Below, piece after piece: positions 1 to 48,424 of a stretch of DNA of 48,424 nt. The translations under genes and the position numbers were made by a program. Position 1 is the first letter of the stretch; each line of letters starts with the position of its first letter. The notes under the pieces were generated by a model. It worked only from the letters and a program-made list of their open reading frames with translations, ran no database searches and had not been told where the DNA came from. This stretch comes from Paenibacillaceae bacterium ZCTH02-B3 (GTDB lineage: Bacteria > Bacillota > Bacilli > Paenibacillales > Paenibacillaceae). The DNA lies in NCBI GenBank assembly GCA_002159065.1, contig LZRV01000140.1:1-48424 (forward strand), written 5' to 3'.

Positions 1-244
1 CCCCTGTTGAGCGTCTTATCGAATCCGGAACGCTTTCGCCTGTCCAGATCCAATGGCTAAGGGAATTTCAGGCTTCCCAGGATCCGTTGGCTCTGCATCG
101 TCAATTGGAGGTGCTGCTTTCCCATCCCGAAACATCCGCCAATGTCACACCGAAACCCGTGATGGCTACCTGACGGCCTCATTGGGTAACAAAATTACGT
201 GAGTGATCCTTTTTCCTTCGGTAACATTTTTAAATGAGTTGACA
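1..244 (+). mobile_element. Right end of an insertion sequence (partial)
   Basis: The window opens inside what looks like an insertion sequence. A transposase-like C-terminal reading frame ends at 173. After it come two imperfect direct repeats, 185-206 and 220-242, both beginning GGTAACA and ending in a TGAG-TGA-like block. The second runs into TGAGTTGACA ending at 244. Read inward from 244 the end begins TGTCAACTCA, so it has the TGT/ACA terminus typical of DDE integrase-type elements with several subterminal transposase sites. The unrelated ccdA gene begins just beyond. The left end lies outside the window, so size and target duplication cannot be seen. Confidence 0.45.
3..173 (+). CDS. 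C-terminal fragment of a probable DDE integrase-type transposase
   Basis: This is an open frame entering from the left edge and stopping with TGA at 171-173, giving 56 residues. The fragment starts PVERLIESGTLSPVQIQWL and continues with a motif like DPLALHRQLEVLLSHPE. That pattern (short helix, a DP-LxLxxQIE helix, then a disordered tail) is how many integrase-core transposases end. No catalytic residue is in view, so the family assignment rests on tail style and on the terminal repeats that follow. It could also be the end of another helical protein. Confidence 0.4.
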   Translation, partial: PVERLIESGTLSPVQIQWLREFQASQDPLALHRQLEVLLSHPETSANVTPKPVMAT

Positions 245-268
245 CGCCGTTCCGCGGTCCCGGAAACG

Positions 269-985
269 TCAGAACATCAGCCATTCGGGGGTGATTTGGG
301 TGAGCCAGAGGGTGAGCATGTACATCCGGTCGGTGAACAGCAGGATGCCGAACAGGATCATGAGCGCGCCGCTGATTTTCATGATGCGGGCCGAATATTT
401 CAGGATCCAGCGGGCGGACCCGAGGAAGAACGCCAGCACGAAAAACGGCACGGCAAACCCGAGGGAGTAAGCGGCGGTCATCTGAAGCCACGCCCCGGGC
501 TGGGTGGCTGACAAGGCGATGATGGAACCGAGGATCGGGCCGATGCACGGAGACCAGCCCGCCGAAAAGCCGACGCCGGCGACGAAGGACCCGAGGTACC
601 CCGCCGGCCGCCAACGAATGGGGAGCTTCCGCTCTTTCATGAGGGCCTGCGGCTGAAACACCCCCATCAGGAAAAGCCCCATGAGCACGATGAAAATGGC
701 CGCCAGCATCCGGATCAGATCTTCGTGGTTGCGGAAGGCGTAGGCGAAGGAATTGGCCGCGTAGGCGAGGGTGAAAAAAAGAAGCGAAAAACCCAGCAGG
801 AAAAAGAACGTATGGGCCAGGGTCCGGGCCCGGACCTCCCGCGTGTTTTCCGTCTGCAGGCGGCTTACGGATATGCCGGTGATAAACGACAGATAGGTGG
901 GATACAGGGGCAGAAAACAGGGCGAAATGAACGATGCCAGCCCGCCCGCAAAAGCGAGGCCGACGGTTACGCTCTCCGCAGCCAT
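269..985 (-). CDS. ccdA: Cytochrome c biogenesis protein CcdA (thiol-disulfide transmembrane reductase)
   Basis: This 238-residue integral membrane protein of the DsbD/CcdA family carries reducing equivalents across the membrane to extracytoplasmic thiol oxidoreductases for cytochrome c maturation or spore coat/cortex thiol control. About six membrane segments are visible. The two redox cysteines sit in the expected motifs, SPCFLP (Cys23) and WSPCIGP (Cys147). Length matches the Bacillus protein (about 235 aa). The ATG at 985 has a GAGGGGGA ribosome site. It lies 13 nt after znuB and is probably the last gene of the zinc operon, an unusual partner. No thioredoxin-like partner (ResA, StoA) is adjacent. 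Confidence 0.93.
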   Translation of the reverse strand: MAAESVTVGLAFAGGLASFISPCFLPLYPTYLSFITGISVSRLQTENTREVRARTLAHTFFFLLGFSLLFFTLAYAANSFAYAFRNHEDLIRMLAAIFIVLMGLFLMGVFQPQALMKERKLPIRWRPAGYLGSFVAGVGFSAGWSPCIGPILGSIIALSATQPGAWLQMTAAYSLGFAVPFFVLAFFLGSARWILKYSARIMKISGALMILFGILLFTDRMYMLTLWLTQITPEWLMF

Positions 986-998
986 GATCCATTCCCCC

Positions 999-1802
999 TC
1001 ATATGCTCAGCCGGCGCGCCGCCAAGGCGACAACCAGCATGGCGATGAGCAGCAACACCACGGTGCCGCCGGGAGCGAGGTTCCACCAGCCGGCGGTCAA
1101 TAGCCCGAGGATCACCGCGATTTCGCCCGCCGCCACCGCGAGTCCCAGCGCCTGGCGAAAGCTGCGCGCCAGGGCAAGGGCGCAAGCCGCCGGTATGGTG
1201 ATGAGCGCCGAGACGAGCAGCGCGCCGACAATCTTGATGGCGGCGCTGATGACGAGCGCCGTCAGCACGCTCGCCAGCACGTTGAAGATGCGGACCGGAA
1301 GGCCGTTCACCGCGGCGGCGTCTTCGTCGAAAGCGAGCAGGAACAGTTCTTTTTGAAAAATGACGGCGAAAGCGAGCACCGCCGCGGCGATGGCCGAGAT
1401 GACGGCGAGATCCGTATCGTCCAGCGTGTAGATGCTGCCGAACAGATAGGAGGTGACATTGACGCTGAAGCCCATCCCCATGGTGAAAAACAGCGACGCC
1501 AGCGCGATGCCGCCCGCCATGATGACGGCGATGGACAGCTCGGCGTACGTCCGGTAGGCGCGGCGCAGCGCCTCGATGGCCAGCGACGCGGCGACGGCGA
1601 AGGCGATGCCGACGCCGATCGGGTACAGATTGATCAGAAAGCCGAGGGCGACCCCGGCGATGCTCACATGGGCGATGCCGTCCCCGATCATCGCCTGGCG
1701 CCTCAACACGAGGAATACCCCGACCGGGGCAGCCGTGAGGGCGATGAGCGCTCCCCCCGCGAGGGCGCGCAGAAAAAAACCGGCCGTAAACAGTTCCAGC
1801 AA
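999..1802 (-). CDS. znuB: Zinc ABC transporter permease ZnuB
   Basis: This 267-residue polytopic protein of the ABC-3 metal permease family forms the membrane channel of the high-affinity zinc (or manganese) importer together with the ATPase and binding protein encoded just upstream. The family motif around RRQAMIGDGIAHVSIAGVALG (residues about 34-54) is clear, and seven to eight hydrophobic segments fill the rest. It starts 4 nt after the znuC stop, which implies tight coupling. Zinc rather than manganese is favoured because the operon carries a Zur box and the binding protein has a histidine-rich loop. Confidence 0.93.
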   Translation of the reverse strand: MLELFTAGFFLRALAGGALIALTAAPVGVFLVLRRQAMIGDGIAHVSIAGVALGFLINLYPIGVGIAFAVAASLAIEALRRAYRTYAELSIAVIMAGGIALASLFFTMGMGFSVNVTSYLFGSIYTLDDTDLAVISAIAAAVLAFAVIFQKELFLLAFDEDAAAVNGLPVRIFNVLASVLTALVISAAIKIVGALLVSALITIPAACALALARSFRQALGLAVAAGEIAVILGLLTAGWWNLAPGGTVVLLLIAMLVVALAARRLSI

Positions 1803-1806
1803 GGCG

Positions 1807-2577
1807 TTACCCTTCCTTCGTGCGCAGGGTGTGCAGGAGATCGGTCTCCGCGCAGTCTTCCAGACCGTGCGAATGGCGGACGTAAAAGGAAAGGCGGCCG
1901 CTGGCGGTCTCGGGCTCCGGACCCAAATACGAACGGACCCGTTCGGTGTCGTGGGTCACCATCAGGAACGTCATGTTGTGTTTCTGGTGCATGTGCCTGA
2001 GCAGCCCGAAGAAATTGTCCTGCGTCTCCTCGTCCACGCCGGCCGTCGGCTCGTCCAGGATGAGCAGCCGCGGGTTTCCGATCAGGGCGCGGGCAAGGAA
2101 CACGCGCTGTTGCTGTCCGCCGGACAGGGCTCCGATCCGCCGCGATTCCAGGTCGGCGATGCCCAGCACCTCCAGGGCGTCCCGGCAGCGCGCCTGGTCC
2201 GCCCGGGTGACGCGGCGAAACAGCTTGCGCCGCCCGAACAGCCCCGACAGCACCACTTCCCTTACGGTGGCGGGAAACAGCGGGTTGAACGCCTTGCGCT
2301 GCGGCACATAGCCGATCAGATGCCAGTCCCGGAACCGTTCCGCAGGGACGCCGAACAGCCGGACCTCGCCCCTGTCGGGTTTGAGAAGCCCGACGATGAG
2401 GCGCAGAAGCGTCGTCTTGCCGGAGCCGTTGGGGCCGATGATCCCGACGAAATCGCGCTCGCGCACCGTCAGGCTGAGCCCGTCGATCACCTTCCGGTCG
2501 CCGAACGAAAACGACACGTTGTCCAATTCCACGACGGGCTGGTGACAATCTTCCGCCATTTCCGCCGCCAGCGCCAT
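1807..2577 (-). CDS. znuC: Zinc ABC transporter ATP-binding protein ZnuC
   Basis: This cytoplasmic ATPase subunit of the zinc importer has 256 residues from the chosen ATG at 2577. Walker A is GPNGSGKTT (residues 48-56), the signature is LSGGQQQR and Walker B is LLILDEPTAGVD, followed by an H-loop in MVTHDTERV. The frame stays open further upstream to 2688, but the ATG at 2577 has an AAGGAGG site 10 nt away and the extra residues look untranslated. It lies between znuA and znuB on the same strand, and the 115-nt gap to znuA is the only sizeable one in the operon. Confidence 0.93.
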   Translation of the reverse strand: MALAAEMAEDCHQPVVELDNVSFSFGDRKVIDGLSLTVRERDFVGIIGPNGSGKTTLLRLIVGLLKPDRGEVRLFGVPAERFRDWHLIGYVPQRKAFNPLFPATVREVVLSGLFGRRKLFRRVTRADQARCRDALEVLGIADLESRRIGALSGGQQQRVFLARALIGNPRLLILDEPTAGVDEETQDNFFGLLRHMHQKHNMTFLMVTHDTERVRSYLGPEPETASGRLSFYVRHSHGLEDCAETDLLHTLRTKEG

Positions 2578-2692
2578 GGGACGCCGCCCTCCTTCCTTCC
2601 GGCAGAGACCGCCGCTTCGTTCCGCCCGGCAGTTGTGCCCGCGTCCGGCGGCCTCCTTTCCGATCGCTTCACCCGGCTGCCGGAGCATCCGG

Positions 2693-3655
2693 TCAACCGA
2701 GGGCCTTTTTCAGATTTTCCAGATTCCGTTCCATCAGCGTGAGGTAGTTTTCGCCGTCTTTCTGCTGCTGGGGCGTCAGGCCCTCGAGCGGGTTCAGCGG
2801 CAGCGCCTCCGCTCCCGTCTCCCGCGCCAGGACCTGCGCCAGCCGATCCGAAACCAGCTCTTCGAAGAAGACCGCCTTCACGCCTCGTTCTTCCACCAGG
2901 CGTTTGACGGCGAGCAAATCCTGCGCCCGCGGCTCCGCGTCCGGGGCCAGTCCCATGACGGCCACCTGGTTCAGCCCGTAATCCCGGCAAAGGTAGCCGA
3001 ACGCCGCGTGGGAGACCACGATGTCTTTTCGAGGCAGGGCGGCCAATTCGCGGGCGTACCGCTCGTCCAGTTCGCGAAGCCGTTCCGTCAAAGCGGCGTG
3101 GCGGGCTTCGTAATGGGCGCGCCCTTCGGGATCGACCGCAAGGAACGCCGCCAGAATGTTGTCCGCCATGATCCGGGCGGATTTCGGGCTCACCCACACA
3201 TGGGGGTCGACATCCGGCCGGTCCCCGTCATGCCCGTGTCCGTCTTCTTCCCCGTGCGCCGTTTCTTCCCCGGAAGCGAGGATCAGGGGAATGCCTTCGC
3301 TCGCCTTCACCGGAAGCGGACCGTCGTCCCCGGCGACGGCGTCCAGCACGTCTCCGACCCAGGCCTCGAACCCTGCGCCGTTATAGATGAACAGATGCGC
3401 GCGGGAAATCGTCACCATATCCCGGCTGCCCGGGCTCCAGTCATGGGGTTCCACGCCCGCCGGCACGAGATTGACCACCTGCGCCCGCCTGCCGCCGATT
3501 TCTTCCGCCAAAAACGCCAGCGGGTACAGCGCCGTGACCGCCAGCACCCTGTCTCCCGCATCCATCTCCCGCCCGCCGCCCGTTGCGCAGCCGACCAGCG
3601 AGGCGAAAACCGCCGCCAGAAGCAACAGCGGCGCAGCCTTCTTCCGGATGTTCAT
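2693..3655 (-). CDS. znuA: Zinc-binding lipoprotein ZnuA (ABC transporter substrate-binding protein)
   Basis: This 320-residue cluster A-I metal-binding protein captures Zn(II) outside the membrane for ZnuBC. It begins with a type II signal peptide, lipobox LVGC with the acylated Cys at residue 23. The mature part shows the family ligands: His in GVEPHDWSPG, a flexible His/Asp/Glu-rich loop (HGEEDGHGHDGD) typical of zinc rather than manganese proteins, His in DPHVWVSP, and His in VVSHAAFGYL. ATG 3655 follows an AAGGAG site. It is the first gene of znuA-znuC-znuB-ccdA, directly downstream of a Zur box, so repression by zinc-loaded Zur is expected. Confidence 0.95.
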   Translation of the reverse strand: MNIRKKAAPLLLLAAVFASLVGCATGGGREMDAGDRVLAVTALYPLAFLAEEIGGRRAQVVNLVPAGVEPHDWSPGSRDMVTISRAHLFIYNGAGFEAWVGDVLDAVAGDDGPLPVKASEGIPLILASGEETAHGEEDGHGHDGDRPDVDPHVWVSPKSARIMADNILAAFLAVDPEGRAHYEARHAALTERLRELDERYARELAALPRKDIVVSHAAFGYLCRDYGLNQVAVMGLAPDAEPRAQDLLAVKRLVEERGVKAVFFEELVSDRLAQVLARETGAEALPLNPLEGLTPQQQKDGENYLTLMERNLENLKKALG

Positions 3656-3668
3656 GGGAACTCCTTAA

Positions 3669-3683
3669 TCGTAATGATTACGA
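3669..3683. promoter_or_regulatory. Zur box
   Basis: TCGTAATGATTACGA is a perfect 7-1-7 inverted repeat that matches the Bacillus Zur operator core. It lies between the -10 element and the ribosome site of znuA, so bound Zur would block transcription initiation or escape. Confidence 0.9.
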
Positions 3684-3688
3684 TCTGG

Positions 3689-3717
3689 ATTATAGGAAGG
3701 CGGCACCGCCTTGTCAA
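3689..3717 (-). promoter_or_regulatory. Consensus sigma-A promoter of the znu operon
   Basis: On the minus strand the -35 is TTGACA (3712-3717), the spacer is exactly 17 bp and the -10 is TATAAT (3689-3694). All twelve hexamer positions match consensus. The spacer contains an AAGGCGG/CCGCCTT inverted repeat that lies just after the metG stop, so it may also act as a weak terminator hairpin for metG. Confidence 0.85.
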
Positions 3718-3724
3718 GCAACGA

Positions 3725-5737
<2,013 letters not shown>

Positions 5738-6007
5738 TCACCTTCCTGCTTGTTCGGCCCGTTCGCCCTCGTCTCTGCCGCGCCGCGGACGGGGAGGCGG
5801 AACCGGATCGTATCCGCCGGGGTGGAACGGATGGCATTTGAGGAGGCGGCGCACCGCGTAATACGAGCCCAGCAGGGCGCCGTGGGTTTCGATCGCCTCC
5901 ATGGCATATTCGGAGCAGGTGGGCGCGAAACGGCATCTCGGCGGCAAAAGCGGCGAAATGAACTTTTTGTAAAGGCGAAGCGCACCGATCAGCACCCGGC
6001 TTACCAA
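5738..6007 (-). CDS. yidD: Membrane protein insertion efficiency factor YidD
   Basis: This 89-residue protein of the YidD/DUF37 family assists YidC-dependent membrane insertion at the inner face of the membrane. The diagnostic block [18 protein letters not shown], with both conserved cysteines, is present, as is [13 protein letters not shown]. The frame is open to 6061, but the family usually starts a few residues before [11 protein letters not shown] at 6007 lies 8-14 nt after a GGAGGAAAGGGGG ribosome site, so I chose it over the longer form. The tail is rich in Arg, Glu and Gly. In most bacteria yidD sits near rnpA-yidC; here it is linked to metG. Confidence 0.93.
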
Positions 6008-6029
6008 AACGGCGCCCCCTTTCCTCCGG

Positions 6030-6236
6030 TCAGGCCTCGGATAACCAGGTGTTGAACACAAGCACCATGACCGCGAGGGACAAAACCGCTCCCCCGAGCA
6101 GCCACAGCCCCTTCCTGACCTTCTGCTGGAAAAAACTCAGCACGCCCCAGCTGAGCAGCGATCCGATCAGCAAAATAAAAATCGCCCCGGTGATGAAAAA
6201 CGCGGGCGATACGTGCGATATGTCCGTGATGATCAC
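6030..6236 (-). CDS. Small two-segment membrane protein of unknown function
   Basis: This frame encodes 68 residues from GTG 6236, which has a well-placed AAGGAGG site seven nucleotides away. The frame extends to 6299 but the extra residues (Gly/Lys-rich) encode the ribosome site itself. Two hydrophobic segments, about residues 10-30 ([20 protein letters not shown]) and 42-63, flank a short basic loop QQKVRKG, giving a hairpin topology. No family was recognised. It lies 22 nt before yidD and may be co-transcribed with it. Confidence 0.7.
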
Positions 6237-6308
6237 CAGGTTTCCTCCTTCGCCCCCGCCTTTGCCGGTTCCGGGGATTTGTCCGCGTTTGGTTCCCATT
6301 ATACCGGT

Positions 6309-6788
6309 TCAGCCTGAGATAAACAATTCCACCTCTTCCGGTGCGACAGGGCGGCGTCGCAGGCGGACGATCAGCCGTCCGCCGCGGAGCGCTGCCCGTC
6401 CCGAGCGGGGAAACACGGGGCACGGAAGGCGGACGATGCGGGATCGGACATCCGGAAGTCCCGTCAGCTTCAGAAAATTCGCCGCGGCATACACCCGCAG
6501 ACGGCGAAGGTCGGTTCGCGCGGGCAGGCGGATCGCCACCGTGATGGAATCATTCCGCCGCGAGACGGCGACCGAGGATTGGGCGGCCTGGGTCTCCAAT
6601 TTGAGTTCCTGCTCCGAAAACCCCTCGTCCCTGAGGAGTTGCTCCACATACCTGTCCAGCCATTTCGGATCCTTCAGCCTTTCCCACGGCGCTCCGATGT
6701 CCCAGGGAAATTGCCTCGCCAGCCATTCCCGGTACTTTTCCCAATCCGCCCAGGGCGACTTGAATCCCCCGTTCCGGGACTCGTCCAT
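6309..6788 (-). CDS. Hsp20/alpha-crystallin-like protein, probably spore-associated (GerT-like)
   Basis: This frame encodes 159 residues. The N-terminal third is acidic and aromatic, with a motif FPWDIGAPWERLKDPKWLD and a helix DRYVEQLLRDEGF. From about residue 68 the pattern is beta-rich and resembles a degenerate Hsp20 domain (VAVSRRNDSITVAIRLP, then paired strands to the end). Spore proteins GerT and CotP of Bacillus have a similar plan. It diverges from the GerP-type cluster across a 110-bp intergenic region with CATATACTG close to its start, which resembles a sigma-K -10. Function is inferred from context; the Hsp20 fold is a moderate-confidence reading. Confidence 0.55.
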   Translation of the reverse strand: MDESRNGGFKSPWADWEKYREWLARQFPWDIGAPWERLKDPKWLDRYVEQLLRDEGFSEQELKLETQAAQSSVAVSRRNDSITVAIRLPARTDLRRLRVYAAANFLKLTGLPDVRSRIVRLPCPVFPRSGRAALRGGRLIVRLRRRPVAPEEVELFISG

Positions 6789-6898
6789 GCGGCATCCCCC
6801 GCTTTTGTCCGCTCTCCGTTGAAACCAGTATATGCGCCGGGCGTCTGTGACGGTTCATTCACCCAGACCATATGATGAAAGGGATGGAGGCTGGGAAC

Positions 6899-7105
6899 AT
6901 GCCCACGGTCAACAACATCTTCAATGTCAAAATTTCGAGCGTATTCAACAACGGCTCCGTCAATTTCGGCAACACGCTGCACAAAAACCACGTTATCAAC
7001 CAGAAAAGCGTGGGCGGCAGCCTGTCCATCGGCGACGCGTCCCTGACCTCGCAACGGGCGCTGAACAAGGTGAACGACCCCGACTTCCTCGATCAATCTC
7101 TCTGA
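6899..7105 (+). CDS. GerPA/GerPF-family spore germination protein
   Basis: This 68-residue protein starts MPTVNNIFNVKISSVFNNG, contains VNFGNTL and a central GGSLSIGDASL, and ends with NDPDFLDQSL. The order (short N-terminal strand, VNFGD-like motif, SxxGD-like motif, DPDxxDQ tail) is the signature of GerPA/GerPF, coat-localised proteins needed for germinant access to the inner spore. ATG 6899 is nine nucleotides after GGAGG; an in-frame ATG at 6872 lacks a site. It heads the plus-strand cluster, and CATATGATG at 6869-6877 could be a sigma-K -10. Confidence 0.82.
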   Translation: MPTVNNIFNVKISSVFNNGSVNFGNTLHKNHVINQKSVGGSLSIGDASLTSQRALNKVNDPDFLDQSL

Positions 7106-7137
7106 TCGAATCTGGCGGCGGAAACGAGGTGACGCCG

Positions 7138-7410
7138 GTGGTGAACATTTATATCTCATCCATTCGGATCCATGCCATCTGCAATCTCGGGTCCCTCAAT
7201 GTCGGAAAAACGATCCTGTGCCGCAACACGGCCCAAGCCGCCTGGACGGGCCGGGCGGAATTTTCCCCATCCGCCGTTCCCCGGGACGCCATTTCCGGGG
7301 GCGTTTCGCCCGAAAACGCCTTTCCCGGAAACGCCGTACCAGGGGAGGCCGAACCCGGGAACATTTCTGACGGAAATGCCGTGCCAAGGGACGGCGCGCC
7401 CGGGGGTTGA
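7138..7410 (+). CDS. GerPB/GerPD/GerPE-like short protein with repetitive Pro/Gly tail
   Basis: This frame encodes 90 residues from GTG 7138 (GTG 7141 is an equally possible start), after a GAGGTGA site. The first ~28 residues, MVNIYISSIRIHAICNLGSL then NVGKTILC, match the small GerP proteins in which a strand is followed by SxLxIG. The remaining ~45 residues are low complexity and built from a degenerate unit like NAFPG/NAVPG/EAEPG, echoed in the DNA as repeats of CCCGGAAACGCC-like blocks. Such a tail is longer and more repetitive than usual in GerPB or GerPD. Assignment to one subfamily is uncertain. Confidence 0.65.
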   Translation: MVNIYISSIRIHAICNLGSLNVGKTILCRNTAQAAWTGRAEFSPSAVPRDAISGGVSPENAFPGNAVPGEAEPGNISDGNAVPRDGAPGG

Positions 7411-7430
7411 GGCCGAAGGAGGAAACGCCC

Positions 7431-7763
7431 GTGCATATCGATCCCATATCCTATTTGCGCTTTGTTGAAAGCCGCATCCGCCTGCTGGAGGAAAGAACGG
7501 CGCGGCTGGAGGGGTTGGTGCAAACCCTTGAACGCCTGCTCCGGCAGCTCAAACCGGTGCACATCGACAACATTCATTACAAAATCCAGGAGCTGCACCT
7601 GCGCGACCTGTCGGGCACGCTGAACGTCGGGCTCACCGCCCTGACCGATCCCCAGCAGCTGGAAGAATGGCTGAAAAAGCAGCCGAACCCCGGGGAAATC
7701 GAAGGGCACGCGGGCGCCGCCGCCGAAGGCGGCGGGCGAAATTTTTCGCGGGAGGAACCGTAA
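7431..7763 (+). CDS. gerPC: GerPC-like spore germination protein
   Basis: This frame encodes 110 residues from GTG 7431, eight nucleotides after an AAGGAGG site. Residues 5-45 form a coiled coil (YLRFVESRIRLLEERTARLE onward), followed by the conserved block HIDNIHYKIQELHLRDLSGT and LNVGLT, which is typical of GerPC. The family member in Bacillus is about 200 residues, so this is a short version that keeps the coil and core and ends in an Ala/Gly-rich tail. The gene is immediately downstream of the GerPB-like gene and directly abuts the zinc-ribbon gene, TAA followed by ATG. Confidence 0.78.
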   Translation: MHIDPISYLRFVESRIRLLEERTARLEGLVQTLERLLRQLKPVHIDNIHYKIQELHLRDLSGTLNVGLTALTDPQQLEEWLKKQPNPGEIEGHAGAAAEGGGRNFSREEP

Positions 7764-8069
7764 ATGGCAAACGGAAAAGAAGAAAAACCCCGGTGCGTGC
7801 GCTGCGGAAAACCGGGGAAAAAAGACGATCTGTATTGCACCGGATGCGGCGCCCCGCTGGTCAACCGCTGCCTTTACCAGGGGGACCTGCTGAACGACCC
7901 GTGCAATCATATCAACGACAGGACGGCGGCGTTCTGCGCCCGCTGCGGTTCCCGCACGGCGTTCTGGAAAGCGGGGCTGGTCCATGCTCCCTACCCGGAA
8001 AACAAGGTGTTCCATGTAAACGAGCTGGAGGAAATGAAGTGGTTCCTCCATCCCTTTTTTGCCGACTGA
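7764..8069 (+). CDS. Double zinc-ribbon protein in the GerP cluster
   Basis: This 101-residue protein has two Cys-pair modules. The first is CVRCGKPGKKDDLYCTGCG (residues about 11-29), a standard zinc-ribbon. The second pairs an early Cys (about residues 36 and 47) with CARCG near residue 58. The C-terminal 40 residues carry no cysteine and end with an aromatic motif, EEMKWFLHPFFAD. The start codon directly follows the GerPC-like stop. Zinc ribbons are not part of the canonical gerPABCDEF operon, so a new coat or regulatory partner is possible. Function is unknown. Confidence 0.72.
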   Translation: MANGKEEKPRCVRCGKPGKKDDLYCTGCGAPLVNRCLYQGDLLNDPCNHINDRTAAFCARCGSRTAFWKAGLVHAPYPENKVFHVNELEEMKWFLHPFFAD

Positions 8070-8191
8070 CGGGACGAATTCCGGCGCCGTTTGGACAAAC
8101 GCACAAGACAACGGGGCAAATACGCATAGGATGAATGGTGTGACCGCCCCTGCAGGCGTCACGCATTCCATGTGCCGGGAGGGAGATGGGA

Positions 8192-8281
8192 ATGAGCTGC
8201 TCTGTCGCTGGCGCCGCCCGTACCGCGGCTTTCGTGCTCGTGTTGTTCATTCTGCTGGTCATCATTCTTCGCGCGTGGTAA
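8192..8281 (+). CDS. YjcZ-like sporulation micropeptide
   Basis: This 29-residue frame, MSCSVAGAAR followed by a hydrophobic run FVLVLFILLVIIL, ends RAW. The plan, a tiny polar Gly/Ala/Cys-rich head and one membrane span, matches YjcZ-family sporulation peptides, which usually read FALIVVLFILLIII. A strong GGAGGGAGA site lies five nucleotides upstream. The usual glycine-rich head is replaced by an Ala/Ser head and the usual Cys end by Arg-Ala-Trp. A terminator follows 27 nt later. CATAGGATG about 65 nt upstream resembles a sigma-K -10. Confidence 0.7.
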   Translation: MSCSVAGAARTAAFVLVLFILLVIILRAW

Positions 8282-8307
8282 ATCCGGACGCGCACCCATC
8301 TCGCCCG

Positions 8308-8347
8308 AACCGGAGGCCGTTCGCGTGGGAACCGCCTCCGGTTTTCG
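8308..8347 (+). terminator. Intrinsic terminator after the spore cluster
   Basis: The inverted repeat AACCGGAGGC (8308-8317) / GCCTCCGGTT (8334-8343) has a 16-nt loop and a short T run. It lies between the convergent YjcZ-like and DUF1361 genes and could serve both strands, more strongly the plus strand. Confidence 0.6.
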
Positions 8348-8357
8348 GTTCGTCGGC

Positions 8358-9047
8358 TTACGCTTCTTCGCCTCTTTGTCTTTCCAACCCGTACAGGCAC
8401 AGGTAGACCGTCAGGATCAACGCTCCAAACAGCAGGGAAAACGCGATCCCTTCGCCGCTGAATCCTTCAATGACAGACTCCCTCAGCCCGTGCGGGTCAA
8501 GCACCGCGTCCCAGCTGTTCAGCCGCGCATATCTCCCCAGATAGACGCCGAAACCGCCCAGAAAGGACACCGCCGCCACAAACAGCCAGCCTGCCCGGCG
8601 AAACGGAGAACGAAGAATCATTTCGTGGACAAGCCGCATGGAGAGATAGCCGAGCATCAGGCCGACCCATGCAAAAAGGGCGAACAGAACGATTTCCGTC
8701 CACAACCTTAAAGACGTCTGATCCACCCAGCGGTAGTCCCCGTTCATGATCGGGTGGATCCAATCGGTCACCAGATAGGGCGCATTGGGAAACAAAAGCA
8801 GCCAGCAGGCGATCAGCAGCGTTTTCCGCACGGCGGCCGGACGGTTCGCCAGCCGGGCCGCCCCTCCCGCAGCCAGAAGAGGCAGCCAGGCCAAAAAAAG
8901 ATTCCAGATCATGAAACGGTAAGATTGCACGGCCCACAGCTGCGAGCGGAGTTCCAGAAGCGCCACGCAAAGAAGGGAAGCGCCGGCGAGGACCGGCCAG
9001 ACGGGAGTGACGATTCGGATCGGCGGCACCGCATGGGAACCTTTCAA
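8358..9047 (-). CDS. DUF1361 family integral membrane protein
   Basis: This frame encodes 229 residues with six to seven membrane segments. The family signatures are NAPYLVTDWIH near residue 90 and GVYLGRYARLNSWD near residue 170. Function is unknown. No ATG start exists: TTG 9047 follows GAGGAG at a slightly long distance, and GTG 9029 is an alternative. It stands alone between a spore cluster and rluD-like gene. The 216-bp gap upstream (9048-9263) shows no gene or clear motif. Confidence 0.85.
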   Translation of the reverse strand: MKGSHAVPPIRIVTPVWPVLAGASLLCVALLELRSQLWAVQSYRFMIWNLFLAWLPLLAAGGAARLANRPAAVRKTLLIACWLLLFPNAPYLVTDWIHPIMNGDYRWVDQTSLRLWTEIVLFALFAWVGLMLGYLSMRLVHEMILRSPFRRAGWLFVAAVSFLGGFGVYLGRYARLNSWDAVLDPHGLRESVIEGFSGEGIAFSLLFGALILTVYLCLYGLERQRGEEA

Positions 9048-9263
9048 ACCGCTTTGCGCTCCTCTTCCCGTTGATTCGGGGGTGAATGTGCCCCGTCCAT
9101 TTTAACAGAAAAGCGGAGGCCTCCGCCATCCGCCGCATCTCTGTCATTCACCGTTTATGGGCCCGTTTGTCCGTCCGCCCGCCGCTGTACCGCTACCTGC
9201 CCGTCGTTTCTTTCCGCGTGCCCCACCCTCCTGCCATGGCCAGATCTTGCAAAGGCGGGCCAA

Positions 9264-10247
9264 TCAGGAGCCGTCGGGGGTCCATCTGAAACCGAGTTCA
9301 TCCATGATCCGGCGCATGCGCGGCGGCGGAGCGGCGCGAAATTCCCGTCCGTCCGGCAGGATGATCCGCCATGCGTGCAACAGCTGGTGGTTCAGGTCGC
9401 CGAATCGGCGGCCGCCGTACTTGAGGTCTCCGAGCAGCGGATGGCCGATGCTCTGGAAATGGGACCGGATCTGGTGGGTTCGCCCGCTGACGAGTTCCGC
9501 TTCCACCAGGGTGCAGCCTCCCGCTTGTGCCAGCGCGCGGTACCGGGTGGTCGCCGCCTTGGCTTCTTCGGGAACATCCGCTGCCGGAACGCCGGAGCCG
9601 GTACACCCGGCTTCGACCGCGCGGGTGACGTAGCTCCGTTCATTCCGAAGCAAAGGTCGTTCGATGGTTCCCTCTCCCGACAGATGCCCTTCCACGATGG
9701 TCAGGTAATATTTGCGCAGTTCGCGGTCTTGGATCCAGCGGTTCAACCGGTGCAACATGCCCGCCGTTTTGCCGACGAGCACGAGACCGCTGGTGTTCCG
9801 GTCCAGGCGGTTGGCGGTCGCGGGAAGAAACAATGCGCTGTCCAACTCCCCCTTGCGATATAGGTAGGCATGCACGCGGGAGATCAGCGTGTTTTTCCAC
9901 TCCGACCGGTCGGGATGCGTCAGCAGACCGGCCGGTTTGCAGACGACCAGCAACTCGCCGTCTTCGTGCACAATGTCCAGTTTTCCGGGCACGCCGGCGA
10001 ATTTGGCGTTTTTCCGGTCGTTCCCCCGGCTCGCCCGCTCAAATTCCGCCTCGTCCATCAGCAGGGTGACTTCGTCCCCGGCGACCAGTTCATAGTTGGG
10101 ATTTTTCTTTCGTTTGCCGTTGATGCGGACCCGGCCCTTGTCGATCATGCCGTAAAGCTGTCCAAGGGGAAGGTTCGGCATCAGGGTCCGCAAATACCGG
10201 TGCAGCCGCTTGCCCTGCTCCGTCCCGGTGATTCGTCTCGTGATCAT
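9264..10247 (-). CDS. RluA-family pseudouridine synthase
   Basis: This 327-residue enzyme isomerises uridine to pseudouridine in rRNA or tRNA. An S4-like RNA-binding segment is at residues 20-65 (QLYGMIDKGRVRINGKRKKN), followed by the catalytic domain with NRLDRNTSGLVL, where the Asp after RL is the nucleophile. The first residue of that motif is Asn where most members have His. Later motifs KYYLTIVEG and LVSGRTHQIRSH are intact. The ATG at 10247 was chosen over the open extension to 10316 because GGGAG precedes it. Specificity (RluC, RluD or a paralogue such as YhcT/YjbO) cannot be read from sequence alone. Confidence 0.92.
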   Translation of the reverse strand: MITRRITGTEQGKRLHRYLRTLMPNLPLGQLYGMIDKGRVRINGKRKKNPNYELVAGDEVTLLMDEAEFERASRGNDRKNAKFAGVPGKLDIVHEDGELLVVCKPAGLLTHPDRSEWKNTLISRVHAYLYRKGELDSALFLPATANRLDRNTSGLVLVGKTAGMLHRLNRWIQDRELRKYYLTIVEGHLSGEGTIERPLLRNERSYVTRAVEAGCTGSGVPAADVPEEAKAATTRYRALAQAGGCTLVEAELVSGRTHQIRSHFQSIGHPLLGDLKYGGRRFGDLNHQLLHAWRIILPDGREFRAAPPPRMRRIMDELGFRWTPDGS

Positions 10248-10291
10248 GGCGCGACGCTCCCGACAGAATGAAAGATTCGGCAATTTATTAT

Positions 10292-10331
10292 AAAAAACCG
10301 CCGTAACCGGAAACAAGCCGCGCCGCGGCGG
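10292..10331 (-). terminator. Terminator of rpoN
   Basis: On the minus strand CCGCCG and CGGCGG arms enclose a 22-nt loop and are followed by TTTTTTATAAT. It lies 11 nt after the rpoN stop. The trailing TATAAT could double as -10 of the pseudouridine synthase gene. Confidence 0.5.
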
Positions 10332-10341
10332 AAGAAACGGG

Positions 10342-11667
10342 CTAACCTTTGCCGTCCGGGGTCACGGTTCTCAGCGAGCGGTTCGGAATTCTCATTTCGT
10401 CCCGGTATTTGGCCACGGTCCTGCGGGACACCCGGATGCCCATTCCGTCCATGATCGAACTGATTTGACGATCGGAAAGGGGGCGGGATTTGTCCTCGTT
10501 CAGGATGATCTGCCGGATCAGGGCTTTCACGCTCTGCGCCGACACCTCGCCGCCCCCGGCGCACCTGAGGGGCGCGGAGAACAGCCGCTTGATTTCGAAC
10601 ACGCCGTGGGCGGTCTGGATGTACTTGTGTTGGATCGCGCGGCTGACCGTCGATTCGTGCAACCGGACCTTCTCGGCTATGCGTTTCAGGTTCAGCGGTT
10701 TCAATCCACAAAAGCCGTATTCGAGAAATTCGCGCTGTTCCTCCAAAATCGCGGCGGTGACCTTGAGCAGGGTCTGCTTCCTTTTTTCCACACCGCGGAT
10801 CAGAGCCATCGCCTGCTGCATCTTGATCTGCAAATACTGCCGATCCTCCGTGGAAAGCCGGTCCTGGAGATACCGCGCGTATTCTTCATTCAGCCGGATG
10901 ACGGGAAGAAACGCGTCGTTTAGGGCGACGGTCGCTTTTCCTCCCGCGTATTCCACGATCACGTCGGGCACCGCAGCAGGCGGACGGGTGCCGGAAAAGG
11001 ACAGCCCGGGCCGGGGATTCAGGCTGCGGATGTACCGGGCGACCTCCTCCAGTTCCTCCTCCGACAGGTTTAAGTCTTGCCGGATGATATCCCGTCGTCC
11101 ATGCGCAAACGCTTTCAAATAACGTTCCACGATTTCGCCCGCTCCCCAAGGCGCGGCGGGGTCCTTGCGGATTTGCAACAGCAGGCATTCCTGGAGCGTC
11201 CGGGCTCCGATGCCGGCGGGATCCAGATTCTGGATGACCGACAGGGCTTCCTCCATCAATTCCTCGGAAACCCCCGCCGTCCCGGCAAGTTCCGCCAGCG
11301 AGCCTTCCAGATAGCCGCTCTCGTTGAGGTTGCCTGCCAGAAAGGCGGCCGCGCGAAAGAGAACCGGCGGCAGCCCTTCCATGCGCAGTTGGCTGAGCAC
11401 GTGCTCCTCGAGGGTCGTTTGGGGGCGGGAAACCCTGTCCAGCACGTCCGGCAGCGGCCCGTCGTTTATTGTCCTGGCGCCGCCGTTCCGCCCGGCGGGC
11501 CGGTCCTTCCATTCCAGCTCCACCAGCGGGTTCTCCGCCGCCTGCTCTTCGATGAAGGATATCAGTTCCGCGCCGGACAGCTGAAGGATCCGGATCGACT
11601 GCAGGACCGCAGGGGTAAGGGACAGGCTGATTGTCTGTTCCTGCTCCGCCTTCAGATGGTTGCGCAT
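10342..11667 (-). CDS. rpoN: RNA polymerase sigma-54 factor (SigL/RpoN)
   Basis: This 441-residue alternative sigma factor recognises -24/-12 promoters and needs an AAA+ activator. Region I is the Gln/Leu-rich N-terminus (QEQTISLSLTPAVLQSIRIL and on), then the core-binding domain, the HTH region and the C-terminal RpoN box SRRTVAKYRDEM, close to the ARRTVAKYRE consensus. ATG 11667 follows GAGGGGGGACT; an in-frame TTG at 11691 is possible. No enhancer-binding activator and no convincing -24/-12 promoter was found in this window, so its regulon lies elsewhere. The gene is monocistronic with its own terminator. Confidence 0.96.
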   Translation of the reverse strand: MRNHLKAEQEQTISLSLTPAVLQSIRILQLSGAELISFIEEQAAENPLVELEWKDRPAGRNGGARTINDGPLPDVLDRVSRPQTTLEEHVLSQLRMEGLPPVLFRAAAFLAGNLNESGYLEGSLAELAGTAGVSEELMEEALSVIQNLDPAGIGARTLQECLLLQIRKDPAAPWGAGEIVERYLKAFAHGRRDIIRQDLNLSEEELEEVARYIRSLNPRPGLSFSGTRPPAAVPDVIVEYAGGKATVALNDAFLPVIRLNEEYARYLQDRLSTEDRQYLQIKMQQAMALIRGVEKRKQTLLKVTAAILEEQREFLEYGFCGLKPLNLKRIAEKVRLHESTVSRAIQHKYIQTAHGVFEIKRLFSAPLRCAGGGEVSAQSVKALIRQIILNEDKSRPLSDRQISSIMDGMGIRVSRRTVAKYRDEMRIPNRSLRTVTPDGKG

Positions 11668-11739
11668 GCCCCGAGTCCCCCCTCGCCTCAAGGACTTGTT
11701 CTTTCATTTTAACTCAAATCCGCCCGAATTGCGCGATCA

Positions 11740-12933
11740 TCATCTGAACATTCTCGGAAGGATCGCGGCGCCGAGCCAGGCCAACACGGCGGCGGCCATG
11801 AGCAGCCAGACGAGGGGAACGGTTGGCGCCAGAAGGGTGCTCAGGAGCGGCCCTGCGGTGCCGCGAATGCCGAGCAGCATCATGTGCAGCCCGAATACCA
11901 CCGCTTCCCGGCCGGGCGCGATTCTGTTGAGGAAAACGAGAACCCCGATGTCCATGATGGCGTCCACAGCGCCTTGCAAGCCGCTGCAGACCAGCACCGT
12001 CGCGTAACCGGGCGCCGTCGCGTAGAGCATCGGAATGAACCCGCATATTCCGATTCCGTACATGATCGTCCGTTCCGCGGAATATTTGTCGAGCATTCGT
12101 CCGGAAACGTAATAAGAGTACAAAAGAAAGGCAAAATAAACGACGCGCGCCGTGCCGATCTGCACGTCCGAAAGTCCCAGCCGGTCCACCTGCACGATTT
12201 GATAAAGCGGCGCCGCCACCCAGCTGCCGAATCCCGTTGCGAAAGTGGCAAGAAAAAACACCCTCAGTTTCCGGTCCTCGCGAACGAGACTCCACTGCCC
12301 CTTGAAGGTGATACGGCCTGCGGGCGCCGGTCGATCCGGGACGCTTTCCCGCAACCGCAAGAGGATGAGGACGGAAAGAGCGCCCGTGAAGGCCGCGGCC
12401 GCAAGCGGTCCGCCCGGACCGGCGGCGTCCAGCCAGACGCCGGTCAGATAGGCCATCGGAATCATCAGCAATACCATGGCCACGCGGACATTGGCCATCA
12501 GACGTCCCCGCTGCGGCGGCGGATACATGCGGGTCACCAGCAAAGCATACGCCGGCGCCTGAATCGACATCAGCACATGAAAAAGCAGCGCGGCGACGAC
12601 GTACACGCCGGGCGCGCCAAAAAACGCGGGCAGCAACATCAGCAGCCGCCCGATGAAATTCGGCAGGATGACGAACGGTTTCGGATGCGATCTTTGAATG
12701 AACGGTGCCCAAAGCGGCGAAAACAAAAGGCCGATGGCGGGTGCCGCAGACAGAATCCCGACCTGAAGTTCGGTCGCTCCCTGCCGGATCGCCATCGGGA
12801 TGTAAAACTGGTTGAACACCACGTTGAACAGACTGAAAATCAGCGCAGCCGCCAAATCGCAGCGAAAATTGTGCCAGGCATCCGGGCCCGTCTGCAGCCT
12901 GAAGTGTTGAAACGACAGGCGGATGCGGATCAT
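11740..12933 (-). CDS. MFS transporter
   Basis: This 397-residue protein has about twelve membrane segments in two halves, with a central loop near residues 190-210 and an MFS-like RGRLMANVRVAM motif after the fourth segment. Substrate is unknown. ATG 12933 is seven nucleotides after AAGG; an ATG six bases upstream is too close to that site. It follows the AraC-type gene by 26 nt on the same strand, so it is likely controlled by it. Given the divergent oxidoreductase and isomerase genes, a sugar or cyclitol derivative, or its efflux, is plausible but not shown. Confidence 0.85.
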   Translation of the reverse strand: MIRIRLSFQHFRLQTGPDAWHNFRCDLAAALIFSLFNVVFNQFYIPMAIRQGATELQVGILSAAPAIGLLFSPLWAPFIQRSHPKPFVILPNFIGRLLMLLPAFFGAPGVYVVAALLFHVLMSIQAPAYALLVTRMYPPPQRGRLMANVRVAMVLLMIPMAYLTGVWLDAAGPGGPLAAAAFTGALSVLILLRLRESVPDRPAPAGRITFKGQWSLVREDRKLRVFFLATFATGFGSWVAAPLYQIVQVDRLGLSDVQIGTARVVYFAFLLYSYYVSGRMLDKYSAERTIMYGIGICGFIPMLYATAPGYATVLVCSGLQGAVDAIMDIGVLVFLNRIAPGREAVVFGLHMMLLGIRGTAGPLLSTLLAPTVPLVWLLMAAAVLAWLGAAILPRMFR

Positions 12934-12959
12934 AAGCATACCTTCTCGCCGAACAACAT

Positions 12960-13811
12960 TTATTGGACGAATTGCTTTCGAAATTGGGCCGGCGTCACTC
13001 CGGAAAAACGCCGAAACGTCCGGATGAAATGGCTGGCCTCGCGAAACCCCACCGCCCTCGCGATGTCCCCCACAGGGCGATGCGGCTCCGACTGAAGCAT
13101 TTCCTTCGCTTTTTGAATACGAAACCTCAGCAAATATTGATAGGGACTTAAGCCCCAATTTTTGCGAAAAAGCTCGTTCAGATGCTGCGGGCTCACGGAA
13201 AGGGACGCAGCCAGCCTGTCCAGCCCGAGCTCCGGATCGGCGTATGACTCCTCGATCTCGCGGTACACCGGCGCCAGCCGCTCGTGCCTGCTGGAAAGCG
13301 AAGGTCTCCCGTTCAACCGGCCGAATTGCCTGAGGCGCACCAGAAACGTGAACACTTCCAGCGTGCCGCCCAATCCCGCGAGATCGAAACTGGACAGGCT
13401 TTTGTCCGCAAATTCGCGATGTACTCCGGCCAGCGGCGCATCCGGTTCCCAACCGATCGGCCGCATGTGCTGCAATTCAAAAGCGGCCGTAATGGAAGCG
13501 GCCAACGTTCCGTCGAAAGTCAGAAACCAAACCGACCAGACCGGCGTTTCCGCGCGGTAGCTGTGGGGAACATGCGGCCGAAGCAATATCCCCTGGTTGG
13601 GCGGCAGTTTTACGGTGCGTCCGTTCACCGCAAAGACCCCGCACCCTTGCACCGTATGCAGCCAATGATAGCAGGGAAACCCGTCTTCCCTGCTTATCGG
13701 TTCCTGGTGATGGTGATATCCGACGGTATTCAGATACAGCGGCAGATTCCGGTCGTTGCCGGTGACGACGAAATGGCGAAAGTACGGTTCCACCTGATCA
13801 TCTACTTTCAT
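12960..13811 (-). CDS. AraC-family regulator with cupin sensor domain
   Basis: This 283-residue protein has an N-terminal cupin/AraC-binding domain (residues about 20-120, with YHHHQEPISR and PPNQGILLRPHVPHSY) and a C-terminal double HTH (about residues 185-280). The second HTH carries the family signature VGFREASHFIRTFRRFSGVT followed by PAQFRK. Such proteins sense a sugar and act on nearby genes. It is divergent from the Gfo/Idh/MocA-isomerase pair and upstream of the MFS gene, so it is the likely regulator of both. A 7-1-7 inverted repeat lies in the divergent region. Confidence 0.92.
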   Translation of the reverse strand: MKVDDQVEPYFRHFVVTGNDRNLPLYLNTVGYHHHQEPISREDGFPCYHWLHTVQGCGVFAVNGRTVKLPPNQGILLRPHVPHSYRAETPVWSVWFLTFDGTLAASITAAFELQHMRPIGWEPDAPLAGVHREFADKSLSSFDLAGLGGTLEVFTFLVRLRQFGRLNGRPSLSSRHERLAPVYREIEESYADPELGLDRLAASLSVSPQHLNELFRKNWGLSPYQYLLRFRIQKAKEMLQSEPHRPVGDIARAVGFREASHFIRTFRRFSGVTPAQFRKQFVQ

Positions 13812-13877
13812 TTTTTCATATAAATTCAGATAAATATTATATATTGATCGGGTGATGGGTCCACTACAATAAAATAG

Positions 13878-13892
13878 AAAAGTTGAACTTTT
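13878..13892. promoter_or_regulatory. Perfect inverted repeat, candidate operator
   Basis: AAAAGTTGAACTTTT is a 7-1-7 inverted repeat in the AT-rich divergent region between the araC-like and oxidoreductase genes, about 33 bp before the oxidoreductase start. It is followed by TTATATTT. It may bind the adjacent AraC regulator or another repressor. Confidence 0.45.
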
Positions 13893-13925
13893 TTATATTT
13901 GTCGTCGCCGGAGGTTGAATGCTTG

Positions 13926-14897
13926 ATGACCGTAAAAATCGGATTCATCGGCGCCGGCGGCATTGCCGCCCAGCATTTGAGCAACCTGGCCGGCATGCCG
14001 GACGTCGAAATCGCCGGTTTCTATGACGTGGATGGAAAAAAAGCGCGGCAGGCGGCGGAGGCCTTCCCGGGCGCACGGGCGTACGAGCGGCTTGACGATC
14101 TGTTCGACGGCGCCCGGCCGGACGGCGTCTACATTTGCGTGCCGCCGATGGCCCACGGGGAAGCGGAGCGCCAGGCCATCGCCAGGGGCATTCCCTTTTT
14201 TGTGGAAAAACCGCTCGGAAACGACCTGGAATTGCCGACGGAACTGGCAAGCGCCATCCGGGAACGCCGGCTGCTCACGTCGGTGGGATACCATTGGCGA
14301 TACGGCGACCCCGCCCGATTGGCCCGTGAACGGTTGAAAGACGGGACGGTCGGCATGGCGGTGGGTTACTGGATGGGCGACATGCCCATGCCTCCCTGGT
14401 GGAGAGTGGAGTCCCAATCGGGCGGACAGTTTGTGGAGCAGACGACCCATATCGTGGATCTGCTTCGCTATCTGTGCGGAGAAGTGGTGGAAGTCTATGC
14501 GGCCTTCTCGCTGCGGACCATGGACCGACGGGTGCCCGGCACCGACGTGCCGGACGTCGGAACGGTGACGCTGAAGCTGGCAAACGGCGCGGTGGCGTCC
14601 ATCTCCAATACGTGCATGCTGCCGGTTTACCATCATGTCGGGTTGGACCTTTACTGCGACTTTGGGGTCCTGGAAGTGCGCGATCGGGAGTTTCGGGCAG
14701 TCACCAAGGAAGGCACATGGATCCGCAATGCCCGAACCAATCCGTATTTGAGCGAAGACGAGGCGTTCATCCACGCCCTTCGCACGGGAGACCGTTCGGG
14801 AATCCTGTCGGATTACGAAGACGCCCTGAAAACCCTGGCGGTCACCATCGCCGCCCGGCAATCCGCGGCTTCCGGCCGTCCCGTATCCCTTGCGTGA
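13926..14897 (+). CDS. Gfo/Idh/MocA family oxidoreductase
   Basis: This 323-residue NAD(P)-dependent sugar or cyclitol dehydrogenase starts with a Rossmann fold (IGFIGAGGIAAQH, residues 5-17) and has the conserved EKPLGND motif near residue 93. The C-terminal alpha/beta domain carries SGGQFVEQTTHIVDLLRYL, where the His is the usual catalytic residue. ATG 13926 was chosen; TTG three bases earlier fits the GGAGG site slightly better. The TIM-barrel isomerase gene begins 17 nt downstream, a pairing common in inositol-like or uncommon sugar pathways. The substrate is unknown. Confidence 0.92.
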   Translation: MTVKIGFIGAGGIAAQHLSNLAGMPDVEIAGFYDVDGKKARQAAEAFPGARAYERLDDLFDGARPDGVYICVPPMAHGEAERQAIARGIPFFVEKPLGNDLELPTELASAIRERRLLTSVGYHWRYGDPARLARERLKDGTVGMAVGYWMGDMPMPPWWRVESQSGGQFVEQTTHIVDLLRYLCGEVVEVYAAFSLRTMDRRVPGTDVPDVGTVTLKLANGAVASISNTCMLPVYHHVGLDLYCDFGVLEVRDREFRAVTKEGTWIRNARTNPYLSEDEAFIHALRTGDRSGILSDYEDALKTLAVTIAARQSAASGRPVSLA

Positions 14898-14914
14898 AGG
14901 AGAGAGCATCCGCC

Positions 14915-15691
14915 ATGAAATTTTCCCTGTGCATCGGCGCCTATCCCGGCAAGGACGAAATTTGGCACCTTAAGAAAGTCAAGGAACACGGCTTCCACGG
15001 ACTGGAGTACTATGCCTGGTGGGAACTCCCCGATCTCCGCAGGACGGCCCGGGAACAGGAGCGCATCGGCGTCGGCATCTGCGCCGTCTGCACCAGGTTC
15101 ATCAGCCTGGTCGACGAGACGCTGCGCGAGGCGTACATCGCGGGCCTGCGCGAAACGATCGAAGCGTGCAAAATCCTGAACGCAAATTCGATCATTTCCC
15201 AGACGGGCAACGTTCTGCCGGACGTGCCGCGGGAGAGGCAGCGGCAGAACATGGTGGAGACCCTGAAGCGCTGCGTTCCCCTTCTGGAGCAGGCCGGCGT
15301 CGTGCTGGAAATTGAACCGCTGAACGGGCTCGTCGATCATCCCGGCCATTTTCTCCAGCGATCGGACGAATCCGCGGAGGTGATTAACCGGGTGGGCAGC
15401 CCCCATGTGAAGCTGCTTTTTGACGTCTACCACCAGCAGATCACCGAGGGCAACGTCATCCGCAATGCGACCCGCTACCGCGACCGCATCCATCACTATC
15501 ACATCGCGGACAACCCCGGCCGCAAACAGCCCGGCACGGGGGAACTGAACTACGTCAACATCCTGAAGGCCATCAAGGAAACGGGCTTTGCCGGCTTTGT
15601 CGGCCTCGAATGCGGGTTCACCGCCGATCCCGACGAAGCCATTGAAGCGTTCAAGCGCGACATCCTGAAACCCGCCGGCATCCCCCTTTGA
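14915..15691 (+). CDS. Sugar phosphate isomerase/epimerase, hydroxypyruvate isomerase-like TIM barrel
   Basis: This 258-residue protein of the AP-endonuclease-2/xylose isomerase-like family binds a divalent metal and interconverts keto and aldo sugars or related compounds. Metal-ligand motifs are visible: LEIEPLN near residue 130, LLFDVYHQQ near 168, HYHIADNPGR near 193 and GFVGLECGF near 228, the last Glu being a ligand. The set HIADNPGR and YHQQ is characteristic of the hydroxypyruvate isomerase branch. A GAAGGAGAGAG site precedes the ATG. It is the second gene of the operon and is followed by a terminator. Confidence 0.9.
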   Translation: MKFSLCIGAYPGKDEIWHLKKVKEHGFHGLEYYAWWELPDLRRTAREQERIGVGICAVCTRFISLVDETLREAYIAGLRETIEACKILNANSIISQTGNVLPDVPRERQRQNMVETLKRCVPLLEQAGVVLEIEPLNGLVDHPGHFLQRSDESAEVINRVGSPHVKLLFDVYHQQITEGNVIRNATRYRDRIHHYHIADNPGRKQPGTGELNYVNILKAIKETGFAGFVGLECGFTADPDEAIEAFKRDILKPAGIPL

Positions 15692-15699
15692 TCCGGAGA

Positions 15700-15728
15700 G
15701 GCCCTGCGGACTTTCGCGGGCCCTTTTT
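15700..15728 (+). terminator. Terminator of the oxidoreductase-isomerase operon
   Basis: GGCCCTGCG (15700-15708) pairs with CGCGGGCC (15715-15722), with one bulge, and is followed by CTTTTT. It starts 9 nt after the isomerase stop. Confidence 0.8.
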
Positions 15729-15978
15729 CATGTTTTTTTGCGTCATTCCCCTTCCGACCGTCTGCCCTTTTAATTTCGAAGAAACGTGCGAAAGGTTTCT
15801 TTATTGCATGGCAGACGAAGGATGGAGAAAAGGATATAGTGCGAAAGGAATACGGAAAAAGGGATTATAGGAATAATTGCGGAAAATAGTCTCTTTTCGT
15901 CAACTGGGGGATTCGATACACTGGGACTGGGACAAGAACGGAAAGTCCGAATCTTGGCAGGAAAGGCGGTGATCGGCC

Positions 15979-16947
15979 ATGCGCAGCGACAACGGATCGG
16001 CCTCCCGAGAAACGGGCGGCAGCGGCGGCGCGCCTTTCCCCCTGACGGCTTCATGGCATCGCGCCGAACCGGATGCGACGGTGGTCGACTGCCATTGGCA
16101 CGAAGAAGCGGAATTTTTGCTGGTGCTGGAGGGGCGGACGCTGTTCCAGATCGGCAAGGAACGTTTTTCGGTCCGGGCAGGAGAAGCCGTGTTCATCCAC
16201 GGCGGAGACATCCACGCCGGGCATCCCCTTGGCGGGGACGGATGCCGTTATTTTTCCGTTTCGTTCGACATGAATCTGCTGGGCAGCGCATCTTTCGACC
16301 GTCCGCAAGAAGAATACGTGCAACCGCTTCTGGATGGCCGGCGGTCGCTTCCAGTCCGGTATACGCGCGACGAAGCCTGGAGCCGCAACGTCCTGGCGGA
16401 ACTCGACGGGATCCGCCGGGAACTGGAAGAGCGGCGAAGGGGGTATGAACTGGGCGTCAAAGCGAGGCTCTTCCGCATCCTGGCCGAGATCGCCGCGGAA
16501 AACCGCTGGATAAGCCGAAGACCCGAAGCAAGCGGCGGCGAATTCGAACCGCAGCTGCTGAAGCGGGTGCTCTCCCACATCGAGCAGCATTACGCCAGAA
16601 GAATCTACATCCGGGAACTGGCGAAAATGGGCCACATGGCTGATGCGCAGTTTTGCCGATTTTTCAAGCGCTGGCTCCTCAAGACGCCGACCGAATACAT
16701 CAACGGCTACCGGATCAAAAAAGCGGCCGAACTGCTTACGCAGAGCGACCGCAAGCTGTCGGACATCGCCCGGGAAGTGGGCTTCGAGTATCCGAGCTAC
16801 TTCATCCGCCGTTTCCGCGACGAACTGCGCTGCACGCCCGCGGCGTATCGCCGCCGGCATCGCGTTGCCGGATTCGCGAGTCAGGACCCGGCCGCGTCGA
16901 AGAAGGCCGTCACCCGACGGATGTATTCTTCCGGAAACGTCTTGTAG
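15979..16947 (+). CDS. AraC-family regulator with cupin sensor domain
   Basis: This 322-residue protein has an N-terminal cupin (CHWHEEAEFLLVLEG with the typical His pair, then RAGEAVFIHGGDIHAG) for ligand sensing. Its C-terminal AraC DNA-binding domain spans residues about 205-300, with the second-HTH signature VGFEYPSYFIRRFRDELRCT. The tail extends about 25 residues beyond the usual end and its last 67 bases overlap the end of the convergent hydrolase gene. An AGGAAAGGCGG site precedes the ATG. The 287-bp region upstream has a terminator and an AAGAAAC/GTTTCTT inverted repeat (15779-15801), but no clear promoter. Its target is unknown. Confidence 0.9.
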   Translation: MRSDNGSASRETGGSGGAPFPLTASWHRAEPDATVVDCHWHEEAEFLLVLEGRTLFQIGKERFSVRAGEAVFIHGGDIHAGHPLGGDGCRYFSVSFDMNLLGSASFDRPQEEYVQPLLDGRRSLPVRYTRDEAWSRNVLAELDGIRRELEERRRGYELGVKARLFRILAEIAAENRWISRRPEASGGEFEPQLLKRVLSHIEQHYARRIYIRELAKMGHMADAQFCRFFKRWLLKTPTEYINGYRIKKAAELLTQSDRKLSDIAREVGFEYPSYFIRRFRDELRCTPAAYRRRHRVAGFASQDPAASKKAVTRRMYSSGNVL

Positions 16948-17846
16948 GTGCCCACGTGGCCTCCCGCTCCCGCGTTCCAGAGCTCGAAGCGGTCCGGATG
17001 GCGCTGCTGCATTTTGACACTTTCCGTGTAGGGAATCGCCTTGTCTTCCTCGTTGTGAATGAACAGAATCGGCCGGGGATAAATGGCGTTCACGGCGTTG
17101 TACGGATCGACGCTGGCCGGATCGATGTCCAGCGCCAGCGGAAGCAGCGTCATGATCATCGGCGTGAACGGTAAGTTGGGCAGATTGGACCAGTAGGACA
17201 AATTGGCTTCCAGGTATTCTTTCAGGTTGCTGAAAGGACTGTCCGCCACCACGGCGAAAACGTCCGGATCGGCGGCCGCCGCCATGAGGGCGGTCGCGGC
17301 CCCCATCGAAAAGCCGATCAGCCCGACCGGCTGGCCCGGCATCCCCGTACTCCTCACCCAGTCGATGGCGCCCAGCAGGTCGTCGGTTTCATATTGACCC
17401 ACGCTGGTGAACGATCCCCCGGACTCCCCGCTGCTGCGGAAGTCGAACAGGAGCAGATCATAACCCGCCTCCGACAACCCCTTGGCGACGGCGAGCCCCG
17501 GCACGTCGGATTGCAGCCGATTGCGGGAATATCCGTGCGCGAACACGATGGTTTTGCCCTTTTTCTCCCCGCTCGCGGGAATCAGCCAGCCTTTCAGGCC
17601 GGTTTCCCCGTCCCGGCTGACAAACGAGACGTCCGTATAGGCCAGCCCGTATTTTTCCGGCGTTTCCGAAACGGCCTCGCGGTCGGGATGGGACAACGAC
17701 CATCCGACAAAAAACGATATTCCCGCCGTGAGCAAAAAAAGAAGGAACACAAGGATCACGAAGCCGATCAGGAGGCGCTTCAACGTTTTGTTCCGTTTGC
17801 CGGCAGGAGGCGGGAACAATCGCACCCGGGCAAGATTCGACACCAT
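16881..17846 (-). CDS. Membrane-anchored alpha/beta hydrolase
   Basis: This 321-residue hydrolase has a basic N-terminus and one hydrophobic anchor (residues about 25-48, LLIGFVILVFLLFLLTAG), placing the catalytic domain outside the membrane. The catalytic triad is readable: nucleophile Ser in GFSMGAA, Asp in HNEEDKAIP and His in GAGGHVGTY. HGYSRNRL forms the oxyanion region. The closest pattern is the YqkD/BEM46 group of serine hydrolases, whose substrates are unknown. ATG 17846 follows AAGGAGG. The 3' end overlaps the convergent araC-like gene by 67 bp. Confidence 0.9.
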   Translation of the reverse strand: MVSNLARVRLFPPPAGKRNKTLKRLLIGFVILVFLLFLLTAGISFFVGWSLSHPDREAVSETPEKYGLAYTDVSFVSRDGETGLKGWLIPASGEKKGKTIVFAHGYSRNRLQSDVPGLAVAKGLSEAGYDLLLFDFRSSGESGGSFTSVGQYETDDLLGAIDWVRSTGMPGQPVGLIGFSMGAATALMAAAADPDVFAVVADSPFSNLKEYLEANLSYWSNLPNLPFTPMIMTLLPLALDIDPASVDPYNAVNAIYPRPILFIHNEEDKAIPYTESVKMQQRHPDRFELWNAGAGGHVGTYKTFPEEYIRRVTAFFDAAGS

Positions 17847-18035
17847 CGTTCCTCCTTTCGGAAATGGGCGAGCCGGATTCGGGGCGCCGCCTGTCCGTTT
17901 CGCCACATCCATTATATCCGCTTGCCCGGTATCAGAAAATATTAATATTTTTCAATTCCTTTTCTTTTTTAGGGGTCCTGTTTCCAGCAATATAACATGA
18001 TTTTAACATATTCCAGCAAAGTACTTCTATTTACA

Positions 18036-18046
18036 TTTTTCGACAA
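18036..18046 (-). promoter_or_regulatory. Spo0A box (0A box) upstream of the agr cassette
   Basis: TTTTTCGACAA is the exact reverse complement of TTGTCGAAAAA and contains the 7-bp 0A core TGTCGAA. It lies 86 bp before the first agr-cassette gene in an AT-rich region that also holds TAATAATAT (18076-18084), a possible -10. Spo0A control is inferred. Confidence 0.5.
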
Positions 18047-18131
18047 TTTCTTCGATGGAATAAGACAGAAAAATGTAATAATATTACCATACACGGCATG
18101 ATAGATAGAATCCGGTCGGGAGAGAGACCGC

Positions 18132-18773
18132 ATGAACGTGGACGTACCGGGATATATCGTTTTCGGGGCCATCGAGGCGGCGGGAATCTTCGCGATCATG
18201 TTTTATGTGTTTCGATTCGACGCAAAGCTTTATTACAAGGAAATTGCCGTCGCAAGCATCCTGTTTCCCTTTCTGACCTACATGATTCGGGTCGAGATGG
18301 AGCTTCATCCCATCGTATATCCGTTTGTGTCGGTCCTTTATTTCACCTTTTTCACCTACTCCATCCTGAGGGCTCCCGCTGTGTGGTCGCTGATCATCTC
18401 CAGCCTGGCCAATATCGTTCTTGTCGTTGCCCAATCGATACTCCTCGTCATATTGACAGCCGCTGATGTCATTTCATTCGAAAGGGTTACCAGCTACCAA
18501 AGAGACGCGTTTGCCTTGCAGCTGATCACCGCCGTCATTTTGACATTGATCGGACACCGAATTTATACAAGGGGATACGGCTTTTCTTTTCCCTTTCATG
18601 TCTTTCGCTGGAAAGGCGAAAACCGTTGGATGATGGCCATCATTTTGGTCTGGTTTGCCGTGATGGCGATTCTGTTTGTGAGTCAGAATGTGGCTTACGG
18701 CCTGGTCATTGCGATTGTCATTTTGTTCCTTCTCTTGTACTTTGCCGTTCGCAAGGAGAGGTCGGAAATATGA
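18132..18773 (+). CDS. Multi-pass membrane protein resembling an AgrC sensor domain without kinase
   Basis: This 213-residue protein is almost entirely hydrophobic, with about seven membrane segments (near residues 8-29, 36-54, 59-78, 81-108, 125-145, 166-185 and 187-206), and ends with a short basic-acidic tail AVRKERSEI. Size and topology match the N-terminal peptide-sensing domain of AgrC-type histidine kinases, but no dimerisation His or ATP-binding domain follows. Its stop overlaps the agrB start as ATGA. GGGAGAGAG precedes the ATG. It could be a kinase-less receptor, an immunity or export partner of the peptide, or an unrelated membrane protein; only topology and linkage support the first. 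Confidence 0.6.
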   Translation: MNVDVPGYIVFGAIEAAGIFAIMFYVFRFDAKLYYKEIAVASILFPFLTYMIRVEMELHPIVYPFVSVLYFTFFTYSILRAPAVWSLIISSLANIVLVVAQSILLVILTAADVISFERVTSYQRDAFALQLITAVILTLIGHRIYTRGYGFSFPFHVFRWKGENRWMMAIILVWFAVMAILFVSQNVAYGLVIAIVILFLLLYFAVRKERSEI

Positions 18774-19306
18774 TTGAAACCCTTTCCAGACGCATGGCGG
18801 TCCGCATGAAGGAAATCCATCCGGGTCATCCGATCAGCACTGAAGTGCTTGCCTTTGCCCTGGGTTCCATCATCAACATTTTTGGAACCATCGTCCTTTC
18901 GCTCGCATTGGCCGCCGTTTTGGGCCAAATGAAAGAAACGGCTCTGGCCATGCTGGCGTTTGCCGCGCTGCGGGCCATATCCGGCGGGCGGCATCTGAAA
19001 ACGAGCGTTTCCTGCATGCTGGTGACATCCGCAGGCGCCAATCTGATTCCGTTGGCCGCAACCTGCATCCCGTTTACGAAATATTCGATCATTTTGATGA
19101 CCGCAACCAGCATGGCGCTGGCGGCCGTGTTCGCCACCCGGAAGATTGAACGTCAAACGAGGATACCGAAAAAATATTTTCCGCACCTGCGCGTTCTGTC
19201 GGTATTGCTCATTGCGACAAATTTCATTTTTCTCAACCCGATCATCGCCATATCCCATTTCATTCAATCCGTATTGTTGATTCGATGGGGAGGTGAATCG
19301 CGATGA
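18770..19306 (+). CDS. agrB: AgrB-type peptide-processing endopeptidase
   Basis: This 178-residue integral membrane cysteine protease of the AgrB family trims the C-terminus of AgrD and forms the thiolactone. The catalytic dyad is in the conserved block RAISGGRHLKTSVSC, His75 and Cys82, seven residues apart as in the Staphylococcus enzyme (His77/Cys84), with Arg68 and the Gly-Gly before the His also kept. About five to six hydrophobic segments are present. AAGGAGAGG precedes the ATG. It is coupled by ATGA overlaps to the genes on both sides. Confidence 0.92.
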   Translation: MIETLSRRMAVRMKEIHPGHPISTEVLAFALGSIINIFGTIVLSLALAAVLGQMKETALAMLAFAALRAISGGRHLKTSVSCMLVTSAGANLIPLAATCIPFTKYSIILMTATSMALAAVFATRKIERQTRIPKKYFPHLRVLSVLLIATNFIFLNPIIAISHFIQSVLLIRWGGESR

Positions 19307-19437
19307 AGAAGCGGACGGTACACCTGATCTGTTCGCTTGCGGCCGGGTTGGCCTCCATGTTTGTCTTGACGGCTTGCTATTTCTGGGCGTACCAACCCGA
19401 AGTGCCCGAGGAACTGCTCAACAAAGAAGCGGCGTGA
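19303..19437 (+). CDS. agrD: AgrD-type cyclic lactone autoinducer peptide precursor
   Basis: This 44-residue precursor has a basic start MKKRTVHL, an amphipathic or hydrophobic leader to residue 22, the core TACYFWAYQP and the recognition tail EVPEELLNKEAA. The distance from core Cys25 to EVPEEL equals that from the core Cys to EVPKEL in Staphylococcus AgrD-I. By analogy the macrocycle would be Cys25-Tyr-Phe-Trp-Ala29, closed as a thiolactone, with cleavage before Tyr30. The start overlaps the agrB stop (ATGA), with GGGGAGGTG upstream. The mature peptide's N-terminal length cannot be predicted. Confidence 0.9.
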   Translation: MKKRTVHLICSLAAGLASMFVLTACYFWAYQPEVPEELLNKEAA

Positions 19438-19451
19438 TGGCTTGGGACGGG

Positions 19452-19486
19452 CTCCCTGGATCGTTTCCGGAAAACGATCCAGGGAG
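19452..19486. other. Perfect 15-bp hairpin between agrD and GH8 genes
   Basis: CTCCCTGGATCGTTT (19452-19466) and its exact complement (19472-19486) enclose a 5-nt loop CCGGA. Neither strand has a T run after the stem, so it is not a standard intrinsic terminator. It sits 14 nt after the agrD stop and 43 nt past the convergent GH8 gene, and may act as a bidirectional terminator or 3'-stabilising element. Confidence 0.7.
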
Positions 19487-19529
19487 TCGAATGGCCGCCT
19501 GAGGCAGGGCGATGTTGAAGCGGGCGTGG

Positions 19530-20693
19530 TCAGGGCAGCGGATGAACGTTTGTGGATGGCGGCATCCAGATGCGATACCGGCCGCTCAGGGCCAATAACG
19601 CGAACATGTACAGGCAATTGTCGTAGTATCGCCGGACGCCGGTGCGGACCGGGGTGTTCCAGAACCGTTCGACGAATGTCCGCGCATAAGGGCCTTTCGC
19701 CGCCAGCGAAGCCATCGCGTTGGTGGCCAGCAGGCCTACCGGATGAAGCGCCTTCTCTTCCAGCGGTTCTCCCGCGATGGTGTACCGGCGGTAATCGTCC
19801 GGATGCTTGTCCGCGAAAAACGTCTGGATGCGGTCGGACAAGTCGCACTGCCACGGGTCGGCGCGGAACCATTCCCAATCCAGGCCGATGTTGGCCGCCA
19901 CCCGGTACGAATCGCTGAAGAAGTGGCCGTGCCCCCGCACGTGGTTCGGCGTGCCGTCGTAAAAAGCGTATTCGGGCGCAAGTCCCGTCACGGGATGGCA
20001 AGCCTTTCGAAGGTAAGCCCGGCTGGCCGCGGCCGCCTCTTTCCAGAACGGACGGTCCTCCGGATCGGCCCACAGGGCAAACAGCTCGTAGAAATGCGGC
20101 AAATGGTAAGACGGATCGGTAAACTCCGCTTCCGGCACGAATTTGATCAACTTGTTGCGCGGATTCCACATCGGGTATCCGTCGCCGTCTTCGCCCTTGT
20201 GCAGGCAGGTCCTGAGCAGCTTGCGCGCCTGCCGGCCGTAATCGAACGGCGGCTGGCCGTCCCCCCAGCGGTGCGACGCGAAGAACAGGGCCATCGCGAA
20301 ATATTCCTCGCCGTCCGGAGCGGGCCCGTTGGACAAACGCGAACCGTCGGGCTTGCACGACCAGGCGAAGTAGCCGGCATGCAACCCTTCGGTCATATAC
20401 ATATGCGTCATCGTCCATTTCCACAGCCGGTCAAACACGTCCTTCCGGTCCAATTGCACGGCCATCATCATTCCGTAGGACATGCCCTCCGTGCGGACGT
20501 CAAGATTGCCGGTATCCAGGATGTACCCCGTGTCATCGCCGACAGGGTAATAGATACGCGTGTCTTCGTCCCCTTCGAAGAGCTTTGTCCACGTGTCTTC
20601 CACGCGCGCTTCAATCTCCGCTTCGCCGATGCCGCATTCCAGGAACACATTGCGGTATTGGCCGGTGTAAAAAGCGCCTTGCCGTTCGGACAT
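19530..20693 (-). CDS. GH8 reducing-end xylose-releasing exo-oligoxylanase
   Basis: This 387-residue glycoside hydrolase of family 8 has no signal peptide, so it is cytoplasmic. It closely follows the plan and length (388 aa) of the Bacillus halodurans Rex enzyme, which removes xylose from the reducing end of xylo-oligosaccharides. Family residues are seen: acid Glu69 in RTEGMSYGMMM, Asp127 in PAPDGEEYF, and the Asp of FSDSYRVAANI near residue 260 as the presumed base. ATG 20693 follows GGGGAAGG; an in-frame TTG three codons earlier is less likely. It complements the arabinofuranosidase and xylose-type oxidoreductase nearby. Confidence 0.92.
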   Translation of the reverse strand: MSERQGAFYTGQYRNVFLECGIGEAEIEARVEDTWTKLFEGDEDTRIYYPVGDDTGYILDTGNLDVRTEGMSYGMMMAVQLDRKDVFDRLWKWTMTHMYMTEGLHAGYFAWSCKPDGSRLSNGPAPDGEEYFAMALFFASHRWGDGQPPFDYGRQARKLLRTCLHKGEDGDGYPMWNPRNKLIKFVPEAEFTDPSYHLPHFYELFALWADPEDRPFWKEAAAASRAYLRKACHPVTGLAPEYAFYDGTPNHVRGHGHFFSDSYRVAANIGLDWEWFRADPWQCDLSDRIQTFFADKHPDDYRRYTIAGEPLEEKALHPVGLLATNAMASLAAKGPYARTFVERFWNTPVRTGVRRYYDNCLYMFALLALSGRYRIWMPPSTNVHPLP

Positions 20694-20845
20694 GCGAACC
20701 AAACCTTCCCCTTTCGCCGCCTTTCTTCCATTCTCCCTTCCGGTTCGAACCCGCGAAACCCGTGAAAGTTTAGTTCGTACTTTGAAAAATGAACAGCTTT
20801 CGCCCCGGCTCCCGTTTGACTTTGGCCCAGCGTTGCCGAATTAAG

Positions 20846-20879
20846 CAAAAAGTCCGTCCCCGCCAAGGGAGACGGACCC
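20846..20879 (-). terminator. Terminator of the glpX-ccpN-yqfL-oxidoreductase unit
   Basis: On the minus strand GTCCGTCTCCC pairs with GGGGACGGAC (one bulge) and is followed by TTTTTGC. It lies 35 nt after the oxidoreductase stop. Confidence 0.85.
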
Positions 20880-20913
20880 TTGATGCCCATAACGCCGGGT
20901 TCCACCCGTCATC

Positions 20914-21909
20914 TCACAGCTCGATGCGCCTCCGCTCCCGGGCGGAACGCAGGGCCGCTTCCAGCACCCGCATATTCTTCACCGCGTCTTCCGGCGGGAA
21001 GAGGTGCGGCACTTCCCCCAACACGGCGCGGGCGAAGTTGTCCGCCTGTACGGCGTAGATGTTGACGCCTTCCGCCGGTTCGAAGCGCTCCTTGCCTCCC
21101 GTCACCACATAGAAACCGGCATCGTTCTCTCCCGAGACAAAGGCGACCGGTACCCGGATCAAGCCCGCGGAACCGATGATCTCCAGCGTCTGCTGAGGTT
21201 CCGCCCACATGCCGCAGACGAAGGTGAGCGCGACGCCGCCTTCGTATTCCACCAGCCCGGACGCCGCCATGTCCACATGGTCGTGCTCCGGCGAGAAAAA
21301 CGCGTGGGCCGTGACCGCCACCGGCTCTTTCCCGGTGATCCAGCGGGACGCGCTGATGGGGTAGCATCCGACATCGTAGATCGATCCGCCGCCCCAGGCG
21401 GCAACAAACCGGACGTCGCCTTTGGCTTCCGGGCGGTTGAAGGTGAACACGCCGCGAATGGCGCGCAGGTCGCCGATTTCCCCGGAGGCCAGGATCTGGC
21501 GGATGCGCGCGACCCGGGGATGGTGGCGGTACATGAACGCCTCGGCCAGATGCACGCCGGCGTCGGCGCACGCCCGCACCATTTCCTCCGCCTCCGCCGC
21601 GTTCAGCGCGAGCGGCTTCTCGCAGAGGACGTGCTTGCCCGCCCGCGCCGCGCGGATCGTCCATTCGCGGTGCAGGTGGTTGGGCAGCGGTATGTAGACG
21701 GCGTCGATGTCCGGATCTTCCAGCAAGGCTTCATAACTGCCGTACGCCTTCGGGATGCCGAAACGCCGTGCCGTTTCCCGCGCCTTCTCCTCCCCACGGC
21801 TCGCCACCGCGACAATTTCGCCGCGTTCGGAGCCCAATATGGCGGGGATGACCTTGCTCACCGCGATATTCGCGCAGCCGAGAACTCCCCAACGCAATTT
21901 GGAAGCCAT
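20914..21909 (-). CDS. Gfo/Idh/MocA oxidoreductase, xylose dehydrogenase-like
   Basis: This 331-residue NAD(P)-dependent dehydrogenase has the Rossmann motif WGVLGCANIA (residues 7-16), the cofactor-domain motif CEKPLALN near residue 97 and the AEAFMYRHHP block near residue 122. That block marks the D-xylose dehydrogenase/dihydrodiol dehydrogenase branch. GGGSIYDVGCYPISASRWI carries the tyrosine region. It starts 9 nt after the yqfL stop, an odd partner for regulatory genes, and is followed by a strong terminator. With GH8 and GH51 enzymes close by, an aldopentose substrate is plausible but not proven. Confidence 0.9.
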   Translation of the reverse strand: MASKLRWGVLGCANIAVSKVIPAILGSERGEIVAVASRGEEKARETARRFGIPKAYGSYEALLEDPDIDAVYIPLPNHLHREWTIRAARAGKHVLCEKPLALNAAEAEEMVRACADAGVHLAEAFMYRHHPRVARIRQILASGEIGDLRAIRGVFTFNRPEAKGDVRFVAAWGGGSIYDVGCYPISASRWITGKEPVAVTAHAFFSPEHDHVDMAASGLVEYEGGVALTFVCGMWAEPQQTLEIIGSAGLIRVPVAFVSGENDAGFYVVTGGKERFEPAEGVNIYAVQADNFARAVLGEVPHLFPPEDAVKNMRVLEAALRSARERRRIEL

Positions 21910-21918
21910 TAAGAAGCT

Positions 21919-22755
21919 TCACTCTCCTTCCCCGTAAGGATCGTCCTGCAATCTTTCAAGAATGATTGCGGCCGTTTCTTCAATGGCCCGTTCCGATACG
22001 TCGATGACGGGACATTGGAGGCGGTCCATCACTTCCCGCGCGAACGCGAGTTCCTGCTGTATCCTTTCCGGGGAAGCGTAATTGGCCCTTCCGGGCAGCC
22101 CGAGGGACCTGAGGCGTTCTTTCCTGATGCGCAGCAGCCGGTCGGGTTCCATCATCAGACCGACCACGAGGCGGCCTCTCTTTTTGCGGAACAGTTCGTC
22201 GGGCGGCTTCACTTCGGGGATGAGCGGGTAATTGGCGGTCTTGATCCCCTTGTGCGCCAGATAGATGCTGAGCGGCGTCTTGGACGTCCGGGATACGCCG
22301 ACGAGCACCACCCGGGCGAGCATCAGCCCCCGCACGTCCTTGCCGTCGTCGTACTTGACCGCGAACTCGATGGCGTCGATCTTGCGGAAGTAATGGTCGT
22401 CCATCGCGTGCAGCAAGCCCGGCTCGTACCGGGGCGAACTGCCGAAAGTGTCGATGAACGCCTGCATCATCGGGCCCATGACGTCCACGGCGCGGACGCC
22501 CTGCCGGATCGATTCCTCCCGCATCACCTCCCGGAGTTCCGGCTGGACCAGGGTATAGGCGATGAAGCCGCCGTTTTCCTTCGCCTCGCGGATGATCGCC
22601 ACGACTTCCTCTTCCCGCTTGATCTGTCCGTAGCGCTTCACCCGCACCCGCTCGGAAGCGAACTGCCGCATCGTCGCCCGGGCCACCGCTTCGGCGGTTT
22701 CGCCGACGGCGTCCGAACAGGCGTATATCGTTTTGACTTTTTCTTCCTCAGCCAT
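21919..22755 (-). CDS. yqfL: Pyruvate phosphate dikinase/PEP synthase regulatory protein (YqfL/PpsR, DUF299)
   Basis: This 278-residue bifunctional kinase/pyrophosphorylase inactivates PPDK or PEP synthase by ADP-dependent phosphorylation and reactivates it by phosphorolysis. The family P-loop is GVSRTSKTPLSIYLA (residues about 150-164). N-terminal YACSDAVGETAEAV and C-terminal NYASPERIQQEL are also typical. ATG 22755 follows AGGAGGAAAACGG; an upstream in-frame start at 22776 overlaps ccpN. The gene order ccpN-yqfL matches Bacillus. The target dikinase is not in the window. Confidence 0.95.
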   Translation of the reverse strand: MAEEEKVKTIYACSDAVGETAEAVARATMRQFASERVRVKRYGQIKREEEVVAIIREAKENGGFIAYTLVQPELREVMREESIRQGVRAVDVMGPMMQAFIDTFGSSPRYEPGLLHAMDDHYFRKIDAIEFAVKYDDGKDVRGLMLARVVLVGVSRTSKTPLSIYLAHKGIKTANYPLIPEVKPPDELFRKKRGRLVVGLMMEPDRLLRIRKERLRSLGLPGRANYASPERIQQELAFAREVMDRLQCPVIDVSERAIEETAAIILERLQDDPYGEGE

Positions 22756-22772
22756 CCGTTTTCCTCCTGCCC

Positions 22773-23489
22773 TCACAGTTCGGAAGCGACATCCACCAGG
22801 AGTTGCACGACGTTGGTCTTGGAAATCTTGCCGATCAGCTCCGGAGGCTTTTGTTCGTCCTCTCCCTCCCGGCGCAGGACCACCGGAAGCGCGCTCACCT
22901 GGTGTTCGATCATCTTTGCCGCCGCTTCCAAAACCGTGTCTTCGGGAGAGACGGTCACCACTCTGGGCAGCCGGGTCATGACCATCTGCACCGGGATGGA
23001 CGAGGCGTTGGGATTGCCGAACGCCACCTTGAGCAAATCCTTCACGGTCACGACCCCGGTCAGCCCGCCCGCGTCATCGGTAACCGTCAGCATGCTCGAC
23101 TGCTCAAGGAACATGGTGAAGACCGCGTCGTGAACCGTGGCGTTCTCGCGGATCGCCGCCGGACGGCTCATCGCTTCCTTCACCTTGATTTCCTTCAGCC
23201 GCAGATTCAATTTCCCTTCGGGCGAAAACGCCTTGCCCAGGAAATAGCCGACTTTCGGCTTGGCGTCAATCAGGCCGAGCATCATCAAAACGGACAAATC
23301 CGACCGGATGGTCGGACGGCTGAGCCCAAGACTTTCCGCGATCTGCTCGCCGGTGATGGGAGCGTGCTGCTTGACGATGGCGATGATTTCCCGCTGTCTG
23401 CCGGTCAGTTCGATGGCCGTTCCCTCCTTCCCGGCTCGATCCCGCCCCCGCCGCGCGACGTCCGTCTTTTTCGCTGCCGCATGTGCCAT
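22773..23489 (-). CDS. ccpN: Gluconeogenesis repressor CcpN (HTH plus CBS pair)
   Basis: This DNA-binding repressor of gluconeogenic genes under glycolytic conditions has an N-terminal winged HTH (ELTGRQREIIAIVKQHAPIT onward) and two CBS domains that sense nucleotides. The start is uncertain. ATG 23489 (238 aa) is given, but it lacks a ribosome site and the first ~25 residues are low complexity. A strong AAGGAGGG (23422-23429) lies exactly seven nucleotides before an ATC codon at 23414. Starting there would give 213 residues, beginning (M)ELTGRQ, matching the Bacillus protein's length and start. It is followed by yqfL, and glpX ends just upstream. Confidence 0.93.
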   Translation of the reverse strand: MAHAAAKKTDVARRGRDRAGKEGTAIELTGRQREIIAIVKQHAPITGEQIAESLGLSRPTIRSDLSVLMMLGLIDAKPKVGYFLGKAFSPEGKLNLRLKEIKVKEAMSRPAAIRENATVHDAVFTMFLEQSSMLTVTDDAGGLTGVVTVKDLLKVAFGNPNASSIPVQMVMTRLPRVVTVSPEDTVLEAAAKMIEHQVSALPVVLRREGEDEQKPPELIGKISKTNVVQLLVDVASEL

Positions 23490-23531
23490 ATCCGACATTT
23501 TCTGTATACCACATCGCCCGTCTGGGCACAA

Positions 23532-24527
23532 TCAGGATTTTGCCTGTGTCAGACGGGCTTCGATCTCCCGAAGCACCGTTTTGTTCGGCAAATAGTGGAG
23601 CGAGCGGACGTAACGGATGGTGCGCGTCTTGGCGCGCATCACGATGGAGTGGGTCTCCGCCCGGTGGTCGGCGAAGTACCGGACACCGCCGAGAAATTCG
23701 CCGGGCGTCACCCCGGTGGCGGCGAAGATCACGTCATCCGAACCGACCATGTCGTCCATCGTCAGCACTTTGAGCGGATCGTCGATGCCCATTTGCAGGC
23801 AGCGGTCGTACTCCCGGCTGTCCCCCGGCATGAGCCGCCCCTGCAGTTCGCCTCCCAGGCATTTCAGCCCGGCGGCGGCAAGCACGCCTTCCGGCGCGCC
23901 TCCCGAGCCGACGTACATATCGATGCCCGCCTCGGGAAACGCCGGCGCCAGCGCCCCCGCCACGTCGCCGGCGGAAAGGAACTTGATGCGCACGCCGACC
24001 TTGCGCAGCGCCTCGATCAGCTTCTGGTGCCGCGGCCGGTCGAGAATCATGACGGTGAGGTCGGAGACGTTCTTGTTCAGGATTTCCGCCGCCTTGCGCA
24101 CCGTGATCTCGATCGGGTCGTTCAGCGAAAGCCTGCCCGCCAGAACGGGGCCGACGGCCAGCTTCTCCATATACATGTCCGGCGCGTGCAGGAGATTGCC
24201 CCGGTTGGCCACGGCGATGACCGACAAGGCGTTGTTCAGCCCCTTGGCCACCAGTTCCGTGCCCTCCAGCGGGTCGACCGCCACGTCCACTTCCGGCCCG
24301 TTCATGTTGCCCACCTGTTCGCCGATGTAGAGCATGGGCGCCTCGTCCATTTCGCCTTCACCGATCACCACCGTGCCGCGGATCGACACGGAATCGAACA
24401 TCGCCCGCATCGCCGTCGTGGCCGCCTCGTCCGCGCGATATTTATTGCCGCGGCCCATCCACGGCGCCGACGCGAGGGCGGCGACTTCGGTCACCCTCAC
24501 CAGTTCCAGCGCCAGTTCCCTTTCCAT
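23532..24527 (-). CDS. glpX: Fructose-1,6-bisphosphatase class II
   Basis: This 331-residue lithium-sensitive phosphatase of the GlpX family hydrolyses fructose-1,6-bisphosphate to fructose-6-phosphate in gluconeogenesis. Metal- and substrate-binding motifs are present: GRGNKYRADEAA near residue 25, VVIGEGEMDEAPML near 53, VDVAVDPLEGTEL near 80 and GSGGAPEGVLAA near 208. A GGAAGGGG site precedes the ATG. It is the first gene of a unit with ccpN and yqfL. The AT-rich upstream region holds an 11-mer close to the CcpN operator. Confidence 0.96.
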   Translation of the reverse strand: MERELALELVRVTEVAALASAPWMGRGNKYRADEAATTAMRAMFDSVSIRGTVVIGEGEMDEAPMLYIGEQVGNMNGPEVDVAVDPLEGTELVAKGLNNALSVIAVANRGNLLHAPDMYMEKLAVGPVLAGRLSLNDPIEITVRKAAEILNKNVSDLTVMILDRPRHQKLIEALRKVGVRIKFLSAGDVAGALAPAFPEAGIDMYVGSGGAPEGVLAAAGLKCLGGELQGRLMPGDSREYDRCLQMGIDDPLKVLTMDDMVGSDDVIFAATGVTPGEFLGGVRYFADHRAETHSIVMRAKTRTIRYVRSLHYLPNKTVLREIEARLTQAKS

Positions 24528-24600
24528 GCCGTCAACCCCTTCCGTTTCTGGAATGTCGCATCATGGAACCGGAAATTTCCGCTAATTCATGCATATTTAA

Positions 24601-24611
24601 TACATATCATA
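24601..24611 (-). promoter_or_regulatory. CcpN-operator-like 11-mer upstream of glpX
   Basis: TATGATATGTA on the minus strand matches 10 of 11 positions of the published CcpN consensus TRTGHYATAYW (mismatch at position 9). It lies 74 bp before the glpX start. The region is AT-rich, so a chance match is possible. Confidence 0.3.
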
Positions 24612-24722
24612 TCATCATTAATTACGCAATAATTAATTTTTTTCTTTATTTATGTCGTATTTTTTAGATGTCTTGTGTTGGATTTTGGCGTTCCAATCTC
24701 GATTCAATTCCCCCCGACACCC

Positions 24723-24752
24723 AAAAAAAGCCCGGCCCAGGACGGGCCGGGT
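24723..24752 (-). terminator. Terminator of the GHL10 hydrolase gene
   Basis: CCCGGCCC/GGGCCGGG arms with a 5-nt loop are followed on the minus strand by GCTTTTTTTGG. It lies 12 nt after the stop codon. Confidence 0.92.
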
Positions 24753-24763
24753 GGGTTAATTCG

Positions 24764-26332
24764 TCACACCCGGTAGTGCCGCTTAAGCAGCTCGGTCAGC
24801 CCCAGCGAATTCCCGCGCACATGCTCGGCCCTGAAAAACAGGTCGCCGGCCACCTCCGGATATTGCCGGTTGTAGACCAGCTGCTCCACGATCTCTTCCG
24901 CACGGCTCCAGCCGGTCTCGTTCGTGCCGATCTTGTAGGGCGCATGGCCGATGTACAGCATGACCCTCGTTCCCCGCACCACGTTCGCCCACCAGTCCAC
25001 CAGCTTGTCGTAGTTGGCGGCGGAAAACGCGCGGCTCCAATAGATTTGCGGGGCCACGTAGTCAACCCACTCCCGGCGGACCCAGGTGCGCACGTCGGCA
25101 AAGTTGTGATCGTAGGCGGTCATGCCCGCCCGGGTGTCGGATCCGGCGGGGTCGTCCGCCTTGTTCCGCCACACGCCGAACGGGCTCACGCCGAAGGACA
25201 CCCGGGGCTTCTCCTTGCGGATCGCCTCGCCCAGCATGCGGATGAATTCGTTCATGTTGTCTCGGCGCCAGTCGCCTTTGTCCCGGATGTTTTTCGCGTT
25301 GTATTTCCGGAACGTGTCGTCATCCGGCAGCCCGCCCGAAGGATAGAAGTAATCGTCCAGATGCACCCCGTCGATGTCGTAGCGCCGCACCACTTCCAGG
25401 ATGTCGTCGATGACGTGCTTTCTCGCCTCCGGAATGCCGGGATTGATGTACAGAACGCTTCCCGACCGGACCACCCACTCCGGATGGCGGACCGCCACAT
25501 GGCGGGGATCCAGGCCTTCCGTGGAAGTTGAGGTATGCGCGCGGAACGGGTTGAACCAGGCGTGGAATTCCATTCCCCGCCGGTGCGTCTCCGCGATCAT
25601 GAAGGCCAAAGGATCGTAGCCGGGATCCTGTCCCTGCCTGCCCGTAAGGACGGCGGACCAGGGCGCCCGTTCCGACGGATACAGCGCGTCGGCGGCCGGC
25701 CGGACCTGGACGAACACCGCGTTCATGCCGATCGCCTGCAGTTCGTCCAGGAGCTGCACGAACTCCCGCTTTTGCTTTTCGGGGTCGCCCCGCGATTCGG
25801 CGCTCGGCCAGTCGAGGTTGTAAACCGTCGTCACCCAAACGCCGCGAAGCTCCGCGCCGCCCGGCGTGGAGATCAGGATCGTTCTTGACGACTGCCGCCA
25901 TTCCACGCCAAGTCCGAGCTGTTCCGACACGAAGCGGATGGGCACCATCGTCCGGCTCTTCACGAGTTGCGGCGGATAGAGCAGCTCGGCGGGATTGCCG
26001 TTCACCAGTGCCGTTTTCTCCCCGATCGTCATGACGATGGTGCGGCCCTTCTGGGCGACGGTGACGGTTTTCGCCGCGGAGTCCCAATGGACGGACGCGC
26101 CGATGCCTTCGCCGATGAGGCGAAGCGGGACCAGGGTGACGTTATGCTTGGGCACCAGGTACGGCGCCACGTCGGAGATGAGAGGCCGGCGGTCCAGAAA
26201 GATGCGGATGTCCGAATCCTGCGCGGCCGCCGCCGTGTGCAGCCCGAACCCCGCCGAACCGAAGCCGAGCCAGACAAACACGCTGAGCAACAGCAAAACC
26301 GCTTTGCCCGTGACGCGCAACCGTTTCCCCAT
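24764..26332 (-). CDS. Secreted GHL10 (YngK/DUF187-type) glycosyl hydrolase with copper amine oxidase-like stalk domain
   Basis: This 522-residue exported protein has a signal peptide (residues 1 to about 35, ending near HTAAAAQ). Next come two copper-amine-oxidase-N-like repeats (about residues 40-160; KHNVTLVPLRLIGEGIGASV and KSRTMVPIRFVSEQLG), a cell-surface stalk module. The GHL10 TIM barrel follows from ELRGVWVTTVYNLDWPS near residue 166, with GVHLDDYFYPS and FGVSPFGVWR as conserved blocks. Relatives act on peptidoglycan-type or other glycans; the substrate here is unknown. ATG 26332 follows GGGGGCG. A terminator-like hairpin precedes the gene and another follows it. Confidence 0.9.
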   Translation of the reverse strand: MGKRLRVTGKAVLLLLSVFVWLGFGSAGFGLHTAAAAQDSDIRIFLDRRPLISDVAPYLVPKHNVTLVPLRLIGEGIGASVHWDSAAKTVTVAQKGRTIVMTIGEKTALVNGNPAELLYPPQLVKSRTMVPIRFVSEQLGLGVEWRQSSRTILISTPGGAELRGVWVTTVYNLDWPSAESRGDPEKQKREFVQLLDELQAIGMNAVFVQVRPAADALYPSERAPWSAVLTGRQGQDPGYDPLAFMIAETHRRGMEFHAWFNPFRAHTSTSTEGLDPRHVAVRHPEWVVRSGSVLYINPGIPEARKHVIDDILEVVRRYDIDGVHLDDYFYPSGGLPDDDTFRKYNAKNIRDKGDWRRDNMNEFIRMLGEAIRKEKPRVSFGVSPFGVWRNKADDPAGSDTRAGMTAYDHNFADVRTWVRREWVDYVAPQIYWSRAFSAANYDKLVDWWANVVRGTRVMLYIGHAPYKIGTNETGWSRAEEIVEQLVYNRQYPEVAGDLFFRAEHVRGNSLGLTELLKRHYRV

Positions 26333-26375
26333 TTTAACGCCCCCTGTTCCCGAACCGGACAATCCGGCCTGTCAC

Positions 26376-26402
26376 AAAAAAAACGTCTGCCCTAACAGAC
26401 GC
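26376..26402 (-). terminator. Orphan intrinsic terminator upstream of the GHL10 gene
   Basis: On the minus strand CGTCTG-TTAGGG-CAGACG is followed by eight T. It lies 44 nt before the GHL10 start, and no minus-strand gene exists upstream of it for 1.8 kb. It therefore terminates a short transcript or acts as an attenuator. Confidence 0.8.
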
Positions 26403-28213
<1,811 letters not shown>

Positions 28214-28261
28214 ACGCCGGCGGGTTCGTCCGCCATCTTTCATCTTGTCCAGCGTCGTGTC

Positions 28262-28333
28262 CGACCCGATCCGTCAGCTTCCGCGAAAGCGCGGATGCGA
28301 AAAAAAGGAAAGCTGCGGATCGGGTCGTTTTTT
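28262..28333 (+). terminator. Large nested terminator of abfA
   Basis: CGACCCGATCCG (28262-28273) pairs with CGGATCGGGTCG (28316-28327), extended inward by CAGCTT/AAGCTG and an inner CCGCG/CGCGG hairpin, then six T. Confidence 0.92.
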
Positions 28334-28444
28334 GGGCCGTGAAAAAAATTCTTCAATTCCTTATTCCACATTCCACGCATGATCGTCTGCATTTTACAAT
28401 TACTGGTGCAGGCAATAAATGGGGGGATGTGAGGTGGGACCGGG

Positions 28445-28978
28445 GTGAAAAAGGTCCGCGTGCTGCTTGCGCTGTGCTTTGGCATGGCCGTCTTGTTCGG
28501 GTGCGAATCGAATTCGGATCCCGATCTTTCCCCGGAAGAACGGACCGCCATTTCCTATTTGAAGAAACAAAAATACAAGATTGTCGAACGGCTCGGGGAA
28601 GGAAGCCGATACGTGCTGGAGCGGGAAATGTTGTCCCGGGAACCTTATTCAAGCATCTGGGCGGTACAACGAACCTCCCCCGAACCCTACTTCGGCAAGA
28701 CCATCGTCTCCTACGGGTTTATCGTAACAAATCATCCGCTGGAAAAGCTGTATTCCAACATCCGGGATAAAGACGATTTCGATGTGGAGGTGACCGTCAT
28801 GCTCTCGGAAGGGCATGTGATCGGCGGAACCTCCTTTCCGGTTTTGAAAAGCGGGGATCTGCTCGCGGGCGTGCCGTACTCCCTGGACGGCGAAGATTTG
28901 GAAGAGATTACGGGCATGAACTATGACGAATGGCTGGAAGTCTGGAAGGCGCGGTATGGCGATGCCGGGGAGCAATGA
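28445..28978 (+). CDS. Lipoprotein of unknown function
   Basis: This 177-residue protein has a type II signal peptide: basic MKKVR, a hydrophobic core and lipobox LFGC with Cys20. The mature part is acidic with no recognised domain; an N-terminal helix (EERTAISYLKKQKYKIVERL) leads into a mixed alpha/beta region. The start is GTG 28445 after GAGGTGGGAC. The gene is monocistronic and shares a bidirectional terminator with the convergent malic enzyme gene. The order and size recall small Bacillus lipoproteins of unknown role. Confidence 0.8.
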   Translation: MKKVRVLLALCFGMAVLFGCESNSDPDLSPEERTAISYLKKQKYKIVERLGEGSRYVLEREMLSREPYSSIWAVQRTSPEPYFGKTIVSYGFIVTNHPLEKLYSNIRDKDDFDVEVTVMLSEGHVIGGTSFPVLKSGDLLAGVPYSLDGEDLEEITGMNYDEWLEVWKARYGDAGEQ

Positions 28979-29025
28979 AAAGACGCTTCCCGTTCCGCGC
29001 GGGGCGCGGCCCGGGAAGCGTCTTT
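28978..29025. terminator. Bidirectional terminator
   Basis: AAAGACGCTTCCCG (28978-28991) is exactly complementary to CGGGAAGCGTCTTT (29012-29025). Both ends give a short T run on the relevant strand, serving the convergent lipoprotein and malic enzyme genes. Confidence 0.88.
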
Positions 29026-29040
29026 CGCTTTATGCCGTTT

Positions 29041-30444
29041 TCACCGGAAATCGGGCGGCGTCCGGCGCGCCACGCCGGTCAGGATGGCCGCTTCGATCAC
29101 CGCCCGGCGCACCTTGGCCACCACGTGTTCGTTGAAAATGCTGGGAATGATGTAGTGCTCGTTCAGTTCGTGTTCCGTCACCACCGACGCGATGGCCCGC
29201 GCAGCGGCCAGCTTGATGGGCTCGTTCACGCAGCGCGCCCGGCAATCGAGGACGCCCCTGAAAATGCCGGGAAAGGCCAGCACGTTGTTGATCTGGTTGG
29301 GATAATCGCTGCGGCCGGTGGCGAACACCCGCACGTGCGGCATGGCGACGTCGGGATCGATCTCGGGATCGGGATTGGCCATGGCGAACACGATGGGGTC
29401 CGGCGCCATGTTGCGGATGTCTTCCAGCGTGAGCACACCGGGACGCGAAACGCCGATGAAGACGTCGGCTCCCTTGATCACTTCCCGCAGGGATCCCGCC
29501 TGGTCTTCCACCTGCGGCTGGTTCGCCAGCCACTGCCACATCGGGTTGTCGTACTTGCCGCCGCGAACGATGGCGCCGTCCCTGTCCACCGGCACAAGAT
29601 GCCGGACCCCCGCGCCCAGCAGCATCTTGCAAATGGACACGCCCGCGGCGCCGACGCCGTTGACGACCACACGAATCCGGTCCATGCGTTTGCCGACGAC
29701 CTTGAGGGCGTTGATGAGCCCGGCGGTCACCACGATGGCGGTGCCGTGCTGGTCGTCGTGGAAGACGGGAATGTCCAATTCTTCCGACAGCCGCCGTTCG
29801 ATTTCGAAGCAGCGCGGCGCGGCGATGTCTTCCAGGTTGATGCCGCCGAAGATGGGGCTGATGGCTTTGACGATACGAATGATTTCCTCCGTGTCGGTGG
29901 TGTCCAAGCAGATCGGAAAAGCGTCCACGCCGGCGAGCTGCTTGAACAGCATCGCCTTCCCTTCCATGACGGGCGCGGCGGCGTGCGGGCCGACATTGCC
30001 GAGACCGAGCACCGACGTGCCGTCTGTAACCACCGCGATGGTGTTGCGCTTGATCGTCAGGGAATACGCCTTGTTGCGGTCCTCATGGATGGCCATGGCC
30101 ACCTTGGCCACGCCGGGCGTGTACACCCGCGACAGGTCTTCCCGGTTCTTGATGGGCAAATTCGGCTGAATGGAAATCTTGCCCCCCAAATGCACCAGGA
30201 ACGTCCGGTCGGACACGTTGATGAGCTTGATGCCTTCCAGGTTGCGCAGCGATTCCACCACCCGGGAAGAAGCCGATTCGCTCACTTCCACGGTGATGTC
30301 CCGCACGGATTCTTTCGGCCCCGACCGGATGACGTCGATGGAGACGATGTCTCCTCCCGCGTTGCTGATGGCAGAGGCCACGTCCCCAAAGGTCACTTTT
30401 TCATGGTTCAGCTCCACCCTGGCAATGATGCTCGTTTTTGCCAA
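29041..30444 (-). CDS. NAD(P)-dependent malic enzyme with N-terminal ACT domain
   Basis: This 467-residue enzyme decarboxylates malate to pyruvate. An N-terminal ACT domain (residues about 5-80, SIIARVELNHEKVTFGDVAS onward) suggests amino acid or effector control. The malic domain follows with SRVYTPGVAKV (catalytic Tyr), then HDDQHGTAIV with metal-binding Asp residues, and the Rossmann motif VVNGVGAAGVSI. The frame is open to 30603, but TTG 30444 is seven nucleotides from a GGGGG ribosome site and begins right before the ACT domain. With glpX and ccpN nearby it fits carbon flow between malate, pyruvate and gluconeogenesis. It may be a YtsJ/MaeB-type enzyme. Confidence 0.94.
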   Translation of the reverse strand: MAKTSIIARVELNHEKVTFGDVASAISNAGGDIVSIDVIRSGPKESVRDITVEVSESASSRVVESLRNLEGIKLINVSDRTFLVHLGGKISIQPNLPIKNREDLSRVYTPGVAKVAMAIHEDRNKAYSLTIKRNTIAVVTDGTSVLGLGNVGPHAAAPVMEGKAMLFKQLAGVDAFPICLDTTDTEEIIRIVKAISPIFGGINLEDIAAPRCFEIERRLSEELDIPVFHDDQHGTAIVVTAGLINALKVVGKRMDRIRVVVNGVGAAGVSICKMLLGAGVRHLVPVDRDGAIVRGGKYDNPMWQWLANQPQVEDQAGSLREVIKGADVFIGVSRPGVLTLEDIRNMAPDPIVFAMANPDPEIDPDVAMPHVRVFATGRSDYPNQINNVLAFPGIFRGVLDCRARCVNEPIKLAAARAIASVVTEHELNEHYIIPSIFNEHVVAKVRRAVIEAAILTGVARRTPPDFR

Positions 30445-30522
30445 ATCCGTTCCCCCTGCCTGATTTTTTGTATTTTCTGCGGCTTCCGTTGCCGTGTCTG
30501 CGACTATCATCATAACACAAAT

Positions 30523-30561
30523 CCCCGCTCCTGTGGGCGGGAAAGGCTCCCTGGAGCGGGG
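30523..30561 (-). other. Hairpin between lutC and malic enzyme gene
   Basis: CCCCGCTC (30523-30530) pairs with GAGCGGGG (30554-30561). It lies 46 nt after the lutC stop with only ATTTGTG following on the minus strand, so it is a weak candidate terminator for lutABC. Confidence 0.4.
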
Positions 30562-30606
30562 AAACGGCAAAGGTTTGGCGCCTGCCGATCCGGGCCGGCG
30601 CAAGGC

Positions 30607-31338
30607 TTACGCGTCCACAATCAGCGCATAGACGATTCCCGGTCCGTGTACGCCGATCGTCAGGTCGTTCTCGATATCCGCGGAGCGGCTCGGCCCGGAA
30701 ATGAAGTGGACGCCCGCCGGCAAGCCTTCCCGCCCCGTTTCGTCAAAACGGGACAGCACTTCTCCCAACCTTGTAAACAGCCGGCCGGCAGGGATGACCG
30801 CCGCCAGCGCCGGCGGCAGGAGACTTACGGAACGGCCTTTGCCCCGCGCGGACAGCGTCACGATGGAGGCGGTATGGGCGACGGCGAAATCCGCCAGAAC
30901 GACGCCCATGCCGGCGCCGGCCGCACGGGCGATCCAATCCTCCGCCGGATCTTCGTTCCAGACCCGCACCTCTACGCCCGGAAGCAGCGATTCGAGGCCG
31001 AGACCGGCCAGCACCGGCTCATCCTGGCGGATCACGGCGGGGACGCCGAGCTCCAGCGCCTTGTCCGCGATGAAGCGCGCCGCTTCCGCAAGGCCGGACA
31101 CACGGAAGGCGTGCCCGCCAGAAGCCCGGAAATTGGCGATGAAACGTTCGATGCGCTCCTCCGGGGACAGTTCGTATTCCTTCCAAAAATCCGGCGCGCC
31201 GCGGAACGGATGGGGCGGCGGCTCCGTTACCCGCGGGCGTCCCAGTTTCGCGGCGAGGGCGTCGAGGAACGCCTGCTGCCGGCGGCGCGATTCGGCGTCC
31301 AGGCCGGCCAGCCATTCGCGGTAGGCTTCATCCGCCAT
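30607..31338 (-). CDS. lutC: Lactate utilisation protein LutC (LUD domain)
   Basis: This 243-residue LUD-domain subunit belongs to the LutABC complex that oxidises L-lactate to pyruvate. The pattern VVLADFAVAHTASIVTLSAR with the nearby SLLPPALAAVI is typical of the family, and the end reads IENDLTIGVHGPG. Of two in-frame ATGs (31347, 31338), the second is better spaced after AAGGAGG. It overlaps the end of lutB by 11 nt, supporting translational coupling. Confidence 0.93.
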   Translation of the reverse strand: MADEAYREWLAGLDAESRRRQQAFLDALAAKLGRPRVTEPPPHPFRGAPDFWKEYELSPEERIERFIANFRASGGHAFRVSGLAEAARFIADKALELGVPAVIRQDEPVLAGLGLESLLPGVEVRVWNEDPAEDWIARAAGAGMGVVLADFAVAHTASIVTLSARGKGRSVSLLPPALAAVIPAGRLFTRLGEVLSRFDETGREGLPAGVHFISGPSRSADIENDLTIGVHGPGIVYALIVDA

Positions 31339-32860
31339 GCCGCTCATCGCCTCCTTCCCGTTTTTCCGCCTGCCGCCGCCGCAGCGCTTCTTCCAGGCGC
31401 CGGCGCACGGCGGGGTCCATCGCGGCCGGTTCCCGTTCCAGCTCCAACCGCAGGCCCGTCCAGCGCTCGCGGAACGGCTCCGCGGCCGGGGCGGGAAACA
31501 CGCGGTGGCGGGTCCAGCCCGCCAGCGGTCCGATCCGCGCCCGGATGAAGCCGTCCCGCGCGATAGGCTTTACGGCCAGCCGGCCCAGGCGGAGCGCCCC
31601 TTTCAGCCGTCCCGCGCTTCCCATGACGGCCGCGTACGCCCGCATGGCGAGCGCTTCCGGGCGCTTCGCGCGGCCGGCTTCCACCTTGCGGCGGCGCAAA
31701 GCGACCAGCATGTCGTGCAGCGGAATCTTCACCGGGCAGGCTTCGGCGCAGGCGCCGCACAGGCTGGACGCGTCGGCGACGTCGTCCCATTCGGCGACGT
31801 TCTTCCGGAAAGCGGGCTTCAGCACCGCTCCGATGGGACCGGTGTAGGTGCCGCCGTAGGCGTGGCCGCCGATGTGACGGTACACCGGGCAGACGTTCAG
31901 GCAGGCTCCGCAGCGGATGCAGTTCAGAAGCTCCTGAAACTCCGGATCCCCGAGCTGAAGGGAGCGGCCGTTGTCCACGATGACGATGTGCAGTTCCTCA
32001 GGCCCGTCCCCGTCGCCCGGCCGCCTCGGGCCCGAGATGCCGGACATGTATACGGTGAGCCGCTGGCCGGTGGCGGAACGCGGCAGCAGCGTGGCCATGA
32101 CTTCCAGATCGGCCCACGTCGGAATGATCCGCTCCATGCCCATCAGCGTGATCTGCGTTTTCGGCAGGGTGCTGACCATTCGCGCGTTGCCTTCGTTTTC
32201 GAACACCACGATGGAACCGGTTTCGGCGATGGCGAAGTTGCAGCCGGTCATGCCGATGTCCGCGGCGAGGAACACTTCCCGCATCCTGCGGCGGACGAAA
32301 GCGGCCAGCGCAGGCGTGTCCGTCGGCAGTTCCTCCCCCGCCTCCTTCGACAAGAGGTCGGCGGTCTGGCGGCGATTCTTGTGGATGGACGGGATGATGA
32401 GGTGGGACGGCGTTTCGCCGGCCAGCTGGACGATGTATTCGCCCAGATCGGTTTCTACGGGCTTTACGCCGATGTTTTCCAGCGCCCGGTTCAGATGCAG
32501 CTCTTCCGTGACCATCGACTTCGATTTGGCCACCATCCGGGCGCCTTTGCGCTCCGCGATGGCCAGCACGATGCGCACCGCCTCTTCCGCCGATTCCGCA
32601 AAATGGACATGCGCCCCGTTGGCCCTGGCGTTTTCGGCAAACCGGTTCAGGTAGTAATCGAGATGGGCGATGGTGTGGGACCGGATTTGCCTGCCCCGTT
32701 CCCGCCACGCTTCCCAGTTGCCCTGTTCCCCGGCCGCCTGCAGCCTGGCGTTGCGGAGCCGGTCGGTCGTAAAGCGGACCGCCTGGCGCAGGAAATCGTT
32801 CCGCAGGGCTTCCTTCGCGCGTTCTTTTACCGTTTTGGCCGCCGTTTCCGACCCGCTCAT
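31328..32860 (-). CDS. lutB: Lactate utilisation iron-sulfur protein LutB
   Basis: This 510-residue subunit combines an N-terminal LUD domain (about residues 60-290, with MVTEELHLNRALE and GCNFAIAETGSIVVFENEGN) and a C-terminal ferredoxin-like module with two 4Fe-4S sites, CIRCGACLNVCPVY and CGACAEACPVK. The C-terminal ~110 residues are Arg-rich and basic. ATG 32860 overlaps the lutA stop (ATGA). The role is electron transfer in L-lactate oxidation at the cytoplasmic face. Confidence 0.95.
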   Translation of the reverse strand: MSGSETAAKTVKERAKEALRNDFLRQAVRFTTDRLRNARLQAAGEQGNWEAWRERGRQIRSHTIAHLDYYLNRFAENARANGAHVHFAESAEEAVRIVLAIAERKGARMVAKSKSMVTEELHLNRALENIGVKPVETDLGEYIVQLAGETPSHLIIPSIHKNRRQTADLLSKEAGEELPTDTPALAAFVRRRMREVFLAADIGMTGCNFAIAETGSIVVFENEGNARMVSTLPKTQITLMGMERIIPTWADLEVMATLLPRSATGQRLTVYMSGISGPRRPGDGDGPEELHIVIVDNGRSLQLGDPEFQELLNCIRCGACLNVCPVYRHIGGHAYGGTYTGPIGAVLKPAFRKNVAEWDDVADASSLCGACAEACPVKIPLHDMLVALRRRKVEAGRAKRPEALAMRAYAAVMGSAGRLKGALRLGRLAVKPIARDGFIRARIGPLAGWTRHRVFPAPAAEPFRERWTGLRLELEREPAAMDPAVRRRLEEALRRRQAEKREGGDERHGG

Positions 32861-33585
32861 GCCCCGCTCACCCCTTCGTACAAGAGTTCCGCCAGGTGCA
32901 GGACCCTGAGCGGCCGCCCGCGGTGCCGGAGATGCCCTCCGATGTTCATGAGGCACCCCATGTCCGAACCGGTCAGCACCTCGGCCTCGGTCTCCAGCAC
33001 GTGTTCCGCTTTCTCGGCGACCATGGCGCCGGAAATGTCGGACATTTTGACGGAAAACGTGCCGCCGAATCCGCAACAGTCTTCCGCGTACGGCAGCGGC
33101 ACCAGCTCCAGGCCCGCGACATTGCGGAGCAGCCGCTCCGGCTCGTCGCGGACGCCAAGGAGGCGGCTGCCGTGGCAGGACGGGTGGTAGGTCACCTTGT
33201 GCGGGAATTTCGCGCCCAGATCGTCAATCCCCAGCACGTCCACGAAAAACTGCGAAAATTCGTAGGTTTTGCCGCAAAGCTCTTCGGCCTTGGCCTGGGC
33301 GGACGGGTCGCCGCGGAAAAGCTCCCGGTAGCGGTGCAGCATGTGGACGCAGGAGCCGGACGGGGACACGACGAAATCGCTGTCCGCGAAGGCGTCCAGC
33401 AGCGTCCTTGCGGCGGCGCGGGCTTCTTCCCAGTAACCGCTGTTGAAGGCGGACTGGCCGCAGCACGTCTGGGCGGACGGGAAATCCGTCCGGATGCCGT
33501 GGCGGGCCAGCAGGCGGACCATCGCCTCTCCTACCCTCGGATAAAAAGCGTCACAGAGACAGGTGATGAACAGCGAGACCTTCAT
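32857..33585 (-). CDS. lutA: Lactate utilisation protein LutA (CCG-domain subunit)
   Basis: This 242-residue protein has two cysteine-rich CCG domains as in glycolate oxidase GlcF and heterodisulfide reductase: SAQTCCGQSAFNSG near residue 38 and AEDCCGFGGTFSVK near residue 166. VTYHPSCHGSRLLG is a further conserved block. It is the first gene of lutABC. The upstream gap of about 620 bp contains an extended -10 promoter near 33974, which would give a leader of about 380 nt. Confidence 0.95.
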   Translation of the reverse strand: MKVSLFITCLCDAFYPRVGEAMVRLLARHGIRTDFPSAQTCCGQSAFNSGYWEEARAAARTLLDAFADSDFVVSPSGSCVHMLHRYRELFRGDPSAQAKAEELCGKTYEFSQFFVDVLGIDDLGAKFPHKVTYHPSCHGSRLLGVRDEPERLLRNVAGLELVPLPYAEDCCGFGGTFSVKMSDISGAMVAEKAEHVLETEAEVLTGSDMGCLMNIGGHLRHRGRPLRVLHLAELLYEGVSGA

Positions 33586-33966
33586 GATGCAAGCTCCCCT
33601 CTCTCAGACGGCTGTCCACGTGATATTCCTCCAGCGAATGCTCGGCCGTCGATCCCACGAAGGACAGCGACTGGTGGGCAGCAGACCGCCGTCGGAAATC
33701 AACCGGATGCGCTCGCCCCTCACCCCGGGCGGATCGCTCGGTTCGGAAATCCGGATGCCGCCGGGCCTCCTTAGGTCCGCACCGGGTTATGACGGACCGG
33801 TCGTTTCGGTCCTATCACCGGTCCTTTCGTATTGCGTTCTTGGCTTCCCCCACGGTCAAAACCGGGGACACCGTCACAAAAAGGCGATCAATCGGCAAGA
33901 AACCAAGCGAGAGCATGACCGTCTCCCCATCCATATGCTTTTTCCGTAAGCTTTCATTGATTTCTG
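33586..33966 (-). other. Predicted long untranslated leader of lutABC
   Basis: No protein gene is supported between the lutA start and the promoter near 33974. The minus strand contains GGACCGGT/ACCGGTCC arms (33794-33801, 33817-33824) able to form a hairpin, and a short frame starting ATGCTCTCG after GGGGAGA. Open frames through the region lack good starts. It may be a structured regulatory leader; no known riboswitch motif was recognised. Confidence 0.4.
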
Positions 33967-33973
33967 AAAAAAT

Positions 33974-33982
33974 ATTATAGCA
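33974..33982 (-). promoter_or_regulatory. Extended -10 promoter for lutABC
   Basis: TGCTATAAT on the minus strand is a perfect extended -10 (TGnTATAAT). The -35 position at 17 bp (GCCAGG) is poor, as is usual for extended -10 promoters. Confidence 0.5.
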
Positions 33983-34068
33983 TGTTATACTACGATCCTG
34001 GCGTCGTTGCATGGCGAGTGAGGAACACGGGAATGACCGTCACCACAGTGCAGGGACATTTGGACTTT

Positions 34069-34092
34069 AAAAAACGCCCCGTAACGGGACGT
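34069..34092 (-). terminator. Terminator of the amine-catabolism operon
   Basis: On the minus strand ACGTCCCG-TTA-CGGGGCGT is followed by TTTTTAAAG. It lies about 110 nt after the aminotransferase stop. Confidence 0.78.
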
Positions 34093-34204
34093 TGCAAAAA
34101 TTCGGCAATCATGTCCGATGAATGCGGGGACGGCCGAGGCATGTGGGGAACGGCTCCGGCACGAAAACGGAGGACTCGCAGCCCCTCTTGCGCCTTCTTC
34201 TTTC

Positions 34205-35581
34205 TTACGCGGAAGCCGCTTGTTTTTCCAGTTCCGCCAGACTCCTTTCCAGCACCTCCAAAATCTCGCCGATCTGTTTTTCGTTCGTGACCAGAGGCGG
34301 GCACAGGGCCACAATATCCGTTCCGTCGATCATGATCGCCCTCGTGATCAATCCGCGCTCCATCGCCAGCTGAAACAATCTGGCCGCAGCCTTGAAAGAG
34401 GCTTCGAACGGCGCCTTGCTCTCCTTGTCCCGCACCAGTTCGACGGATGCGATCAAACCTTTGCCCATGACGTTGCCGACCAGCGGCGAGCGCTCCTGAA
34501 GTTCCCGCAGGCCTTCCAGCAACCGGAAGCCCATCCGCTCGGCGTTGTCGACGAGCCGTTCGCGTTCGATGATTTCGATATTTTTCAGGGCCACGGCGCA
34601 GCAGGTCGGATGACCGCTGTAGGTGAATCCGTGCGGAAGCACGTAGCCGTCGGGAGTCGATTCGGCGAGCCGCCGTCGAATCGGCTCACGGATCGCGACA
34701 CCTCCGAGCGGAACGTATCCGCTCGTCACGCCTTTCGCAAACGTCAGCACGTCCGGCACGACATCATCGTGCATTACGCCGAACCAGCGTCCGGTTCGGC
34801 CGAACCCGGTTATGACTTCGTCGGCGATCATCAGCAAGCCGTACTCGTCGCACAGTTCGCGGACACGGCGCAAATATCCCTCGGGCGGAACGATGACGCC
34901 TCCGGCGCCTTGCACCGGTTCCACAATGACGGCGGCGACGGTCTGCGGCCCCTCCCGCTCGATAATCTCCCTCATGCTGTCGATGGAGCAACCGCCGTCG
35001 CACGCACCGGCACAGGCGGTGCAGCGATAGCGGTACGGCGTTTCAGCCAGAAAAAACCCTTCCGCGAGCGGTCCCCCCATCTGCCGGAAAGAGGGGATGC
35101 CCGTGGCGCTTGCGGCACCCATCGTTACGCCGTGATACGCCCTTTTGCGGGAAATGATCTTGTAACGCTCGGGTTGCCCGATCATTTTGAAATAATGGCG
35201 CACGATCTTGAATGCGGTGTCGTTCGCCTCGGACCCGCCGGAAGTGAACATCACCGCGTTCAAATCGCCGGGCATCAGATCGGCCAGCTTCGCGGCCAAA
35301 CGGATCATCGGTTCGTGGGTAAACCGGTTGAACGCGTGGGAAAACGCCAATTTTTTCATTTGTTCGGCAGCCGCTTCGGCCAGCTCCGCCCGGCCGTGTC
35401 CGACATTCACATTCCAAAGCGAGGACAGTCCGTCGATGTACCGCTTTCCATCCGTATCATACAAATAAATGCCTTCGCCTCGCTCCATCGTGACCAGCGG
35501 TCCCTGCTTGTAATGATCGGCCAGCGGGCTGGTCGGATGAAGGATATGTCTCATGTCGAGTTCACGGAGCGACGGGATCAT
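34205..35581 (-). CDS. Class III (omega) aminotransferase
   Basis: This 458-residue PLP-dependent aminotransferase belongs to the omega-amino acid:pyruvate/putrescine branch. The PLP site shows IADEVITGFGRTGRWFG and the Schiff-base Lys in TFAKGVTSGYVPLGG. A Cys-rich stretch CTACAGACDGGC near residue 175 is a common insert in this branch. ATG 35581 follows AAGGAG at long spacing; the next ATG, 10 codons on, is an alternative. It is the last gene of the operon. Next to aldehyde dehydrogenase and alanine dehydrogenase, its likely role is to move the amino group of putrescine, GABA or a similar amine to pyruvate. Confidence 0.92.
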   Translation of the reverse strand: MIPSLRELDMRHILHPTSPLADHYKQGPLVTMERGEGIYLYDTDGKRYIDGLSSLWNVNVGHGRAELAEAAAEQMKKLAFSHAFNRFTHEPMIRLAAKLADLMPGDLNAVMFTSGGSEANDTAFKIVRHYFKMIGQPERYKIISRKRAYHGVTMGAASATGIPSFRQMGGPLAEGFFLAETPYRYRCTACAGACDGGCSIDSMREIIEREGPQTVAAVIVEPVQGAGGVIVPPEGYLRRVRELCDEYGLLMIADEVITGFGRTGRWFGVMHDDVVPDVLTFAKGVTSGYVPLGGVAIREPIRRRLAESTPDGYVLPHGFTYSGHPTCCAVALKNIEIIERERLVDNAERMGFRLLEGLRELQERSPLVGNVMGKGLIASVELVRDKESKAPFEASFKAAARLFQLAMERGLITRAIMIDGTDIVALCPPLVTNEKQIGEILEVLERSLAELEKQAASA

Positions 35582-35654
35582 GGAAAACGGACACTCCTTT
35601 CCGCAGAGCAGTTTTTCTCGGGAGCCAATCATTCCGGCACGTTCAATGCTTAAG

Positions 35655-35681
35655 GAGCCCGGACCTCTTTCCGCCGGGCTC
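35655..35681 (-). other. GC-rich hairpin between ald and the aminotransferase gene
   Basis: GAGCCCGG (35655-35662) pairs with CCGGGCTC (35674-35681) across an 11-nt loop. No T run follows, so it is more likely a processing or attenuation hairpin than a full terminator. Confidence 0.45.
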
Positions 35682-35693
35682 GCGGTCGACACC

Positions 35694-36809
35694 TCACGGC
35701 ACGAGATCACGCCATGAAACGAAGGGAAGGCCGAAGCTTTCCGCCACGGGCCGGTTGGTCACGTGCCCCCGATAGGTGTTGATCCCTTTCGCCAATGCCT
35801 CGTCTTCCATCGCCGCTCTGACCAGCCCCTGTTCGGCAATGCGCAAAACGTAAGGAAGCGTCGCATTGGTCAGCGCGATCGTGGACGTGCGCGGAACGGC
35901 GCCGGGAATATTCGGCACGGCATAGTGAACCACGCCGTGTTTTACGTAAGTCGGTTGTTCGTGCGTCGTCGTCCGGTCCACCGTTTCGATCGATCCGCCC
36001 TGGTCGACGGCGACGTCGACGATCACGGAACCGGGTTTCATGGACTTGACCATTTCCTCGGTGACGACCCTTGGCGCGCGGGCGCCGGGAATCAGCACGG
36101 CGCCGATCAGAAGATCGGCCCGGCGGACGCACATTTCCAGGTTGTATGCGTTGGACATCACCGTGCGGATCCGGCCCTGAAACTGTTGGTCCAGCTTTCT
36201 CAACCGATCCGCGTCGATATCCAGCAAGGTGACGGAGGCGCCCATGCCGACCGCGATCTTGCATGCGTTCGTGCCGACGGTGCCGCCTCCGACGATGACG
36301 ACTTCCGCCGGATCGACCCCCGGCACTCCGCCGAGCAGGATCCCCATGCCCCCTCTTGACTTTTCGAGAAAGGACGCGCCGATCTGCACGGCCATCCGTC
36401 CGGCCACTTCGCTCATCGGCGTCAGAAGCGGCAGCGAACCGTCCGGAAGTTGGATGGTTTCATACGCGACGGCGGTCATGCGGTTCGCCAGCAGCGCGTC
36501 CAGAAGCGCCCGGTCCGACGCCAGATGCAAAAACGTAAACAGCTGCAGATTTTCCCGAAAAAACCGGTATTCCTCCGCGAGCGGCTCCTTGACCTTCAAC
36601 ACGAGATCCGCTTCCCAGGCCGGTTCCGGACCGCTTGCGATATCCGCCCCGGCGTCGGCGTATTCCCTGTCGGAGAACCCGCTGCCCTCCCCGGCGCCGC
36701 TTTCCACGATCACCTGATGGCCGCGGCGAACCAGGGCGGACACTCCCGCCGGCGTCAAAGCCACGCGGTATTCCGCCTTTTTGATCTCTTTCACGATGCC
36801 GATTCGCAT
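35694..36809 (-). CDS. ald: Alanine dehydrogenase
   Basis: This 371-residue NAD-dependent enzyme interconverts L-alanine and pyruvate plus ammonia. The N-terminus MRIGIVKEIKKAEYRVALTP is the family signature, His in FLHLASDRALL is the usual catalytic region, and the NAD fold is VVIVGGGTVGTNACKIAVG near residue 170. The tail matches full length. Placed between aldehyde dehydrogenase and a pyruvate-using aminotransferase, it can regenerate pyruvate from the alanine formed and release ammonia. Confidence 0.96.
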   Translation of the reverse strand: MRIGIVKEIKKAEYRVALTPAGVSALVRRGHQVIVESGAGEGSGFSDREYADAGADIASGPEPAWEADLVLKVKEPLAEEYRFFRENLQLFTFLHLASDRALLDALLANRMTAVAYETIQLPDGSLPLLTPMSEVAGRMAVQIGASFLEKSRGGMGILLGGVPGVDPAEVVIVGGGTVGTNACKIAVGMGASVTLLDIDADRLRKLDQQFQGRIRTVMSNAYNLEMCVRRADLLIGAVLIPGARAPRVVTEEMVKSMKPGSVIVDVAVDQGGSIETVDRTTTHEQPTYVKHGVVHYAVPNIPGAVPRTSTIALTNATLPYVLRIAEQGLVRAAMEDEALAKGINTYRGHVTNRPVAESFGLPFVSWRDLVP

Positions 36810-36848
36810 CCGGTTTCTCTCCCCTGATGTCCTCTCCTGATGAATGCG

Positions 36849-38324
36849 TCATGAACGGTTCCAGTGGTAGTAGCCCAGCGGACCGGGATGCAGATTGTGC
36901 ACGATCTGTTTCACTTCCGTAAACGCGTCCAGCCCGAACGTGCCGAGTTCCCGGCCGAGTCCGCTCTGCTTGTACCCGCCCCACGGCATTTCCACCATCG
37001 CGGGGTGATAAACGTTGATCCAGAATACGCCGACGCGCACGCGGCGGGCGACCCTTTCCGCCTTCCCGGCATCGGAAGTGAACACCGCCCCGGCCAATCC
37101 GTAAATGGAGTCGTTGGCCAGCCGCACCGCATCTTCTTCGTCCCTGAACTTCGTCACTGACAGCACGGGACCGAAAATTTCTTCCCGGAAAATCCGCATC
37201 CCGCTGTGGACGTCTCCGAATACGGTCGGCTCCACGAAGAATCCGCGCGCCAATTCGCCTTCGGTGATGCGTTTGCCGCCGGTTAGGAGCACGGCTCCTT
37301 CTTCGATGCCGGCCTTGATATAACCCAGCACCTTGTTCATGTGCGCTTCCGAAATCAGCGGCCCCATCTCCACGCCGGGATGAAGGCCATTGCCGACGCG
37401 GATTTTGCGCGCCCGCTCAACGACCATATCGACAAACCGGTCGTATACGGATTCTTCCACCAACAGGCGCGACCCGGCCGAGCACACCTGCCCCGCGTTC
37501 AGGAAAATTCCGCTGACCGCGTAATCGGCCGCGATGTCCAGATCGGCGTCCGCAAACACAATATTGGCCGACTTTCCTCCCAGCTCCAGCGACAGCTTCT
37601 TGATGTTTCCCGCCGCCGCCCGCATCACGCCGCGGCCGGTTTCCGTACCGCCGGTGAAGGCGATTTTGTCCACCTGCTCATGCGCGGCCAGTTCCGCTCC
37701 CGCCGTCCTGCCTTCGCCGAGGAGCAAATTGGCGACACCCGGCGGAAAGCCGGCTTCTTCCATGAGCTCGAACAGGCGAACCGCCGTCACGGGCGTCAAT
37801 TCCGCCGGCTTGAACACGCAGGTGTTGCCGGCCGCAAGACAGGGGGCGAGCTTCCATGACGCCATCATGAGCGGAAAATTCCACGGCACGATCAGCCCGC
37901 AGACGCCGATCGGCTCGCGTACCACCCTGCCGACGTAACTTCCCGGCAAATCGCTGACCTGTCCGGAAGGCTTGCCGATCAGGCCCGCATAATAACGGAA
38001 CACGTTCGCGGCGGTCAGCACGTCGTCTTCCGCGTCCGCCAGGGGCTTTCCGTTGTTTTCGGTTTCCATCCGCGCCTGTTCGCCGGCGTGCCGCTCGATC
38101 AAATCCGCCAATCTGAAGAGCAGCCGGGCGCGATGACGGGCGGAAGTATGCGGCCAATCGGACTCGTCAAACGCCTTTCGCGCGGCTGCGATCGCGAGCC
38201 GCGCATCTTCCGCGCCGCCTTCCGCCGCCACGTCGATTTGCTCTCCGGTCGCCGGATTGGTGATGGATCGTGTACGGCCGGAAACGGCAGATACCCACCG
38301 CCCCCCGATATACATCTTCAGCAT
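36849..38324 (-). CDS. NAD-dependent aldehyde dehydrogenase (betaine/aminobutyraldehyde type)
   Basis: This 491-residue aldehyde dehydrogenase oxidises the aldehyde produced by transamination of an amine to the acid. Motifs are complete: VPWNFPLMMASWKLAPCLAA (Asn of the active site), FTGGTETGR for cofactor binding, ELGGKSANIVF with the general-base Glu, and the nucleophile Cys in NAGQVCSAGSRLLVEE. The alanine dehydrogenase gene follows 39 nt downstream. Operon context suggests 4-aminobutanal or a related omega-amino aldehyde as substrate. Confidence 0.94.
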   Translation of the reverse strand: MLKMYIGGRWVSAVSGRTRSITNPATGEQIDVAAEGGAEDARLAIAAARKAFDESDWPHTSARHRARLLFRLADLIERHAGEQARMETENNGKPLADAEDDVLTAANVFRYYAGLIGKPSGQVSDLPGSYVGRVVREPIGVCGLIVPWNFPLMMASWKLAPCLAAGNTCVFKPAELTPVTAVRLFELMEEAGFPPGVANLLLGEGRTAGAELAAHEQVDKIAFTGGTETGRGVMRAAAGNIKKLSLELGGKSANIVFADADLDIAADYAVSGIFLNAGQVCSAGSRLLVEESVYDRFVDMVVERARKIRVGNGLHPGVEMGPLISEAHMNKVLGYIKAGIEEGAVLLTGGKRITEGELARGFFVEPTVFGDVHSGMRIFREEIFGPVLSVTKFRDEEDAVRLANDSIYGLAGAVFTSDAGKAERVARRVRVGVFWINVYHPAMVEMPWGGYKQSGLGRELGTFGLDAFTEVKQIVHNLHPGPLGYYHWNRS

Positions 38325-38331
38325 CGGGCCT

Positions 38332-39792
38332 TCACCCCCGGCTTCCGTTCGCTTTTTTCACATCGCAAACGAATATCGTTTCGTCCATGCGCGGCTGCCA
38401 GTTCCATTTCGGATTGACTCCGTACATGTCGTGGCACTGGAACAACGGTATCCACGGCAAATCTTCCCGGAACAACAGCAGCGCCTGCCTGTACAACTCC
38501 TTTCTGTGTTCCCTGTCGAGCGTACTGCTCGCTTCCAGGGTCAACTTCGCCATTTCCTCATGGTGGTAATCGGTCGGATTCCACGGATTCGGGCTGATAA
38601 AAGCGTTGCGGTACACATCGTCGGGATCAAACAGCGAATTGCCCCAACCGATGTAATACATTTGATCGTACAAATGCTGGCGGAATCTCGCGATAAAAGG
38701 CGGCCACGGTTGAATGTCCACGTGCAGCCTGATGCCGACCTTGTCCAACTGCGCGGCTATGCGCAGGCAAATCTGTTTGTCCTGCGTGAACCGGCCGTCC
38801 GGCACTTCGAGTTTCAGTTCCACTCCGTCCGGGTACCCCGCTTCGGCGAGCAGCTGCTTGGCCTTTTCCGGATCGTAGGCGATCGGGGGAATGTCCGAAT
38901 GGACGCCGAAGGCTTGCGGATACACCGGACCGTTGAGCAAATAGCCAGCTCCTCCGAGTTCTTCGTCGATCAGCTCGCGGACATTGATGCCGTGGGCGAT
39001 CGCTTGCCGCACTTTCCGGTTTTTCAGGATTTCGTGGTGGGTATTGATCCCGATGTACATGACGCCGACGCTCGGCGTGCCCAAAACCCGGATGCCGGCC
39101 TTCTCCACTCTGGAGCGTTCGGAGGGGGGGAAGTTCGCCGCGATGTCGATGCGGCCTTCCAGGAGTCCGCGCACCCTGTCCTCCCCTTCGGGAACCGCGA
39201 CGAACACGAGCTCTTCCGCATCGCAAACGCCGCGCCAGTAGGATTCGTTCACCCTCATTTCCACAATTCCCTCGTTGCGCCGCCACTCCACGAACCGGTA
39301 CGGACCCGTGCCCACCGGCTCCCGCGCAAAGCGTTCCTCGCCGATTTCCGCAAAATATTTCGGCGGAATGATGGACAAACCGGTCAACGCCGCCGGCAGG
39401 TTCGGGTCCACCCTTCTCGTGTGCACGCGCACCGCATATTCATCCACGATCTCCACATGATCGATCGAACTGAAACGCCCGTAAGGCGGAAATTTCGGTT
39501 CCCGGTTCGGATCCGCCATCCGCTCCAGGGAAAATTTGACGCTTTCCGCGTTGAACGGTTCGCCGTTGTGAAAGCGGACTCCCTGCCGCAAACGGAATTC
39601 GATGCACGTATCCTCCACGTATTTCCACTCCGTCGCCAGCCACGGTTCCAGTTCCATGTCGACATTGCGGCGCAACAGCGGTTCGTAGATCTGCAGCAAA
39701 ATGTTTCCCGTCGTCACTTCCGAATGCGCATGCGGATCCAGCGTGGAAGCGTCCGTCCCCTGCGCAATGACCAAACGGTTCCTGTCTGCCAT
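38332..39792 (-). CDS. Family 5 solute-binding protein without signal peptide
   Basis: This 486-residue protein matches the peptide/nickel/opine-binding family 5 from its first residues (RLVIAQGTDASTLDPHAHSE), through WKYVEDTCIEFRLRQGVRFH and PVGTGPYRFVEW. Such proteins are normally exported lipoproteins, yet the ATG at 39792 has a GGAGG site and an in-frame TGA lies only three codons upstream. No signal or anchor can therefore be added in this frame. It may be a truncated or cytoplasmic version, or exported by another means. No family 5 permease genes are nearby; the neighbouring transporter is of polyamine type. Confidence 0.88.
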   Translation of the reverse strand: MADRNRLVIAQGTDASTLDPHAHSEVTTGNILLQIYEPLLRRNVDMELEPWLATEWKYVEDTCIEFRLRQGVRFHNGEPFNAESVKFSLERMADPNREPKFPPYGRFSSIDHVEIVDEYAVRVHTRRVDPNLPAALTGLSIIPPKYFAEIGEERFAREPVGTGPYRFVEWRRNEGIVEMRVNESYWRGVCDAEELVFVAVPEGEDRVRGLLEGRIDIAANFPPSERSRVEKAGIRVLGTPSVGVMYIGINTHHEILKNRKVRQAIAHGINVRELIDEELGGAGYLLNGPVYPQAFGVHSDIPPIAYDPEKAKQLLAEAGYPDGVELKLEVPDGRFTQDKQICLRIAAQLDKVGIRLHVDIQPWPPFIARFRQHLYDQMYYIGWGNSLFDPDDVYRNAFISPNPWNPTDYHHEEMAKLTLEASSTLDREHRKELYRQALLLFREDLPWIPLFQCHDMYGVNPKWNWQPRMDETIFVCDVKKANGSRG

Positions 39793-39828
39793 TTGCCCTC
39801 ATATCCTCCATTCGATCAAAATGACAAG

Positions 39829-40077
39829 TCAAAGCGCATACATCGAGGCAACCGGCCAGATCGCCCGGATCGGATCGCCGATGCGAAAACCGATGTCTTC
39901 GCTGGTGTTCCGGATTTTGACAATGAACGGCTTCGGAAGACCTGCCACGTCCACTTCGACCGTATAGGCGGAACCGGTGTATTGGATAAAGGACACGGTG
40001 CCCTGCAAGCTGTTGTGTCCCGCCGGCACCGCCGCGTCGGACCTGACGAGATCCGCCGATTCCGGGCGAATCATCAC
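39829..40077 (-). pseudogene. TOBE-domain C-terminus of PotA separated by an in-frame stop
   Basis: This frame encodes 82 residues (GTG 40077), VMIRPESADLV onward, with the strand pattern of the PotA-type TOBE_2 domain that regulates the ATPase dimer. It is in the same reading frame as the upstream ATPase frame, and only TGA at 40081-40083 plus one AAG codon separates them. AAAGG three nucleotides before GTG/ATG could allow reinitiation, so a split but still working ATPase is possible. Otherwise it is the remnant of a nonsense-mutated gene. Confidence 0.7.
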
Positions 40078-40080
40078 CTT

Positions 40081-40902
40081 TCAGGGGGGTTCCGCTTTAT
40101 CCGTACGAGGAGCCGCAACCAGGTGGCCCCCGGCGATCGTCAGCTTCCATTGGCCCTCCTCCGCAACCACCCTTTCGACCGGCAAAAGGTTGGATTCCCC
40201 CACAAAGTCCGCGACGAACGGGTCGGCCGGCTGGGTGTAGATTTGCCGCGGAGTGCCGATCTGCGCAATCCTTCCGCGATTCATCACCGCAATGCGGTCG
40301 GACAGCACCATCGCTTCCTCCTGGTCGTGCGTGACGAAGATGCCGGTAAAGCCGAATTTCTGCTGCAGCTTGCGGATTTCCACGCGAAGCTGGCTGCGAA
40401 GTTTGGCGTCAAGGTTGCTGAGCGGCTCGTCGAACAGCACGAGGCGCGGCTGCAGCACGAGCGTTCTCGCGAGGGCGACCCGCTGCTGTTGCCCGCCGGA
40501 CAACTGGGACGGCATTCTTTTCTCAAATCCCTCCAGTTGCACCGTCTTCAGCGCCTCCTTGACTCGGGGGCCGATTTCGTTCTTGGGCACTTTATGTCTG
40601 CGCAGACCGAAAGCGACGTTGTCAAACACATTCAAATGGGGAAACAGCGCGTAATTTTGAAACACAAGCCCGACATTCCGCTTGTGCGGAGGAACGGTCG
40701 TCAATTCCCGGCCGTCCAGCGTGATGGAACCGGAAGTGGGCTGCTCCAGGCCGGCGATCATGCGCAGCGTCGTCGTCTTGCCGCAGCCGCTCGGCCCGAG
40801 CAGGGAAACCATTTCCCCGCTGTGAACGACCAGATTCAGATCATCGACGACGGTTTGATTCCCAAACTTTTTGCACAAATGGGCAATTCGCAGTTCGCTC
40901 AT
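40081..40902 (-). CDS. potA: Polyamine-type ABC transporter ATP-binding protein PotA, truncated by in-frame TGA
   Basis: This 273-residue nucleotide-binding subunit has Walker A GPSGCGKTTTLRM near residue 37, signature LSGGQQQRVALARTL and Walker B LVLFDEPLSNLDAKLR. The ATPase domain and the start of the regulatory part (FVADFVGESNLLPVERV) are complete. The frame ends TDKAEPP-TGA where PotA proteins continue into RPE and a TOBE domain; that missing part follows in frame at 39829-40077. The start overlaps the potC-like stop (ATGA). ATP hydrolysis should be intact, but regulation and dimer stability may be affected. Confidence 0.9.
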   Translation of the reverse strand: MSELRIAHLCKKFGNQTVVDDLNLVVHSGEMVSLLGPSGCGKTTTLRMIAGLEQPTSGSITLDGRELTTVPPHKRNVGLVFQNYALFPHLNVFDNVAFGLRRHKVPKNEIGPRVKEALKTVQLEGFEKRMPSQLSGGQQQRVALARTLVLQPRLVLFDEPLSNLDAKLRSQLRVEIRKLQQKFGFTGIFVTHDQEEAMVLSDRIAVMNRGRIAQIGTPRQIYTQPADPFVADFVGESNLLPVERVVAEEGQWKLTIAGGHLVAAPRTDKAEPP

Positions 40903-41705
40903 GGTTTCGGATCCTCGATGTCCGTGGATTTCCTTGTTCGTTGTTGCATGAAGATTATCAGCAACGCCCCGATCGCCAGCGTCGCCACGATGACCAGCGA
41001 GGAAATGGCCGCGATCGAAGGCGACAGGTTGAACTGGATATCGGAATAAATCATGATCGGCAGCGTGTTGAGTCCGGGACCGGTCAGGAAAAGCGCCACG
41101 ACAAGTTCATCGAACGACATGACCAGGCTGATGAATGCGCTGGCCGCCAGGGCGGATTTCACCTGCGGCAAAGTGACGAGCCAAAATGTCCGTGCCGGCG
41201 AAGCGCCGAGCACGACGGATGCTTCCTCGATCGAACGGTTGATCTGGCTGAAGCTTGCCAGCATCGTCCGTACCACGTAAGGAATCGTAAGAACGATATG
41301 GGCGAGCACAAGCCGCGTGAAATACATTTTGACGCCGAGCGCGCTGAACATGATCAATAGTCCGATCCCAAACAGCAGCGTCGGGATCACCAGCGGCGAC
41401 AGAAACAGCGATTGGACGGCGTTTTTGAACCGGAAGTCGTATCTGGTCAGCGCGTAGGCGGCCAGCGTGCCGATGGGCAGAGAAAAGCAGGTCGTCACCA
41501 CGGCAATTTTGACGCTGTTCCAAAACGGTTCCGTATACCTCCCGCTCATCAGCACGTGCTCGTACCAGCGCCAGGAAAAACCCTGCGGCGGAAAGATCAA
41601 ATATTCCCCGGGGTGAAACGAAGAGATGATCACTACCGCGAGCGGCGCCAGGATATAAAGATAGATCAGCCCGTTGGCGATGCGCAGCCAACCGATTTTA
41701 AACAT
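40899..41705 (-). CDS. potC: Polyamine-type ABC transporter permease (PotC-like)
   Basis: This 268-residue inner-membrane permease has six membrane segments and the EAA loop EEASVVLGASPARTFWLVTLP near residue 150, which contacts the ATPase. ATG 41705 overlaps the end of the upstream permease by 8 nt. It belongs to the PotC/YdcV-type group of permeases for polyamines, GABA-like compounds or similar cations. It forms a heterodimer with the PotB-like protein. Confidence 0.9.
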   Translation of the reverse strand: MFKIGWLRIANGLIYLYILAPLAVVIISSFHPGEYLIFPPQGFSWRWYEHVLMSGRYTEPFWNSVKIAVVTTCFSLPIGTLAAYALTRYDFRFKNAVQSLFLSPLVIPTLLFGIGLLIMFSALGVKMYFTRLVLAHIVLTIPYVVRTMLASFSQINRSIEEASVVLGASPARTFWLVTLPQVKSALAASAFISLVMSFDELVVALFLTGPGLNTLPIMIYSDIQFNLSPSIAAISSLVIVATLAIGALLIIFMQQRTRKSTDIEDPKP

Positions 41706-42561
41706 GGAATGGATTCGCCTCCGTCCGGCTTCGGCTGAGCGCGCGATTGTACAGGTTGGTGACGATGAGCACCGCCGCAAGCAAAATCAGCGCGAGGGCG
41801 GATGCGTAAGGCCAGTTCAGCAGGTTGATCGTCTGATTGTAAATTTCCGTCGCCATCAGCTGCACCTTCGGACCGCCGATCAGGGAAGGCGTGACGAAAA
41901 AGCTGAGCGAGATCGAAAACACCAGCAGCGTGCCGGCGATGATCCCCGGCATGGAAAGCGGCAGCGTCACAAGGCGGAACGTGTGGAACCGCGATGCCCC
42001 CAGATTGGCGGCGGCGCTTTCCAGATTGCGGTCCAGGCCCTCGAGCACCGAATACAGGATCAGCACCATGTACGGCAACAGCACGTGCACCAGCGCGATG
42101 ACCACTCCCGTCGGAGTGTAGAGAAGCGACAGCGGCTCCTTGATCACCCCGACGGAGAGCAAAAGTTCGTTGAGCAACCCCTTGCGGCTGAGAATGATGA
42201 TCCAGCCGAAATTGCGGATCGTCGCGCTGGTCAGAAGCGGCATGGCGGCGATCATGAGCAGGAGCAACTTTCTGCCTTCCTTCGCGCGGGATATGCCGTA
42301 CGCAAGACAGTAACCCATCACCAGGCAAATGAAGCTGACCACCGCCGAGATGACGAGCGTTCTGCCGAAAATGCGCAGGTAGTGGGGATCACTGAAAAAC
42401 TTCACATAGTGATCCCACACAAACCCGCCGGTTCCTCCTTCCGGCAGATTTTCCTGGAAACTCATCACCGCCAGTCGCCCGATCGGAATGAGAAACGCGA
42501 CGGCAAACACGAGCAGTCCAGGAGCAATCAGAATCCAGTGAGGGGGAATGCGTCTCTTCAC
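41698..42561 (-). CDS. potB: Polyamine-type ABC transporter permease (PotB-like)
   Basis: This 287-residue permease has six membrane segments and an EAA-type loop ESAAANLGASRFHTFRLVTLP near residue 180. The start codon is GTG at 42561 after GGGAG. It follows the binding-protein gene by 28 nt and overlaps the next permease. The order binding protein, PotB, PotC, PotA is that of spermidine/putrescine-type importers in which the binding protein gene is first. Confidence 0.9.
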   Translation of the reverse strand: MKRRIPPHWILIAPGLLVFAVAFLIPIGRLAVMSFQENLPEGGTGGFVWDHYVKFFSDPHYLRIFGRTLVISAVVSFICLVMGYCLAYGISRAKEGRKLLLLMIAAMPLLTSATIRNFGWIIILSRKGLLNELLLSVGVIKEPLSLLYTPTGVVIALVHVLLPYMVLILYSVLEGLDRNLESAAANLGASRFHTFRLVTLPLSMPGIIAGTLLVFSISLSFFVTPSLIGGPKVQLMATEIYNQTINLLNWPYASALALILLAAVLIVTNLYNRALSRSRTEANPFHV

Positions 42562-42589
42562 GGATAAGGCTCCCTTGTCGACCAGCAGA

Positions 42590-43732
42590 TTACTGACTGA
42601 TCAGCTTGTTCCATTCTTCGGTCCATGCGGCCTTGTTTTCATTCACCAGATCGTTGTTCAGGCGAATCAGTCGGCCGACCGCTTCCTCGCCGTAAGGCAT
42701 GACCGCCTGCAGCTCTTCGGACAGCTCGACCGTGCGATTGGTCGGCGCGTATCCATTCTTTTCGGCGAATTGTTTCTGAATGCCGGGACGCAGCAGGAAG
42801 TCGACGAATTTTTTGGCCAGCTCCTCGTTCCCGCCCTTGACCACTTGGGCGTTGATGAACGTCCCGATCGCTCCTTCTTGCGGGGTCACAAATTTGATCG
42901 GTTGCCCCTGTTGCCGGAAAGTGAACGCGTAGCCGGTATCGTAGGCGGCGATGATCGCTTCTTCCTGCGCAAACAGCGTGCCGACTTCCGGCGTCGATTT
43001 CACCACGGCGGCCGCATTCGGCAGCAGTTCTCTGATCGCGTCGAGTCCCGGCTGAATGTCGTGTTCGCCTCCGCCGTTCATCTTCGCTACGGCCAGAAGG
43101 AACTGCAAACCGAAGGAGTTGGAGATGTCCACGAGCGCGACTTTGCCCTTGTACTCGTCCTTCCACAAATCTTTCCAGGAAGTCGGCGGAGTCGAAATCT
43201 TTTCCTCGTTGTAAATGATCCCCAACGCGCTGAAGGCGTACGCCGGAGCGTATCCGTTCGGATCCTTGGCCGCATCGTACAGATCCTTGCCGTTGGAAAG
43301 TTCGTTCAAATCGATCGGCACGATGAGATCTTCTTTTCCGGCGATCGACTCCTGGCCTCCGGAAAACTGCACGACGTCGATGGAAGGGTTGCCTTTTTCC
43401 GCACGGATTTTGGCCAGCGCGTCGGCGGAATAGAGGGTGACGAATTCGATCTCCACGTTGTATTCCTGAGCGAATTGCTTCGCCAATTCCTTCTGCGTTT
43501 CCTCATAAGCGCCGCCGAACGAACTGACGACCAGCTTGGCCGGTGCGGAAGAAGAACCGCCGCCGTTTCCGCCGGAAGCCGTTCCCGAACCGGATCCCGC
43601 GTTCGTCTGCGCATTCGTATCGGTTGACGTGTTTCCTCCGCTGCTCTTGGTTCCGCCTCCGCATCCCGCAACGAATACCAACAGGGCGACGACGCACAGC
43701 AAAACGATTTTTCTTGCGTACTTGGCGATCAT
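42590..43732 (-). CDS. Extracellular polyamine-type solute-binding lipoprotein (PotD-like)
   Basis: This 380-residue lipoprotein has a type II signal peptide and lipobox VAGC (Cys24), then a Ser/Gly/Thr/Asn-rich linker to about residue 62. The binding domain follows (LVVSSFGGAYEETQKELAKQ and NGYAPAYAFSALGIIYNEEK), matching the PotD/PotF or Fe/polyamine cluster D binding proteins. ATG 43732 was chosen over the open frame to 43909 because it starts the signal peptide. A FadR-type operator-like palindrome lies 29 bp upstream, so an internal regulated promoter is possible. Confidence 0.92.
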   Translation of the reverse strand: MIAKYARKIVLLCVVALLVFVAGCGGGTKSSGGNTSTDTNAQTNAGSGSGTASGGNGGGSSSAPAKLVVSSFGGAYEETQKELAKQFAQEYNVEIEFVTLYSADALAKIRAEKGNPSIDVVQFSGGQESIAGKEDLIVPIDLNELSNGKDLYDAAKDPNGYAPAYAFSALGIIYNEEKISTPPTSWKDLWKDEYKGKVALVDISNSFGLQFLLAVAKMNGGGEHDIQPGLDAIRELLPNAAAVVKSTPEVGTLFAQEEAIIAAYDTGYAFTFRQQGQPIKFVTPQEGAIGTFINAQVVKGGNEELAKKFVDFLLRPGIQKQFAEKNGYAPTNRTVELSEELQAVMPYGEEAVGRLIRLNNDLVNENKAAWTEEWNKLISQ

Positions 43733-43760
43733 GTTTCCACAAAACCCCTTTCTTGTGATC

Positions 43761-43771
43761 TGGTCTGACCG
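43761..43771. promoter_or_regulatory. FadR/GntR-type operator-like palindrome before the binding-protein gene
   Basis: TGGTCTGACCG contains the perfect GGTC-T-GACC inverted repeat and fits the FadR-subfamily consensus TNGTNNNACNA at all but the last base. It lies 29 bp upstream of the PotD-like start. The likely binder is the GntR regulator encoded at 44692-45405. Confidence 0.4.
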
Positions 43772-43812
43772 GCTTCCGGCCGTCTTGGCGGACGAAATGC
43801 AAAACTTGCCGC

Positions 43813-44580
43813 TCACGAGGACGATTGCACCGATCCGGAAATTCGGACCAACCATTGAAACAGCTTCAATCCCGTGCCATCCGACTTGGCCAGAAACTCG
43901 GGATGCCACTGAACGGCCAGCACATGAGACCGGTTTTTCAACGCCAGCGCCTCCGCGATGCCGTCCGGGGACTCGGCGATGACGTCGAGCCCTTCACCGA
44001 CACGGTCGATCCCCTGATGATGGATGCTGTTCACCTCGAATTCACCTTTGCCGAGCACGCTTTCCGCAAAATCGTCTTCCTTCACGCGAACGGTATGCAC
44101 CGTCCGTGTCGGATGATCCGGCTGCCAATGCTGAAGCGCCGTCGGCCGGGACTCCCGGATGTCGAAAAGGAGCGTGCCGCCCATCACCACATTCAGCAAT
44201 TGCATGCCGCGGCATATGCACAGCATCGGTTTTTCCGCTTCCAGCGCCGCCTTCATCAGAGCCGTTTCGTACCGGTCTCTCCTCACGTCGATCCTGTGCT
44301 CGCTCGCCTGCAGTTCCCCTCCGTAGTATGACGGATGAATATCTTCTCCCCCGGAAAATACGATGCCGTCAACGCTCGCCACCTGCACCGGAATATACGT
44401 GTCTTCCACCACGGGAAGCGGAACCGGCATGCCTCCCGCCCGGTAGATCGCCATGATCATGTCGTATCCGAAAGCGGCAAACGCCTGACCGCGCAACCCC
44501 CGGACAAGACCGCCGAAATCCTCGTCCCCGGATATAAAATACCCGACCACGCCGATGCGGGGAGCTTGTACTGTAACCAT
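43813..44580 (-). CDS. Class I glutamine amidotransferase-like hydrolase (gamma-glutamyl-GABA hydrolase, PuuD-like)
   Basis: This 255-residue protein of the peptidase C26 family hydrolyses gamma-glutamyl amides such as gamma-Glu-GABA. The nucleophile Cys is in LCICRGMQLLNVVMGG near residue 125, and His/Glu are in AVQWHPEF near residue 228. SGGEDIHPSYYG is a typical family block. ATG 44580 was chosen; the frame is open to 44628. It lies between the GntR gene and the transporter genes. PuuA- and PuuB-type genes are absent here, so the full gamma-glutamylation route cannot be inferred. AGTCCGCAC and AGTCTGCAC recur 22 bp apart just upstream (44602-44642). Confidence 0.9.
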   Translation of the reverse strand: MVTVQAPRIGVVGYFISGDEDFGGLVRGLRGQAFAAFGYDMIMAIYRAGGMPVPLPVVEDTYIPVQVASVDGIVFSGGEDIHPSYYGGELQASEHRIDVRRDRYETALMKAALEAEKPMLCICRGMQLLNVVMGGTLLFDIRESRPTALQHWQPDHPTRTVHTVRVKEDDFAESVLGKGEFEVNSIHHQGIDRVGEGLDVIAESPDGIAEALALKNRSHVLAVQWHPEFLAKSDGTGLKLFQWLVRISGSVQSSS

Positions 44581-44691
44581 ATCAGGAATAGACTCCTCAC
44601 CCATGTTCTGTGTGCAGACTTCCAACATTTTTGGTGCGGACTCTTTTTGATTTTTTTTGCTTTCGTCGAGCCCAGGTTTCAGAACACACCC

Positions 44692-45405
44692 TCAGGCGGT
44701 GAACTGCCTCAGCGAGTGTTCCGTCGTTCTCAGATGCTCTCTCATCAGTTGTCTGGCCCGGTCGCTGTCCCGATTCATCAGCGCCTCATGGATTTGCAGG
44801 TGGTCACGGACGCTTTGCTTTTTGATCCTTTCGTCGAACGGCAAGAGGTCCAATCCCAGATTGATCTTGATCCGGATTTGCCTGACCGCCTGTTCGAAGA
44901 AGGAATTTCGCGAGGCCTTGGCGATAATCAAATGAAATTTGACATCCAGGGAACGGAACAGTTCACGGTTCACGTCGCCTTCGCCGAGATGCAAAATTTC
45001 CCGAAGTTCCCTCAATTCCTCCTGCGTGATTCTTTTCGCCGCCAATCCCGCCGCTTCCGGTTCGACAATGGAACGGTATTCCAGCAGATCTTTCAGCAGT
45101 TCTTTTTGCTCGACAATTTGTTCTTTGGCGTATTCGAGCGCTTTATGCGTAATGGGCAACACGAAGGTGCCGCCTTTCGCGCCGAGACGCTTTTCCACCA
45201 ACCCCTTGGCTTCCAGCTTGGCGATCGCTTCCCTCACCACCATGCGGCTCGCATTGAACATCTTCGCGAGCTCGCGTTCGGGAGGCAGTTGTTCATCCGG
45301 CAAAATTTCTTTCAAAAAAATGGCTTCCTCCAGCTGTTCAAGCACAAACTCGCTGACATTCTTCGCCATGACGCGCTTGAAGGACATCGACCGTTGCCTA
45401 TCCAT
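44692..45405 (-). CDS. FadR-subfamily GntR transcriptional regulator
   Basis: This 237-residue regulator has an N-terminal winged HTH (LPPERELAKMFNASRMVVREAI, residues about 40-62) and an all-helical FCD effector domain with metal-ligand-type residues (LLEYRSIVEPEAAGLAA, DVKFHLIIAKAS, and a late His in IHEALMNRD). ATG 45405 follows GAGGGGG. It heads the amine-catabolism operon on the minus strand and carries an inverted repeat in its own promoter, so autoregulation is likely. The effector may be an amine or its acid product. Confidence 0.93.
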   Translation of the reverse strand: MDRQRSMSFKRVMAKNVSEFVLEQLEEAIFLKEILPDEQLPPERELAKMFNASRMVVREAIAKLEAKGLVEKRLGAKGGTFVLPITHKALEYAKEQIVEQKELLKDLLEYRSIVEPEAAGLAAKRITQEELRELREILHLGEGDVNRELFRSLDVKFHLIIAKASRNSFFEQAVRQIRIKINLGLDLLPFDERIKKQSVRDHLQIHEALMNRDSDRARQLMREHLRTTEHSLRQFTA

Positions 45406-45428
45406 ATCAGTCCCCCTCAATAATGGTC

Positions 45429-45453
45429 TAAGGTCAAGACCTTATATATTATA
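45429..45453 (-). promoter_or_regulatory. Promoter -10 with inverted-repeat operator for the GntR gene
   Basis: TAAGGTC-AA-GACCTTA (45429-45444) is a perfect inverted repeat placed directly downstream of a TATAAT -10 (45448-45453, minus strand). No good -35 was found at 16-18 bp. The layout fits repression of the operon by its first gene product. Confidence 0.55.
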
Positions 45454-45563
45454 GTAGCACGGCGCTTCGAAAAAATGCAAGCGCATGCATCAAGGATGCC
45501 GGGAAGCGCGATGTTTTCGCCCCCGGGACGAATTGAACACGGATGCCGAAGCCCATTTTTGCC

Positions 45564-45625
45564 TTGAAGTGCCCATGTTTTCCATGATATAAACAAATAT
45601 GAACGCAAATAAACTCAAATGAACG
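45564..45625 (+). promoter_or_regulatory. Promoter region and tandem CAAAT..AAC repeats before the kdu/kdg cluster
   Basis: TTGAAG (45564-45569) and GATATA (45586-45591), 16 bp apart, are a possible sigma-A promoter. Downstream come three tandem units, CAAATATGAACG (45594), CAAATAAACT (45606) and CAAATGAACG (45616), spaced 12 and 10 bp, ending at the AGGAGG ribosome site. Repeats at about one helical turn suit a multimeric regulator such as the DeoR protein encoded downstream. Confidence 0.45.
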
Positions 45626-45638
45626 AGGAGGTTGCGTC

Positions 45639-46081
45639 ACGGACATCCGTCACGCCTCGCATCCCGCGGAAGTCAAGACATTCGACGCCAAGCGTTTCGG
45701 CAGGAATTTCTCATCGAGACGCTGTTCGTCCCCGACAAGCTCACCCTGACCTACTCCCACGTCGACCGGTTCATCGTGGGCGGGGCCGTTCCGGTTAACG
45801 GCGCGGTCAAACTGGAAGCCGATCCGAAAACCATCGGCGCGGCCACGTTCCTTGCGCGCCGGGAAGCGGGCATCATCAACGTCGGCGGCAAAGGCGCCGT
45901 CACCGTGGACGGCACCGTGTATGAAATGGAGAACGCACCATCTACAAATACATCCACCCCGGCGGCATCCGAAGCTGCCAGCGGCGTCGGCACCTGCAAT
46001 TACACGTTCATCTGGGGCATGGCCGGAGAAAACCAGACCTTCGAAGACATGGACCCGGTCGCCATGAAGGATTTGCTTTGA
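45639..46081 (+). pseudogene. kduI: Decayed 5-keto-4-deoxyuronate isomerase gene (kduI)
   Basis: The remnant is recognisable as KduI, which isomerises 4-deoxy-L-threo-5-hexosulose uronate in pectin breakdown. AGGAGG is followed seven nucleotides later by ACG, where ATG is expected, then by codons for DIRHASHPAEVKTFDAKR. A one-base loss after CGTTT shifts the frame into FRQEFLIETLFVPD. Sequence then runs to VDGTVYEMEN, jumps (with a frame change) to ERTIYKYIHPGGIRSCQ, and jumps back to SGVGTCNYTFIWGMAGENQ and on to the normal C-terminus. Two segments of about 60-70 codons are missing, including much of the metal-binding cupin. About 145 codons remain of about 275. Confidence 0.88.
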
Positions 46082-46109
46082 GACGTTTTGGAACTGAAGG
46101 ATGAAACGA

Positions 46110-46901
46110 ATGAACGCATTGCGCCGATACGAAAAAATCATGGAAGCCCTGCTGGCGCGCGGGGAAGTCACCGTGGCCCAGCTCAGCGAAAGCCTCGGCG
46201 TGACCGGCAAGACGATCCGGGCGGATCTGGCGACGCTCGAACAAAAGGGCCTGCTCGTCCGCGTCCACGGCGGCGCCGTACTGGCGCAAAAAGACCAGTT
46301 CGGCATCCTCACTCCCCCGGAACCGTTGAGGCGGAACCTGAAAGAAAAGGGCGAAATCGCCGAGCTGGCCCTGCGGCTCATTGAACCGGGCGACATCATC
46401 GGCCTCGACGGAGGCGGCACCACCCTGGAAATCGCCCGCCGGCTCGACAACATGCCGCTCACCGTGGTGACCAACGACCTGAACATCATCGGCGAACTGG
46501 CCCGCAGGGACGAAATCCGTCTGGTCGTGCCCGGCGGCTACCGGGTACGAAACCTGCTGGTCGGTCCGGAAGCGGCGTCTTTCATCAAAAAGCTGAACAT
46601 CCGCAAAACGTTCCTGTCCGCCACGGGCGTGCATCTCGAATACGGACTGACGGTCTACACCAGCGATCTGGTCCCGCTGAAGCGGGCGCTGATTGAAGCG
46701 TCCCAGACCGTCTACGCGGCGGCCGACCACACCAAGTTCGGACGGTATGCCCTGCTGACTTTCGCCCGGCTGTCGGAAGTGGAAGCGATGATCACCGACG
46801 GCGGCATCCCGCCCGAAACGGTCGAACAATTCAAAGCGGCTGGCGTTCGCCTTCTGTACGAAACCAAATCCCCGATTGCGGAAAAAGGAGGATCCGTATG
46901 A
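46110..46901 (+). CDS. DeoR-family transcriptional regulator
   Basis: This 263-residue repressor has an N-terminal DeoR HTH (RYEKIMEALLARGEVTVAQL and on; residues 4-58) and the DeoR sensor domain with IIGLDGGGTTLEIARRL (phosphosugar-binding loop) and VVPGGYRVRNLLVG. ATG 46110 follows GAAGGA by seven nucleotides; ATG 46101 is possible. It lies between the kduI remnant and the kduD remnant. Its likely effector is a phosphorylated sugar acid of the KDG pathway, and the tandem repeats upstream of kduI are candidate sites. Confidence 0.92.
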   Translation: MNALRRYEKIMEALLARGEVTVAQLSESLGVTGKTIRADLATLEQKGLLVRVHGGAVLAQKDQFGILTPPEPLRRNLKEKGEIAELALRLIEPGDIIGLDGGGTTLEIARRLDNMPLTVVTNDLNIIGELARRDEIRLVVPGGYRVRNLLVGPEAASFIKKLNIRKTFLSATGVHLEYGLTVYTSDLVPLKRALIEASQTVYAAADHTKFGRYALLTFARLSEVEAMITDGGIPPETVEQFKAAGVRLLYETKSPIAEKGGSV

Positions 46902-47239
46902 AACTCTTCGACTTGACGGGCAAGGTGGCCATGGTCACCGGCACCTCCGGCGGAATCGGCCAGGCGCTGGCCGTCGGGCTGGCCGAAGCCGGCGCATCCG
47001 TTGTGTGCGTGACCGCCACGAACAGCGACGAAACGGTGGAGGCCATCCGCCGGCTGGGCGGCAAGGCCGGGCAAATCTCCGCCGACCTGGGCAACGCGGA
47101 CATTCTGGAAGACGTTGTGCGCGAGGCAATGGGCTTTTTCGGCCGGATGAAAGGCGCGGTGATCTTTCTCGCCTCGCCGGCTTCGGACTACGTAAACGGA
47201 CACGTGCTGTGCTTGGACGGAGGGTGGATGGCGCGATGA
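46898..47239 (+). pseudogene. kduD: Internally deleted 2-deoxy-D-gluconate/KDG 3-dehydrogenase gene (kduD)
   Basis: The frame encodes 113 residues against about 250 for the family. The N-terminal half of the SDR fold is normal (MKLFDLTGKVAMVTGTSGGI, with the TGxxxGIG cofactor motif) up to VREAMGFFGR. It then joins directly to MKGAVIFLASPASDYVNGHV and the normal C-terminus LCLDGGWMAR. About 135 residues are missing in frame, including the Asn-Ser-Tyr-Lys catalytic residues, so it cannot be an active dehydrogenase. The ribosome site AAAAAGGAGG is intact. It overlaps the DeoR stop and its own stop overlaps the kdgK start. Confidence 0.85.
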
Positions 47240-48234
47240 ACGGCGATTTCTTGTTGGCCGAAAACGCCGAAAACGGAGAAACCCGCGCAAAAAGCCTGGA
47301 TGTGGTGACCTTTGGCGAAACGATGGGGCTGTTTTTCCCGCAGGGGTCGCGCGGGCTGGGCGACGGCGGTCCGCTCATGCAATCGTTCGGAGGCGCGGAA
47401 AGCAATGCCGCCATCGGACTTGCGCGTCTCGGCCGCCGGGCGGGCTGGTTCAGCCGGCTGGGCAACGATCCGATCGGGCGGCGGATTTTGCGGGAGCTGC
47501 GCGGGGAAGGCGTCGACGTCTCCCGGGTGAAGTTCACGGACGCCGCGCCGACGGGACTCATGCTTAGGGAAACGACAAGGGGCAGGCTGTCGGTTTACTA
47601 TTATCGCAAATATTCCGCCGCCAGCACGATGACGCCGGACGACCTCGACCCGGACTACATCGGTCGGGCGAAAATTTTGCACATCACCGGCATCACCCCC
47701 GCCCTCAGCGCGTCTTGCCGCGAAACGGTGCGGGAGGCGGTGCGCATCGCCCGCCGGGCCGGCGTGAAGATCAGTTTCGACCCCAATCTCCGCCTGAAAC
47801 TGTGGCCGCTGGAGGAAGCCCGTCCGGTGTTGATGGAACTGGCCGCCGCCGCGGACTATTTCCTGCCGGGGTACGACGAACTGAAGTTGCTGCTTGGCAC
47901 CGAAGATCCGGCGGAAATCCGCGCGCGCATCCGCGAGCTGCCCGCCGTCACCGTGGTCAAAAACGCAAACGGCGCCAACTGGCTTTATGACGGACGGGAT
48001 TTCCGGGAATATCCGTTCGAACCCGTGCGGATCGTGGACCCCGTCGGAGCGGGCGACGCGTTCGCCGCCGGCTTTCTCGCCGGCGTCGCAAGCGGCGCTC
48101 CGCTGGACGAGGCGGTCGGGCTGGCGGCCATCGCCGGCGCTTTCGCCGTGCAGGCGGAGGGCGACTGGGAATCGCTTCCCCACCTGCGCGAAGTCGAACA
48201 GGCGCTTGGCCGCATCCGCCACGTCGAGCGCTGA
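47236..48234 (+). CDS. kdgK: 2-keto-3-deoxygluconate kinase (PfkB family)
   Basis: This 332-residue sugar kinase phosphorylates KDG to KDPG. The first ~20 residues are a variable extension before VVTFGETMGLFFPQ. Motifs include the substrate-binding QSFGGAESNAAIGLARLGRR near residue 50 and the C-terminal PfkB signature DPVGAGDAFAAGF near residue 271, where the Asp is the catalytic base. YYYRKYSAASTM fits the KdgK group. Its ATG overlaps the stop of the kduD remnant, so translational coupling persists despite the deletion. The KDPG aldolase gene follows 30 nt later. Confidence 0.94.
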   Translation: MNGDFLLAENAENGETRAKSLDVVTFGETMGLFFPQGSRGLGDGGPLMQSFGGAESNAAIGLARLGRRAGWFSRLGNDPIGRRILRELRGEGVDVSRVKFTDAAPTGLMLRETTRGRLSVYYYRKYSAASTMTPDDLDPDYIGRAKILHITGITPALSASCRETVREAVRIARRAGVKISFDPNLRLKLWPLEEARPVLMELAAAADYFLPGYDELKLLLGTEDPAEIRARIRELPAVTVVKNANGANWLYDGRDFREYPFEPVRIVDPVGAGDAFAAGFLAGVASGAPLDEAVGLAAIAGAFAVQAEGDWESLPHLREVEQALGRIRHVER

Positions 48235-48264
48235 AACCATTCATCGAGCAGGAGGCGTCCCAAC

Positions 48265-48424
48265 ATGAAAAAATACAAGCTGCTGCTGCAGATCCGGCAA
48301 GCGGGCGTTGTCGCCGTGCTGCGCGGCGATTCCGCGGAAGAAGCGGTGAAACTGGCGGAAAAGGCCATCGAAGGCGGCATCCGCGTCGTCGAGGTGACCA
48401 TGACGGTGCCGGGCGCGGGGGAAG
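48265..48424 (+). CDS. kdgA: KDPG/KHG aldolase (partial, cut by window end)
   Basis: This is the N-terminal 53 residues of a bifunctional 2-keto-3-deoxy-6-phosphogluconate/4-hydroxy-2-oxoglutarate aldolase, which splits KDPG into pyruvate and glyceraldehyde-3-phosphate. VVAVLRGDSAEEAVKLAEKA and the strand GGIRVVEVTMTVPGA, with the family Glu, are typical. AGGAGG lies nine nucleotides before the ATG. It continues beyond the right edge. Confidence 0.93.
   Translation, partial: MKKYKLLLQIRQAGVVAVLRGDSAEEAVKLAEKAIEGGIRVVEVTMTVPGAGE

Follow-up and report, generated by a model that had tools for sequence, protein, structure and literature searches.

The window analyzed here, the whole stretch of DNA, is one complete contig (C140) of 48,424 bases from a genome assembly of 3.12 Mb in 187 contigs (completeness, 97.7%; contamination, 3.5%). 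A preliminary description of this DNA had placed three ATGA-overlapping genes, among them agrB and agrD, at 18132-19437, and this arrangement was confirmed by the open reading frame coordinates (Table 1) and by profile matches. The membrane protein gene and agrB overlap at 18770-18773, and agrB and agrD at 19303-19306. AgrB matched Pfam PF04647 (E 8.8e-17), and its residues H75 and C82 are spaced like the catalytic pair of S. aureus AgrB, of which we take them to be the counterpart. AgrD scored 41.2 bits with NCBIfam TIGR04223, for which the cut-off is 19. Both matches lie above curated thresholds. The product of the first gene had no Pfam or NCBIfam match in profile searches, but was related to the phage family phrog_15604, annotated as "membrane protein" (E 4e-12). 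Because this gene recurs next to agrB across a large family, its open reading frame is not a chance occurrence.

Table 1. Features of the agr-type cassette in the window
Feature	Coordinates	Strand	Description
Seven-helix membrane protein, 213 aa	18132..18773	+	Predicted AIP receptor without a kinase domain; relative of PHROG phrog_15604
agrB, 178 aa	18770..19306	+	PF04647; H75 and C82 spaced as the AgrB catalytic pair
agrD, 44 aa	19303..19437	+	Predicted five-residue ring C-Y-F-W-A, then tail YQPEVPEELL
17-pair hairpin	19450..19488	+	Directly 3' of agrD

The hairpin is followed by a convergent gene, and the transcription unit therefore probably ends at the hairpin without reaching a LytTR gene. 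Upstream of the cassette, one sigma-70-like site was detected (18084-18111), which is not above chance expectation. The G+C content was 51% in the cassette and 34% in the intergenic region upstream of it (17913-19437 together), compared with 61% in the whole window. As both values lie below that of the window, the cassette may have been acquired.

The AlphaFold2 model of the 213-aa protein (pLDDT 90; pTM 0.85) consists of seven long helices that end at residue 212, in agreement with the seven spans and the stop after the last span that had been read from the translation. Lysine and arginine residues cluster mostly in the tail and in the loops that follow helices 1, 3 and 5, a distribution of charge that predicts an external N terminus and a short internal tail. 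The near-invariant residues of the family lie in the outer half (E15, Q48, R53, Q101 and Q130) and on the inner face (R28, P82, G150-F151, E163, K208 and E209). We infer that the former line a ligand pocket and that the latter form an output surface. No known fold was recovered by Foldseek at E <= 0.001 in PDB or BFVD, and the protein had no sequence match to solved structures. A likeness to bestrophin was rejected, as the best VIA-align Z score of 5.7 is not meaningful for a helical bundle. A search of viral contigs for an AgrC suitable for structural comparison found none.

Profile searches of all 48,424 bases detected no HATPase_c, HATPase_c_5 or LytTR match, as expected from the earlier statement that the window holds neither a kinase nor a LytTR gene. 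Loss of a kinase gene through an assembly error is very unlikely, since the flanking genes are complete, the contig runs on for 18 kb on the upstream side of the cassette and for 29 kb on its downstream side, and the same order of genes is seen again on single-contig genomes. The source genome contains 34 HATPase_c matches; no AgrC kinase was found in it with an AgrC profile that detected AgrC in four control genomes. Only two LytTR genes are present, on contigs C63 and C115 (their assignment to this genome assumes correct binning), and both encode bare LytTR proteins. Contig C63 carries a complete paralogous four-gene module of membrane protein, AgrB, AgrD and LytTR, with the AgrD ring C-W-A-F-G. 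The C115 gene (L059 9804-10181, G000:C115) follows the serine kinase gene prkA and has no accompanying sensor or AgrB. A stand-alone LytTR gene just 3' of prkA was observed in several genomes (also L172-L175 and L179); relatives have kept this orphan or, for G236, have a complete sensor-AgrB-AgrD-LytTR cassette two kilobases further on. It is unlikely that the C115 LytTR is a displaced partner of the window sensor, as the LytTR proteins closest to it come from a different clade of cassettes.

Of 247 genomes sampled from the same taxonomic family, 156 contained a match to a sensor profile built from 31 homologues of the membrane protein, and 161 contained AgrB. Among the 100 best sensor hits, 83 were followed on the same strand by a stand-alone LytTR gene, and closer reading added two. 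The median distance from sensor to LytTR was 678 bases, which is space for agrB and agrD. LytTR also followed in 24/26 named loci (Paenibacillus and one Cohnella) and in 12/12 viral contigs from IMG/VR, and is thus the usual fourth gene. All 28 LytTR proteins in alignment A2 matched Pfam LytTR and were only about 125 aa long, leaving no room for a receiver. One plasmid record is annotated in this very order, as hypothetical protein, AgrB, cyclic lactone autoinducer and LytTR. A five-residue C/S ring recurs among the AgrD homologues.

Departures from the four-gene order were also found. Membrane protein, AgrB and AgrD without LytTR, the form seen in the window, occur in several lineages. The membrane protein is accompanied by AgrD and LytTR without AgrB in two loci, by LytTR alone in four, and by no cassette partner in two. 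The occurrence of the membrane protein with LytTR in loci that lack agrB indicates that it is tied to LytTR and not only to peptide making. A 426-aa open frame in one genome (G015) that suggested a kinase fusion is most likely an artefact, a long frame that covers an ordinary sensor gene; AgrB and LytTR lie close by. Large hybrid 7TMR-DISM kinases adjoin some cassettes (L045, L052, L068-L070 and L077), and the source genome encodes a similar hybrid kinase away from its cassette (L002, G000:C52). Canonical agrB-agrC-agrA loci are found in the same taxonomic family as well; their kinases, of 427-447 aa, are related to S. aureus AgrC, and the AgrA of the one locus scanned is a receiver-LytTR protein. 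Given this coexistence, the kinase-less loci represent a system of their own and not the local version of agr.

The AgrC sensor likeness ascribed to the membrane protein found support only by an indirect route. Direct profile comparison (hhalign) of the sensor family with canonical AgrC sensor domains was negative, at 12.5%. The sensor profile matched the N termini of proteins of 411-450 aa encoded beside AgrB in another Bacilli family, and these bridge proteins compared well both with the sensor family (98%, E 2e-13) and with canonical AgrC (82%, E 1e-5, over 239 columns that include the helix before the kinase). No kinase domain match was found in the bridge proteins and, in an alignment read by eye, one of the four has H at the expected phospho-histidine position, where the other three carry Q or R. 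Their loci have the order of the Paenibacillus module, sensor, AgrB and AgrD, and three of the four continue with a gene for a 240-aa LytTR protein whose N terminus is receiver-like. The bridge proteins thus look like decayed kinases that link the sensor to AgrC. Collectively, their matches, the variation at the phospho-histidine position and the gene order suggest a stepwise loss, of the kinase first and then of the receiver. One relative has a receiver-LytTR gene (L157 5743-6504, G459:C14) downstream of the genes for a kinase-less sensor, AgrB and AgrD; this locus is possibly an evolutionary intermediate, or else a case of a borrowed kinase.

Several cassettes lie inside prophages, adjoining lysis and repressor/integrase genes (IMG/VR contigs L108, L110, L113-L115 and L118; Brevibacillus phages Emery and Davies, L120 and L121). 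This placement, in some prophages between the two sets of genes, suggests a possible role in the choice between lysis and lysogeny. A search of a phage collection with the window protein (P0001) and one relative returned nothing, and the Brevibacillus phages were found with a prophage relative as query. In Emery and Davies, two sensor genes are accompanied by an annotated agrB, a putative agrD and a gene for a LytTR-like protein. The sensor profile matched gp53/gp54 and gp44/gp45 of these phages with E values from 1e-19 to 1e-26, and the LytTR profile matched gp57 and gp48 with E values of 4e-10 and 1e-8.

There is a strong case for identifying the window's three genes as a kinase-less cassette for agr-type signalling. 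The gene identities, the gene order, the recurrent receiver-less LytTR partner and the missing AgrC kinase are computed results; together, the recurrence of LytTR, the loci with membrane protein and LytTR only, and the lack of AgrC make direct control of LytTR the best reading. We consider it probable, on this sequence-based evidence, that the system performs agr-type peptide quorum sensing in which the AIP receptor controls a stand-alone LytTR protein directly, without phosphate. In the proposed mechanism, AgrB would cut and cyclise AgrD into a five-residue thiolactone, predicted to be Cys-Tyr-Phe-Trp-Ala, which would then be secreted. The seven-helix protein would bind this peptide through the conserved polar residues of its outer half, and its conserved inner face would directly hold or release the LytTR protein, with no phosphate passed. 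The peptide structure, the binding of the ligand, and the receptor-LytTR contact and its sign are predicted elements of this model. Several results count against it: the window lacks a linked LytTR although its closest sensor relatives have one, LRS-type repeats are not enriched upstream of the cassettes, the direct comparison with AgrC is negative, and one relative combines a kinase-less sensor with a receiver-LytTR protein. The earlier proposal that the receptor passes its signal to another protein is well supported, its partner in relatives being the stand-alone LytTR.

The state of the window's own copy is a separate matter. In a tree of 100 sensors, on which LytTR switches between present and absent at least 12 times, the window sensor groups with those of G231, G074 and G100 (support, 98/97). 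As these clade mates all have a linked LytTR gene, the window cassette most likely lost its own. In the nearest relative, G231 (L034 6761-7636, G231:C1), two tandem LytTR genes follow AgrB. The term "minimal cassette" used previously is therefore true of the window, but its three genes are a derived, incomplete copy of the four-gene module. This copy may use the C63 or C115 LytTR in trans, or it may be decaying. That it is already a non-functional remnant in a reduced genome seems unlikely. The missing linked LytTR would fit, as would a genome (3.1 Mb) below most relatives in size and the orphan C115 LytTR at the prkA locus, near which one relative has a full cassette. However, all three open reading frames are intact, the AgrB residues and the AgrD core and tail are conserved, and the identical three-gene form occurs in several lineages.

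Alternatively, the membrane protein could sense the peptide and recruit an unrelated histidine kinase from another locus, in which case phosphate would still carry the signal. Candidates exist among the 34 HATPase_c matches of the genome and the 7TMR-DISM hybrid kinases beside some cassettes, and the relative with a receiver-LytTR as its last gene hints at a foreign kinase in some loci. We regard this explanation as improbable, because the LytTR protein that normally accompanies the sensor lacks a receiver that could accept phosphate, no kinase adjoins the cassettes consistently, and the genome has no AgrC-type kinase. Still less probable is a helper role in peptide export or maturation, or in immunity to an AgrD product that acts like a bacteriocin. 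The tight overlap, with its likely translational coupling to agrB, and the absence of a recognised domain would suit such a role, but four loci pair the membrane protein with LytTR and lack both agrB and agrD, two have it on its own, the commonest fourth gene encodes a transcription factor, and the precursor is of AgrD type with a conserved tail. The immunity, export and decoy functions raised in the preliminary description thus fit poorly with a membrane protein that also occurs with LytTR alone.

We see about an even chance that loci of this type constitute a phosphate-free class of peptide quorum sensing in Paenibacillaceae, their relatives and their prophages, in which the AgrC kinase and the AgrA receiver have both been lost and a seven-helix AIP receptor gates a bare LytTR protein by contact. 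If so, this would be a peptide receptor without a phosphorelay, and would offer a route by which a two-component system can shed both of its phospho-domains. A literature search that left most subscription journals and all bioRxiv preprints outside its scope found no published description of the LytTR partner or of the combined module. HATPase-less membrane proteins beside AgrB and AgrD are already known from three phages, having been reported in 2014.

As in staphylococcal agr (AgrBDCA), the module has an AgrB peptidase (in the window, PF04647 with H75/C82 spacing), an AgrD precursor (TIGR04223) whose ring has five residues and whose tail reads P-x-x-P-x-x-L, a polytopic receptor and, in relatives, an output of the LytTR family. 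Unlike in staphylococcal agr, the receptor, of 213 aa in the window, has no histidine kinase domain, and no AgrC kinase is found elsewhere in the genome; in place of an AgrA with receiver and LytTR domains, both LytTR genes of the genome encode bare LytTR proteins. The gene order also differs, being receptor-AgrB-AgrD-LytTR. The agr3 locus of phage phiCDHM1, as described in the 2014 paper (PMC3901668), likewise has agrB, agrD and a receptor gene but lacks a response regulator; it differs in that its AgrC is full-length (453 aa) and includes a HATPase domain. The passages of that paper on Brevibacillus phages Davies, Emery and Abouo report AgrB, AgrD and HATPase-less membrane proteins, as here, and contain no mention of the LytTR gene of the Emery and Davies cassettes. 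In Emery and Davies, the membrane proteins are homologous to the window sensor family and a LytTR-like gene follows; these cassettes differ in being phage-borne, with two tandem membrane proteins and a divergent AgrD.

The LytTR Regulatory Systems (LRS) HdrRM and BrsRM (PMC6193735) resemble the module in pairing a receiver-less LytTR protein with a kinase-less membrane protein. The window sensor is such a membrane protein; a receiver-less LytTR in the same operon is absent from the window and present in most relatives and in the C63 paralogue. The module differs from these systems in encoding the membrane protein first and not second. In an LRS, the membrane protein inhibits its LytTR regulator; in the module, it may hold or release it. 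The direct repeats of LRS (9-bp repeats, 12 bp apart, upstream of the promoter) were not detected: neither a simple ACnnnTT pattern nor 8/9 repeats were enriched upstream of 56 cassettes, although LRS repeats vary and weak sites may escape such searches. A further difference is that the module has its own peptide signal genes, whereas the signals of HdrRM and BrsRM are stated to be unknown (PMC6193735). In most relatives, LytTR, kinase-less membrane protein and candidate peptide are encoded in one operon, which makes the signal directly testable. If the proposed class is real, it would also represent an LRS for which a natural signal is predicted.
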